Positions 1-64,000 of a stretch of 64,000 nucleotides of DNA are shown here, piece by piece (position 1 is the first letter of the stretch; each line of letters starts with the position of its first letter). The notes beneath the pieces are model-generated. The model made no database searches. It saw only the letters and a program-made list of their open reading frames with translations, and was not told the DNA's origin. The position numbers and the translations under genes were made by a program. This DNA is from Morchella semilibera (lineage: Eukaryota; Ascomycota; Pezizomycetes; Pezizales; Morchellaceae), in contig CM018604.1 of NCBI GenBank assembly GCA_009192285.1, positions 2,852,001 to 2,916,000 of the forward strand, read 5' to 3'.

Positions 1-175
1 CGATATGGTTTAGCGGTTAGCAAGACACGAGAGTCAACATCAACGACACCTCTTCCATCTCCATTACTACCTACGAGCTTCCCCATAGCTGAGAACCTCG
101 ATTTTATCTTCTTGCCCCTCTTAGTCTACCGTAATAAGAGGATTCTAGGCTACACGCCTGTAACAACAATTCAAC

Positions 176-1050
176 ATGTCGAAACAGCAAGGGAAAATGG
201 TGAGTCGTTTCGTTCCTGTTTGGCTTTTGGAAAAACCGTTCGTTGACGTGGATATCGGATAAAGAACGATGCTGATTGAACGAACCCCTTAGGCGAACCT
301 TGTATGTGCTACCAGCCCCATATAACTCTCCTCCGAGAGGTCTTAACAAAATAAACAATGCTGATATATTTGTGATAGATCAACTATCGTATGAGGGTTA
401 CGCTCGCCGATGGACGCCAATTAACTGGTACACTTCTCGCGTTCGATAAGGTAAATTATCCTCTTACGAACCTTCTGCTATACCAGCTCATTTACTAACA
501 CGAATTGAAGCACATGAACATCGTCCTCGCCGACACTGAGGAGTTCCGCCGTATCAAGCGAAAACCAACCAAAGCCTCCGCCCCCCCAGCTTCCACTGCT
601 CCTCAGATCTCTGAAGAGAAGCGTACGCTCGGCCTCATAATTCTACGCGGTATCCACATAGTCACGCTCTCTGTTGAGTCCCCACCTCCTGCGGACCCAT
701 CTTCCCGACTTGGCGCCCCCGCTGGTGGTGCTGCAGGTGCTGGTGTTGCAGCTACTGGTCCAGGTATCGCTAGACCTGCTGGAAGAGGGCTTCCTATCAT
801 TGGTATGGGCGGGCCTCCACCTGGTGGACTTCCTCCACAGATGGGAGCGCCTGCAGGGTTGCAGGGACCGATGAGGAATGTTGGGCTCGGGCAGGGTCCT
901 CCACCAATGGGTGGCCCACCCCCACCAGGCTTCCCCGGTGCACCACCTGGTTTCCAGGGCGGCATGCCAGGCAGTGGACCCCCAGGATTCCAGCCACCCC
1001 CAGGCTTTCAGGGAGGAAGGGGATTCCCGCCTCCACCAGGGTTTAGATAG
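176..1050 (+). CDS. SMB1: Small nuclear ribonucleoprotein-associated protein B (SmB/SmN)
   Basis: Core Sm protein of the spliceosomal U snRNPs, part of the heptameric ring around the snRNA Sm site. Three exons: 176-199, 379-450 and 511-1050, giving 211 residues. The ORF alone misses the N-terminus; the two 5' exons supply MSKQQGKM and the segment INYRMRVTLADGRQLTGTLL, which is Sm motif 1. Exon 3 opens with HMNIVLADTEEFRRIKR and has Sm motif 2 around LIILRGIHIVTLSV, followed by the usual ESPPPADPSSRLGAP. The last 110 or so residues are Gly/Pro/Met-rich with PPGF and PPPGF repeats, as in SmB tails. Splice sites are canonical and all joins keep frame. Motif 2 reads RGIHIV where most homologues have an acidic residue after RG. 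An AATAAA lies at 1164. Identity is secure. Confidence 0.95.
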
Positions 1051-2247
1051 AGGGCAGGTCTAGTTGGATTTTTTTTTTTTTTTTTCATATTTACTTTGGG
1101 ACGAAGGCTGTAGAAAGCCACTATCCTGTTTAAAGTAGATTTGTGGAGCGATCAGAATCGTCGAATAAAAGTCGATCCAGGTTTGTATTCTGTTCATTGT
1201 GTTTACAAGTGTGAATGAAAGTATCTAGCAATTGGTAAGAGTAAAGACTGTGTAGGAGAGTTGGACGGATTAGGGCTGGGAAATCGGTAGTTGTAATATA
1301 TATCACCCGTCTCTTGGTTCGCGATTAAAATACTTTTATCATTTTGCAGTCTTTTCAGTTTCCACATCCTTAGCATGGCTTAAGAGTGATGCGTATGTTG
1401 GTACAACCCTGACTATGACCTCTTCGCGGTTAACATCCCACAACACTGGACCTCTAGAGACCTTGACTATAACAATTGCTGTTCATGGTAGCTATCACAG
1501 TGGGAACTAGAGAGAGATTTACAGGGAGGAGAGGGCTGTTAATCCCTTTTTTATTGATTCTATTCTATGAAGAAATGGCCGAGCGTTAAGCGCTCAGCCA
1601 CACAAAAACAAAGAAAAGGGCCCCCAGAAAGTTGTAATATGCAGCCGGTCATTGCGGTCGATTTCACACTGTTGCCAGCCGAAATCCACCGCACCCAAGA
1701 CCCGCTCCTAGATCTATTCTCCATCCCCCTAATCCCACCACACCGTCTTTCTCCGTTAAGAGAAAAACCCTCCTGAACATGAGGTAGGTCCTGGGCTCGA
1801 CCACAATTAAGGGTAAACCTCGCCTAGTATGATGATGTGGGGGGGGGATGTGGTTTTTTGCGTTGTTCATGTAGAAGGAAAGAGGGTTTAAGGGAGTCGG
1901 TGGTATTTATACTGCTTAGGCCAAAAAAAAAAGCACAACCCTAGCCCTTAGCTTGGCACCGACATCTCGTCTTGGTGTTCATGGTTCTCAGTTTAGTTAG
2001 CGCCATCTAACGTGGGGTGGATCATGATTCGGAAAACCCCCCACTATGCAGTGACATGAAGGGGGAAAGTTTTGTTTGGCTAGATAACCCCGCCTCCCAC
2101 CACCCTCCTGTAGACAAGTGAAAAAATTTAGCTTAAGAAGGGTTGACAGAATTATCACATCATCTCATCGCTTCTTTCTCAACTTTAAGACTTGATCTAT
2201 CTCTCCGTTCTCTCCTCCTGTAGCAAGTGACAAAAGAGAAATTCCCA
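1051..2247. other. Intergenic, SmB to ADE17
   Basis: No credible gene. It holds the SmB 3' region with a T17 tract near 1070 and AATAAA at 1164. A tRNA-like A-box fragment (TGGCCGAGCGTTAAG) at 1576-1590 sits in a GC-rich hairpin. G8 and A11 runs occur near 1841 and 1923. A pyrimidine-rich ADE17 leader occupies about 2160-2247. Confidence 0.7.
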
Positions 2248-4385
2248 ATGGCTTCTACTAATACTTATCCGGCCGCGCAAAAGACTGGTTAGTGTTTTTC
2301 TCTTACTCCCCTTCTAACTTGGTGTTCCTCCGTCCTTGCTCCACTTCCCCGCATTGTCGCTTCCATGATGGATGCGGTCATGAGCAATCATTCGTTCAAT
2401 GTTTGTTGGAGTTTCAAATATATATTCACAACGACTGTCTGAACTATGGATTCTAATGCGTAACTTTATTTGTAGCGATCCTGTCAGTTTATAACAAGAC
2501 TGGACTGTTGGATCTTGCCAAAGGCCTTAGCCAGCAGGGAATCCGTCTTTTGGCCTCCGGAGGTACCGCCAATCTGATCAGAGATGCTGGTATGCCCGTG
2601 GAGTAAGTCCAACGAATATATCGCCTCTTTTGTGCAAGTAGAGAGTAGAGGGTCCTAATTGTCATCTTCAAAATTGTACAGAGATGTTAGCAGCATCACC
2701 CACGCACCTGAGATGCTTGCTGGGCGTGTCAAGACCCTCCACCCCGCTGTCCACGCCGGAATTCTAGCCCGCAACCTTGAATCTGACGAGAAGGATCTTG
2801 CTGAGCAGAACATCAACAAAGTTGACTACGTCGTTTGCAATCTGTATCCCTTTAAGGATACCATCGCAAAGATTAACGTCACCATCGCTGAGGCCGTCGA
2901 GGAGATTGATATCGGTGGTGTCACCCTTCTTCGTGCTGCGGCCAAGAACCACACTCGTGTAACTATTCTCTCTGACCCCGCCGACTACCCCTCATTCCTC
3001 GAGGAGCTCCGACAGGGTGAGGTCTCCGAGGCATCCAGGAAGCTGTATGCCTTGAAGGCATTCGAGCACACTGCCGACTACGACGCAGCCATCTCTGAAT
3101 TTTTCAGGAAGAGGTATGCCGGCGACGGTATCCAGCAGCTTACTCTCCGCTACGGCGCAAACCCCCACCAGAAGCCCGCTCAGGCCTTCGTCAAGTCTGG
3201 CCATCTCCCATTCAGGGTCCTCAACGGCTCCCCCGGATACATCAACCTTCTCGATGCCCTGAACTCATGGCCGCTTGTCAAGGAGCTCAAGGAGGCCCTC
3301 AACCTCCCCGCTGCTGCTTCGTTCAAGCATGTCTCTCCTGCTGGCGCTGCCGTCGGTGTGAAGCTTACCGACGTTGAGAAGAAGGTCTGCTTCGTTGACG
3401 ACATCGCCGGGCTTGATGCAAGCCCTCTTGCCTGCGCCTACGCCCGTGCCAGAGGTGCCGACAGAATGTCTTCCTTCGGTGACTGGGTCGCCCTCAGCGA
3501 CATTGTCGATGTTACCACTGCTAAGATCATCAACCGTGAGGTCTCTGATGGTGTTATCGCTCCCGGCTACGAGCCCGAGGCACTTGAGATCTTGAAGAAG
3601 AAGAAGGGCGGCCGCTACACCATCCTTGAGATCGACCCTCTCTACGAGCCCGCCCCCGAAGAGACCCGCCAGGTCTACGGCATATCCCTTACCCAGCGCC
3701 GTAATGACATCAAGATCACCAACAAGTCATTCGCACGTATAATTACCCCCGAGAATGCCGTCCTCCCCGCCCAGGCCCTTATCGACCTCACTGTTGCGAC
3801 TATCTCGCTCAAGTACACCCAGTCCAACTCCGTCTGCTATGCCAAGAACGGACAGATTATTGGTCTTGGTGCTGGTCAACAGTCAAGAATTCACTGCACC
3901 AGGCTTGCCGGTGACAAGGCCGACAACTGGTGGCTCAGACAGCACCCTAGGATCTTTGAGTTTAAATGGAAGAAGGGTACCAAGCGCCCCGACAAGAGCA
4001 ACGCCATTGATCTCTTTGTCACCGGACAAGTTCCGACCAAAGAGGACGCCGCTGAGAGGGAGCTGTACGAAGCTGTCTTTGATGAGATCCCGGCTGAGCT
4101 CACCAAGGAGGAGAAGGCTGAATGGATGGCAAAGTTCTGCGACGTTGCTGTCTCTAGTGACGCATTCGTGAGTTTTTCCTTTTATATATAAGCAAGCAAT
4201 AATTCGAAACTAACATATCGGCGCTACAGTTCCCCTTCACTGATAACGTTTTCCGCGCTCGCAAGTCTGGTGTGAAGTACATCGCTGCTCCTGGTGGCTC
4301 AGTGAGCGACAAAGCGGTTCACGAAGCGGCCGCTAGCTGCGGTATCACCTTTGTTGAGCAGGAAACCAGACTTTTCCACCATTAA
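2248..4385 (+). CDS. ADE17: Bifunctional AICAR transformylase / IMP cyclohydrolase
   Basis: Catalyses the last two steps of de novo purine synthesis in the cytosol: formylation of AICAR by 10-formyl-THF, then ring closure to IMP. Four exons: 2248-2287, 2476-2602, 2682-4167 and 4230-4385, giving 602 residues, the family's normal length. Exon 2 encodes [18 protein letters not shown], the start of the MGS-like IMP cyclohydrolase domain; exon 3 continues with [18 protein letters not shown]. The transformylase half carries [13 protein letters not shown] and the Lys-His pair in [13 protein letters not shown] near residue 270. Exon 4 finishes with [19 protein letters not shown] and RLFHH. Intron phases all agree. 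The start is the first ATG after a pyrimidine-rich leader. Codon use in exon 3 favours C-ending codons, suggesting high expression (inference). Confidence 0.97.
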
Positions 4386-7097
4386 GAAATCTTTTTTTAG
4401 CTGGTTGATAGATTCCTCTTGGCTTTTTATTTTTATTTTCTATCTTCTTTCTTGCTGTACAAGTTTTCGCTATTGTTAGGAACTGGGTAATTACTCTTAG
4501 GAACGAAATGAGAATATAAGGCCCGTTTCAATCCATTCCATTGTACTCCTGGCGTTATTTTGTGTTTTGTGCTTGGATCATGGTGGATCACTCGACCTGA
4601 TAGCTAGCCTCAATGATATCTTTAACAGTATATTGCAGGTATTTGGAGACGTGGATCACAAAGAGCAAAACATCAGATTGCCATGCCTCGTGCGTGCTAG
4701 CTTGCCTTCACATATCCTTCCTATAGGGTCATCATTCTGACCCACCGGTAGCGAACAACCTACCCTCAAATTCACGGGCGGTAGGGCATCGATTCATCTT
4801 ATATGTATATCTGAAGCAGCTCAATCTAGATCACAAGATTGGTACTAGTTGCCGGTTTCAAGAGGGTATGGAGGTATCCATGCAGTTTCTTGCTTTACAT
4901 CCCTGTAGATTCGGAGATAAGATTTAGATTGGTGCCTCCTTTGGAGTAGAGTGCCGGAGCTGGGACCATGGGGAGGCTTGAGGGAAGTACATACACAAGT
5001 GGTGATGTAGTGCACGTGTCGATGGAAATCTGGTGTGCATCATGTGGGAGTTGGGATATAAAGTTTGATTATGGAGGAGTGGTGGTGGCTGAGTGGAGGC
5101 AGAAAGGGATGGGGAGGCGGGCTTCCGCGATCTTCCAAAAGAAAAAGACCTGCCTACATGAAGACGCAAGCTCGGGTTTTAGAGGTCTGCTGTGGGATCA
5201 AAGATGCGGGCTTCTTGGCACTAGGGTTTTATTAGATCTTCTATGATCATATACTAAAGGAGATCGTCTCGAGAACGGAGCAGTATACTTGGAGGGGAAA
5301 CCGACATGATAAATACGCTGAACGGTATAGATTGCCTTGGGATGGGATATATTCCCACAATGCTGCGGCGGTAACATTTTTTTTTTTTGAGAGACTGCCC
5401 CTTACTCATGTTATTGCAACTATATCTAAGTGCAACCTGTTCTGTAGGTCCCAATTGTTCCAACGTTCGCTTGATCTTACAAATCAGACTGGCAGGTAGA
5501 AAAATGCATAATCCAACCATAGAGATCAGCCAATCCACCCTATGTACGTACGTATACAGCACAGATAGGTACCGTCCAGCCGGATGAATCAACGTCCCTC
5601 CCCCCAGCCTACGAGAGTACTCGTCATCGGAATGTTATTTTCGGAGGCCGCCCCGTGGATCACATCGTGCACCTACCATGGGATAGGAAGATCCCGAGTC
5701 CCGCTTAAGCATGCGATGAAAGTCCGCCAACGACCCACGGAGCTGGGTACGTAGGAAAGTAGACTACTATTAATAAATTTAAGGCTTAGGGGGGTGCATC
5801 CAAGGGTATCTGGGACATAGGGTTAAAGAGTAGGTACATGTGGGTACTTCCTCAGATGTACCTAAGTGCCCTACATGTGAGTACCTACATGTACTTTCAT
5901 GTATGTAGAGTAGGTACTCTACCCTACACTGGCTAAGGTTGACTGGTCTGGGACATGCAGGATCATTCGTATTCGTGGCTTTTATCGCCCTCCCCTCCCA
6001 GCCCTAGGCGAGTTCTGATTGCGGGGTCGGAGGGTTAGGTCCGCTGCACGTCGAGTATGACGACGGGCATTGATTGCATGGCTCCAAGACAACGAGATTT
6101 CTTTGGGTGGAAAGTCCCTTGATGTCGCAAAATGATGGCGGTAAAAAAAAAAAAAAACCAAGTATGTAAAAGTATGTAGTGAAATTCTAATGGTTACAAC
6201 TGAATTGAGTCCACCTAGGAAGGGCATGATCTACGGCGTAGAGGCGGTGAACGGTGGCCGGGAAGACCGCCACTAAAAAAAAAGTCGCCTGATCGGGACA
6301 AGAAACAGTGCTCGGTACAGAGGATCGTTCTAAAAGAGGGCTATTCTTGCGGGCCAAGGCGCAGACTTCTGCCACATTAGGGCACAGCCTTAAATTTGAC
6401 GACGACTGTCAGTCGATGGTGTCCTAGGGCAGTTTAGAAGTATGTCACTATGAGACAGGTCGACTGCAGCATCTGGAACAGACTGCTGCTGCAGGAGGGA
6501 GAGAAGAAGACGAAGAAGCACCAAAGAAGATGTATGTATAATTCTTGGTCTCCCTAGGCCCTCATGTATAAACTTTTCTCACCCCCCCCCCCCCGGGAAG
6601 CAATCCATGTAAAAGGTTCAGCGTAGGCACATATCTAACTTCCCTTTCCCACCCGTCTCCACTGCTGTTTTGAATCATTTAAAACAACCACCCCTTGAAC
6701 GGTCAGGAATCAAGCACAGTCCTCCCTGATTTACTCTATTGCTCTACTACCAACCGTCCGCCCCATACCGTGCGCTAAATCTCTCCTGCAACATTAACTA
6801 CCAACTCCCTGCTCTCTCACCCCCTTCTATTCATTCCATCTCCCTTTTACCCTCTCTCTCTCTCTCCCATTCTCTTCAACTTCATAGCCTCCCCCCTCCC
6901 TCCCATCCTTTCTATTTACCTTTCTTTTTCGGATTATTTTTCTGTTCTAGACGCTCCTTCTCGCTAGTTTTACAACTCCATCTTTTACAGCACACTCAAT
7001 ACACCCAGCCATCGGAAACATCATTATTAGTATTCTCCTGGCGGGAAAACGCGAAATAATTTCTCGTGTTCGTTAATATAATACAAGCGCCTTCAAA
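4386..7097. other. Intergenic, ADE17 to syntaxin
   Basis: I see no supportable gene; ORFs at 4968-5246 (+) and 5254-5592 (-) lack family features. The segment 5830-5930 is dense in GTAC/ACATGT palindromes, including TACATGTA at 5886. A C13 tract lies at 6582-6594. About 6770-6980 is strongly pyrimidine-rich (CTCTCT and CCCTCCC runs) and is probably the promoter and 5' leader of the syntaxin gene. Confidence 0.65.
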
Positions 7098-9203
7098 ATG
7101 AGTGTATGTTTGCCCCCCCTTCCACCTTCCAAAGGTTACGTGTTTCCGGCATCTACTAACATCTCATTTTGAATATAGGGCGGTTACGGGTATGTTATTC
7201 TTGGACACTGCCTATTGCTTCGCTTTCTTCCTATGACAAACTTCCGCCTATAAACGCCCTTCGATCCAGACATTTTCTTTGACGCCCTACTGACAAACTT
7301 TGTGTTACGTTTACAGTCACAACAATCCATACGCACAACAGGGCAACTACAATCCCAATGACAACTATGGTGCCAGTGGCGGATATGGCGGCGGCGCGCC
7401 AGGTAAGAACCCTCCCCTCAAGACCATCTATTGATGGTGGTGCGCAAGAGATCGATAAACCGATAAGAGCGTCTAGAGGTTGATTTTGTAAACTAAAAGT
7501 TGAACCGTACTCTCCCTTAGGCGCAGGGAACACATATGAAATGGGTACTATGAACGGCGGCTCACCACCCGGCTACGGTGAATCACCACAAGAGTTCTTT
7601 GCCGAAGTCAACGAGCTCCGAGAAGGGATTGAAACCGCCAAGAGCAACATTTCACGCATTGAAGCACTCCACCAACGCTCGCTAACAGAAGTTGATGAGT
7701 CCGCTTCTTCGCAGACTCAGCACCAGTTGGATTCTCTCGTCGCCGAGACCTCGGCGTTGAACAAGAACTTGGCAAACAGGATCAAGAGGCTCAAGGGCAA
7801 GGCTGCTTCGGATCCCACAAAGAGTCCTCAAGTCGGAAATTTGGATAGGAACTTCAAAGAAACTTTGAGGAAGTATCAGCAGGTGGAGGCTGCTTACTCA
7901 AAGAAGTCAAAAGAGCAAATGGCCAGGCAATACAGGATCGTCTGTCCGGAAGCGACAGAGGCAGAAATTGACGCGGCTTGCAACGACAGCCAAGGTGCAC
8001 AAATCTTCTCACAGGCAGTACGTTGGCACCGAATTATATCAAAATCCATTGCGCCGAAAAACTAACAATATTGCAGACTGTTGGCAACCGTCGTGGCGAA
8101 GCCCGTTCAGCTCTTCGTGAAGTCCAGGCCCGACACAACGAAATCCAGCGTATCGAAAAGACCATTATTGAGCTTGCGGACCTGTTCAACCAAATGGAGC
8201 AGCTTGTTGAGGAGCAAGAAACTATGGTAGAGGTTATTGACCAGCGTGGTGAAGAAATCCAGACCAATGTCGACCAAGCGCAGGAACAGATAGGGCAGGC
8301 AGTGGAAAAGGCGCGCTCAAGGAGACGCAAGAAGTGGTGGTGCTTGTTAGTAGTCCGTAAGTGCATCCCTAGTAATCTTTTTTGCGTATTCTATTCTCCA
8401 CATTCATTTCCCCTTCCCACTTCGTTTGTAGTTTAGTTCTTTCTTTTTCTCGATTTTGGCGGTCTCTTCTGGGACCCCTTATCCCTACAGCGCTATACCG
8501 TCCGCTTGGGAATAACCAGGGTCGTATCCCCCGAATGGGGATCTGGGAGGACAGTTCTTATCATTATCGTCGTGGTCGTGGTCGCAGTAGTGGTCACGCA
8601 GACGCGAAAATGAAAGACGGCCGCACCAGGACGAGGAACCTAGCTGGATTTCCAACTCTCTCTCTCTCTCTCTCTTTTCTTCCCCTAATCCCTTCCCCCC
8701 TTCGCACTTGAAAAAGAACGACCCTAACCTCGAAATCCTCGCATTGGGCTCCACATTTAGTCCTCATCATCATCGTAATTGTCGTCATCGCCCTTGTGGT
8801 GACAAAGGTCAATGGGATGTGGTGAACGGGCACCCCTTGGTCGCACCAGCATTAGGGGAGGAAATGGTTCGGAGCAAATGTTTATACCTGGGGGAAACTT
8901 GTATTTTTTTGAAACAAAATGGCGGGCGGGAGATTCTTGTTTCGTTGTTCATTTTTAACTTTCACTTTTCAATTTTTTCCTTTATTGTCAATTTCTTACC
9001 CCCCCCCCCCTCTCACACTAATACATTTGGAACGTGGAAAAAACTACGGATTGGTGGAAATATCTTGTGTCTCCATTTTTTATCCGGCTTCTAATATCTT
9101 TGCTTTGGGGGAAACTGCAGTTCTTATTATCATTGTTGTCGTCATCATTGCGGTCGTCGTTACCCTTCTCAACAGGAACAACAACAACAACACCACCAAT
9201 TAA
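7098..9203 (+). CDS. SSO1: Plasma-membrane Qa-SNARE (Sso-type syntaxin) with three alternative terminal exons
   Basis: Target-membrane SNARE for fusion of secretory vesicles with the plasma membrane. Common exons: 7098-7103, 7179-7189, 7317-7402, 7521-8017 and 8077-8356 (880 nt). A disordered Gly/Asn/Tyr-rich N-terminus precedes the Habc bundle (from about PQEFFAEVNELREGIETAK) and the SNARE motif, which follows EIQRIEKTIIELADLFNQM and has its zero-layer Gln in VEEQETMVE. Before the anchor comes RSRRRKKWWCLLVV. The donor at 8357 (GTAAGT) leaves one base, C. It can join 8555-8613, 8761-8825 or 9121-9203; each restores CTN-CTN-AT and encodes LLIII plus a hydrophobic anchor and its own tail and stop. 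Totals of 939, 945 and 963 nt are all multiples of three (312, 314 and 320 residues). The family call is firm; the symbol is by homology type, and use of all three exons is inferred. Confidence 0.93.
8555..8613 (+). other. Alternative terminal exon A of the syntaxin gene
   Basis: Follows GGACAG. With the C overhang it encodes LLIIIVVVVVAVVV, then the basic tail TQTRK and TGA. The intron would be 198 nt. Its acceptor lacks a strong pyrimidine tract and an obvious CTAAC-type branch site, so it may be the weakest of the three. It is the shortest isoform and most like a conventional syntaxin tail. Confidence 0.75.
8761..8825 (+). other. Alternative terminal exon B of the syntaxin gene
   Basis: Follows CACATTTAG, with a CTAAC branch-like site about 35 nt upstream. 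It encodes LLIIIVIVVIALVV, then TKVNGMW and TGA. A (TC)n tract at about 8656-8682 lies between exons A and B. The phase matches the shared donor at 8357. Confidence 0.75.
9121..9203 (+). other. Alternative terminal exon C of the syntaxin gene
   Basis: Follows AAACTGCAG, with a CTAAT branch-like site about 30 nt upstream. It encodes LLIIIVVVIIAVVV, then TLLNR, five Asn, TTN and TAA. The Asn-rich exoplasmic tail contains N-x-T sequons. The Asn run comes from an (AAC)n repeat, so this tail may be length-variable. Confidence 0.75.
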
Positions 9204-10638
9204 AGAGGTCCCGTACATATATAAATGGATGGAGCCAGATAAAAGATATTTTTTTCCATCAGCAGCACAGCACAGCACAGCAACGATATCGACACTTTTT
9301 TTTTTTCACGATGGGATGTTGGGTGGGCCAGGGGGATATTTCTTTCTTTCTTTTACTAACTCTTCGGAATTCACTTACTAGTATGTATGGTTTTTTTCTG
9401 TTAGGGGGATAATTAGCTTTCTTTTTGTTTCCTTCTTTCTTTTCTCCTTCCTGGGTTGCCCGTTATATTAATTACAGAGTACTCTATCTCTCCCTCTTTT
9501 TGTTTTTTCCCTTTCCTTGTGTGTATGTGTGTCTGTCTGAATTGCTGAGAGTTGCCGTCTGAATCCGTGATATGCTTTGATCTTGTACCGGCGATAGTGA
9601 TATAAAAATTTGTGGAGGAATGCTCCCTTTCTTGCGCGAAAACGCAAGCTTGGCTAGCTTAGCAGGGGGTTCAAGGAAGGAAGGAACGAGGGAAGTAATT
9701 GGGGGAGGGCAGGTTCCCCCCACCACCACCATCCTGGCTGGCTGGCTGTAGGGCAGGGTAGGCGGGGTTGAGTAATGTTTATTCAATAAGCTTTGAATTG
9801 CGAGGGGAGAGAGCCCGCCCCACCTCTAGTGATATCTATGCGTGATGTGTGTTTATTTTGGCGGCGGAATATATTTTTTCCATGCGGGCGGGTAGGCAAA
9901 AACAACATGTAATAAAGCCACGCTTGTGCCACCACACCATGGACCTGAATTGCTGAAACAGCGATCATTACCCGCTGCTCGCAACTACGGGAGAAGTACT
10001 ATAGTGTCTCTACATGTAGATTGGTACCAGGCCCTATATGTGTACAAGGGATGAGATATACACATGGCTGCCTCCTCGTCTCTTACATATAACTGCACGC
10101 AACACGTCATCAATCCAGCCCACTCCCACGAGAGTGCCCGTGGGGGAGATAGTGTAGTGTGTATGTGTGTGGAGGGGAGTGTTATCGTGTGGTGGCTGCG
10201 TCATGATATATCACTCGCCGCCTCGGCCATAATTGGTGGATGCTCCGCGCCGCGGAATGACTATGTACAAGCTAGGCCTATTAATTAATATCGACTCAAC
10301 ACATGACAGCGCCCCTCTTCCTTCTCACAATACAGGAGGCCAATGCAGTGTTTAGATGTCGCTAAATATGTGCTGTTGATTATAAAGGCAAATTAAGAGT
10401 CTCCCTACTGACTAGCTAAATTAACAAATACATGTGCACTAACAGACCAAACTCCAGAAAAAAGAGGAGGAAAGGAACAAAAAGCAGACCCAAGACATTA
10501 TTGATAGTGCAAAAGAGAGTATAAAACGCAAAAAAGAAAAAAGAAGAAGAAGAAGAGCTCAAAAATATCACAATTTCCAGTAAGAAGAAGTGAAGAAGGG
10601 ACAAGAAGGGTATATGAATTCTAGAGAGGGAGAGAGTA
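9204..10638. other. Intergenic, syntaxin to lipase (tail-to-tail)
   Basis: No gene supported. It holds both 3' ends: T-rich DNA after the syntaxin exons, a CAGCA repeat near 9261-9280, and an A/GAA-rich stretch at about 10450-10590 next to the lipase 3' end. TACATGTA occurs at 10011. ORFs here are short and low-complexity. Confidence 0.65.
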
Positions 10639-11763
10639 TTAAGCCTTACACTCTTCCCTCGCCCCCACCAGCATCTCTCCCCCCTCTACTTCTACCTCCA
10701 TAACCCTAATCTTCCTCAGGACAGAGTCCTGTGGGACGCATAGGCCCAGTCTATGAAAATAGTCCCTATGCGCCCACAGTATCTGTAATGCATCCACGCT
10801 GCCCCCCGCAGAACACTCTGGGTCCTCCGCTCCCACACACAGCCTCACATCACAGCGCGTGAACGGCAGCGATGTCTTCTCAATATAGTACTCGCCGCTA
10901 TGTTGTCGATACCCCCACGCTTCCAGTGGTACTAGCGGCACCGGGTCATCTACGTGCGTAACCCGCCGATATGTCCTCTCGTCAAACCGCGCGTCAAAGT
11001 ACTCTGCGAGCCCCTGGTTCCCCACGCGCGGCTCACCAAAGGTTGTCACCACGGGTGCCCACCCGCGGCCCTTGTAGTCGAGTGCCGCGAGCGCCGCTAC
11101 GGCGCCCCCTAGCGAGTGTCCGACGAGCGTGAGCTCGTACTCGGGGTTGTCCCTGCGGAGTTCCGCGACCACGTCGCTGATGATGGCATTTGTATGCGAC
11201 CAGGACTGCAGGAAGCCCGAGTGGACCAGGCAGTCGTCGCACTTGTCGCGGATGGCAGAGTGGCCGTCGGACGGGTAGGGAACGTACTCCTGCTTGTTGA
11301 ACGCAAGGTCGGCAAGCGCGTTCGCGACGCTGTAAGTGCCGCGGAAGGCGACGATGATGCGAGGCGGAGAGGGCGGGTGCGAGAGCGCTATGAAGCCACA
11401 GGAGTCGGAGAGCGTGGCGCCGGTGTTGAAGGTCTGGATGAGTTCGAAGGTTGGGAAGTCACGACAGAAGGAGGGACATTGGAAGGGAGGAGTGATGCCG
11501 GGGGCGAGGGTACCGACGCAGTAGGCGATATCGACGATTCGGGAGAGGGACTCGAGGTCTGCAAAGAGTTCTTCTGAGATGGGGGGGTTACGGGGTGGAG
11601 GTTTGTGGGGAGAGGAAGAGGTTAGGGGGGATTGGGGGACATCGTGGAGAGGGCTGGGTACGGCGGAGGTGAGGAGGGAGGAGGGCTGCAGTGTTAGCAG
11701 CAGCAAAAGGAGGTGGGAGAGGGGGGTCTTGAGGGGATGGAGGAACATCTGGGTTCTTGTCAC
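10639..11763 (-). CDS. Secreted class 3 (alpha/beta hydrolase) lipase
   Basis: Predicted extracellular triacylglycerol lipase or esterase of the Lipase_3 family. Single exon, 374 residues. The N-terminus has a hydrophobic signal region (HLLLLLLTLQPSSLLTSAVP) followed by a Pro/Ser-rich segment. The core contains IIVAFRGTYSVANALADL, the nucleophile elbow LVGHSLGGAVAALAALDY with Ser about 217, TTFGEPRVGN, the acidic residue in THVDDPVPLVPL near 272, and the catalytic His in WAHRDYF near 332. Two ATGs lie close together (residues 1 and 6); either leaves a signal peptide. Upstream on the coding strand is a long pyrimidine tract. Substrate preference cannot be read from sequence; feruloyl-esterase-like activity is possible. 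It lies tail-to-tail with the syntaxin gene and head-to-head with the SPP2-like gene. Confidence 0.93.
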   Translation of the reverse strand: MTRTQMFLHPLKTPLSHLLLLLLTLQPSSLLTSAVPSPLHDVPQSPLTSSSPHKPPPRNPPISEELFADLESLSRIVDIAYCVGTLAPGITPPFQCPSFCRDFPTFELIQTFNTGATLSDSCGFIALSHPPSPPRIIVAFRGTYSVANALADLAFNKQEYVPYPSDGHSAIRDKCDDCLVHSGFLQSWSHTNAIISDVVAELRRDNPEYELTLVGHSLGGAVAALAALDYKGRGWAPVVTTFGEPRVGNQGLAEYFDARFDERTYRRVTHVDDPVPLVPLEAWGYRQHSGEYYIEKTSLPFTRCDVRLCVGAEDPECSAGGSVDALQILWAHRDYFHRLGLCVPQDSVLRKIRVMEVEVEGGEMLVGAREECKA

Positions 11764-13175
11764 TTGGTTCTTCTTCTTCTCTGGAGGTGAATGAGGAGAG
11801 GCATGAGGGGAGGGGGGGGGGGAGGGAGAGAGATGAGAGGGGGCAAGGAGGAGGAGGAGGAGGAGGAAGGCGGAGGAGAAGATGTAGGTGTTATGTTATA
11901 GATTATACTTAATTATAACCGCCAATTCAATCCGTTGAGTGTTGAGCACGCGGCGACACCCAACAATGTGTTAAAAGGTGTAGATGATGAGCATTACCCC
12001 CGTCTTTTGTAGAACGAGGCCCTACTGCCTGATCTCTGTGGGGTTGCAACAGCCGAGTTGATGATATTGCCAATGCGGTTCTATAGCCATAGAGCATGAT
12101 TTAGGAAGTCTTTCCCCTCCACCCAATAGGCGGTGGGCGGACCCCAGCTGACGGTGCTTAAACCTTGAGTATCTTATGTAGATACCAGATGGATCTGAGC
12201 AAGGATCGAGGTGCAGTTCGGTGTCACCTACAGTTGTTATGTTATATGTGAGCTGATATTAGATTGCAGTAGTCTGGGGAAGTAAGGTATACAACACCGG
12301 TATTTGTATATTGCCACTCATTCTAATCCAGATGAAAAGGACGATAATAATGCCATCCAGGGGGTCTGGGGTTGTGATATCTTCTTGCCGACTGTAACCT
12401 TTTCCTGAAGTAAGTACATGTCTCTGAAACAGACAGCATGGATATGCAGCATGATGGACTCTCAGTCGACATCAGATGACCGTCGAGTCTTGAACCTCAG
12501 CAGGCATTCACGCGCATACTTCATTCGGAGCGCACATGTGGGCACTTGTATGGTAGTGCCCCGGGCTACATGTAGCTGCGTATACAAGGTAACAATATAT
12601 CTGTCCCTATTAACATGTATGTACATGATGTATCTGTCCTGTAAATTAACCCCCTTCTGGGGATTCTTCATCTCGATCTCGATCTTGATTGAGATCACTC
12701 ATCATCATCTATCCGCAGCAAGGGCCGCCACACACCGCATCCCGGAGAAAGCAGTGGTTCCTGCATCCCTTTGGGGGTCCACTGCAAGTTTTAGCGGTTG
12801 GCTGTTTGACTGATAGATATATCATCCCATAAAGTCCAGTCAAACCAGGGAGGGACGTTAAGGTCAGCCTTTAAAAACCTCCAGCGATATCGTATGCTTA
12901 GTAATAGGCTGTCGAGTGCCTATGGAATCAAATTATAGACGTCTGTATGAATTGCTCCTGGATAGCTAGAGAGAAGGTCGGTCAGTGCCAGTGCTCCAAA
13001 TATCAATAATAAGTAATGATGGACTAATCTGGATTAGTGGTCACGTGAGTGTTGGTATTTGCCAAGTCATATCATATCCAAATCCCGTAGTCAGTGTCAT
13101 CTCATCTTCAACTTATCTCACCAGCTTAAACAACTTACCTATTTCCTTCGGCACTCCCACATAGAGTACATCGCC
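11764..13175. other. Divergent intergenic, lipase to SPP2-like gene
   Basis: Shared upstream region of two divergent genes. Next to the lipase start there is a G/GGA-rich block at 11770-11880 with G11 at 11812-11822, which is pyrimidine-rich on the lipase strand. TACATGTA occurs at 12567. The ORF at 12418-12813 resembles nothing known. Immediately before the SPP2 start the DNA is C/T-rich. Confidence 0.65.
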
Positions 13176-14537
13176 ATGACTGACCCCCCAAAACCATCCT
13201 TCTCACTCTCCCTTGGGCCCGTAAAGTCCAAACCCCCCACGCGCAAGCCCCCCAGTACCTTTGCCGCCAAACGTTCCGCCGCCCACCTCGACTCCGACGA
13301 CGAGGACGATGCCGAAGACACCCACACAGCCAAAGTGCAGCTCGTCACAGCCTTTGATACCACCCGCGGCGGCGCCGTTGACCTCAACAACGCACCGGAG
13401 GAAAAGGGCCCTCTCGTCATACCCAAGCTCTCGAATCGCAACTGGCGTGAAGAGGCAGAGCGTCGTCGCGGTGGAAAAAAGGCTATATATCTGCCCCCCG
13501 AGGCGCTCGCGAAGCAGCAGGGTGGACTGAAGCCGGAGGATCTGGTCGAGACGGATAAAATTGAGCAGAAGTATGGGCTGCAGGTGTTTGAGCGCAAGGA
13601 AGAGGAGCAGGACGCGGGGGTAGAGGAAGCAGCGGCACCTATGGACGCGCCACCACCACAGCCGGAGAAACAGCAGACGGAGGAGGAGCTCGCGCTAGCC
13701 TCGCTCCTTCGCGGGGATGCCCCAGCGCCCTCGACACTCGTACTTGCGCCCACTGCAGCATCTGGCGGTAACGACTGGCGCGCCGCCCGCGCCGCGGCCG
13801 GGAACGAGGATGCCGCGTTCAAGACGGATGTCGCGAGCCGGCCGGAGATGGCCACGCTGGAAGACTACGCCGCGGTCCCCGTCGAGGAGTTTGGGGCTGC
13901 GCTGCTCCGTGGCATGGGTTGGAAGGAGGGCGACGAGGTCGGCAAGCGCCGGGGCACGGCGGTGAAGCCGCGGGTAGTGGAGAGGCGCGCGGCGTTCCTG
14001 GGAATTGGCGCGAAGGCAAAGGAGGAGGTGATGGAGCTGGGGACATGGGGGAAGGGCGATAAGAAGAGTCGCAGGCGGCGCCAGGACACCACGTATATTC
14101 CCGTGGTCATGGTCGATAAGAAGACGGGGAAGGTTGTAGATCCCACGGAGGTTGAGGCGAGGGAGAAGGAGAAGGAGAAGGAGAAGGGCGTGGATGGGAA
14201 GAGGTGGGATAGGGGTGAGGAGAACGGGCGAAAGGAAGAGAATGGCCGCGGCGCCGAGGCACAGAAGAGGGAGCGGTCGAGGGAACGGGACCAGGACCGC
14301 GATAGAGAAAGGGATAGAGATCGCAGGGAGCGGAGAGGGAGCTACGACTCCTCGGACCGCCGCCGCAGGGACCGCGAGCGCTCGAAGGACCGTAGTAGCG
14401 GCGGCAAAGACCGAGACCGGGACCGGGACCGGGAGCGCAGGCGCGGAGACGACGGCCGTGATAGGAGAAGAGGCGATGAGCGCCGGGGAGACGATGGTAG
14501 GAGCAGAAGGGACCGTGATAGACGGGATAGACGTTAA
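13176..14537 (+). CDS. SPP2: G-patch pre-mRNA splicing factor, SPP2/GPKOW-like
   Basis: Likely partner of the DEAH helicase Prp2 in spliceosome activation, in the nucleus. Single exon; the ATG at 13176 gives 453 residues. Order: basic/acidic N-terminus (MTDPPKPSFSLSLGPVKSK, then DSDDEDDAED), a conserved segment VIPKLSNRNWREEAERRR and AIYLPPEALAKQ at about 81-113, and the G-patch EEFGAALLRGMGWKEGDEVG through AAFLGIGAKAKEE at about 237-285. The last 110 or so residues are RD/RE-rich with RS-type character. The frame is open upstream of 13176 but contains no earlier ATG. The charged tail is long compared with yeast Spp2 and more like metazoan GPKOW. Family assignment rests on the G-patch sequence plus the upstream conserved block. 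Confidence 0.85.
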   Translation: MTDPPKPSFSLSLGPVKSKPPTRKPPSTFAAKRSAAHLDSDDEDDAEDTHTAKVQLVTAFDTTRGGAVDLNNAPEEKGPLVIPKLSNRNWREEAERRRGGKKAIYLPPEALAKQQGGLKPEDLVETDKIEQKYGLQVFERKEEEQDAGVEEAAAPMDAPPPQPEKQQTEEELALASLLRGDAPAPSTLVLAPTAASGGNDWRAARAAAGNEDAAFKTDVASRPEMATLEDYAAVPVEEFGAALLRGMGWKEGDEVGKRRGTAVKPRVVERRAAFLGIGAKAKEEVMELGTWGKGDKKSRRRRQDTTYIPVVMVDKKTGKVVDPTEVEAREKEKEKEKGVDGKRWDRGEENGRKEENGRGAEAQKRERSRERDQDRDRERDRDRRERRGSYDSSDRRRRDRERSKDRSSGGKDRDRDRDRERRRGDDGRDRRRGDERRGDDGRSRRDRDRRDRR

Positions 14538-17500
14538 TATTGGTTTTTGACATTACAGTGTAGCTTAACTTTGTTTTAAAAATTAGCTCTTTTTTTTATA
14601 TTCTTATTCTCATTTTCTTTTGGGGGGTTGAGATGTACGATATCGATAGGAGGCTGGCTGTAATCATTGCATGTGTGTGGCGGTTTGATAATGGCTTATG
14701 TTTGCTCTTTTGTGCGTGTGTGCGTGTAGAGGAGAGACAGTTGGGTAGTAGAAGTCGGGAGTGGAGTGGCCGAGTGATCGTCTGTGAGTGGGATGGACAC
14801 CCACCCACTCATTCACTTACTCACTCGGAGTAACTAAGATATACATATATATATAATAGAAGATAACCCGTTACTGTCCTTGGTCCCCCCACTCCCCTCC
14901 TCTTAATCTGGGGTGCACTGGCTAAGTACATGTACCTACATGTAACCACTACATGTAGTTGCCGGGGAAGTTTAGCACCTGGCCAGTGGCCAGTGGGTGT
15001 AACACTTCGACTGCTGGCCCAGCACCGGGGGCTCGCATCCCTCATCGAGAGGTTATAGTTCAAGCCGGGGGGTGGGAGTACATACCCCTATGGCAGGGAC
15101 TGGCTTTTTGGCCATTTTTTGGTACATAGGTACATGTATGTATTTCCTATATCCGACTCCGGTCCTTGGCTGGTTGCTATGGTGGGCGGGTTAGGTTTAT
15201 TGTTCTTGGCCGGGAGCTTTGTAAAAACCTCTGTTCAGGTAGAGAAGTACGTACATGTATACATCAATTGCAATTGCTGTATGGACCTTGTACCTTCTTC
15301 TTCTTCTCCTTTTAATTTTGCACGGGGTTGTCAACCCCCCCCCCCCCCCGGCCCCTTGGGATGGATGATATGTGGTTTGGTTAGCCCTGAGTGAGTGCGT
15401 TCTGCACTTGTATTGGAGCTTGAGTCTGAGGATGTATATACATGTAGTTACATGTACTTCATGTAGGAAGTATGTACCTAGGGGCGCCAGAAAGCGATGC
15501 AGCGACTCAGTTTACCACTCATAATTTCAATCCACGACACGTGACCCAATTTTGACCTTAATGAAGCAACAATATTTGATACATGTAGTAAAGAGAGCAG
15601 AAAGAATATATTTTCTGATTACATACGCATCCAAGTAAAAGAAATTAAGGTGCTTGCGAATTCACCAAGTCCCAAGCCCTTGCATCACCCCTGGGCACAT
15701 TCATGACCCCCAGCCCATAGCCATGAAGCCGCTGGCTGGGTCGGGTCGTGTTGGGCTGGGGGACGCATATATAATACATGTAGCCACTCAGCTGCCTGTC
15801 AACTCAAGCATACGTCACGTACCTACGCCCATCCCATCCAATCCCATACTTGTGTACGCACGTATACGACCCGCTGGGGAGCCAGTGTCTCAACGCACCA
15901 CCTACAATTGCAACAGAGGGTGGTGGGTAGAGGGAAGGGGCAACGCAGTGTGGATCGGATACATAGCCAGTGGTTAGCGTGGGGGTTAGAATGCACGGTT
16001 TGGTGGCTGGCGGCCAGCTGATATCACAGACCCTGAGCTGTATCGTTCTGACCCAGAGTACGTTGGGTATTGGGTACGTCGAACTTCAGCCTTGGCGGAT
16101 GTGGAAGAACTGCCTGGGCTCTGGCTCGGAGGTGCCCCTCCATATCTGCGCGTATTACTGTTCTTGGCTCTCTTTGCTGCTCGTTTACTGGTTAGGATGG
16201 GAGGCTCGCAATGGAGGCTTTGGCAGAGTGCAAGCTCTCTGCATTAACGTTGACTAGCAACTACAAAGTCTCAGTAAGGTAGGTTGCATATGTAGCATAA
16301 CATGTAGGTACATACATGTACCTAAAGGCGCCGTATCCATGACAGGTGGCGAGTGATATCCTATGATGCAACCACCGGCATAGATATAGTACTGCCTTGC
16401 GCACCCCTGGGGGGTGAAGGGATAAACGTAGTTGGTTTGACTGTTTTTCCTAGTCTTGGTTTTTTCTTTTGTCACTTTCCTTGCTTGGCATACCCGAACC
16501 TTAAGAGCAGAGTTATTTGCGCTATTTCCCATTGCCCTACGCCTCGCCGGTGATGAAGGTAGCGTCCCCATGAGTCATGCTACTCTGTTTCTCGCTAAAC
16601 AATGCAGTCATAATTCATCACTCGCCCGCCCACCACCCACCAGGTCTCTGATCATGAACCGCCACAACACCGCCGCCCTCAGAGTTATATAGGTTTTTAT
16701 CAGATTGATAAAAATTTATTCGGGCAGTGTCCAATGTCTGCCTCTGTGTGTACGTGTGTGCGTCCACGCATCCACCCACGCGTCACCATATATCTGCCGC
16801 GAGTCCCGTTTTATTTTTAAGGATCACAGGGAGGGAAAAAGGTTTCAAACAGCTTAAATTCGAGCCGCACAGGGGCAGAGTTAGGAGGAAAGCAATGCCG
16901 AGTTGGTTGTTGCACCCCACTGTGTAGCACCAAGAAATCATTCCCGTAGTACATGTAGGTACTTTAGTTCCTGGCGGTTACAGCTGGAAGAGGAGATGAC
17001 AGGGGGGCGCCGCTCTCACACGAAACATCCTTCACCGAGGCCGTGGCAATGGAGGCAAACACTTGGACTGGTCGATAGCTCAGTAGGTTAGTGGGAGTAG
17101 GGACTGGAATGCGACATCCCCTTTTCCATGCACAATGGAAGTTTTTCAGGCCAGATTCAACCGCTTTGTCGTTCAGGTGCATACTAAATATTACCTAGGC
17201 GACAGCAAGCTATCGCATGCAGAGAGGCTCAGACAAACGATTCTGTCATTATGCGTTCGTCATCAGCATGTCCGTTGCAATGGTAAAATCGCCCGCAGAA
17301 CAAACAAAAAAACACTGAGATCTGAATCCGATCTAGGAACTGGGGGGGGGGGGAGGTGCGCGTGTGGTAAAGTTCTCAGCCACGATATTCGCAAGTCCGC
17401 TTGCATTGAGATATATATCCAGGGGGGGTAAAGTGTGGGGTTTTTTTTTCTGCCCTAGAAAAATCTGGGGGGAGGACGGAAATTCCGTATGAAAAGTATT

Positions 17501-18664
17501 ATTTATATCCAAAACGAGGGCGCAGGGCCGGCAAGAAACATGACAGAACGGAAGGGAAGCTCGTGGTGGTCGGAGACTGTCCCGAGAGCTATTGATGCAC
17601 ACACAGACATAAAGTGTCCTACGATGGGATTTTAGTCAGCCACATAGAGAGCTTGATTTCCTGATTGATTTTAGAAAAGACTTGACAGAAAAAAGGATAG
17701 GGTATGACTTTGAATAGAAGCACTGGGGGGTAGTGGTGGTGGAAGGATGTTGTCGGCAGGTACAGGTAGGCAGGTGGCCCAAGCTTGTGAGTGGTCGAGG
17801 GGGAGGCTGGAATAGTTGAGGACACCAAGTACTGCTGTATTGTATCGCGTGCCATGACCACATATCCACCAAACGGGATCTCATGATTCTAGATGTCAGT
17901 GTGTCGTTTGTTTCTACTCTGCTCCTACATACTATTGTATGATCTAAACTCCACTGGATCTCAGATCCACAATTTGATTGATTGGCACAGAAAAAAAAGG
18001 TACATACTTCTTATATCACCACACGGTGCAGCAACAGAGCGGACCTCATCCATCCTGTATGTATGTAGTTTGCCGAGACAGGAACCCCTCCATCGTTGCT
18101 TCATCCATCTTCCTCCCCCCCCCCCCCGGTCACATCCATCACTTCGATAGGATACCAAAGGTGGCAGAAAGCAGGTGACCCACCGGCCCTAAATCCCAAC
18201 CCTCAAACGACCACCTCCGTCCCACCGACATCACCGTCTAAGCTGCGAGTCTACCCCCATTTCACACAACAACCACCACCACCCATCGCTTCAACTACAA
18301 ACTACATATCAGACTTCTTCCTCTTCCTCTTCTTCCTTTTTATTGCCCAGCAGTGGTAGCAGTAGTAGTAGCTGTCTACAACCTGGCCCTTTCAATACCC
18401 GCGTTCCTGGTTCCCCTGCTATCAACCACTTATACTTGGGTGTTAATCTTGTTCTATGACAAAGACAAAAGGACATAGATAAACAGCAAGACCAGAGCCC
18501 CCCACCCCACCAATACCCACCAGACGGCCACAGTACAGCACCATCTAATAAGTCTGAACTAACTACCCTTCTCCTCATATTTAATCACACAAAGCGTCAA
18601 AGAAAGTCGACTTTTCATTAACAGGTGGAAGTCTCTGTGGCACGTCTCGGCCGTCGCCGCCATC
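14538..18664. other. 4.1-kb intergenic region rich in palindromes and repeats
   Basis: No supported gene. It has the window's densest TACATGTA cluster (14927, 14937, 14950, 15131, 15252, 15439, 15449, 15580, 15775, 16313, 16950), a C15 run at 15335-15349, G12 at 17342-17353 and C13 at 18115-18127. tRNA-like fragments lie at 14767, 14980-15080 and 17069. The last 500 nt before the ArfGAP start is C/A-rich with CACC and CTTC repeats, probably promoter and leader. Confidence 0.6.
14980..15080 (+). repeat. Candidate tRNA-derived SINE relic 1
   Basis: An A-box-like element (TGGCCAGTGGGTGTAACAC, 14987) is followed about 60 nt later by a B-box-like element (GGTTATAGTTCAAGCC, 15051), then GGGGGGTGGGAGTA. 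The same terminal block, AGCCCGGGGGGTGGGGGTA, ends a second A/B-box segment at 61849-61940. The match is by eye only. Confidence 0.4.
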
Positions 18665-21600
18665 ATGGGCAACGTGAGTGGGAAGCTCGAGGATGGGCCA
18701 ACTTTGTATTTAAGTGATCAATTTAGACGTATGCACCCCAGGTTTATCCTTCTCTGTGTTGTCGCTTCAGACACCGCATGCGACTCTCTGCGCAACACCG
18801 CTGACCGTTGCCGCTTCATTTTTTTGTTCGTTGGGTCTCACAGTGTCAATTGCATCTCTGGTGATTACAAATGCGCGCCAGAGAATTGTTTTGAAGATTG
18901 GTCCAAACTCGTTCCCGTCCACAAAAATCACTGCGAAAAAGGACCTGGGCGACGAATCTTTGGTGGAGTTCGTACAGGTCCGAATGGTTCCCGAGCCTGT
19001 GGTGGTGTGGTATGGCGTTTCTGACCAGAATTTAGGATCCGGACCCACAATCTCAAACTCCGTTATTGCTGAAGCTGTGCAATGACGACGATCTTTTCTT
19101 TAACTTCAAGTTTAATATAAGACAGCGGGGAGATCCTATTAAAGGGACGATTTCCGATACAAATATTAGTGGACTGACCTTTGCTATCGCATCTAATGGC
19201 CGAGATCTTGAGAATCTTGTCACTCGGGAGTTCCATGCAGACCCTAACCTACACAAGAACCCTAATGTCAATTTAATAGGGGACTTTTCTACCGAAGGTT
19301 CTAATTCAATAGAATTTGAGTGGAAGTGGAGGTGGAGACCCCCACAGGGTGCCGAAGAGAGGAGAGGTTTTGGATGGAGAAACACTTGCAGTGTACGGCT
19401 GAGCTACCCCCAGAAGTGGACTGCCGAAGCTAATTGAGCCCAGTTTTTGGAATACGACCAACGAGCGCACAAGTTGTCGACTTTAGCCCAGTTTTCATTT
19501 TGGGTCCAGAGTAAGCATATCATGGCTCTGTATTAACCGACAAAGCAGGGTTCTAATTTTTTTTTCTACGATAGACACGCCGAAATATTGTCCTCCTTCG
19601 CCGCTACCTGTTTCGGAATTCGGTATCGGCTTCCCGCCGAGGCTACGCACTATTTCTGGCAATTCTCCAGAGTTCAAAGCTGGCGAGAACTCGCCTGATG
19701 AACCACCATCTCCTTTAATAGATTCATTCGATGGTTCAACCTTAGCCTCACTTACCCCTGCGCCTTCGGTTAAGGTGGATAATTGTCCGCGGCCAGTAGA
19801 TAGTGCGATGGCAGAAGATGGGCCGCTGTTTAGGGCTACGATCAAGAGCCTTGAGCAAAAGACTGGAACATTGCGGACCAAGATGAAAAAGGTACTAAAG
19901 AGGGCAGAACAGGCTCGTCAAGCACAGAATTTTTGCAATGAAGCCGTCAGCGGGTTCATGGATGCTTTGCGGGATGCTGCTAGCTCTGGGAATGCATCTG
20001 GTATTCAACCGGCGCTGGACCATTATTTCGAACGGACATATCGTGAAATTCTGCTATTCGAGAGGCAAAATGAAGCAAGTCTTCAAAAATTGATTATTGA
20101 TCCTCTAACAAGATTGTATAACATCGATATCAAACAGGCAGAAGCTAAAAAGAAAGATTTCGAGGAAGAGAGTAGGGATTATTACAATTATGTCAGCAGA
20201 TATTTGGGTATTAGAAACGACTCAGCAAAGGAGAAGAAGAAGCTCGACAGTGAGACAAAATACCAGAGCAAACGCAAGAACTTTGAGCTAAAGAGATTCG
20301 ACTACTGTACGTTCATGCAGGATTTGCATGGTGGAAGGAAGGAGCAGGAAGTGCTTTCACAACTTACTAAATTTGCAGACGCGCAGGCCAGGAGCTACCT
20401 GACCACTGCCAAAAGAGTACAGGAGCTCATGCCACAACTGGAGGCATTGAGTTTCGAGGTAAAGGAGTCAGAGAAGGAGTTTCAAGTTCAAAGGACGGAG
20501 CGCGAGGAGCGAAGACGTGTCTTAGAGAAGAGTGATAAGAACTACACTGAACCGGACAGCGTTCCTCCCTTTATCCCGCCTTCTGTGGTGACTACATATA
20601 ACTCCTCTTATTACGGATCAACACCTGGTGATATACTCGGCCACAATAAGGGATTTGAAAAATTAGGAGTAGGCACCAGCAGTGTCAGGGCGGTGTCCTC
20701 CGGCAGCGAGACAGGGCCCGAGGGCGGCATGTCTCCACCACAGCCGGGTCACGGGCATGGACTTACAGCAAACTCGCAATCTTCACTACTAAACTCCCCC
20801 AGCCAACAAAGTAGTAAGTTCAAGGGTATACGAGATTTGCAGGAGAAGGAGTATAATGGTCTTGGAGTTACCAACGGCGAATCTGAGCGTCGTAAAGAGG
20901 GACTACTCTGGGCCTTGAGTAGGCCCGGTAGTCATGCAGACCCCAAAGGCCTCAATAAACAAGCATGGCATAAGTATGTACACCAGTTCATTCCGTTTAT
21001 GGCAGCGACTGATCAAAACCCCAGGTACTGGGTGGTTCTGGCTGGAGGACAGCTTTATGAATATTCAAACTGGAAACAGAAATTGGATCTTCACAACGAC
21101 CCCATCAATCTCAAGATGGCATCAGTACGTGAAGCACGTAACTCTGATAGACGTTTCTGCTTCGAAGTTGTCACGCCCCAATATAAGCGTGTCTACCAGG
21201 CGACTTCAGAGGATGATATGAACACCTGGATAGGAGCTGTTAATAATGCAGTAAAGAGCACCATTGAGGGAAGTGGATCTGTACGGAACTTTGATACTTC
21301 CCATGTGGAAAACAACGAAGGCCCTGATAAGCTCAAGAATATTCAAACTGCACTTACTGGGAAGGCGCCGCATTACCACCATTCGGTGCATGGCACCAAC
21401 CCGATATCGTATTCGAACTCTTCAAATAATAGTGTTTATAGACGCACCACAGTAGGTGCAAGGCCGATTAATCCCAGGCGTAATAGTAGTAATTTTGGAG
21501 AGGATCCGGAGAAGCTTCTGCAGATGGTCCGAGAGGCGGACCCATGCAATAGTAGCTGTGCGGATTGTGGTAGTCAAGTCAAGACTGAATGGGTTTCCAT

Positions 21601-22480
21601 AAATTTGGGTATTGTCTTGTGCATAGGTATGTGTTCTCGAAGTTTTTTTTTTTGCGCGAGCACGTTCGCCTTATCTTACTTTTTCTCTCGGCGTACAGAA
21701 TGCAGTGGTCTTCACCGTTCCCTCGGAACCCACATCTCTAAAGTCCGCTCACTCACGCTCGATGTCACGTCGTTCACCCCGGATCTTATTGAGCTTCTCT
21801 GTCAAGTTGGAAACAAGGTCTCAAACTCAGTCTGGGAGGCCAAGCTGGATGCAAACCAGCGACCTGACCCAAGGTCCTCCAGGGAGACACGTCTTAAGTT
21901 CATCACATCGAAATATGTTGATCGTGCATGGGTTCAGCCTCTTTCACCAACGCTCTCGCAGTTTGCGTCGCCGGACGAATCCATTCTTGACGCTGTCAAG
22001 AAGAACGACATTGCTAGCTGCCTCTACGCACTCGCTCTCCATGGAAGCCCAAACACCGTCGACCCCGCCACCTCAATCCATGCAATCTTCCTTGCCCTCG
22101 CTGCAGCTGATCCACAGTCCGCCTCAAGCAATGAGCTATCACCGGGCCCTTCTAGCCCACCTCTCAACCCAGTGACATTCCCGGTTGCCGAGCTGCTCTT
22201 GCAGAATGGCGGGGAGATACCATTCCCCTTGCCAGCTGGTGGCCTAAGCCTAGCAGCGAAGAATTACTTGGCAGCAAAAACTGCCAAGAGGACTCCAGTG
22301 ACTCAGAGCAACAGTGATGTGTCAAGATTGAATGCGGAAAAGTATGAAAGCAACACAGGTTTGAGTATGAGCAGTGGGACATCAAGCACAAGAGAGCGCC
22401 AGCAGAAGGAAAAGGAAAGGCTGCAGAAGAGGGTTTCCACGGGCGCAAGGCTCCACCGGGCACCCCAGTTGGAACGATAA
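18665..22480 (+). CDS. BAR-PH-ArfGAP protein, Csx2-like ARF GTPase activator
   Basis: GTPase-activating protein for ARF, acting at membranes in vesicle traffic. Six exons: 18665-18728, 18844-18977, 19036-19392, 19444-19510, 19575-21626 and 21699-22480, giving 1151 residues. The N-terminal region (MGNVSGKLEDGPTLYLSDQF... SLVITNARQRIV... VTREFHADPNLHKNPNVNL) matches the conserved N-terminus of fungal Csx2-type proteins. Next come a BAR-like coiled coil (about 290-525), a PH domain (about 645-770, EGLLWALSRPG to NTWIGAVNNAV) and the ArfGAP zinc finger (from about 860, CADCGSQVKTEW... CIECSGLHRSLGTHISKVRS). The last intron splits the CIEC codons. A degenerate ankyrin-like segment follows. Intron 2 needs a GTCCGA donor, accepted because FVQ|DPDPQSQTP restores the conserved frame. 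All phases sum correctly. Confidence 0.92.
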
Positions 22481-23456
22481 AATTTGGACCACAAACAAAC
22501 CTTGGGACATGGAGTAGCTGACAACAATTTATTTTAACTGTTCTGTATTAGTGTCTGAAGTGTTTTTTTCTTTTCTTTTTTTCTTTTTTTTTCTCTCTAT
22601 TTCTTTTTCTCTTTCTACGTGGATTTCAATCTCTAGATTGAAAACATGATTAATTAGGGTATGACAATCGGGGGTTTGTTTTTTGTATCAAGTATTATTT
22701 TTTTGTCGGGATCTTCGTTTGTGTCTTTTTTTGAGTTGTCGGGTTAAGTTGGGATGATAGTTGACGGGCCATGACCAGAGAGAGGAGGGGGGATGTAAAG
22801 TCGGCGTGTTAGCGGGAGCGGGGGAGAGTGGGGAAAGTCATCATACCCTATTTGTTGTGGTGCTTGCTTATATCCCAATTATCAGAGTCACCCAGGCAGG
22901 CACGACTCCTGCCTGGACGATACATTTATACATTCTTGTGGTAGCTAGTCTAGTCAATACTTTATGTGTGTATTATTCTTGGATTGTTATTTTTTACTCT
23001 TATCTTTCTATTTTTCTATTTTTTACTCTTCTTGTTTGCTTCCTTCTTTTCTTGGTATTGTTGAGGAAGTAGCACCACTCCCCCCCCTTTTTTTCACTCC
23101 TGCTCCCTCGTTTTTATGTTCAGATATATGCGGGCGGGCAGGCGGGAGGGAAGGGCCGAGGAGAAACGTAATGTGAGATGATAATGGTATTTGCGGACAG
23201 CCGTGTTTGTTGTAGTTGATTTGTGGTTGCTGCTCTGTGGAGGAATTCAAAGTGGAAAAATGGAGGCAGACAGAAATTGCCCTTCTACTACCTACTACTA
23301 CTGCTGCGATATATACGAAAGTGGATACTATGGATATGTTTCAAAGACTCCGCTTCTCCCCTCAAAAAGAGACTCCGTTAGTGGCATGTTGAATTAAATC
23401 AACCCCCCCCCCCACCCCGCCAATATCGCGGCGCACAAATAGACTACATGTATATA

Positions 23457-23486
23457 CAACCCGTCACAACCCGTCACAACCCGTCA
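23457..23486 (+). repeat. Tandem repeat, 3 x 10 bp
   Basis: Three exact copies of CAACCCGTCA followed by a C/A-rich stretch with CCTACCCAC repeats. Likely a minisatellite; no function evident. Confidence 0.85.
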
Positions 23487-23924
23487 CTCGCACCCTCATC
23501 CTCCTACCACCCACCCACCTACCCACCTACCCTTCCTTCCGCCCGCCTGCCCTCCCCCGCCCAATCAATCGCAAACCCTGCTTCTCCGTTAATAACGCCT
23601 CATCTCATTAATAATCCACCTTCACCCCCCCCGGTCTGATCAAAAAAACCGGTTCGCCAAACCCTAACCCCGTGGATTCTCCTTCCTATTTCTGCTTGCT
23701 CGGGGATATAGATATGCAGGTGGGCCCTATTGTACTTAAGGCCGGTATTGCAAGGGGATGGTGGGCCAGGGTTTAGGCAGGACGGACCGGGCGCGGTAGG
23801 GTTTGGACCTTTTGGACGCAGGTTTCTGGGTGCTTGGTGGGCTTAATTGTTCGTAGTAATGTATGGACTGAGTGAGTGGTGTGGTGCACGTGGGCGGGAG
23901 TAGAGATATGTTCCCCGCCTTGCC

Positions 23925-23948
23925 GTGCCTGTGCCTGTGCCTGTGCCT
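23925..23948 (+). repeat. Hexanucleotide tandem repeat, 4 x GTGCCT
   Basis: Four exact head-to-tail copies of GTGCCT in otherwise unique intergenic DNA. Confidence 0.85.
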
Positions 23949-24132
23949 GGCGTTCTTGTTTAGTTGTTTGGAGAGAATTGGGGAGAATTGGACGAGTCTA
24001 ATGTCATAGCATAGCTCCCGCGCTCGGGGACTGTATAGATTTATTTATTTGGTACTAAAGATACTACATGTATATACCCCTATAAACCACATGTGCTAGT
24101 AGTGCCAATATCTACATGTACCTATTAGAACA

Positions 24133-24190
24133 ATAGCTATAAGCCCTACTAGCTAGCTACATGTACCTAGCTAGTAGACCCGCAAGCTAT
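24133..24190. repeat. Large palindrome centred on TACATGTA
   Basis: A 32-nt near-perfect palindrome at 24146-24177 (arms CTACTAGCTAG / CTAGCTAGTAG around TACATGTA) is flanked by a second pair of arms, ATAGCT at 24133 and AGCTAT at 24185. It could form a cruciform or hairpin. Confidence 0.75.
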
Positions 24191-24553
24191 AGTTGTAGCT
24201 AAGGAGAGCTAAAGATCGCCCACAATATACATACTCACAATATACCTCCGACCTCACACAAGGTATGCACAAACACAATTAAGTTGATCTCTCTGTAATC
24301 AGCTCATGCCAGTGATTCCCAAACACAGCTTCGGCACGCACCAACCCGACATCGTCGACGGAGCTTTCTGCATGCTCCCCCCGCCAACCCCTCCCGGTCC
24401 CCCGAAGTCGGAGTAGCGGTGCGTTGGCGCCGCCTGCTGTACTTGTAGACTCATGATCATGACCCATGGGGCAATTAGGGGGTGGTTTTGTAGCTCATTG
24501 TAGTAGCTTCGGAGTTCCAAAATATCTCTACGGTGAATTCTGTAGCAGCTTGT

Positions 24554-24560
24554 TATAAAA
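24554..24560 (+). promoter_or_regulatory. TATA box of the pectate lyase gene
   Basis: TATAAAA lies 69 nt upstream of the start codon, with a C/A-rich leader between. Position and sequence fit a fungal core promoter. Confidence 0.5.
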
Positions 24561-24622
24561 ACCCAACGGTTAGTCCCTAGATTTCAGCTAGACACCACAG
24601 TCAGTAGATTAGTCTACCAATC

Positions 24623-26158
24623 ATGAAGCTCCTTGCCCCCCTCCTCTCTCTCGCCGCCTTCCTCCCTACCGCGCTTTCCCTAGCCGCCTTCCCCGGCGCC
24701 GAGGGCTTCGGCGCGCTCTCCACCGGCGGCCGCGGCGGCCCCGTCTACGTCGTCACCAACCTCAACGACAGCGGGACTGGTTCCCTCCGCGACGCAATCA
24801 GCGTCTCCGGCCGGACCATCGTCTTCGCCGTCGGCGGCGTCATTAATATCAGCAGCCGCCTCGTCTTCCTCAGTCGCCAGACGATCGCGGGGCAGACGGC
24901 GCCCGGCGGCGGTATCACGGTGTACGGCGACGGCGTCAGCTTCTCGAACGCCGACCATGTCATTGTACGGTACATCCGGTTCCGTATGGGGGTGGGCGGG
25001 ACGAGCGGGAAGGATGCTCTAGGTATTGCCGAGGGGCATGATATGATCTTTGACCATGTGTCGGTGAGCTGGGGACGGGACGAGAATTTTAGTATCAGCG
25101 GGAACGAGGCGATCAATATCACGATACAGAATTCGATGATTGCCATGGGGCTGCAGACCCATTCATGCGGGGGGTTGATTCAGACGGATGGCGGGGTGAG
25201 TATTATTAGGTCGCTGTATGTGGATAATCATACGCGAAATCCAAAGGTGAAGGGTGTAAATGAGGTATGGGTTTCCTTCCTCTCTGGTATGCAGAGTGCG
25301 AGGAAGGGACAGCCAAACTAACCATGGCTTTGTGAAAGTTCATTAATAATGTCGTCTACAACTGGGGCGGCGGTGGCGGCTACATCCTCGGCGACTCTGA
25401 CGGCGCATCCTGTAGGTTCCCCCCCCCAATGCCCGCACCGGGTTCCTGCACACCCCTCTGCCCGCGTACTAATCAAACCCCCAACTCCCTGTGCAGACGC
25501 CAACATCGTCAACAACCTATTCATCTCTGGGCCCTCCACGACCATCGCGCCCTTCACCCGCGGCAATCTCAACTTCCACGTCTATGCCTCCAACAATTAC
25601 CAGGACCTCAACACCGACGGCGTCCTCAACCCGACGCTAATCCCAGAGGACGAGTACACGACCGTCGACTTCGTCACCAGCCGTTACAACTACCCGACCG
25701 TCGCCACGGTACTTACGCCCACCGCCGATCTCTTCAATGCGATTGTCGCGGGTGCGGGCGCCAGCAAGGTGCGCGATAGCGTCGACGAGCGCTACATTAC
25801 GGAACTCAAGAGCTTAGGAACATTGGGCCAGATCCTCACAAATGAGAACACATCTCCGTTTTCAGGGCCGGGGACGGTTGCGGCGGGGACGGCGCCAGTA
25901 GATACTGATGGGGTGAGCGCAATCCTGCTTGCTGTTGCCAGTGTTGTTGTTTTTTCGAACCATTGGCCGCGGATAAGTACTCCTCTCTGCAAGGTGCGTG
26001 ATGTGCTGATTGTGGTGTTTTGCTATTATTTTTAGGACGGAATGCCTGATGCGTGGGAATCCGCGAATGGGCTGAACCCGGCAGTCAATGATGCTGCTGG
26101 GTACAAGTTTGGGAATGGATACACGAACATCGAGAATTATATCAACTCGCTCGTGTAA
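24623..26158 (+). CDS. Secreted pectate lyase (PL1-type beta-helix)
   Basis: Extracellular lyase that cleaves de-esterified pectin by beta-elimination. Four exons: 24623-25264, 25339-25411, 25497-25912 and 26036-26158, giving 417 residues. A signal peptide (about 1-20, MKLLAPLLSLAAFLPTALSL) is followed by AAFPGAEGFGALSTGGRGG and VVTNLNDSGTGSLRDAIS, the usual start of this bacterial-type lyase group. Core beta-helix signatures are VIVRYIRFRMGVGG, DHVSVSWGRDENFS and VDNHTRNPKVKGVNE. Exon 4 gives DTDGDGMPDAWESANGLNP, a calcium-binding DxDGDG loop, ending in YINSLV. Intron 3 (123 nt) is open in frame until a TAG in its acceptor, so a naive ORF reads through it. Related fungal proteins are known; exact substrate is uncertain. 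Confidence 0.9.
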
Positions 26159-29100
26159 GAGTTCCATCTACTCCATTGATCCAATCCATTCAGTCTAGCC
26201 GGAAGAGAAGGGGCGGAAACAGCTTGATCAACACATCGGATCCTTTCCTTTTCTTTCTTTTGTGGCTTGATTGATGAGTTGGCGGCAAACCCGGAATACA
26301 TACAACAGCGGCAGACTGTTGTGTGCTGTGTATCATCATGTAGGCTAGATAACCAGTTGTAATAAATAGAAAAAAAGAGAGGGGGAGGGGAAGGTGGGGG
26401 GGGGGGAGAGAGAGATAGGTAACGCAGGCTCATGATCACGATAAATAACTCGGAACAAAATCTTGATGTCTCAAATCAAGCCTTGACTACATAGAGTACA
26501 ATGGCTAGATCACAGCTCCTCACTCGTATGGGATATCACAAACCCGTTAGCCGACCAATAGTACTAAGTAGTGTTGACCCCGGTTCAACTAATTTCGATT
26601 GGCTATCGAATCGAATACCCAGATTTATCAATAAATCATTTCCGATATGAATCTACTCATATCTGACATATTGCAATTATAGAGTACGTAGAGTATCCCT
26701 AGGCATCATGGGGACACGAAACGTATCGCATGTTCTAGGCCATTTCCGTGTGTATGATGATGGATGATATGTATTGTTGTTGCAGTAGGAAGAATAGTAG
26801 GGACTCTAGTCTGTGGAGTAAAACATGAGATTCCGGACGAACGCATACTCCAATACAGTCCAGGCATGCACGACAGAATATCTTTACCCCGTAGGTCCAA
26901 TCCTCTGAACATTTAAGTGAAGAAACGCGTCAGCTCTCTAAATACCATCTTTACGTGCATGTAGCCATGCGGAACACTTATCTACTCTCACAGTAGAGCA
27001 TCTTCTCTCTAGCCCTCTCACTCTCACTCTTTCATATCATAAACCAACAATAGTGTTTAGAGTAGTTTACTTTCGGTCTGATCCTGACCGCCAGCACACT
27101 CCCCTTCCAGCCATCATTATTTCATACCAAGAACGTTGATCGTTGCAGCTCATGAAGATCTCCGTCATGATCAACAGGAGCGGCGTTTTAAAAATACCAT
27201 TTTAACATCTTGGCAAATCAATTTCAACGGCGGGCCCCCGAGAGCACCCCAAGTCGACGCGTATGTAATTCTCAGCCTTATTTGTCCTTGGCCGCTTGTG
27301 CTTCTGTAACATCTCGCATCCATCTATACCGAGAAAAGTGAAGGAAACCCACGAATAATATCCCCTAGTAATACGTCGTGCGGGTTTTTTTCCCAACTCT
27401 CCCGCAAAGATCAACACCATGCCGCCGTCACGAACACTTGTGAACGGGTGCCAAGCCAACCTTGCGTCGTAAGCGAAATTGGACTCTGGACAAACAAACA
27501 AAAAGAAATACGGGATCGGATCGGGACTTGTCTAGTAGCACACGATAGTAGTCGACAAGCTTAAGAGTGCCGTATTTACCGTCGCGCTTAATGGGGGAGC
27601 GTAACATTCTCTCGTCGGCTTACTATATTATGCCGGCTGGTGCTGATTTTCTCAAATATCGATGATTGCCCAAATTGCCCTTTCATGCAGCCCACATTAC
27701 AAACACGGCGTCTCGTCTCGTCTCTCCTGCGTCCCAAAAGGGGGGCCGCCAACCTCCCCGTTATTAAAAACCGCTCAAGGGGCAACCAAGGTCAAGGTTG
27801 TTTGATCAAAGGCGAGGGTTAGGGGTCCCTCAACCTCCAACCTCGAAAATGGTAAACTAAACTAAACCAGTTTTTTTGTTTGTTTACCTTCCCCATCGAT
27901 AAGGAGCACCAATCAGCGAAGTGGGGGTGGGTATGTCTGTGCCTCGGACTAGGGTAAGTCTTAAGGGAAAAAAAACCCAGGTTGGGTTGGTGGGTTATGT
28001 ATGATTGGGTGTCTCACTAGCGGCAGCGAACGTTTCCTTTCTTTTCTTTCAGTTCCAGAAACATGGGAGCTGGATATCGACTCAGCTCCGACCGACGGGG
28101 GAATTTTGCACTTTCGCCATAATAGGCAAGATTTGTATGCTTCTTGCACTGCGGTTCATTTGCAATGCAGTTGCCAGCCTTCAAGCTTTTTAGCAGGAGT
28201 AGATTCGTATGTTTTAACTGACAATGTTAAAAGGAAACCAGCAGTGGGTGTGTCGTCGACTTCTCGATCTGCGTCTTGACTCTGGTCCTATTTTGGGGCC
28301 TCTGTAGATAATCACTGGAGCCGAAACCGGGTTGCGGAAAGCAGGCTAGAACTTCAACTTAGTGCCTTTAATATCTCTTATTTTGCCCTTGATTTGACGG
28401 CTGAATGAAGATGGGGAAATACTTATTTGCTGATATGGGGCATGTATGTAGAGAGATCTAGAATCTCCGAGTAATCCCCGTCTGGCGTACATGTAGTTAC
28501 ACAGTGATAAAGTACATGTAAGCCTTTGCCCAGCAAGTGTACCGTAGAGTGGTATTACTCTACCTAGAGTACATGTACTCTACCCGTAAGCGATAGGCAT
28601 AGAGAGATGAGCAACCCACCTGAATAGAATTTCAGGTCGCCTCACGGCATGTGTGGCACCCAACCACGAGCAAGCTCGCCATCCGCCAGAGCCATTGGGC
28701 AAGCAGAAGCCTGTAACCCGTAGGGACTTCCCTGGCCATTCAAATTCAATTAGCTATCACCATACGTGGGGGTCAGGAGAGAGAGCAGCACAAGAAAGAA
28801 ACAGTTCAGAGATCCCGATGCATGAAGCCCATCCGTGATCCATAATGGCCTACCTCCCACCACCTCCATTTCCCGGTGCCGCGTGTGTTTGGCCCTACTG
28901 GTCTCCCACCAAATGTGTATCCTGGAACCCTGCCCCAGTCAGTCAGTCAGTTAGGCAGTAAAGTAAAAAAGTATCCCTTGATAAACTCTGGATTGCCCGA
29001 ACGGGACATCACCATCTTCTCATAAATACTGGCCCTTTCTTCCCCCTTCTCTGCTTCCCCTTCCCTCACCATCCTACACTCGCTTTCCAAAGTCTACACA

Positions 29101-29192
29101 GTCGTTCACCACTCTCGTTACCAAAAAACCCAAACCCACACTCACAATTACCGTTAAAACGTAAAAGGAAACCCACACAAACAATTATCACA
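26159..29192. other. 3.0-kb intergenic region
   Basis: No supported gene. The pectate lyase 3' end has G11 at 26396-26406. TACATGTA occurs at 28488, 28513 and 28570, the last inside an 18-bp perfect palindrome. A CATAAATA at about 29020 and C/T-rich DNA follow, likely the promoter of the small surface-protein gene. ORFs at 27202-27501 and 28001-28279 look accidental. Confidence 0.6.
28565..28582. repeat. 18-bp perfect palindrome with TACATGTA core
   Basis: TAGAGTACATGTACTCTA reads identically on both strands. GTAGAG/CTCTAC elements repeat on its left side from about 28544. Confidence 0.85.
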
Positions 29193-29555
29193 ATGCAGTT
29201 CAACTTCGTCGCCGTTGCCCTCGCCGCCCTTGTAGCCTCTGCTGCTGCCCAGAACGTGACCGTTACTGGCTCAAAGTACGTTTTTTTCTTCTTCTTCTCA
29301 GATATGGATATGGAGAGAAGAGAGTCTAACACATTATTTATTACAGCTCCACTAACGCTACAACCACCTCCACCCCCACCGCTGCTCCTGAGTCCGGTGC
29401 TGCCTTCAACAACGCCGTCTCTGGCGGTCTCTTGGGTGCCGTTGTCGCCGCTGGTCTCGCCTTGGTAAGAATCCACTCTCGTGCACTATTGCATTTCTAT
29501 TCTAGCCAGGAATGGACAAAAAGCTTATCATCTATCTCTGCTATAGGTCATGTAA
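29193..29555 (+). CDS. Small GPI-anchor-type surface protein
   Basis: Predicted 69-residue secreted protein from three exons: 29193-29275, 29347-29464 and 29547-29555 (last exon only GTC ATG TAA). Signal peptide MQFNFVAVALAALVASAAA, then a short Ser/Thr/Ala-rich mature region with N-glycosylation sequons NVT, NST and NAT, then a C-terminal hydrophobic stretch GGLLGAVVAAGLALVM preceded by small residues (NNAVSG), the pattern of a GPI-anchor signal. Mature peptide would be under 40 residues. Small proteins of this layout are common and often highly expressed on fungal cell walls; I recognise no named family. Canonical splice sites, an upstream CATAAATA and a downstream AATAAA at 29621 support a real gene. 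Confidence 0.8.
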
Positions 29556-32500
29556 ATCAGACCTACCAACGATCGCGGATGATTCGGGGAAGTGGGGGAT
29601 TGGCGTCTGTCTTTTTGTGAAATAAAATTCCTTCGTGTTCAATTTTAAAGGGGGTTTTTTCTTTTTATAATTCGTTTTACTACTTCTTTTTTACTGCCGG
29701 GTCCGGTTTTTTTCTTCTTAACTTTGGGATACGATACCTAGGGGGGGATGGAAGATGGGTTTAATGGTTTGATGCCGGGTGTAATACTTCTTTAGAAATA
29801 CAATGCCCTAATTACCTTATCTTTTTTTTTACAATATTGAATGCTTGAAGTTATTCCGCGATCAGCACTTTTACCCCCCCGTTCTGCATTCCATCCATCT
29901 TGCCCCTTCCTGCAGCCAACGGCCCGGATCAATCCACATCGCCTTGTTGGTCACACAACCTACTCGATGTAAGGGTGTTGGTTCTGCCAGGTATCATCCC
30001 AACCTTTATGGCGGTTGAATTATTCTCCTCCCATGTATCTAAAAATAGCTCTCGGACCCCCCTCCGCCTTCTGCAGACCAGCCGGAATGGTAATGCCCGC
30101 ATGCGTGTGTGGTGCACCCTTGACATGTGTCACGACATGCAGGTTCTCTAGCCCGTGCTATCGATTTAAAAAGGGCCCCACAGACTACTCTACACTAAAT
30201 TCTTGTACACGAGGTTGGATTCTTTGTGGGGTGGCCGATAAGGAGGCCGTTTGCGGTGTGCTCAGGCCTAGGTGTATTGTTGGTGGTGTGGGGTACGAGT
30301 TCTGGTAAAGCTACATACTGACATAGTTCTTTCTTCCAAGGTCTTGGACTGTTTTTTATTACGTTTAGGGGACTCGTGAATCTGGAACGTACTTGCTTGA
30401 GGTGAACTTGCCAGCAGCGTTACGTACGTACAATACAATACGTAGGACTACACGTAGCGTGTAAAAACTAGTGGGCATTGCAATTGCGTGTCGTCGTCGC
30501 CTGTGCTAGAGAGTGGCAATGAAAACTAAAGCAAGGGCTAGCTCAGCCATAGTGATATATAAGCTTTGCTTACCGGATTAGACTATCAAGGCCGAAATTC
30601 TTGCCATCAGCAACAAACAAAGTCTTTGCGCCGGAGTAAGAGCTTCTATCGGTGCCAAACACCCACGATAACGCGCGTGCGGTATCATAAGGAAATTAGG
30701 GTCATGTGAGATCACTCGATTCCAGCGTGAGCGACCAGGAGTCATATGGGGAAATCAGTCTCATACTATCCTGAGGTCATACTCCGAGGAGTGGGGAGAT
30801 TGAACTACCAAGCTGAGGTATTGCTGGGAATTGGCGTCATTTTCTATCACTCGAGAATCTTGTGATGGTAACGTGAGCTCGAGCCTTGAACGCGAGATAC
30901 AGCGAAGCGAGTAGAGTGAGTTGTGTCGAGTTTTTCCCGCCTCAAAGTCTGCCTCTCTAGGAGGCAGTGTTTAAGGCACATCAGCATCGTTGGGGGGTTG
31001 GGTATATCTCGAGGCACCACGAGTCATATGGCTCAAGGCGAAGTATGAAACACCTCATACTCATGGACATTTCATTTGTGGTTGAGATGTTTGTAGCTGG
31101 CGCTAGTAGTTCTACTTACTGGTATGTGATAGCTAACTTCCCCCAGGTCACACCCAACTCATAAGAAGCTAGCTATACGAAGTATGGATGTGCTATTATG
31201 GTCAAAAGTTTGCAGGCCAGCAGTTTGTCCTCGCGACACCGGCGGCATGTCCCATTTATGAACGTTGTGATGTTTGTGTAATCCACCGCTGGCCTGAGGT
31301 GTACACTCATAGCCAATTTACGGGGTGATCCTAAGACTTACGATCCTGTGTATAGCGCCGAGAGAGGCAAACTTATCAGTGACCCTCCTGGAGAATCTTC
31401 GCTGGTTTTGATGGCGGGCCTAAAAGGCTTGCCTGAACAACTATCGTGAATTGTGGGTTCATGCTAGGTCTGGAAAAATAGGGTGTTTCCTTCCAAATAA
31501 TTCTATGTAGGGTATGCATCTCAAAATGTTGCGCATACTAAGTAGCTAGTTGCAACCGGTTTTATGTAGGCCGGGATTTTATCAATTCTAGGTCTTCTGA
31601 GGCTAGTGGACAGTAACATCGACTTATGAATGAATGACGGGGACGAATCTTGGTATGGGAGATATCTTTAAAGACCTTTCTAAATCTTTAGTAACTTAGT
31701 CTCGCAGGTCTTGACTTAGTACGTAGCTCACGTTACGGATCAAACGCTAGCTACCGACTTTGAGTGGAATCCTTAATTCTTGATAGCAGATACATACTCT
31801 CTCCAAGGCGCCAAGAAGTTGACAGTTAGTTATATATAGCCAGAGCAGTCACAACTGTGGCGGTTTAATATCATACACGCATATATGATCTTTAGTATAT
31901 ATATGTATGTAGTTGCCGTGATATTCATCTACTAATGTTGGTAAACTCGGACTCTGTCTCGGAGTTGTCTCGGTCGTGTTTCAAGCCATGAAATTTCCTA
32001 AACTGGACTTTTACTTATATTTATTGAATGACGCATATATGTCCACTTTTAATATATCGATCTAGAACCATGTGTTAAAGCCTATAGAATCACGGCGAAT
32101 ACTGGGGTGTGATTACTGAGGTCTGGAGCCCGTAGGATCGGGGCTCAGTTCAATGAGACATAGGAGTGAGGAGTGGGGGGGGGGGCGCAAGTGGGTGTTA
32201 GATCGAAAATCTGCCCGTTTCATTTTTAACGGATCAATTGAGTTTTTGGGGGTGGCTAGAGGGGGAGGGTGCGCGCGTGTACCGTGTGGTCCGCAGGTTT
32301 AGATATCTTGAAAGGGTAGAAATTACATTGACTTAATAGGCCTCAAACACCCCAGAGAGCCTATATACACCAAGCATAGATACTAGCTATGATCCCTTGA
32401 ACGTGGCTATAATCAGCAGTCTAAATCTTTCAATGTTTGTCAGCTATTACTAGAAATATGTTTTTGTTCTTTGACGTTTGACAACACCTTTGAAAATCTC

Positions 32501-33978
32501 AACTCAGTGAAACGTATTCAGTCCAGTTAAAAGGTCATATTGCATGATTGTGTAATTTTCAATTTAAATAGGTAAAATCGAGGGATCGACCTGTAATTAT
32601 ATTTCAATACCGGCCTGTACGCTAGGTCACTGATGATGTACCCAATTAAAGCGTAAGAAATATATGCCTAAGGTTCGGTCGGTCAATGGGTACTAGAATG
32701 GATAGATCTTGCAAGGAAAGGGGATAGGGATATGGATTTTGTACTTAAAATATTATACTATGATAGATTAAGTACATGTACTATCCAGGGTTAGGGTTTA
32801 CATCCGTCTTAGGGAAATGTAGACTACAACGGGTTGTCAGTAGATGCAATGCTTAGACTACTGACTTAGCAGTGCGCCACATATGACTTGTCTGCACTTT
32901 TGTCTTCTTGCGCGTGCGGGAGGAAGGTTGGGCACGATAGTGGGTTATTTTTTGGCTATGGTCTGAAATGTACGCAAATATTCTCAGAAAGTATTCCCAA
33001 ATTATATATGTACGTCGGGTTACCTTAAATGGCCTTGAGCGTGGTACCTCACCAAACTCCTGGGTACATATATAACTCGCAAGGCGCTGGTCTCAAGCTT
33101 GATCCAAGCTCCCACCCACCTCCTCTCGAGGAAATAATGTGCTAGTGGTTTCTCTGAGGGTATATACGTATGATGCCTAATTTGATACGTTTTGGCTTCC
33201 GTGAATTCGCTATCATACTGGCAGAAGACCCGACGCCCCCTGGAACATTATCGAGAGTACCGGAGGCTGTAAGCAGCCTTTCCGGAATATAAGAGATTAT
33301 TGCATCTTTATCAGTGCTTTAAACCTTGGGGACCTAGTTTCTAGATAAGCTGGCTAGGTAGGATTTATGAATCTATGTTCTTTAGTTGATTGAGGTTAAG
33401 AAATTGAGGTTTTTGGTACCCCGCTTACCTTAAGAGTATGTAGCACATCAGAGGGCTAGAAGCAGAAATTGAGTAAGACCTAACCACTGGAGTAAGGGGT
33501 TAATTATCATATTTGATATTGGCCCGGAGTGCATGTGGTGCATTAATTTACCTGGCCATGAGCTATGGTTCATTTACAATTTACATGTAAAGTAGTAGTA
33601 CATGTACTTACATGTAGTATGTACATGTAGTTAGTGGTTGGTTCTGCAGAACACGTGGAAATTTCTTGTGCCCTGGGTTTCGCACACAGGCGTAGACCTC
33701 GGACTTCACCTCTGCCCACCAAACGACACCTCTCCGGATCAGCAAGGCCAACACTACCAAACGGCACTCCACCCCATCCACAACTATATCCATCCATCTC
33801 CGGTTAATACCCAACCCTTCATTCCATCTCCCCACGATCTCCCTCACTCTTTCCACTACCTTGCATCTAATTTGATTTGCATTCACATCTTCTCTTGCTT
33901 GCTGTTTTATTGCTCGATAATTTACCTCCTCTTCGTAGTTCGTGGATGAGTCCCGGTGCTCTAGATTTTTAAAAAATC
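29556..33978. other. 4.4-kb gene-free region, mostly AT-rich
   Basis: The longest gap in the window. No ORF above about 100 codons with any family feature, no inverted termini and no recognisable reverse transcriptase or transposase. Base composition shifts towards AT from about 31500 to 33500. It ends in a cluster of four TACATGTA palindromes about 350-400 nt before the clathrin start codon. Confidence 0.6.
33582..33629. promoter_or_regulatory. Cluster of four TACATGTA palindromes upstream of clathrin gene
   Basis: TACATGTA begins at 33582, 33599, 33609 and 33622, four copies within 48 nt and about 350 nt before the clathrin ATG. Could be a protein-binding array or merely part of the window-wide palindrome excess; function is not shown. 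Confidence 0.4.
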
Positions 33979-36900
33979 ATGGCGCCTCTACCTATTACCT
34001 TCACAGAGCTCCTTTCTGTAGGTTTGATCGTTTTCTGATTGCGGGGTCAGATGCTAACCAATATTCGCTACAACAGCTCACACAGCTCGAAATCCAAGTA
34101 CGCAACTTCACACCACCGGCATTTCTGGATGACATTGCACTAACATGATATCTTTAACAGCAAGCATCGATAGGGTTTAATACAACTGTGAGGCCCTTTC
34201 GCTTGCCTTTTTTGTTTCCTTCGTTTTTACGGAGACATATCCGTTATTGGTTAAGTAGCTAATTTCTTGTTATCGGGACCCATAGACCTTAGAGAGTGAC
34301 CATTTTATCTGTGTCCGCGAGAAGAGCGATGAAGCCGCTGCACAGGTTGTGATAGTCGATCTTCACAATGCCAACGAGTTGACTAGACGGACAATTAAGG
34401 CGGACAGCGCCATTATGCACTGGACCAAGAAAATCATCGCCCTTAAAGCCCAACGCACACTCCAGATCTTCAATCTGGAAGCTAAGGAAAAAATCAAGTC
34501 GCACACTATGAACGAGGATGTTGTGTTCTGGAAGTGGATCAGTGAGAGGAGCCTGGGTCTTGTTACTGACTCTGCTGTCTATCACTGGGATGTAATGGAC
34601 CCTGCGCAGGCAACCCCAGTAAAGATGTTTGATCGACACATGAACTTGCAGGTAAGTCGTTTTGTTAATCGCAATCTAAGTTTCATGGGACTTATGATCT
34701 GTGTTAGGGCTGTCAAATTATCAACTACCGTGTCAATTCAGATGAGAAATGGATGGTTGTCGTTGGTATCTCTCAGCAGCAAGGCCGCGTAGTTGGTAAT
34801 ATGCAGCTTTACTCGCGGGATAGAGGTATCAGTCAGGCTATCGAGGGACATGCCGCCGTATTTGCTGAGCTTCGTCTTGAGGGGGCCCCGGCCGACACAA
34901 AGCTTTTCACCTTCGCTGTTCGAACAGCTCAAGGGGCCAAGCTGCATGTCGTTGAAGTAGACCACCCGCCAAACAACCCGGTATTCCAAAAGAAGGCGGT
35001 AGATGTATACTTCCCCGCTGAAGCTGTGAACGATTTTCCAGTCGCAATGCAGGTTTCACCAAGGTTTTCAATTATTTACCTTGTCACCAAATTTGGGTTT
35101 ATCCACCTTTACGACCTAGAGACAGGAACATGTATCTTCATGAATCGAATCTCTAGTGACACTATCTTTATCACAGCCCCACATAATGCCACATCCGGTA
35201 TCATCGGTATAAACAGGAAAGGGCAGGTCTTGTCTGTGAGCGTGGACGAAAACCATATCATTGACTACCTCCTTGAGAACCCTGCAAACTCGGGCTTAGC
35301 TATCAAGCTTGCTTCTCGGGCTGGTCTTAAGGGTGCCGATGACCTCTACCAGAAACAATTCCAGACCCTCATGGACCAGAACAATTACATCGAAGCAGCT
35401 AAAGTTGCGGCGAATTCGCCTCGGGGATTCCTTCGTACTCCCCAAACAATCGATCGTTTCAAACAGGTTCCGACGCCTCCCAATCAATTATCTGTTATTC
35501 TTCAGTATTTCGGTATGTTGCTAGACAAAACAACTTTGAATAAATATGAGACAATCGAGTTGGTCAAGCCTGTCTTGGCACAAAACAGGAAACACTTATT
35601 GGAGAAATGGCTGAAGGAGAACAAGCTGGAGTGCACGGAGGAATTGGGAGATATTGTCAGGATGCATGACCTTAACCTGGCGCTGAGCGTATACCAACGC
35701 TCAAACTCTCCCCAGAAGGTTATTGCGTGCCTTGCTGAAACTGGCCAATTCGATAAGATCTTGCCATATGCGCAGAGCGTCGGATACACTCCCGACTACA
35801 CGGCCCTTCTTCAGAATATGGTTCGCATCAATCCAGAGAAGGGAACTGAGTTTGCGACCCAGCTCGCCAGTCATGAAGGCGGTTCATTGGTTGATATTGA
35901 CCGTGTTGTTGATATTTTCCTTTCCCAAAACATGATCCAACAGGCCACAGCTTTCTTGCTGACAGCCTTGGACGGAAACAAACCGGAACATTCTGCTCAA
36001 CAGACGCGCCTCCTTGAGATGAATTTGGTGCATGCGCCTCAAGTAGCTGATGCTATCCTTTTGAACAACATGTTTAGCCACTATGATCGCCAAAAGATCG
36101 CCCAGCTCTGTGAGAATGCCGGTCTCTTCCAAAGGGTACGGTACCATTTTATTCTGACATAATGGTTATTTATTATTATTACTCGGATTTCTGACGTGAT
36201 TGTAGGCTTTGGAGCATTATGAAGATCCTGCAGCCGTCAAACGGATTCTTCGTGATAACAACGGAATCCCCCCTGAGTTCATTGTTGAGTACTTTGGGCG
36301 CATGTCTCTGGATCAGTCCTTGGAATGCTTGAGTGAGATGTTGCGGGCAAATATTCGTCAAAATCTCCAGGTTGTCATTCAGGTGGCTACCAAATATTCC
36401 GATTTACTTGGACCACACCGCTTGATCGAATTGTTTGAGAGCTACAAGACATTCGAGGGCCTCTACTACTACCTTGGAAGTATCGTGAACCTCAGCGAAG
36501 ACGCCGATGTCCACTTCAAATACATCCAGGCGGCCACTAGATGCGGACAATTCAGCGAGGTGGAGCGTATTTGCCGTGACAGTCAGTACTATAACCCCGA
36601 GAAGGTCAAGAACTTCCTCAAGGAGGCAAAATTGGCTGAGCAGCTACCTTTGATCATTGTTTGCGACCGACACAACTTCATCCATGAGTTGGTTTTGTAT
36701 CTTTATCAGAACCAACAGTTCAAATCGATCGAGGTTTATGTGCAGAGGGTCAATCCTGGAAGGACACCCGCAGTCGTTGGTGGATTATTAGACGTCGACT
36801 GTGATGAGTCCATTATTAAGAGTTTGTTGAGCTCTGTCCAAAGTGCATCAATCCCTATTGATGAACTTGTTGCCGAGGTTGAACGGAGAAATCGACTCAA

Positions 36901-39696
36901 ACTTCTACTGCCTTTCCTTGAAGAAACATTGAACAGTGGAAACCAACAACCTGCCGTTTTTAATGCTCTGGCTAAGATTTACATCGATAGTAACAATAAC
37001 CCCGAGAAATTTTTGAAAGAAAACGACTTTTACGATACACTTGTGGTCGGTAAATACTGCGAGAAAAGAGACCCGTACCTGGCATTCATCGCATATCAGA
37101 AAGGATCGAATGATGTGGAATTGGTTAAGATCACAAATGAGAACTCCATGTTCAAACAACAGGCTCGTTACCTTGTCAAGCGTCGTGATGCTGAGTTGTG
37201 GGGTTTTGTTTTAAGTCAAAACAACATTCACCGCCGGTCACTCGTGGATCAAGTGGTTGCGACAGCTGTGCCAGAGTCTACTGACCCTGAAGACGTTTCC
37301 GTTGCAGTGCAATGCTTTTTGAAATATGACCTGCCAACAGAGCTTATCGAGCTTTTGGAGAAGATCATTCTCGAACCCTCTCCATTTAGCGATAACAGCA
37401 GTCTTCAAAACCTCTTGATTCTTACTGCTGTTAAGGCGGATAAGGCTAGAGTAATGGACTATATTCACCGTCTTACCAACTATGATGGTCCCGATGTTGC
37501 GCAGATTTGTATTCAAAACAGCCTGTACGAGGAGGCATTCGAAGTTTTCAAAAAGGTTGATGCGCACAGTGAGGCTGTTAATGTCCTTATCGAGTACATT
37601 GTTAGCATTGACCGCGCTTATGCGTACGCCGATAAAGTCGATCTTCCGGAGGTCTGGAGCCGTCTCGGTAAAGCACAACTTGATGGACTTCGTGTTTCAG
37701 ACTCAATTGAGTCCTACATCCGTGCCAACGATCCCGGAAATCACTCAGAAGTCATCGAGATTGCCAGTCATGCTGGCAAGAACGAAGAGCTCATCAAATA
37801 TCTTCACATGTGCCGCAAAACTTTGAGAGAGCCTGAGGTTGATAGCAGTTTGGCGCTATCCCTTGCCCGCGTTGACAAGCTTTCTGATCTCGAAGATTTC
37901 TTGAACGGACCAAATGTTGCCAATATTGAAGAAGCTGGTGACCGGGCATACGAGGAGGGTCTTCATCAAGCGGCCAAAATTTTCTTCTCCAGTATCTCAA
38001 ACTGGGCCAAGTTGGCGGTCAGTCCTCCTTTGCGTTTTCAATAGTGACTTTTGCTGATAATTTTAGACTACACTCGTATTCCTAGAGGAGTACCAGAACG
38101 CTGTTGAATGCGCTCGTAAGGCCAACAGTACCAAAGTATGGAAGCAAGTCAATGAAGCGTGTGTGGCAAAGAAGGAGTTCCGTTTGGCACAGATCTGTGG
38201 TTTGAACTTGATTGTTCACGCGGAGGAATTGCAAGACCTCGTCAAGCAGTATGAGCGTAACGGATATTTTGATGAACTGATAAACCTTCTCGAGGCTGGG
38301 TTGGGACTTGAGCGTGCTCACATGGTAGATATGCATAAATCTGGTGATGGGACTTACTAGCTAACCTATTTCAAAGGGAATGTTCACAGAACTTGGTATT
38401 GCTTTGTCAAAATACCACCCCGAACGTGTCATGGAGCACTTGAAGCTCTTCTGGGGCCGTATCAACATTCCCAAGATGATCCGTGCGTGCGAACAGGCTC
38501 ACCTTTGGCCCGAACTCATTTTCTTGTATTGCCAGTAAGTCTTCTCGCAGGTCTTTTAGTTTCTTAGGCTAATATTCTCTAGCTATGATGAATGGGATAA
38601 TGCTGCATTGGCGATGATGGAGAGGGCAGCTGATGCTTGGGAACACCAGTCCTTCAAAGATATCGTTGTCAAAGTTGCCAATTTGGAGATTTACTACCGC
38701 GCTCTAAACTTTTACCTCCAGGAGCAGCCTTCTTTGCTTACTGATCTTCTGGCTGTTCTTACGCAACGCATTGATGTTACTCGGTATGGCTCGTCCCTTA
38801 AATTCACAATTACCACCGCTAACAGATTACTAGTGTTGTCCGCATGTTCGAAAAGTCGGATAACATTCCACTCATTAAACCATTCCTCATCAGTGTGCAA
38901 TCACAGAATAACAAAGTCGTCAACAACGCCATCAACGACCTCCTTATTGAGGAAGAGGATTACAAGACTCTGAGGGACTCCGTTGAAAACTATGATAACT
39001 ACGATCCCTTGGAACTTGCCAAACGTCTAGAGACACATGAGTAAGTTTTGGTGACACATTGGTTAGGGACCCGAGTACTAACTTCTACTAGACTTGTCTT
39101 TTTCAGACAGATTGCTGCTAGCATCTATCGCAAACAAAAACGCTGGAACCAGTCTATTGCTTTGTCCAAGCAAGACAGATTATTCAAGGACGCCATCGAG
39201 ACAGCCGCCGTATCAGGCAAGGAGGATGTTGTTGAAGAGCTCCTGCGTTACGTAAGCAAACCATGTCTTGGCAACTCGGCTGTAATTACTGACTTGAGTG
39301 TCCATTAGTTCGTCGATATTGGTAGTCGCGAGTGCTACGTTGGAATGCTTTATGCCTGTTACGATCTTATCCAGCTCGACGTTGTTATGGAAATCTCATG
39401 GCGCCATGGCCTTAATGATTACACTATGGTAAGATACTTATAGCTCAGAGTATAAGCCATGATGCTAACTTTTATAGCCCTTCATGATCAACGCTATGAG
39501 GCAGCAATCGATGAAGATTTCTACTTTGGAAAAGGATAACGAAGAGCGAAAAGCTAAGGAGGTCACCCAACAACGAGAAGAAGACAACACTCCCATTCTT
39601 TTGGGCAACCGGTTGATGTTGACGGCTGGTCCTGGGGGTCCTATGCAGTACTCTAACGGGATTGCCCCGCAAGCCACTGGCTACTCAGGCTTTTAG
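33979..39696 (+). CDS. CHC1: Clathrin heavy chain
   Basis: Scaffold of clathrin-coated vesicles at the plasma membrane and trans-Golgi/endosomes. Thirteen exons: 33979-34017, 34077-34097, 34161-34187, 34286-34651, 34708-36135, 36206-38017, 38067-38324, 38377-38534, 38583-38783, 38834-39040, 39092-39251, 39309-39428 and 39478-39696. They total 5016 nt, 1671 residues, matching the family's ~1680. The N-terminus [13 protein letters not shown] is split over three tiny exons before [13 protein letters not shown]. The beta-propeller includes [20 protein letters not shown]; the leg repeats include [35 protein letters not shown] and [18 protein letters not shown]. The C-terminus is Gly/Pro/Met-rich ([15 protein letters not shown]). 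All intron phases agree. Identity is certain; exact 5' splice choices are strongly supported by the family sequence. Confidence 0.97.
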
Positions 39697-41453
39697 ATTA
39701 AATGGATTATGAAACAATATTAGAATGTCAGAGATGTTGTGTTATTCTTCTCTGTATATTTCTTTCTAGTATCTGGAGGACTTCTGGGCCAAAAAGGAAT
39801 TATTTTTTTTTTACAAAAGGAGGGGGAGATGCTGCAGGGGAAAACGGAAGGAAGGGTTATTCGATATCAGATTTCCTTTTTTTTTTTTGGTCTAAGGGTT
39901 TTCATTTTTCGCCACTTATAGCTAAGTGTGGTTTGCTCATAATTTTTTTCACCTGTAGTACTAGTTTTGCGCGATCTTGTTTCTATTCGTCCGTCTTCAG
40001 CGTTCCCCCACTCGATGAACCTGATGCCCGTATGTCTGTAACGAAGTAATTTCCAACTTGATAATCGATCACTCAACATCGAGGTTATACAAAAGATTAG
40101 TCCCATAGAAAGCTAAGTAGAAGTTACTATTACGGAGAGTTATCTCCTCACGATCGTCGATAGTGGTAAAGCCATAAACTAGAGCTGCATCCTAAGACAT
40201 AAGCACGGTGTGTCGGTACCAAAATTGCTTGGTCCAAATTTTTTTTTTGATCGGCAATTACATGATTAGAGAAGTTGCTTTTCCCCCCCGCACTAGGTAC
40301 CGTCTGCAACACATACATCGCGCAGTAACCCTATATCCATCTCCCGCGAACAGTCTGCGATTTGCGCGGGAGGACGTGGGGAGACAACAATTCGCTCTGT
40401 TCTAACCCGAAAGAAACCGCTATCCACGAAAGGGTTCCGGTAGAACACATCTTCACGAGTATCTCTATTCACGAGATAAATATACAGAAAGGTCTTGATT
40501 CGGTTACTAATTTGAATATACCGACAAGAACCCGATGTTTGCCCGAGGTTACTGGGTAATACCCTTAACTCAGTCCCAGCTCGCTGTAACGAGATCGGAA
40601 GTGGAGTGCGTCAAGATTATGGGATCTGGGATGTTCCATTTAACAGTCGATAGCCAGATGAAACATCTACTTCCACTATACGGCTACCGTACGCGCGACA
40701 TGTGCATTGCATTACTATTCGCGGAGAACTGTTTGTGTTTTTTTAGATAGAGCTCCTTCCTGGTAACACAGGAGGGGAAAAAAAAGCCAATGGTTAAGAT
40801 CCTAGGCCTTTCGATGAGAAGACGTGCCTGGAGAAGTCTAGCCAGAGCTCACAAGGGTGGTGGGGTTAGTAGGATGATTGTAATTGCAAAGAGTACCTAC
40901 ATGTAGTGTAGTCTCAACTGATAAGGACTCGGGTAGTTTTTGGGGGTACTGCCGCCGCATTAGCGACACATCAATTTACCCCTCCAAAACCCCCAAAGAA
41001 TCTCACCCCGCCAGGTAAGAAAGAAAAAGGAGCGGCACAATTGGCACAATTGCAGTAAATCCATGAACCCCAGCTCGTCTTAATTCACCGCCCCCTCCAT
41101 AGACTTACGCGGGAAAATACAGTGAGAAAAAAAAAAACAAGCCATTACACACATAGTACATATCGCCGAGAGCCCCACCTTCAACTTGTTTTTCATCCCC
41201 CACCTTCCTCCTCTCCTCCTCTTAATACACCCTCCTTCACCCCATCCTCGTAGGTTAGAAGCAGTAATCCATCTCTCTCCTACGCCGAGTTCTTCTTGAT
41301 CTTTGTTACTGCCATTTTCGAAACGCCTAGTTACTAGGGATAGCAGTGCAAGATGGAACAGCAATCTTCCCCGACTACAATGCGGTCTTTGAGGATTCGG
41401 CGGACTCGTCGACGGTGAGGACGGTTCACCGTCTCCGTGCGAACTCAACAATC
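39697..41453. other. Intergenic, clathrin to pyruvate carboxylase
   Basis: The 3' region of clathrin has T-runs near 39800 and 39880. TACATGTA occurs at 40898. No independent gene seen. From 41331 the frame leading into pyruvate carboxylase is open and looks coding, so the 5' end of that gene probably lies in this interval. Confidence 0.6.
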
Positions 41454-44400
41454 ATGCAAGTCAACAAGATCTTGGGTTTGTTTGACTCGCTCTTTTGATA
41501 TAACTTCAGGAAGCAACTAGAGATGCTGACAGATTGGCGTCGTGGTGATAAAGTTGCAAACCGTGGCGAAATTCGTATGACTCACTTTTTCTTACTATTT
41601 GGGTTCTTATCTGCAAGAGTGAATGCTAACTTTGTGCCCTGATAGCTATTCGGGTATTTACTGCAACATCTTTGAGGACTTGGGTCTAATTTGATTTACT
41701 GACGTCGTTGTGTGCTTGATATATATAGATTTTCAGAACTGTAAGTCTGCACTGTTGTCTTCGGCGATTTACCCAAAGTGAAAGTGCTAATATGGTATTA
41801 TGCAGGCTCACGAGCTGTCGCTTCTTACTGTTGCTGTCTACAGTCATGAGGATCGTCTTAGCATGCACCGTCAAAGTAAAGTCCCGAAGATCCATGGTTA
41901 CACATAGATAAAGGCTAATCAGCGTGTTTACCCGAACTACAGAGGCGGATGAAGCTTATGCTATTGGTGCGAGGGGACAGTACACCCCCGTCCAGGCATA
42001 TCTTGCTACCGATGAAATTATTAAAATTGCTGTTACCCATGGAGTGAACATGATCCACCCCGGTTATGGTTTCCTTTCCGAGAACGCCGAGTTTGCTCGC
42101 AAGGTCGAGAAGGCCGGTATGATCGTAAGTAATCATTGCCCTATGGCTGGGTTTCATGTTCTCTAACATGAAGTTTTCAAGTTCATTGGACCCACTCCCG
42201 AAGTCATTGATGGGTTGGGTGACAAGGTTTCTGCTCGTACTCTTGCTATGAAATGCAACGTTCCAGTTGTTCCGGGAACACCTGGACCAGTTGGTAAGGT
42301 TGAGGATGCAGTAGCATTTGTTGAGCAGTACGGATACCCAGTCATCATCAAGGCGGCGTTTGGTGGTGGCGGTAGAGGTATGAGAGTTGTAAGGGAAGGC
42401 GACAACATTAAGGATGCTTTCACTAGAGCGTCATCAGAGTAAGTTCCCTAGTGGCTAGTGGGGTTGATCTAAGTATAGTGAGTGTTTATCACTAACCCCA
42501 AATTCAGGGCCCTGTCCGCTTTCGGTAACGGAACAGTTTTCATTGAGAGATTCCTCGACCGTCCTAAACATATTGAGGTCCAGCTACTTGGAGACAACTT
42601 CGGAAATGTTGTTCACTTGTACGAGCGTGACTGCAGTGTCCAAAGAAGACATCAGAAGGTCGTTGAAATTGCTCCCGCAAAGGACTTACCTCAGGAAGTT
42701 AGAGAGTCAATCTTGAACGATGCCGTCCGTTTGGCCAAGTCAGTCAACTACCGCAACGCCGGTACCGCTGAGTTCCTTGTCGACCAGCAGAACAGATACT
42801 ACTTCATTGAGATCAACCCTAGAATGTAATATCCATGAAACCCTCCTGACAACTGTCTTATAGCTTCTGACATTTTCAATAGTCAAGTCGAGCATACTAT
42901 CACCGAAGAAATTACCGGTATCGATATTGTTGCAGCCCAGATCCAGATTGCCGCTGGCGCCTCACTGGAGCAGCTCGGTCTCACACAAGACCGTATCTCT
43001 ACCCGTGGTTATGCCATCCAATGTCGTGTCACTACTGAAGATCCTGCTAAGGGTTTCCAGCCTGACACTGGTAAGATTGAAGTCTACCGCTCAGCTGGTG
43101 GTAACGGTGTTCGTCTCGATGGTGGTAACGGTTTCTCTGGTGCCATCATTACCCCCCACTATGACTCTATGTTGGTCAAGTGTACCTGCCATGGTTCCAC
43201 ATATGAAATTGCCAGGAGAAAGATGTTGCGTGCCCTTGTCGAGTTCAGAATCCGTGGTGTAAAGACCAACATTCCCTTCTTGGCTTCACTGCTTACACAC
43301 GACACCTTCATTGCTGGAAACTGCTGGACCACCTTCATCGATGACACTCCAGAGCTGTTTGCCCTAATGACTTCTCAGAACCGTGCTCAGAAGCTTTTGG
43401 CATACCTCGGGGATGTTGCTGTCAACGGCAGCAGCATCAAGGGACAAGTCGGCGAGCCCAAGTTCAAGGGAGAAATTGCTTTACCCACTCTTCTCGACAG
43501 TGCCGGAAAGACCATTGATGTTACCTACCCTTGCAAGTCTGGTTGGCGTAACATTTTGGTCAAGGACGGCCCAGCTGCCTTCGCGAAGGCGGTTCGCCAA
43601 AACAAGGGAACCTTGATCATGGACACCACATGGCGTGATGCCCATCAGTCCCTTTTGGCCACCAGAGTCAGGACTACTGATTTGGTGAACATTGCCAAGC
43701 ACACCAGCTATGCCTACTCCAATGCCTTCGCTTTGGAGTGTTGGGGAGGTGCCACCTTTGATGTCGCAATGAGGTTTTTGTACGAAGACCCATGGGATAG
43801 ACTTAGGAAATTGAGGAAGCTTGTGCCCAACATTCCCTTCCAGATGTTGTTGCGTGGCGCTAACGGTGTTGCATACTCCTCGTAAGTCCTGAATGACCAT
43901 TGCCTATTGATACAAATACTGACATCTCTAAGGCTCCCTGATAACGCAATCGATCATTTCTGCGAGCAAGCAAAGAGGAACGGTGTCGATATCTTCCGTG
44001 TATTTGACGCCCTTAACGACCTTGATCAACTTGAAGTCGGTGTGAAGGCTGTCAAGAAGGCTGGTGGTGTCGTTGAAGCTACTATCTGTTACAGTGGAGA
44101 TATGCTTAACCCCAAGAAGAAGTACAACCTTGAGTACTACCTGGGTCTCGCAGATAAGATTGTTGCTATGGGAACTCACATCCTTGGTATTAAGGATATG
44201 GCCGGTGTCATGAAGCCCGCAGCTGCTACCCTTTTGGTCGGAAGCATCCGCAAGAAGTACCCTGACCTCCCTATCCATGTCCACACTCATGACTCAGCTG
44301 GTACTGGTGTTGCCTCTATGGCTGCTTGTGCTAGGGCTGGTGCCGATGCTGTGGATTGTGCTACAGACTCCTTGTCTGGAATGACCTCGCAGCCTAGCGT

Positions 44401-45621
44401 TGGTGCTTTGCTTGCGTCTCTGGAGGCGTCAGATGAGGACCCACGCCTCAACATTGAGCACATCCGTGCCATTGATGGATACTGGGCTCAACTCCGTCTT
44501 CTCTACTCTTGCTTCGAGGCCGGATTGACCGGACCAGACCCCGAGGTCTACGTACACGAAATCCCTGGTGGTCAATTGACCAACCTTATCTTCCAGGCAA
44601 GCCAGCTTGGATTGGGGACATTATGGGCCGAGACCAAGAAGGCATACACCCAGGCAAACGCTCTTCTCGGAGACATTGTCAAGGTCACTCCTACATCAAA
44701 GGTCGTCGGTGACCTTGCCCAGTTCATGGTTTCCAACAAACTCAACTACGAGCAGGTTATTGAGAAGGCCGAGACTCTTGACTTCCCTGGGTCTGTTCTT
44801 GACTTCTTTGAGGGTCTTATGGGACAACCGTACGGTGGTTTCCCGGAGCCTCTTCGCACTAATGCGCTCCGCAACCAACGCAAGAAGCTAACCGAGCGCC
44901 CTGGAAAGTCACTGCCACCAGTTGACCTTGCCAAGGTCAAGCAAGATCTTGAGGCTAAGTGGGGATTTGCCTCAGAGTGCGATGTTGCCAGTCACAACAT
45001 GTACCCCAAGGTCTTTGCAGACTACAAGGAGTTCACACAAAAGTATGGTGACTTGAGTGTCCTTCCTACTAGGTACTTCTTGGCTAGTCCTGTCATCAAC
45101 GAGGAGTTCCACGTCGAGATCGAGAAGGGTAAGACCTTGATCCTGAAGCTTCTTGCTGTTGGTCCTTTGTCAGAACAGACCGGGCAGAGAGAGGTCTTCT
45201 TTGAGATGAACGGTGAAGTCAGACAGGTCACTGTCGATGACAAGAGAGCTGGTAAGTTTCCGCATATACATGGCGTAGTAGAAATATAACTAATAGTAAA
45301 TCCAGCTGTTGAGAATTTGAGCCGCCCCAAGGCTAACCCCAGTGACCCTGGTCAAGTTGGTGCGCCAATGGCTGGTGTTGTTGTGGAACTCCGTGTTCAT
45401 ATTGGCTCTGATGTCAAGAAGGGTGACCCAGTTGCTGTTCTTAGCGCTATGAAGATGGTATGTAAATCCTTTTTTCATATTCATGAAATCACGATTACTA
45501 ATGCACATAACAGGAGATGGTTATCAGTGCGCCACACTCAGGAAAGGTTAAACATGTGGAGGTTAAAGAAGGTGATTCAGTCGATGGGCAGGACCTGATT
45601 TGCAATATTGAAAAACCATAA
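41454..45621 (+). CDS. PYC: Pyruvate carboxylase (5' end uncertain)
   Basis: Biotin enzyme converting pyruvate, bicarbonate and ATP to oxaloacetate (anaplerosis, gluconeogenesis). Exons: 41454-41475, 41554-41574, 41646-41653, 41729-41740, 41806-41875, 41943-42124, 42182-42438, 42508-42825, 42883-43881, 43933-45251, 45306-45457 and 45514-45621; 1155 residues from this ATG. The motif KILVANRGEIPIRIFRTAHE is spread over five exons, one of 8 nt. Biotin carboxylase: [31 protein letters not shown]; carboxyltransferase: [18 protein letters not shown]; biotin site [10 protein letters not shown]. The frame stays open upstream to 41331 and encodes [11 protein letters not shown], conserved in fungal enzymes, but has no ATG before 41454, so an upstream exon, non-AUG start or sequence error is likely. 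Family certain. Confidence 0.95.
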
Positions 45622-46622
45622 ATATTATTACTGTATTGATTGATAGACGAATTTTTTTATTCTGTATTTGTTTTTTCTCTCTTTATATCTAGCAAATGGT
45701 GCTTTTTCTTCCTTTAGCATTTGAATGAAATAATTCACTTCAAATTTGATGTGTGTTCCCTGTATGTCCTTGCAACTACAAATCTACGATTATCCTGGGT
45801 TGATTAGAGTGATGTACTTATGGGTCAAAAAAACCCGGCCCTTTGGTTGAGTCTCGAAATAGAGCAATAGGTGGTGGCAAGCCGTAAAGCAGCCAATCAG
45901 ACGGCTTGAGAACTGACGGTACTCAAAACCCGCATACAGTAGCCTGTCTGTACCACGCCCAACAACCCTGCTGGATAAAAAGTAGAGTGATTTCTTGACC
46001 ATATCACGTGGAAAATATCTTGGCATGACAAGAAGGAGGGGCAGCCTGCAGAAGATGAGGTTGAACAATTTACTCAACGAAATCCCCCCCACTAAGTTGG
46101 CCCCCCTCCTCCCCATTACCTCATTGATTCTTCCTTCATCGAAAAACGCCATCGCCATCAGGAACATAGGGATAAAAAAAAGAAAATATCAACCATCGGC
46201 CCGAATCTGCAAACAACTATAATCGCCGTGAATCTGGTGATTTTCTCAAAAATGTCACACGTTTCCCCTTATCTGTGAGTGGTAAGATGTAAAAAACGTA
46301 ATTCCTATTTAAATATCTCTATTGGTCCTTCGCCCCTCCTTCATCTCACCCCCCCCCCCCCCCCCGGCGTCAATCGTGTAAAGTAACGGGTCTTATCTCT
46401 GTCAGTATAGTCTAGACGCATAAAGCACGTTTGGTACCCTTGCTGTTCCCATTGGCGTAGCAGTCCCAGTTGGTTTTTTTTTTTTACCTCTTCCCCTCAG
46501 CTGCTTTAGCCCGCCATTACCCTACTCCCCAAGAGCCTTGTTTCGATTTCTTTATAAACTCCCTTGCGAAGAACATCTCATTTGACCCATCAGACTCATC
46601 ATCATCAGACTTATCATCAAAC
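45622..46622. other. Intergenic / enolase promoter
   Basis: T-rich 3' end of pyruvate carboxylase, then no gene. The enolase upstream region has C17 at 46349-46365 (about 260 nt before the ATG), TATTTAAATA near 46305 and a CATCATCAGA-rich leader directly before the start. These are consistent with a strong promoter, but no factor site is assigned. Confidence 0.6.
46349..46365 (+). repeat. C17 homopolymer upstream of enolase
   Basis: Seventeen consecutive C, the longest of about ten G/C homopolymers of 11 nt or more in the window. Confidence 0.8.
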
Positions 46623-48748
<2,126 letters not shown>

Positions 48749-49443
48749 ATGTTTATCCCTGCGGCCACCCTCATTAATATATTGGGAAGTTAGGGTAAAT
48801 ATCGCGGGAAGGAATATAAAATATATTAAAAAAACAAAAAAAACATATCTATAGTAGTTCTGGGAACGGCTGGCTTTCGTTTCGTCCTTTTTTTTTTTAC
48901 TGGAGATGAAATTAAATTTTAAAAAAATTTCCACTGAGCCGTCTCAAAATAATTAACCAGGCAATCAACTGGCTAGTTTCTCAGTCAATTAGCGGATGTA
49001 TGTGTACATAGCCGAGTGAGCGTCTATGATGTACCGTGCACGTGACATTGTGAAACAGACTTGTCTTATGGTCAGTTGGTAGTAGCGCGTGGCGGCTATT
49101 AATTACTTGCAGGTTGTTAGTTCTCCCGGACCCAATGGGATAACGAGATAGCTCACTTTGTGTCATTACCTGCCCCACCCCCCAATCCAACCAGTGGAAA
49201 TGGCCGAGTGATAGTTTCTGATTCTGCCATTTACCCTTCCTAGCTCTATTCCCATTCTAGCCACACGCCACACCCGCCCCACCTTGCCCCTCACTGCCAT
49301 CTCCAGCCTCAAAGAAAAAAAGGGATCCTCCTTCGCTAACTACAAACCTCATCTCACTCATTTACCTGCACTTCATTTTTTCTTTTCACCCAGGCAACCT
49401 TTCTTTTACATATACTCACACGCACACACATATACACGCAATC
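48749..49443. other. Intergenic, enolase to eIF3j
   Basis: A/T-rich enolase 3' end to about 48960, then a block at 49000-49220 with three tRNA-like fragments (49009, 49064 and 49201). C/A-rich leader with ACACAC before the eIF3j ATG. No ORF of note. Confidence 0.6.
49064..49130 (+). repeat. tRNA-like segment, candidate SINE relic
   Basis: TGGTCAGTTGGTAGTAGCG resembles a tRNA D-arm/A-box, followed about 46 nt on by GGTTGTTAGTTCTCCCGG, B-box-like. The stems do not pair well enough for a functional tRNA. Flanked by two other A-box-like stretches at 49009 and 49201. Confidence 0.4.
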
Positions 49444-50463
49444 ATGGCTCCACCAGGGAACAAATGGGGTACGTATTTCTGACCGGTCTACCACTTGAAA
49501 TCAAAGCTCTCATGATCCCGAATTAACGGCGTACCTATAGACGATGAAGATGAGGGCAGTGAAGAAGAAGTTACTGTTCCTCGTATCGCGTCAAAGAAGA
49601 AGTGGGACGACGAAGAGGACGACGACGATGTACTTAGCTCTACATAACCCTTAATAAGCTTTAATGCTGACTTGTACCCCCTGTAGGTCCTCGACTCATG
49701 GGATGCCGCCGACGATTCCGAGGAGGAGCGTAAGAAGGAGGCTTCTAAGAAGGCTGCTGCCGAGAAGGCTGCCGCCGAGGCCGCAGCAAACCACAGATCA
49801 AGGACCGAGCGCATCGCCGAGCGACAAGCCGAGAAGGTTGCTGCGACCGAGCGCGCGGCCCGCGAGCAGGAGGAACTCGAAAACGAGACTCCCGCCCAGA
49901 AGAGGGAACGTGAGCGCCGCAGACAGGAAGAGTCAGATATGGCTCACGCTGTTGACCTCTTTAGCGCTGTTGGCATTGGTGCTGGGTCAGGCATTGGGTC
50001 CCGCGAAAAGAAGATCAGTCTTGAGGACCCTAATGACCCCACTAAGAACATCGACCTGTCATCACTCCCAATCTTCAGCCCGACAACGAAGGACTCGTTT
50101 GCGCAGCTGAGAGAGATTCTTGTGCCACTGATCACCGCCAACAACAAGAAGGCGCACTATCCTCTATTCCTGCAAGAGTTTTCCAGGCAGCTTTCAAAAG
50201 ATATGTCTAGTGAGCAAATCAGGAAGGTGGCAAGTGGTTTGACAACCCTGTCCAATGAGAAACAGAAGGAAGAGAAGGCGGCGGAGAAGGGCGGCAAGAA
50301 GAAGACCGTTAAGAAGACCGCGTTGGCTGCGGCCGGAAAGGAGATGGATAAGTTTGACACAACAGACTACCATGCGGATAACTCATATGCTGAGTACGTA
50401 TTCTGTCTTTTCCTGTGAATTTGGGTTTGATACTAATATGGCTGCAGTGACGACTTCATGTAA
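49444..50463 (+). CDS. HCR1: Eukaryotic translation initiation factor 3 subunit J
   Basis: eIF3j/Hcr1 binds the 40S decoding centre, aids initiation and ribosome recycling. Four exons: 49444-49468, 49541-49629, 49687-50393 and 50448-50463; 837 nt, 278 residues. The acidic N-terminus MAPPGNKWDDEDEGSEEE with KKKWDDEEDDDDVLDSWD is diagnostic, followed by an Ala/Lys/Glu-rich coiled coil, SDMAHAVDLFSAVGIGAG, then FAQLREILVPLITANNKKAHYPLFLQEF and LSKDMSSEQIRKVASGLTTL. The tail has Lys-rich KGGKKKTVKKTALAAAGKE and ends DDFM. First and last exons are very short (25 and 16 nt). All joins are in frame. Constitutive housekeeping gene by function. Confidence 0.96.
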
Positions 50464-51979
50464 ACAAGCAATCAAACTACACGATTCCATGACGCATGAG
50501 AATGAGGAACAAACAAAAGGGTATCTGAGGTCATATCGGAAATAGACGCGGGAGTTTAAACTATACATCCACTTTCAAGCTTATGTTTTTCCTTCTTTTT
50601 TTCTTTTTTTTTCCTATTGCTATTTTTTCGTTCCCAGTAGCATATCTTTCTATTATTTAGCTATGTACTGGTGGCAACCATCTCTTCTCCTATCTCAATG
50701 TAGAAGAAAAATACTTGCAGTTCAAAGAATTCGCCATCAAGCTAGGCTGCTGTAGTAAACTATCGGTACAGAATAGGCTGTCTATACTCTATTGTAATCA
50801 ATGAACACATGTTATCTAGGAACGATCGCGGCTGAATGCAGGGATTGTGTGGTATCCTTCTCGGCCGAATCTGAGCACTCTGTCTGGCGAGTTCTTCAGC
50901 CCAGTCGGCCTGCCAGTGGTGCCCCTTACACCGGCCGTGAATGTTGTTTCGTGAGGAGTTTAGATGAACGCTGTCGCGGTTAAACCAGATATTGTGTGCG
51001 AAAAATAGAACGTTTTCAAACTGGCACATGTTCAAATGGGCCCTTGTGTAACTATAGTCCGTTTTATCATGGTTTAGGTGATATCTCTCTGGCATCAAAC
51101 AAATGACCATAAAACTAATATTGTCCTCTAAATCCATACAAAATGGTATTTAATGCGAGTGATATATTGTGATCCAACCCAACCCAAAATTGTGGTTGCC
51201 TAAGATACCTTCATTGGGAAATACTATGGTTAGAATGCAATCCAAGAATACATAGTAGGTACTAATGAGTGGTGTTTGTTGTAGTTCACGATCGTCGGTA
51301 AAAGTGTCTCCCAACTGTAGAGTGGGGGCGAGTGATGAAGTGTGATTTAAGTCTGGGCTTGAATTGAAATTGGAAATCAGGTTTCCCTTTGATCCCTCAT
51401 AGCTAATATCTACATGTACTACGGGTGTAGGGGTAAGTCTGTAGACACCTACTGCTGTTGCAACCACGACCACCGTCTACAGACTTACCCCTACCCCCGT
51501 AGTACTAATACATATAGATACCGTCACTAAAAAGATCTACTGATCATCGTTACTTAACAGGGTATACATGGCTACATGGTGCTACTCAATTACACTCATT
51601 TTTAGCGCCCATCCTACGAACGCATTTCCCTCTCTCCCCTAAAGGAAGCCAATACACATACTTTTTTGGCGCCAACCCGGTGTTCAAGACTCAGGTTCAT
51701 GCATCTACAGCGAACAACTAGCCACCAACTCTAGATAAGAGAAGAAGTCAAGTATCGAGAAGTTTGGATTCGGTGTAGCAGGTTTTCTGACTAGATTACC
51801 CGTACATAAGAACAGCTTTTCATAAGGTAGACAAAAACCTGGCGGCCTCAAGCTTGCAACAGATATCTGGCCCGCCCACGGGCATTAGGAACTTGCAGAA
51901 AAAAAGCAAGAGGAGAGAGGAAGACTACCTTTAGCCTCTGCCACAACATGGGTCTCCACCCTCCTTTGCTGACTTTCCT
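50464..51979. other. Intergenic between eIF3j and the haloacid dehalogenase gene (tail-to-tail)
   Basis: T/C-rich eIF3j 3' end to about 50690. No supported gene; ORFs at 50760-51137 and 51150-51473 (-) look random. A fold-back inverted repeat lies at 51417-51504, with TACATGTA at 51411 beside it. Confidence 0.6.
51417..51504. repeat. Fold-back inverted repeat 1
   Basis: Arms 51417-51446 and 51475-51504 are reverse complements over 30 nt with one mismatch, enclosing a 28-nt loop. Outer sequence TATCTAYATGTA also recurs inverted on both sides with a 6-nt offset, so the element may be about 115 nt. No coding capacity; MITE-like or a hairpin RNA source. Confidence 0.85.
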
Positions 51980-52738
51980 TTACACTTCCCCAACAACACC
52001 CTTTACCTCTTCCAAATTCATGACTGAATGCGCTGGTGCCCCCAACCCATCTTGCCATCCCTTCCCAGCACGATCGATCCAGATCGTCCCCAGCCCTGCC
52101 GCAGCAGCGCCAACAATGTCAAACGGATTTCCGCTCACGAGATACACTTCACTTGCGTCAACTGCAACTGCCCCGCCCTCCATGTTACAATGCTGCACCA
52201 GAAGCTGGTATGCCCTAGGGTCCGGTTTGAAGCACTTTGCAGAATCCACAGATAAGAACTTGACATTCTTCAGGAATTCTGAAGCTGAGAATGTATTAGA
52301 AAGCATGCGTGGGGTCCCATTGGAGAATACTAGTGCTTTAATATGCTCAGGAAGCTCTTTGAACAACTTCAATGCATCCGGGTACGGAGAGAGCGTATTG
52401 TATGAAGCCACCACTTCCTCAATCTGCTCTTTAGTCAAAGAAATACCACTCTCCTTGGCCGCATGGTCGAGAGAGGAGAGGGTCACCTCCTCGAATGATT
52501 TATAGATGCCTTTGCTCGGAATAAGCTATTGGTCTTGTGGAGAGATCAAGAGAGATATTATACCCATGGAGTTGAGTCTCCAAGTGTACTCAAGCTGGTA
52601 TCTACGCCATTGTTGAACCACATGGTGAATCTTCGAGCTCTCGGACGAGGGGAAAATTTCTTTGAGCTTCTTATCGGTAGAAGAAGTGTCTAAAATTGTG
52701 CCATATAGGTCGAACGCAAGGACTTTGATTTGGCTCAT
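51980..52738 (-). CDS. Haloacid dehalogenase, type II-like hydrolase
   Basis: HAD-superfamily hydrolase of the L-2-haloacid dehalogenase type. Two exons on the minus strand: 52738-52564 and 52509-51980; 705 nt, 234 residues. Motif I AFDLYGTILDT carries the nucleophile Asp at residue 10; WRLNSM|GIYKSFEEVT spans the 54-nt intron. Motif II is LVFSNGTPRML, motif III is the Lys in SAKCFKPDPRAYQLL, motif IV is YLVSGNPFDIVGAAAAGLGTIWIDRAGK. The intron join was chosen because it restores the family's MG-x-Y-x-x-F segment; other AG sites introduce a stop. Most type II members have VSSNPFD where this has VSGNPFD. The physiological substrate is not readable; many fungal members are not proven dehalogenases. 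Confidence 0.92.
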
Positions 52739-53740
52739 TGTGCAAAAGTTACGATGGGAATATAGAGGATCTCTTGATCAATTGATGAAATGCGAGAGAA
52801 ACTTGGTTTTAAATACGCTTCTATAGAATGGTATCTATTCCCCCATCTGGATCTCCGCCCGTTGAGCTTCGGACTTGGTATGGCATTGCAGCTACGTAAT
52901 GTCAACATCTTTCGGTACGGGGCGGGTAATGACCAACGCCAAGATCGCCTGTTCTCACAGGCTACTGGCTAAGTCGCTATGCGGGACGCTAAGGGAAGGC
53001 GATCATAGTTCTGGAGATCTTATTTGCACATGGTGTTCTAGGGCTGAGGTCTACGCTTAGTAGAAACTAAGCAGTTATGGAGCTATGTTATTTTCGATGG
53101 GGTAAAGGATTCAGAGAACGCAATCATTTGAATGGAGTTCCGACATCCTCAGCTTGCCCTGTCTACTATCTATTTGCTAGTATATGGGTCTTCAACTACT
53201 AGCACCTGTGATACTTACACACTGGCATAGGTCTCATGCGGAAACCTGTAACAAGTGTGCAACATAAAACTCAAACTTGGACTTGCCGCGGTTGGCGTGT
53301 TTGGTGCAAGTGGTCTGCAAAGAGGGGCAAGGATTGCGTAGTAACCCGTATAAAATATGGATTCTCCGTGGGCTTGCAGCCTACAGGTGTGGCAGATCGG
53401 GCTGCTAATTGGGACCATATATCGGACTACACCGAATATCCAATAAAAAGGTTTTACATTGGTCTGAAAGTTGACAAATTCTGAACTTATGAAACTTGTG
53501 AGGAAAGAGGGAGATTGTTAGAGATGTGGTTTTATACTGCTGAGCCTCAGGAGGAGAGACTAGCACATTTCGTTTCTCATGTGTGTCCTGGGAAGTGGCG
53601 GCCTTGGTATGGAGGGTACCATTAATTTTATCTATTTGGTATACAATAAATGTTTATTTATTAGATATTTGTAAATCAGATGAAGTATGGCGAGGGGTCA
53701 CAACACTTTACCCCCCATATCCTCAAGCTCAAGCTCAAGC
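52739..53740. other. Intergenic, MED9 to haloacid dehalogenase (both minus strand)
   Basis: No supported gene. A short hexanucleotide repeat lies at its right end, overlapping the MED9 stop. Contains the haloacid dehalogenase promoter on the left. Confidence 0.6.
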
Positions 53741-53745
53741 TCAAG
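53722..53745 (+). repeat. Hexanucleotide repeat, 4 x CTCAAG
   Basis: Four exact copies; the last overlaps the stop codon of the minus-strand MED9 gene, so copy changes would mainly affect its 3' UTR. Confidence 0.85.
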
Positions 53746-54112
53746 AAACAATTTCCATCTTCTCCCCTTGCCCTCTCCGTTTCACAATCTCTGTCACAAC
53801 ATCCATTTGTGAAACGGCCCTCATGATGCTCTTCTGCCTCTCAATCTTCTCTTCGAGCTCCTTGATTTCCTTCTTCTGCTCATCTAAGCTCTTATCTACG
53901 TCGGGTAATTCGGCCACCATCACCCTTGCCCTCTCAAGTTTCAGCCGGATTTGACTGGACTCGTGGGCTACATCTTTTGGATCAAGCTCATCATTGTAAA
54001 CGCGCTGCAGCAGCGCGTGAAGGTCGGGAAGGAAGTCGAAGGCGCTTGCCGGAAGAGATGTCGGCGCAGAGGGAGACTCAGAAAGCACAGGGGCCGGAGC
54101 ATCGGTAGACAT
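53741..54112 (-). CDS. MED9: Mediator complex subunit 9
   Basis: Predicted Mediator middle-module subunit bridging activators and RNA polymerase II. Single exon, 123 residues. A Ser/Pro/Ala-rich N-terminus (MSTDAPAPVLSESPSAPTSL) leads into FDFLPDLHALLQRVYNDEL, then a helical region IRLKLERARVMVAELPDVDKS and a coiled coil DEQKKEIKELEEKIERQKSI, ending in VVTEIVKRRGQGEK. Length and arrangement match fungal Med9/Cse2 proteins, though conservation is low and the coiled coil alone is not diagnostic. Divergently placed from the phosphoglycerate mutase gene with 423 nt between start codons. Confidence 0.75.
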   Translation of the reverse strand: MSTDAPAPVLSESPSAPTSLPASAFDFLPDLHALLQRVYNDELDPKDVAHESSQIRLKLERARVMVAELPDVDKSLDEQKKEIKELEEKIERQKSIMRAVSQMDVVTEIVKRRGQGEKMEIVS

Positions 54113-54535
54113 TTCTAATAAGGGTGTTCACTTGAGGGAGTAGGGCCGAGGTTGATCCGGGTGTTTTCGTGGAGCTTTCCTTTGCTCTTGAGGATGTGAG
54201 CTTGTGGATCAGTAAACAAGGTTTGTGGCGTAGTGACTGGGCCACCGCTAGACGGGTGACATCGAATAAGGCCTTTTACGTAGGAGAATTTACAGGGTTT
54301 GGAAACGGCCGATAAACACCCCGCGCTAAACATCCCACGCGGTCTGATTGCCCCACTTATTTATCTTTCTGTGTTTTCCTCCTCCTCATCCCACCTCACC
54401 TTTGAAATCCCCTGATAGAGTTCTATAGGGTTTCTTGTTCTTTTTATTCTACTTCTTCACCTGTGTACTGCGACAGATACACCAACCTCGAGTTTTAATT
54501 GTTCCATTGATTTGCGAACAGAGTAACAATAGAAA
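54113..54535. promoter_or_regulatory. Divergent promoter, MED9 / phosphoglycerate mutase
   Basis: The 423-nt shared upstream region has a C/T-rich section at about 54360-54460 on the mutase side. No confident TATA box or factor site; position alone makes it the control region of both genes. Confidence 0.5.
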
Positions 54536-56376
54536 ATGGCAAATATTGACCAGAAGGCTGTTTTGAGTGGGTTACCTCCGTCACTTGACCTTTAATTACT
54601 ATGCGATAAGCATTAACAAGAATGAATTATTCTAGTCGTCATTGACGGTTGGGGTTGTGAAGTTGGTGGTGAGGGCGACGCAATTGCTAATGCGGAAACC
54701 CCCATCATGGACGCTTTCAAGGCGAATGCCGACGGCTATACTGAGCTTGAGGCCTCTTCTCTGGCTGTTGGATTGCCTGAGGGCTTGATGGGCAATAGTG
54801 AAGTCGGACACTTGAATATTGGAGCTGGACGCGTTGTCTGGCAAGATGTATGTCCCTAGAGGTCTTAAAGAAAACACCCGGAAGATTAGGTTGCTAAAAA
54901 GAAAACGTATATAGGTTGTCCGTATCGACCAGACCATGAAGAAGGGTGATTTTCCCAAGGTCGAGAATATCAAGGAATCGTTCTCTCGTGCTAAGAACGG
55001 CAACGGACGTCTCCACCTCCTTGGGTTGGTCTCCGATGGTGGTGTTCACTCCCACCAGAATCACTTGTACGCTCTTCTTGCAACTGCAAAGGAGATGGAG
55101 ATCCCCGAGGTCTACATTCACTTTTTCGGTGACGGGCGTGACACCGACCCCAAGAGCTCCGTTGGATACATGGAATCGCTCCTTGCTAAGATCAAGGAGC
55201 TTGGTATGGAGGAAGTTGCAAAGATCGCAACAGTAGTTGGAAGATACTATGCTATGGACAGAGATAAGAGGTACGGGAACTGTTCCTATGAATGAACCAA
55301 GGAAGTGCTAAATTTCCGTTTAGATGGGAGCGCGTCGCCATTGCCCTTAAGGGTCTTATTTGTGGTGAAGGTGAAGCTTCCGAGGATGTTGTCGCCACTA
55401 TCAAGGAGCGGTACGGGAAGGGCGAAAACGACGAGTTCTTGAAGCCCATCATTGTCAATGGAGAGCCCGCTAGGGTTAAGGGTACGTGCTTGACCATATT
55501 TTCGAGTGCTTTTCGCTAAATATCATTCAGATAACGACACTCTCTTCTTCTTTAACTACCGCTCTGACCGTGTTCGCGAGATCACCCAACTACTCGGTGT
55601 CGATAGCTCCCCTCTCCCCGACTTCCCCTTCCCTAAGGACATCTACATCACCACCATGACCCAGTACAAAACTGACTATCCTTTCCTTGTTGCTTTCCCT
55701 CCTCAGCGCATGAACGATGTTCTTGCCGAATGGCTTTCAAAGAAGGGTGTAAAGCAGTGTCACGTTGCCGAGACTGAGAAATACGCTCACGTTACCTTTT
55801 TCTTCAATGGCGGTGTTGAGAAGCAGTTCGAGAACGAAGTCCGCGATATGATCTCATCCCCTCGTGTGGCTACATACGATCTTCAGCCAAAGATGTCCGC
55901 ACAAGAGGTTGCGAACAAGCTTTCAGAGCGTATTGCCGAGAACGGTTTTGAATTCCTCATGAACAACTTTGCTCCTCCTGTGAGACTAAGCCTTTGAACA
56001 ATATCAGAAATGACCCATTGACTAACATCACTAGGACATGGTTGGCCACACTGGTGTCTACAAAGCTGCTGTCCAGGCCGTTGCCGCCACTGACTCTGCC
56101 ATCGGTACCGTCTACGATGCCTGCAAGAAGCACGGTTACGTTCTCTTCATCACTGCGGACCACGGTAACGCCGAAGAGATGTTGACTGAAGAGGGAACCC
56201 CTAAGACCTCCCACACCACCAACAAAGTTCCGTTCATCATGGCTAACGCGCCAAAGGGATGGAGCTTGAAGAAGGAGGATGGTGTCCTTGGCGATGTTGC
56301 CCCAACTATTCTGGCCTGCATGGGTATTGAGCAGGCCGAGGATATGACTGGTCGCAGTTTGTTGGTTAAGGCTTAG
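54536..56376 (+). CDS. 2,3-bisphosphoglycerate-independent phosphoglycerate mutase
   Basis: Interconverts 3- and 2-phosphoglycerate through a phosphoserine intermediate with two metal ions; cytosolic. Six exons: 54536-54566, 54636-54847, 54915-55270, 55324-55481, 55531-55979 and 56035-56376; 1548 nt, 515 residues, the usual iPGM length. Motifs: VIDGWGCEVGGEGDAIANAE, the catalytic Ser in GLMGNSEVGHLNIGAGRVV, VHSHQNHLYALL, HFFGDGRDTDPKS, FFFNYRSDRVREIT, and the metal site TADHGNAEEML near the C-terminus. Exon 1 ends at a GTGGGT donor; this is the only choice giving DQKAVLIVIDGWG in frame. Unlike budding yeast, which uses the cofactor-dependent enzyme, filamentous ascomycetes carry this form. 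It catalyses the step next to enolase, encoded 6 kb away. Confidence 0.97.
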
Positions 56377-58579
56377 GTGGCTAATTAATTTATGGGTTTG
56401 TAGGTATAGGGACAGGCGTATGAGGAATATATGAAAGAAAGAAATAGACATATAAGGTTAACTGGTTGGTGTGAATGTTCATGTCGTTATAGAAAGTTTT
56501 CAAGACTAATGATATTGATATCCAACTGCATCATTATCTTGCCAATTAGTTTTTCAATTGGGCCAAGTGATAAGGATGGGGAAGGAAAAAAAATTCATGT
56601 CCAAAGATGGGATGACTACCTCAAGGAATCAACAGCAGACTCAGGGACCAATGATCGTTTTCAGAAAAGGTCTTAGTATGGTCTTGGCACAAATTTCCAA
56701 CTTAAGGGTTTGAATATGTAACATCGATCTAATATACTTTTTGGGCGCAACCTGCGCTTTGGATCTTGTGCCGGACCAGCTTCCGGGGGTGGGACAGCTA
56801 GACGTATTCATTTCCAGGCTATTGCCGTATGCTAGGCTTCTCAAAAGCTTAGTCTAACTTTGGTTATCTTGTTGATCTTCCATCAACACACATGTAGGTA
56901 CCCGCGATTCTGTTTGAAAGCTTTAGATATCTGGTATGGTCTTTTTCAAACAATAACTGGGGATATCAATTTTCGCGTCATCTGCATTTGTTCCGAGACG
57001 TGCAGTTTTACTGCTCATCGAGCAAGGGACTGCCATCCATCTCTGGAAAGTTTTGTGCAAATGCAAATTCCACTAGAGCACAAATGACAAACATGTGACT
57101 TTGTTCCTACATATCGCGACCGATGGAAAGAACGTTAATAAAAGAAAAATCTCAGGGGTCTACCTTATCTTTCATTCCTACATACTGCGTCCCCTGACCT
57201 ACAGGCCAACAGAATCTTCCTTACAGGCAGATTCGCAACGCTGGCTTAGCTCTACTCTACACCGCAAAGTCGATATTGCGAATCTGTCGGGCGTGGATGC
57301 TGCTGAGGCTCTACCTAGCCTTCCTGCGGGTCCATCCGCGCCATGTGAAGCAGAAGATCAAATAACCACCACCGACATTGGGGGGGGGGGGGGGGTTTAC
57401 CACCAAAAAGTGCATTAGGAAGCGAGGGAAAACATTGAAGTAGCGGCCCCTGTCCCGTCCCCGTCCTGTAAAAATAGTTACAGCTAGTGGGCATCCAACC
57501 ATGAGTATCAAACGTTCTTGAGGAGGATTTCGAATTCAGTGCTCCCCCCTGAAGAGCGCTTGCTGACTGGATTCGTTGTAACACTCTTTTTCTAACAAAA
57601 GGAACCGATTGGAAATCTATCTACATAGATCGTTTCGTACACCAACGGCTAGGTTGCGTTTGTCTCTGTGGGAGACAGGTGACGTCCAACCAGACAAGTA
57701 AAAGCCATGGCCAAATGACTCTCGCCACCGCCAGAACCTCCATGAGAGATTTCACGACAAACCTTAGTTACATATTGCACTTGCAGCCAGACTTGCTCGC
57801 AGTTCTTGCCCGCTTGTTCAAAAGTGCAAGAAAGAAAAAAACTGACACAACGGTCGGTGCGCGCGTGACGTGACTGGACATCATCGTGAACAGGTAAAAG
57901 CAAGGCAAGTATAGTCGTACCAAGCAGAAACTCTTGTCTTCTTCAGGTGCATTAGAATCAAAGCCACCGTTTCCCCGCAGTGAGGTTTAACTATCCCTCG
58001 GTTCGTCCACACAGGCCTCAATTCTCGAAGACAATTTTTTTCCTTTTCTGCATATATACATGTGTAGTACTCGGGGCAGGTAAGAAGAACCTGAACATCG
58101 TTTTTCTGGTAACCACCACTTTGACCCCTGCTAGCGCGTTTTTATGTTCAGGTTCTATTTACCTGCCCCGAGTAGTACCGTGTGGATGTGTGTAGTGAAC
58201 CCTGCAGACAGATCTCGGACCCTTGAACAGCCGGGGGTGGTCCCGAAGGGAAGAAAGAAGAAGAAACCTGAGCAAGGGCGGGACAGCTCAGCGTTAAAAT
58301 TCAACTCCTCGACATACCGCCTCCACATACGCAACTTATTTAACCTTGCTTTGCTTTGTGTCTTGGAATTTGGGTTATTGCATATTCCTTTTTCTAGTAT
58401 CCCATCTGGGTCAAATTTCCCACGTTCTAAAGAAATATAAACCCAAGGGTGGCCCTTTATCTATTGTGCCCGAAACTGCCACCTCCCATAGAACAAAGCT
58501 TGAATACCTCCCTCTCTTCCTCCTACAACTTAAAGACAACCCAAACCTCCTAGCAAATAAACTCATACAATCCGCTGCG
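56377..58579. other. Intergenic, phosphoglycerate mutase to small membrane protein
   Basis: No supported gene. Contains G16 at 57380-57395, a fold-back repeat at 58064-58178, and C/A-rich leader DNA before the small-protein start. ORFs at 57649-57903 (-) and 57095-57418 (+) show no family features. Confidence 0.6.
58064..58178. repeat. Fold-back inverted repeat 2
   Basis: Arms 58064-58098 and 58144-58178 are reverse complements at 32 of 35 positions, with a 45-nt loop. The shared core includes CTCGGGGCAGGTAA and AGAACCTGAACAT. Sequence differs from the elements at 51.4 and 62.5 kb although the architecture is the same. Confidence 0.85.
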
Positions 58580-58933
58580 ATGTTCACCCCACGAACCATC
58601 ACTCTGCGAACTTCCCTCGCGTTCATGCTCCTTCTCCTTGCAATCGCGAGCGTCATTGCTGGTCACCCTTTTCAAACTCTCGCCGCCAGCACCTCTTCCT
58701 CCGGTGAAAGCCCAGCTAGATACAACAACAACATGGATCTGAGTAAGCTCTTTACAACACTCCCTAAGCTTCACCGGGACTGACTCAGTATTTACTTGGT
58801 AATAGCTTCTTCGGCACCATCATTACGACAAATGTACATGCACACAGAGCCCCACGACCACCGAATGTCACCTGGATTCGTAGCCGTCGTTGTGGGCGGC
58901 ATGAGTGTGATTATTGCGGGTTTGATGGTTTAA
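58580..58933 (+). CDS. Small membrane protein with N- and C-terminal hydrophobic helices
   Basis: Two exons, 58580-58742 and 58806-58933, predict 96 residues. The N-terminus MFTPRTITLRTSLAFMLLLL has a hydrophobic helix (signal peptide or anchor), followed by a Ser-rich linker (STSSSGESPARYNNN). Exon 2 encodes MYMHTEPHDHRMSPGFVAVV and a second helix VVVGGMSVIIAGLMV at the extreme C-terminus. The ORF without splicing ends after 67 codons; I prefer the spliced form because the 63-nt intron has GTAAGC and a TAG acceptor and the second exon ends in a clean membrane segment. I do not recognise a named family. A membrane or organelle location is likely. Confidence 0.6.
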
Positions 58934-60424
58934 TTACGATCTACCGCGACCACGGTCCGCGATACCGCGAATACAATACTCCCTTGGTACTGCTCGGACG
59001 GACAGTTCATGAGTATATATCCAACACATTCTATTACTACTACTAGCTACACTCCCACACCACAGAATCACGAATTAAACGCTACGTAACGAAATCTAAC
59101 GAAACGAAAGGATCAAGGGTCATCTCTTACTTTTTTACTATCATCACTGGGGATTTTTTTTCTTCTTTCTTTTTCCTTTTGCTCAGGCTGGGGAAAGATT
59201 ACTTTAGGGATTCAGGGGGTCTTCGGGGGAGTTATCTCATTCTTTGGGGCTCGGGATTGGGGGGCTACTATCACTTTTTTATCTTTTTGTATGTAAACTG
59301 GTTGTCTTTTTTTCTTTCTTTCTTTTTTTTTTTTTTAGGTCGGCGCATTTAGGAACTTGGGGAAATTGGATAATTCAGTAACAAGAAATATTATTCTATG
59401 AATAATAAGGTAAATGTCCCGTTCTTAAGTCCTACTCTCCTGTAGTTGCAATATAGGGCATAATTTTTCCCCAAGTATTTAAATTGCACTGGTTATCAGC
59501 TATTATTGTCGCTCTTTCTAGGCTAAGGTTGAACATGTAGGCGTTTACATCGTAGAACCCTGCTGGCCAGGTAATGACCTCACGATGACCATGAACACTA
59601 GAACACTGTTGTCCAAACATGCCCGTGCCCTCCTAGCTGGTGGATACTTAAATAACGTCGCGCCTCCGCCTCAATTGAAGGACTCGCACAGACGTGGTGC
59701 TCCACCATGACGTTGTTTAGTATCAACACGACAGAGCAGTTGCGCACCCCTTACCCTGGGAAACAACCACGTCTCGGCATTCAGGGTACAGCGCAGGAAC
59801 CGTCCCGGAGCTTCGGCGCTCAAATGTAGTCCCGCTGAGTAATTAAAAAGCATCTACTCTATGTAGGTACTTTTTAAATCGTTATCCCAGCTGAACCACA
59901 CCCGAGGATTGGAAATCAGGACATCCACATTTCCAGATGCAGGCTAAAACAAAAAGAAAATTCGTTGCAGAGTGCATGAACAGTTACACCACAGCCCGAG
60001 ATGACCTTCAACCATCTCATGGTCTAAGAAATATTCGATTCTTCCTCTCCTTCCCGTCCGGGTTGACCGTTGGAAAGGCAACTGGGCATTATACTGTAGG
60101 TACTCTATGCGAGTATATGAGGTAGAACAGGTAGCTGCTGTATGTGTGTATGTCGATCCCCGAGGGCGTGTATGTACCTTCCCAGCAGGGATTTACTACT
60201 GCGCGTATCTACAGTTGTTGCCCGCAGAAGAAACTGTTATGTAGGATCTTCTATCCTATGTTGGCATGCCACGATGGTTGATCGATTTATAAGACTAATC
60301 CCCATATGCCCCTCGAGATATGTGCGGCTAGTCTTCAGGGTATATATCGCATCATCCCGCTGCATTTTCTGAGTTTTCTCCCATTCCTCCGGAGTATCCT
60401 CCCATTGGACAACAATCGAAAAAA
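58934..60424. other. Intergenic, small membrane protein to M20 peptidase
   Basis: T/C-rich 3' region with long T and TTTC runs (59100-59340). No supported gene. TATAAG at about 60288 and a CTCCC-rich leader precede the peptidase ATG. Confidence 0.6.
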
Positions 60425-61607
60425 ATGAAGGCATCCCTCGCCGTTCTCTTCTCCATTGCTGTAATTGCAGAAGCCGCGGCCCCACATTTATCGAGGCGCG
60501 CCCAAAATGATACCGACAAACTCCTGAGCCTTCACAAGGGTCTCGTCTCAATCCCCTCCCTCACTGGCAACGAGTCCGCCGTGACAGAGTACCTGGCCTC
60601 CTATCTCGAAGCTCACAACTTCAAGGTCGAGCTCCAGCAGGTCGCGGAAGGTCGGCACAACATCTATGCATATACTGGGAGCTCTCGAAGCGCCCGGACG
60701 CTTCTTACATCCCACATAGACACCGTGGCCCCCTACATACCGTACGGGATCACGTCCAATGGGACGATCACGGGCCGGGGATCCAACGACGCAAAAGGCT
60801 CAGTTGCGGCTCAGATCATAGCGCTGGAGCAGCTTCTTGCCGATGGCGCTGCGGACGATGGGGATGTAGCGCTGCTGTATGTTCCTGGTGAAGAGGTTGA
60901 TGGTGCTGGAATGAAGGCTGCGAATGACTTGGGGCTCTCGTGGGAGGCTGTAATCTTTGGGGAGCCGACTGAGTTGAAGCTGGCAGTGGGGCATAAGGGT
61001 GCGCTTGGGGTCAAGATCGAGGCGTTTGGGAAGGCGGCGCATAGTGGGTATCCGCAGTTGGGGATAGACGCAAACAAGGCGCTGATTAATGCCCTCCACG
61101 GGCTTGACGGGGTGGAATTGACTGGGAGCGAGCTGCTAGGAAACTCGACGTTGAATTATGGGTTGATTATGGGTGGGGCGGCGGCGAATGTTGTGAGCCC
61201 GTATGCGAACGCGTTAGTAGCGGTGAGGTTGGCAACGGACGCAGAGACAATAAAAGGACAGCTTGATGGGTATTTTGGTACCATCAGCGGGGTGGTGTTG
61301 AGTTATTCGGGGTTCTATTACGACCCTGTGGTTTTGGACTCTGGTGTCGATGGTAATTTGATCTCTACCTTCCAATCATCTTTTATTGTGACTGACATGC
61401 TGCAATGCGACATCAGGTTTTGAGACAGCGGGAATGTCTTATGGGACTGACATCCCGCATTTGAAGGGGGACCATAAAAAATATCTTTATGGACCTGGAT
61501 CCATTACAACTGCGCATAGCGATCACGAGTTTGTGACAGTTTCGGATTTGGAAGCGGCTGTGGAGGGTTACAAAAAGTTGGTTCTGCATACGCTCAATTC
61601 CAATTGA
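60425..61607 (+). CDS. Secreted M20-family metallopeptidase / deacetylase-like
   Basis: Di-zinc exopeptidase or amidohydrolase of the ArgE/DapE/CPG2 type, with a signal peptide (MKASLAVLFSIAVIAEAAA), so probably secreted or vacuolar. Two exons: 60425-61352 and 61417-61607; 1119 nt, 372 residues. Zinc and catalytic residues: His97 in LLTSHIDTVAP, Asp about 122 in GRGSNDAKGSVAA, the Glu pair near 156 in YVPGEEVDGAGM, Glu180 in IFGEPTELKLAVGHKGALGV, and a C-terminal His in ITTAHSDHEFV from exon 2. His206 lies in the lid domain (KAAHSGYPQLG). The ORF alone stops soon after the donor; the splice DG|FETAGMSYGTDIPHL restores the family C-terminus. It may be a carboxypeptidase; ArgE-like activity is less likely given secretion. 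Confidence 0.9.
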
Positions 61608-61848
61608 TACGGGGGGTATCCAGGTGTGAGATGATTTCTTTAGCGCCCTGAAGGCAGGATTTTAGCTAGAAGTGAATAATCTGATACCGCCTGAGTCTTT
61701 ATCTGTCGATGACTTTAAATTTTTGCCATGATCTCTGTCTTGTGCGAGTGATAATCCATGACCAAAGCAATATGTTAAATACTCCACCTACTTTTAGCGT
61801 TAGCGCTGTTCAAATTTTTGTAGGGAAACATAGGAGTAACGTGTTCTG

Positions 61849-61940
61849 GTGGCCTGACGGTTATCGGGCACTAAACCGTGTGGGAGATAGGGTCTGCGAC
61901 TACCGAGGGGTCGCAGGCTCCAGCCCGGGGGGTGGGGGTA
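61849..61940 (+). repeat. Candidate tRNA-derived SINE relic 2
   Basis: TGGCCTGACGGTTATCGGG looks like a tRNA D-arm/A-box, and GGTCGCAGGCTCCAGCCC some 60 nt later looks like a B-box, followed by GGGGGGTGGGGGTA. The 3' block is shared with 14980-15080. Too degenerate for a working tRNA gene. Confidence 0.45.
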
Positions 61941-62438
61941 GCAGGATTGAGGCATTAATACATGTAGCTATGCCCGCGTAGCTTTTTGTCATTTTATCTT
62001 TGGGAATTTCTCAACTTACTATGCATTTGTTAATTTTTCCATGCATTGTTTCTATTGTAACCTGGGTTTTTGTTGGGGCAGATAAGGGTCTTGAATGACT
62101 TCTTCATGCATCTCCAACTTTGGCCCCTAACCCTAGAAGCCTTAACTTTGGTCGTAGCTTATATAAGTACATGTAGTAGGTACGTATACATGTAGCTACG
62201 AACAACGCGCCTGCCCATTTACAAGAGGACCGATTCTACCAGTCTACTCTATACCTACACGTGTGTACTGCTGTACCCAGATACCTCCAACGGTTAATTT
62301 GGGGAGGGAAGTGCATACTTCATGACCCAACACTAGATACATACTTGTACTTATACTGTTTCGTTCCTAAGCCTTTGTTGATCTACAGAATCAGATTCAT
62401 GCAAGGATTTTGTGCATGTAATGACTATCGCCTCATCA

Positions 62439-62568
62439 ATAGACGGCTTCCCTGGCCACCCGGACACCCCCCTCACTCGGGCAGTTAACGTAGAATAGAG
62501 AATATCAACCAATCGTCATTGACTGTCCGAGTGAGGGGGGTGTCCGGGTGGCCAGGGAAGTCGTCTAT
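62439..62568. repeat. Fold-back inverted repeat 3
   Basis: Arms 62439-62485 and 62522-62568 are reverse complements at 45 of 47 positions, with a 36-nt loop. Arms include TTCCCTGGCCACCCGGACAC and CCCCCCTCACTCGG. CAATAG occurs just outside on both sides and might be a target duplication. Confidence 0.88.
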
Positions 62569-63410
62569 AGGCAATAGTGAAACTCTCCTCTTAAGCTTTA
62601 ATTTTCAAGTAAGTCTAGGGGAGGTGGCCTTGGTGAAATAAAAACGTTTGGAAGTTTGGGAACTTTCTTCTACACACAATTTAGGACTTGCAATCTATGG
62701 CAGCCGCCGGCTTATGTCAACACAATTGCAATTGCAGGGTTACCTCTACGTAAAATTTCGACCGGCTTTCATGATCTATGGCTGTATAAGTGGGAAATAC
62801 ATAAATGTTTAAGAAGACCAGAACGCCTTGCTTTCCTCCAATCCTATTCCTGATACAATTGCTAAGTACCTGCATAACAAGCCTTCCGCCAATTCCCAGC
62901 TATTTTGGGCTACATGTTCTGCTACCAGCTAGTAAAATCACCAAGTCTTGTTTGCGGGGCTATATTAACCATTACTCTCTCTCTCTCTCATGATCTAGCA
63001 CGGCGAGCAAATGTTGGTCTAGCACTTGGAGGGGAAGTAGATGGGCAGCCCGAAAACGAAGAAACGAAGGATTAATTCCACATGTACCTAGCTTATGGAT
63101 TAAGGGCATGCTTGGTCAAAGCTAGCTTTTCTCGGGAGCTGCATTTTGGTTGTCTCCAGAGTATGCATGCATCTCATGTATTATCAAACTCGCAAACGTT
63201 TCTCGCAGATTCTGCGTGTTCTGAATCACGAAATTATTCACGCTGTAGATGTAGTAACTCTTAGCTCTATGACAGGTTGCAATTATGAGTGTTGAGAGTA
63301 GCTGCTGCCCTTCATACTGGGATGAGTAGTTCATGCCCAAGGTTATCCGATCATAATCTAATTAGAGAACCAGTCAATTTCGGGAACAGTAAAGAAAGAT
63401 TAGCCGGGGC

Positions 63411-63952
63411 TCAAACCGCAAGCAATACAACCGCAAGCAAAATTGCGCAGGTCAGAAGTAGACAGCATGCTCTATTCCTAGCCCGTCTAGATACTGTACT
63501 AGTATGTTGTAGCTCATAGTCCCTATATGTATTTTTATGGTTAGACAACTACCCTGTCCTAGTCTATATAGATGGGGGGCCGACGCTTCTCTAATATCCC
63601 TTGCTGCCACACGAGCGCTACCCTCAATCATTGCTAAATCATTTTTCTGCACGCCCACAACAATTGCCAAAGTCTTAAGCAGCTTATCGATATCATCTAT
63701 CCCCTCCTGCAGTAACAAAATCTCTTGTTCTCTTTGCCAAATCAACGTTTGTTGGAGCTCAACATCATCTTGCTCAGCTATTTCCGACCTATATGAGCCT
63801 GTAACTGACGGGTCGCTAGGTTCATAGATCAAAGATGTTCTTGGGAGACCTCGTAGAGTAATTTCGGCTGCGACTCTCTGGAGAGATTGAAACCGAGTGA
63901 GAAGAGCGGTGAAGCTGTTTGAGAGGTTGCCGGATGTGTATTGTTGAGCTTG
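63411..63952 (-). CDS. Endosomal Qa-SNARE, Pep12-type syntaxin (3' part, cut by window edge)
   Basis: Endosome/vacuole syntaxin. Two exons seen on the minus strand: 63952-63553 and 63493-63411, with an intron of 59 nt; upstream exons lie beyond 64000. The larger exon starts after TTCCAG with QAQQYTSGNLSNSFTALLTR, then the SNARE motif around QREQEILLLQEGIDDIDKLL and TLAIVVGVQKNDLAMIEG, with the zero-layer Gln in GVQKN. The terminal exon gives SRRARNRACCLLLTCAILLA then VVLLAV and stop: a basic patch, a Cys pair (possible palmitoylation) and an anchor, as in Pep12. Without splicing the ORF ends in an unrelated tail and lacks an anchor. The donor (CAGG|GTAGTT) keeps phase. Vam3-like identity is an alternative. 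Confidence 0.8.
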
Positions 63953-64000
63953 CTGGAATTTAAAGGTGAGCTAGTTGCATATTTCTTTTCCTGGGGTTCG

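Follow-up and report, generated by a model that had tools for sequence, protein, structure and literature searches.

There is precedent in animals for splicing that changes the membrane anchor of a plasma-membrane syntaxin. In the C. elegans syntaxin-1 gene, unc-64, the alternative last exons 8a and 8b are described as confining the change to the final 14 residues of the anchor; each isoform arrives at the plasma membrane, the two are reported not to be equivalent, with rescue results that conflict between studies, regulation by UNC-75/CELF and tissue-specific use have been shown, and the authors refer to sorting into membrane domains that is driven by hydrophobicity (PMC4946901). Anchor variants of mammalian STX2 are likewise attributed to splicing (PMC4946901), and in the STX3A/B pair splicing is described as exchanging the SNARE motif together with the anchor (PMC11119284). 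A first-pass annotation of the DNA considered here likewise states that mammalian syntaxins use alternative terminal exons. As for fungi, two clearly diverged secretory syntaxins are given as the state in the sampled Pezizomycotina outside the Eurotiomycetidae, and in Trichoderma Sso2 is placed in apical compartments and Sso1 in older hyphae (PMC2639358). That article contains none of the strings splic, exon, intron and isoform.

The gene that we describe lies in a window of 64,000 nt from Morchella semilibera and, like unc-64, would use alternative last exons to swap the anchor end of a plasma-membrane syntaxin. It differs from unc-64 in belonging to a fungus and in having three such candidate exons against two. 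Mammalian syntaxins 2 and 3 also swap anchor segments by splicing, as the fungal gene would, but in STX3 the SNARE motif changes as well, whereas in the fungal gene it is constant. Since animal syntaxins have alternative last exons, the kind of switch is already known. Yeast Sso1/Sso2 and SsoA/SsoB of filamentous ascomycetes belong to the same family and are likewise diversified secretory syntaxins, but they are separate genes, whereas here there is a diverged second gene plus an exon array within one gene. Fungi are also able to switch a C-terminal peroxisomal PTS1 signal by alternative splicing or stop read-through. The PTS1 isoforms resemble the present case in that a C-terminal targeting part is changed through alternative 3' ends; unlike it, they are soluble enzymes in which the signal is present or absent, not a choice among membrane anchors that are alike. 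Fungus-directed searches of the open-access literature, outside of which most subscription journals lie, returned no report of a three-exon syntaxin array in fungi among the matches listed. The earlier remark that no fungal precedent was known is consistent with those full-text matches, which are not proof of it. The best explanation for the locus as a whole, to which we give a probability of roughly 0.7 on the sequence evidence set out below, is an alternative-last-exon switch that exchanges the outer anchor half together with the tail.

We rebuilt the gene model from a reading of positions 6500-10000, which gave five shared exons followed by one of three last exons (Table 1). The gene occupies 7098-9203 on the forward strand. 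Coding sequences that end in exons A, B and C come to 939, 945 and 963 nt, the totals already given by the first-pass annotation, and all three are open with no internal stop. The introns between the five shared exons measure 75, 127, 118 and 59 nt, and isoforms A, B and C all carry KARSRRRKKWWCLLVV up to the splice point. Isoform A matches Pfam families PF00804 (Syntaxin, 4.6e-12) and PF05739 (SNARE, 1.1e-12), both above cut-off, indicating an Habc domain and a SNARE motif; the SNARE match covers residues 249-301 and is encoded in exon 5. Among solved structures, to which this comparison was confined, the closest are yeast Sso1 (7.9e-48) and Sso2 (5.3e-47), followed by animal syntaxin-1. The Gln of the motif LVEEQ aligns with the Gln of LVIEQ in Sso1, and we take it to be the zero-layer glutamine of the SNARE. 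Judged by these similarities the gene encodes a plasma-membrane-type syntaxin, a Qa-SNARE of the Sso family akin to Sso1/Sso2, and its earlier identification as a fungal plasma-membrane syntaxin is upheld by the Pfam matches and by the top solved relatives.

Table 1. Features of the syntaxin gene, in window coordinates
Feature	Position	Strand	Remarks
Exon 1	7098..7103	+	ATG AGT start; donor GTATGT; joined CDS open
Exon 2	7179..7189	+	Joined CDS open
Exon 3	7317..7402	+	Gly/Asn/Tyr-rich N-terminus; joined CDS open
Exon 4	7521..8017	+	Bulk of Habc domain; Pfam Syntaxin at residues 58-200
Exon 5	8077..8356	+	SNARE motif, polybasic juxtamembrane stretch, cytoplasmic anchor half WWCLLVV
Common 5' splice site GTAAGT	8357..8362	+	Sole GT[AG]NG[TAC] match in 8351-9300
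Alternative last exon A	8555..8613	+	LLIIIVVVVVAVVV-TQTRK-stop; AG-preceded; weak acceptor
Candidate branch point CTAAC, exon B	8724..8728	+	Score 5.0; branch A 33 nt before acceptor G
Alternative last exon B	8761..8825	+	LLIIIVIVVIALVV-TKVNGMW-stop; AG-preceded
Candidate branch point CTAAT, exon C	9091..9095	+	Score 4.8; branch A 26 nt before acceptor G
Alternative last exon C	9121..9203	+	LLIIIVVVIIAVVV-TLLNRNNNNNTTN-stop; AG-preceded; Asn-rich tail, two N-X-T sequons

The 56.8-Mb assembly of 23 contigs contains the 3' region of this gene once, on contig C2. A second, diverged syntaxin of the secretory type is present on contig C23 (1080345-1081226), with 37% identity across residues 204-309. 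On inspection by eye no intron splits its anchor, and, as in exon C, there is a run of Asn in its tail. A pair of diverged genes of this type suits a filamentous ascomycete, given the state cited above for Pezizomycotina. Viral and prokaryote sequence collections, each scanned twice, yielded no relatives. Convergent with the syntaxin gene, the window holds a 374-residue open frame with a GHSLGG motif (10639-11763, reverse strand), which presumably resembles a secreted class 3 lipase.

Exons A, B and C complete one shared split codon (C + TT, TC and TT, respectively, all Leu), and each encodes LLIII, nine further apolar residues and a Thr before its own tail and its own stop. The resulting apolar run, Thr included, is 22, 22 and 24 residues long in A, B and C, as for a single C-terminal hydrophobic anchor. 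On rebuilding, the three AG-preceded segments that had been proposed downstream of the shared donor at 8357 proved correct in coordinates, phase, length and peptide, and the common one-base overhang, the LLIII start with nine hydrophobic residues and the individual tails and stops were recovered as described. What did not survive is the label of mutually exclusive exons: cassette exons of that kind need a common downstream exon, and here each segment has its own stop with no other donor-like site up to 9300. Because of these stops, and because no second match to the donor pattern occurs in 8351-9300, we regard the segments as alternative last exons, or alternative 3' splice sites. The sequence has the corresponding pattern of one donor, several acceptors and, in each exon, an anchor and a stop. 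The absence of other donors is not significant in itself, being found also in 64 of 500 shuffles and in 5% of 522 background stretches.

Could such an array arise by chance? For each AG we took the peptide that would be opened after the donor's leftover base and computed its mean Kyte-Doolittle hydropathy over 14 residues. There are 59 AGs in 8397-9800, 36 of which give an open frame of 14 codons or more in the phase set by the donor, and an anchor of this kind follows only the three that precede A, B and C (4.04, 4.05 and 4.08, a range of 4.04-4.08; the next best AG reaches 1.96). The background, read on both strands, comprised 528 kb, made up of 20 stretches of 10 kb from the same genome and the window with the locus masked, and a stop within 40 codons was demanded in addition; two pairs of these stretches turned out to be identical over 9.95 kb. 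None of its 32,658 AGs scored 4.0 or more, two scored at least 3.5 (the same sequence twice, on duplicated contigs) and five at least 3.0. Nor did any of the 11,895 AGs in 500 dinucleotide shuffles of 8358-9203 reach 3.5. These scans of the locus, the background and the shuffles rule out a chance origin of the anchors, and the three-anchor array is a real, non-random feature. A fourth exon or a decayed copy was looked for in 7000-10500 in any phase (hydropathy at least 2.8, tail of at most 60 residues) and was not found; the only extra line in that scan was exon A again, entered at an AG five bases further upstream and out of phase with the donor. The same scan applied with 1.5-kb flanks to L004-L019, a partial set of SNARE genes that includes the syntaxin gene itself, revealed no second array.

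With regard to the assembly, contigs C9 and C10, and likewise C12 and C13, are nearly the same size, and in each pair the 10-kb stretches set side by side show 100% identity for some 9.95 kb. The actin-family and transporter matches found on C9 are present again on C10, their scores unchanged. These pairs are either near-duplicate contigs or two identical nuclei assembled twice.

Comparison of the three exons with one another is informative as to their history. Over a 15-residue core the A-B, A-C and B-C pairs share 12, 13 and 12 residues (37/45 overall) and 11 of the 15 columns are identical in all three anchors; neither 37/45 nor 11/15 was reached in any of 20,000 composition-keeping permutations. 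Differences at codon positions 1, 2 and 3 number 3, 0 and 10 for A-B, 2, 0 and 12 for A-C and 3, 0 and 12 for B-C, and the variable columns number 4, 0 and 14, although the second-position result should be read with the caution that it partly restates that the residues remain apolar. Nucleotide identity is 93/135, compared with 95.2 (sd 3.8) under random synonymous recoding from the codon pool of this gene, and the synonymous memory of the copies is therefore gone. A recent tandem repeat can thus be ruled out, as identity at the DNA level is no more than the protein dictates. The estimates of dN are 0.08-0.12, and dS is 1.96 for A-B and saturated to the point of not being computable for A-C and B-C. 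Conserved residues together with saturated synonymous sites imply copies of old date, or else parallel inventions, each with a protein held by selection. The coding parts of A, B and C thus appear to be maintained by protein-level selection, apparently all three of them, and the earlier proposal of selection rather than decay is in keeping with the unchanged second positions, the saturated third positions and the lack of any lesion. Two qualifications apply. Since synonymous sites are saturated, residue order is the sole witness to common descent of the three exons, and if the splicing of one exon had been lost recently, this would as yet have left no trace in 19-27 codons.

The splicing signals were judged on a branch-point scale set beforehand (CTRAY-like, after the fungal consensus) and calibrated on 26 trusted introns, of which four are those of this syntaxin gene and 22 are gaps between Pfam matches. 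The latter were drawn from 29 candidate gaps in TCP-1 (19), sugar-transporter (3) and actin-family (7) genes and kept on exact residue count; seven were dropped, two without a solution and five off by at least one residue, and the second syntaxin gene contributed no introns. In the five gaps that were off, too, a branch point with a score of 4.8-5 is present at 14-18 nt. A score of at least 4.8 within 42 nt was found in 16/26 trusted introns as against 7.3% of 1,734 random YAGs; for these YAGs, six of the 20 background stretches were sampled, on one strand each. Exons B and C have candidate branch points of this quality (Table 1), placed farther out than in any of the 21 trusted introns with a score of at least 4.6 (9-24 nt); within 8-25 nt the best scores are 3.0 for B and 3.2 for C. 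The AG-free stretch before the acceptor extends over 42 nt for B and 186 nt for C, which speaks in their favour; 10% of random YAGs (n=1,702) have at least 40 AG-free nt and 3.5% at least 60. Exon A scores 4.0 at 39 nt, a value equalled or undercut by 3/26 trusted introns, and the pyrimidine fraction of its acceptor (0.24) is below that of all 26. The introns leading to A, B and C would be 198, 404 and 764 nt long versus 127 nt for the longest trusted intron, a comparison that is biased because the trusted set was picked from short gaps. Taken together, the B and C acceptors look usable yet non-standard and the A acceptor weak, a profile that could reflect either a regulated choice or poor exons. 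Folding of 8350-9210 gave no unusual RNA structure (z +1.72; 20/20 shuffles fold equally well or better), and an RNA structure that brings the donor close to the far acceptors thus finds no support from folding. An 80-nt intron at 8357-8436 (acceptor 8437) was considered and rejected: it opens 91 residues that are not apolar, and it has a poor branch point. The frame concerned (8437-8711, AG at 8435-8436) reads exon A out of frame and encodes no anchor. As judged from the sequence, this splice is probably due to chance, with an anchorless isoform as a possible alternative. Retention of the intron after 8356 adds 26 residues, again with no anchor.

How do other explanations fare against these data? 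One is that only B and C are live and that A, its frame intact, is being lost, its acceptor dead or nearly so. Exon A has no good branch point, is preceded by an extra AG 3 nt upstream and ranks last in pyrimidine fraction among all acceptors that were scored. However, its coding part carries no lesion and is conserved as well as those of B and C (13/15 with C), and weak acceptors are typical of regulated exons; we regard the loss of A as unlikely, if worth keeping in mind. It is rather improbable that the anchors converged, that is, that V/I-rich segments arose from simple codon repeats rather than from duplicated exons. The anchors are of low complexity and their nucleotide identity is that of random synonymous recoding, as convergence would have it, but all three share the LLIII start, an Ala at residue 11 and a Thr at residue 15, an order that none of the 20,000 permutations reproduced, and the three exons have the same phase and the same start. 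The alternative-exon reading stands even under convergence.

We give little credit to the possibility that one exon is functional and that its two neighbours are remnants, or noise of splicing, in a long 3' UTR. It would account for introns to A, B and C that are longer, and for B and C branch points that are more distant, than in trusted introns; against it, third positions are changed in 10-12 of 15 codons, and unconstrained copies should also show second-position changes and stops, which none of the three does. Still less credible to us is a dosage device, in which choice of A or B would create a long 3' UTR and make the mRNA a target for decay, so that the amount of syntaxin is tuned and not its kind. 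By coordinate arithmetic, A and B mRNAs with a shared distal 3' end would indeed have their 3' UTRs lengthened by 590 and 378 nt, measured to the end of C, but such a device does not require three well-conserved anchors, as it could work with an alternative exon that shifts the frame or does not code. The poly(A) hexamers listed at the locus favour no reading over another.

We favor, then, the switch between last exons. Under this working model, one gene would give rise to up to three plasma-membrane syntaxins that have the cytoplasmic protein and the inner anchor half WWCLLVV in common and would differ in the outer anchor half and a short extracellular tail. By the topology of syntaxins, the part that is swapped comprises the half of the anchor in the extracellular leaflet and a tail outside the cell. 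The switch would operate at splicing, with the acceptors at 8555, 8761 and 9121 competing for the single strong donor at 8357; we infer that all three are used, B and C being the better equipped and A probably needing help. The three exons would stem from an old tandem duplication. Exons A and B may have poly(A) sites of their own or may be read through to a common 3' end, in which case unused exons would become 3' UTR. Past the anchor Thr the predicted tails are QTRK in A (net +2), KVNGMW in B (+1) and NRNNNNNTTN in C (+1), and the two sequons of C lie near the membrane. The variants of tail and anchor may tune how the syntaxin is seated or clustered in the plasma membrane. Fine-tuning of position or clustering would be the likeliest kind of role for the swap by analogy, because the worm 8a and 8b isoforms differ in a like manner. 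A division of the isoforms between tip and subapical membrane, or between developmental stages, is speculative. The fullest version of the model, in which an old and selected three-way splice switch directs three tails and anchor halves to different plasma-membrane domains or stages as a separate fungal counterpart of the animal switches, is tentative and on balance doubtful.

It is common to regard SNARE anchors as greasy posts, any of which could stand in for another. Three near-identical anchors with different outer tails, in which codons have been scrambled and residues held, are evidence from nature that both the tail and the outer anchor half matter. If the switch is confirmed, animals and fungi would have arrived at the same solution, and one gene with three short exons would provide a simple system for testing the role of the SNARE anchor.
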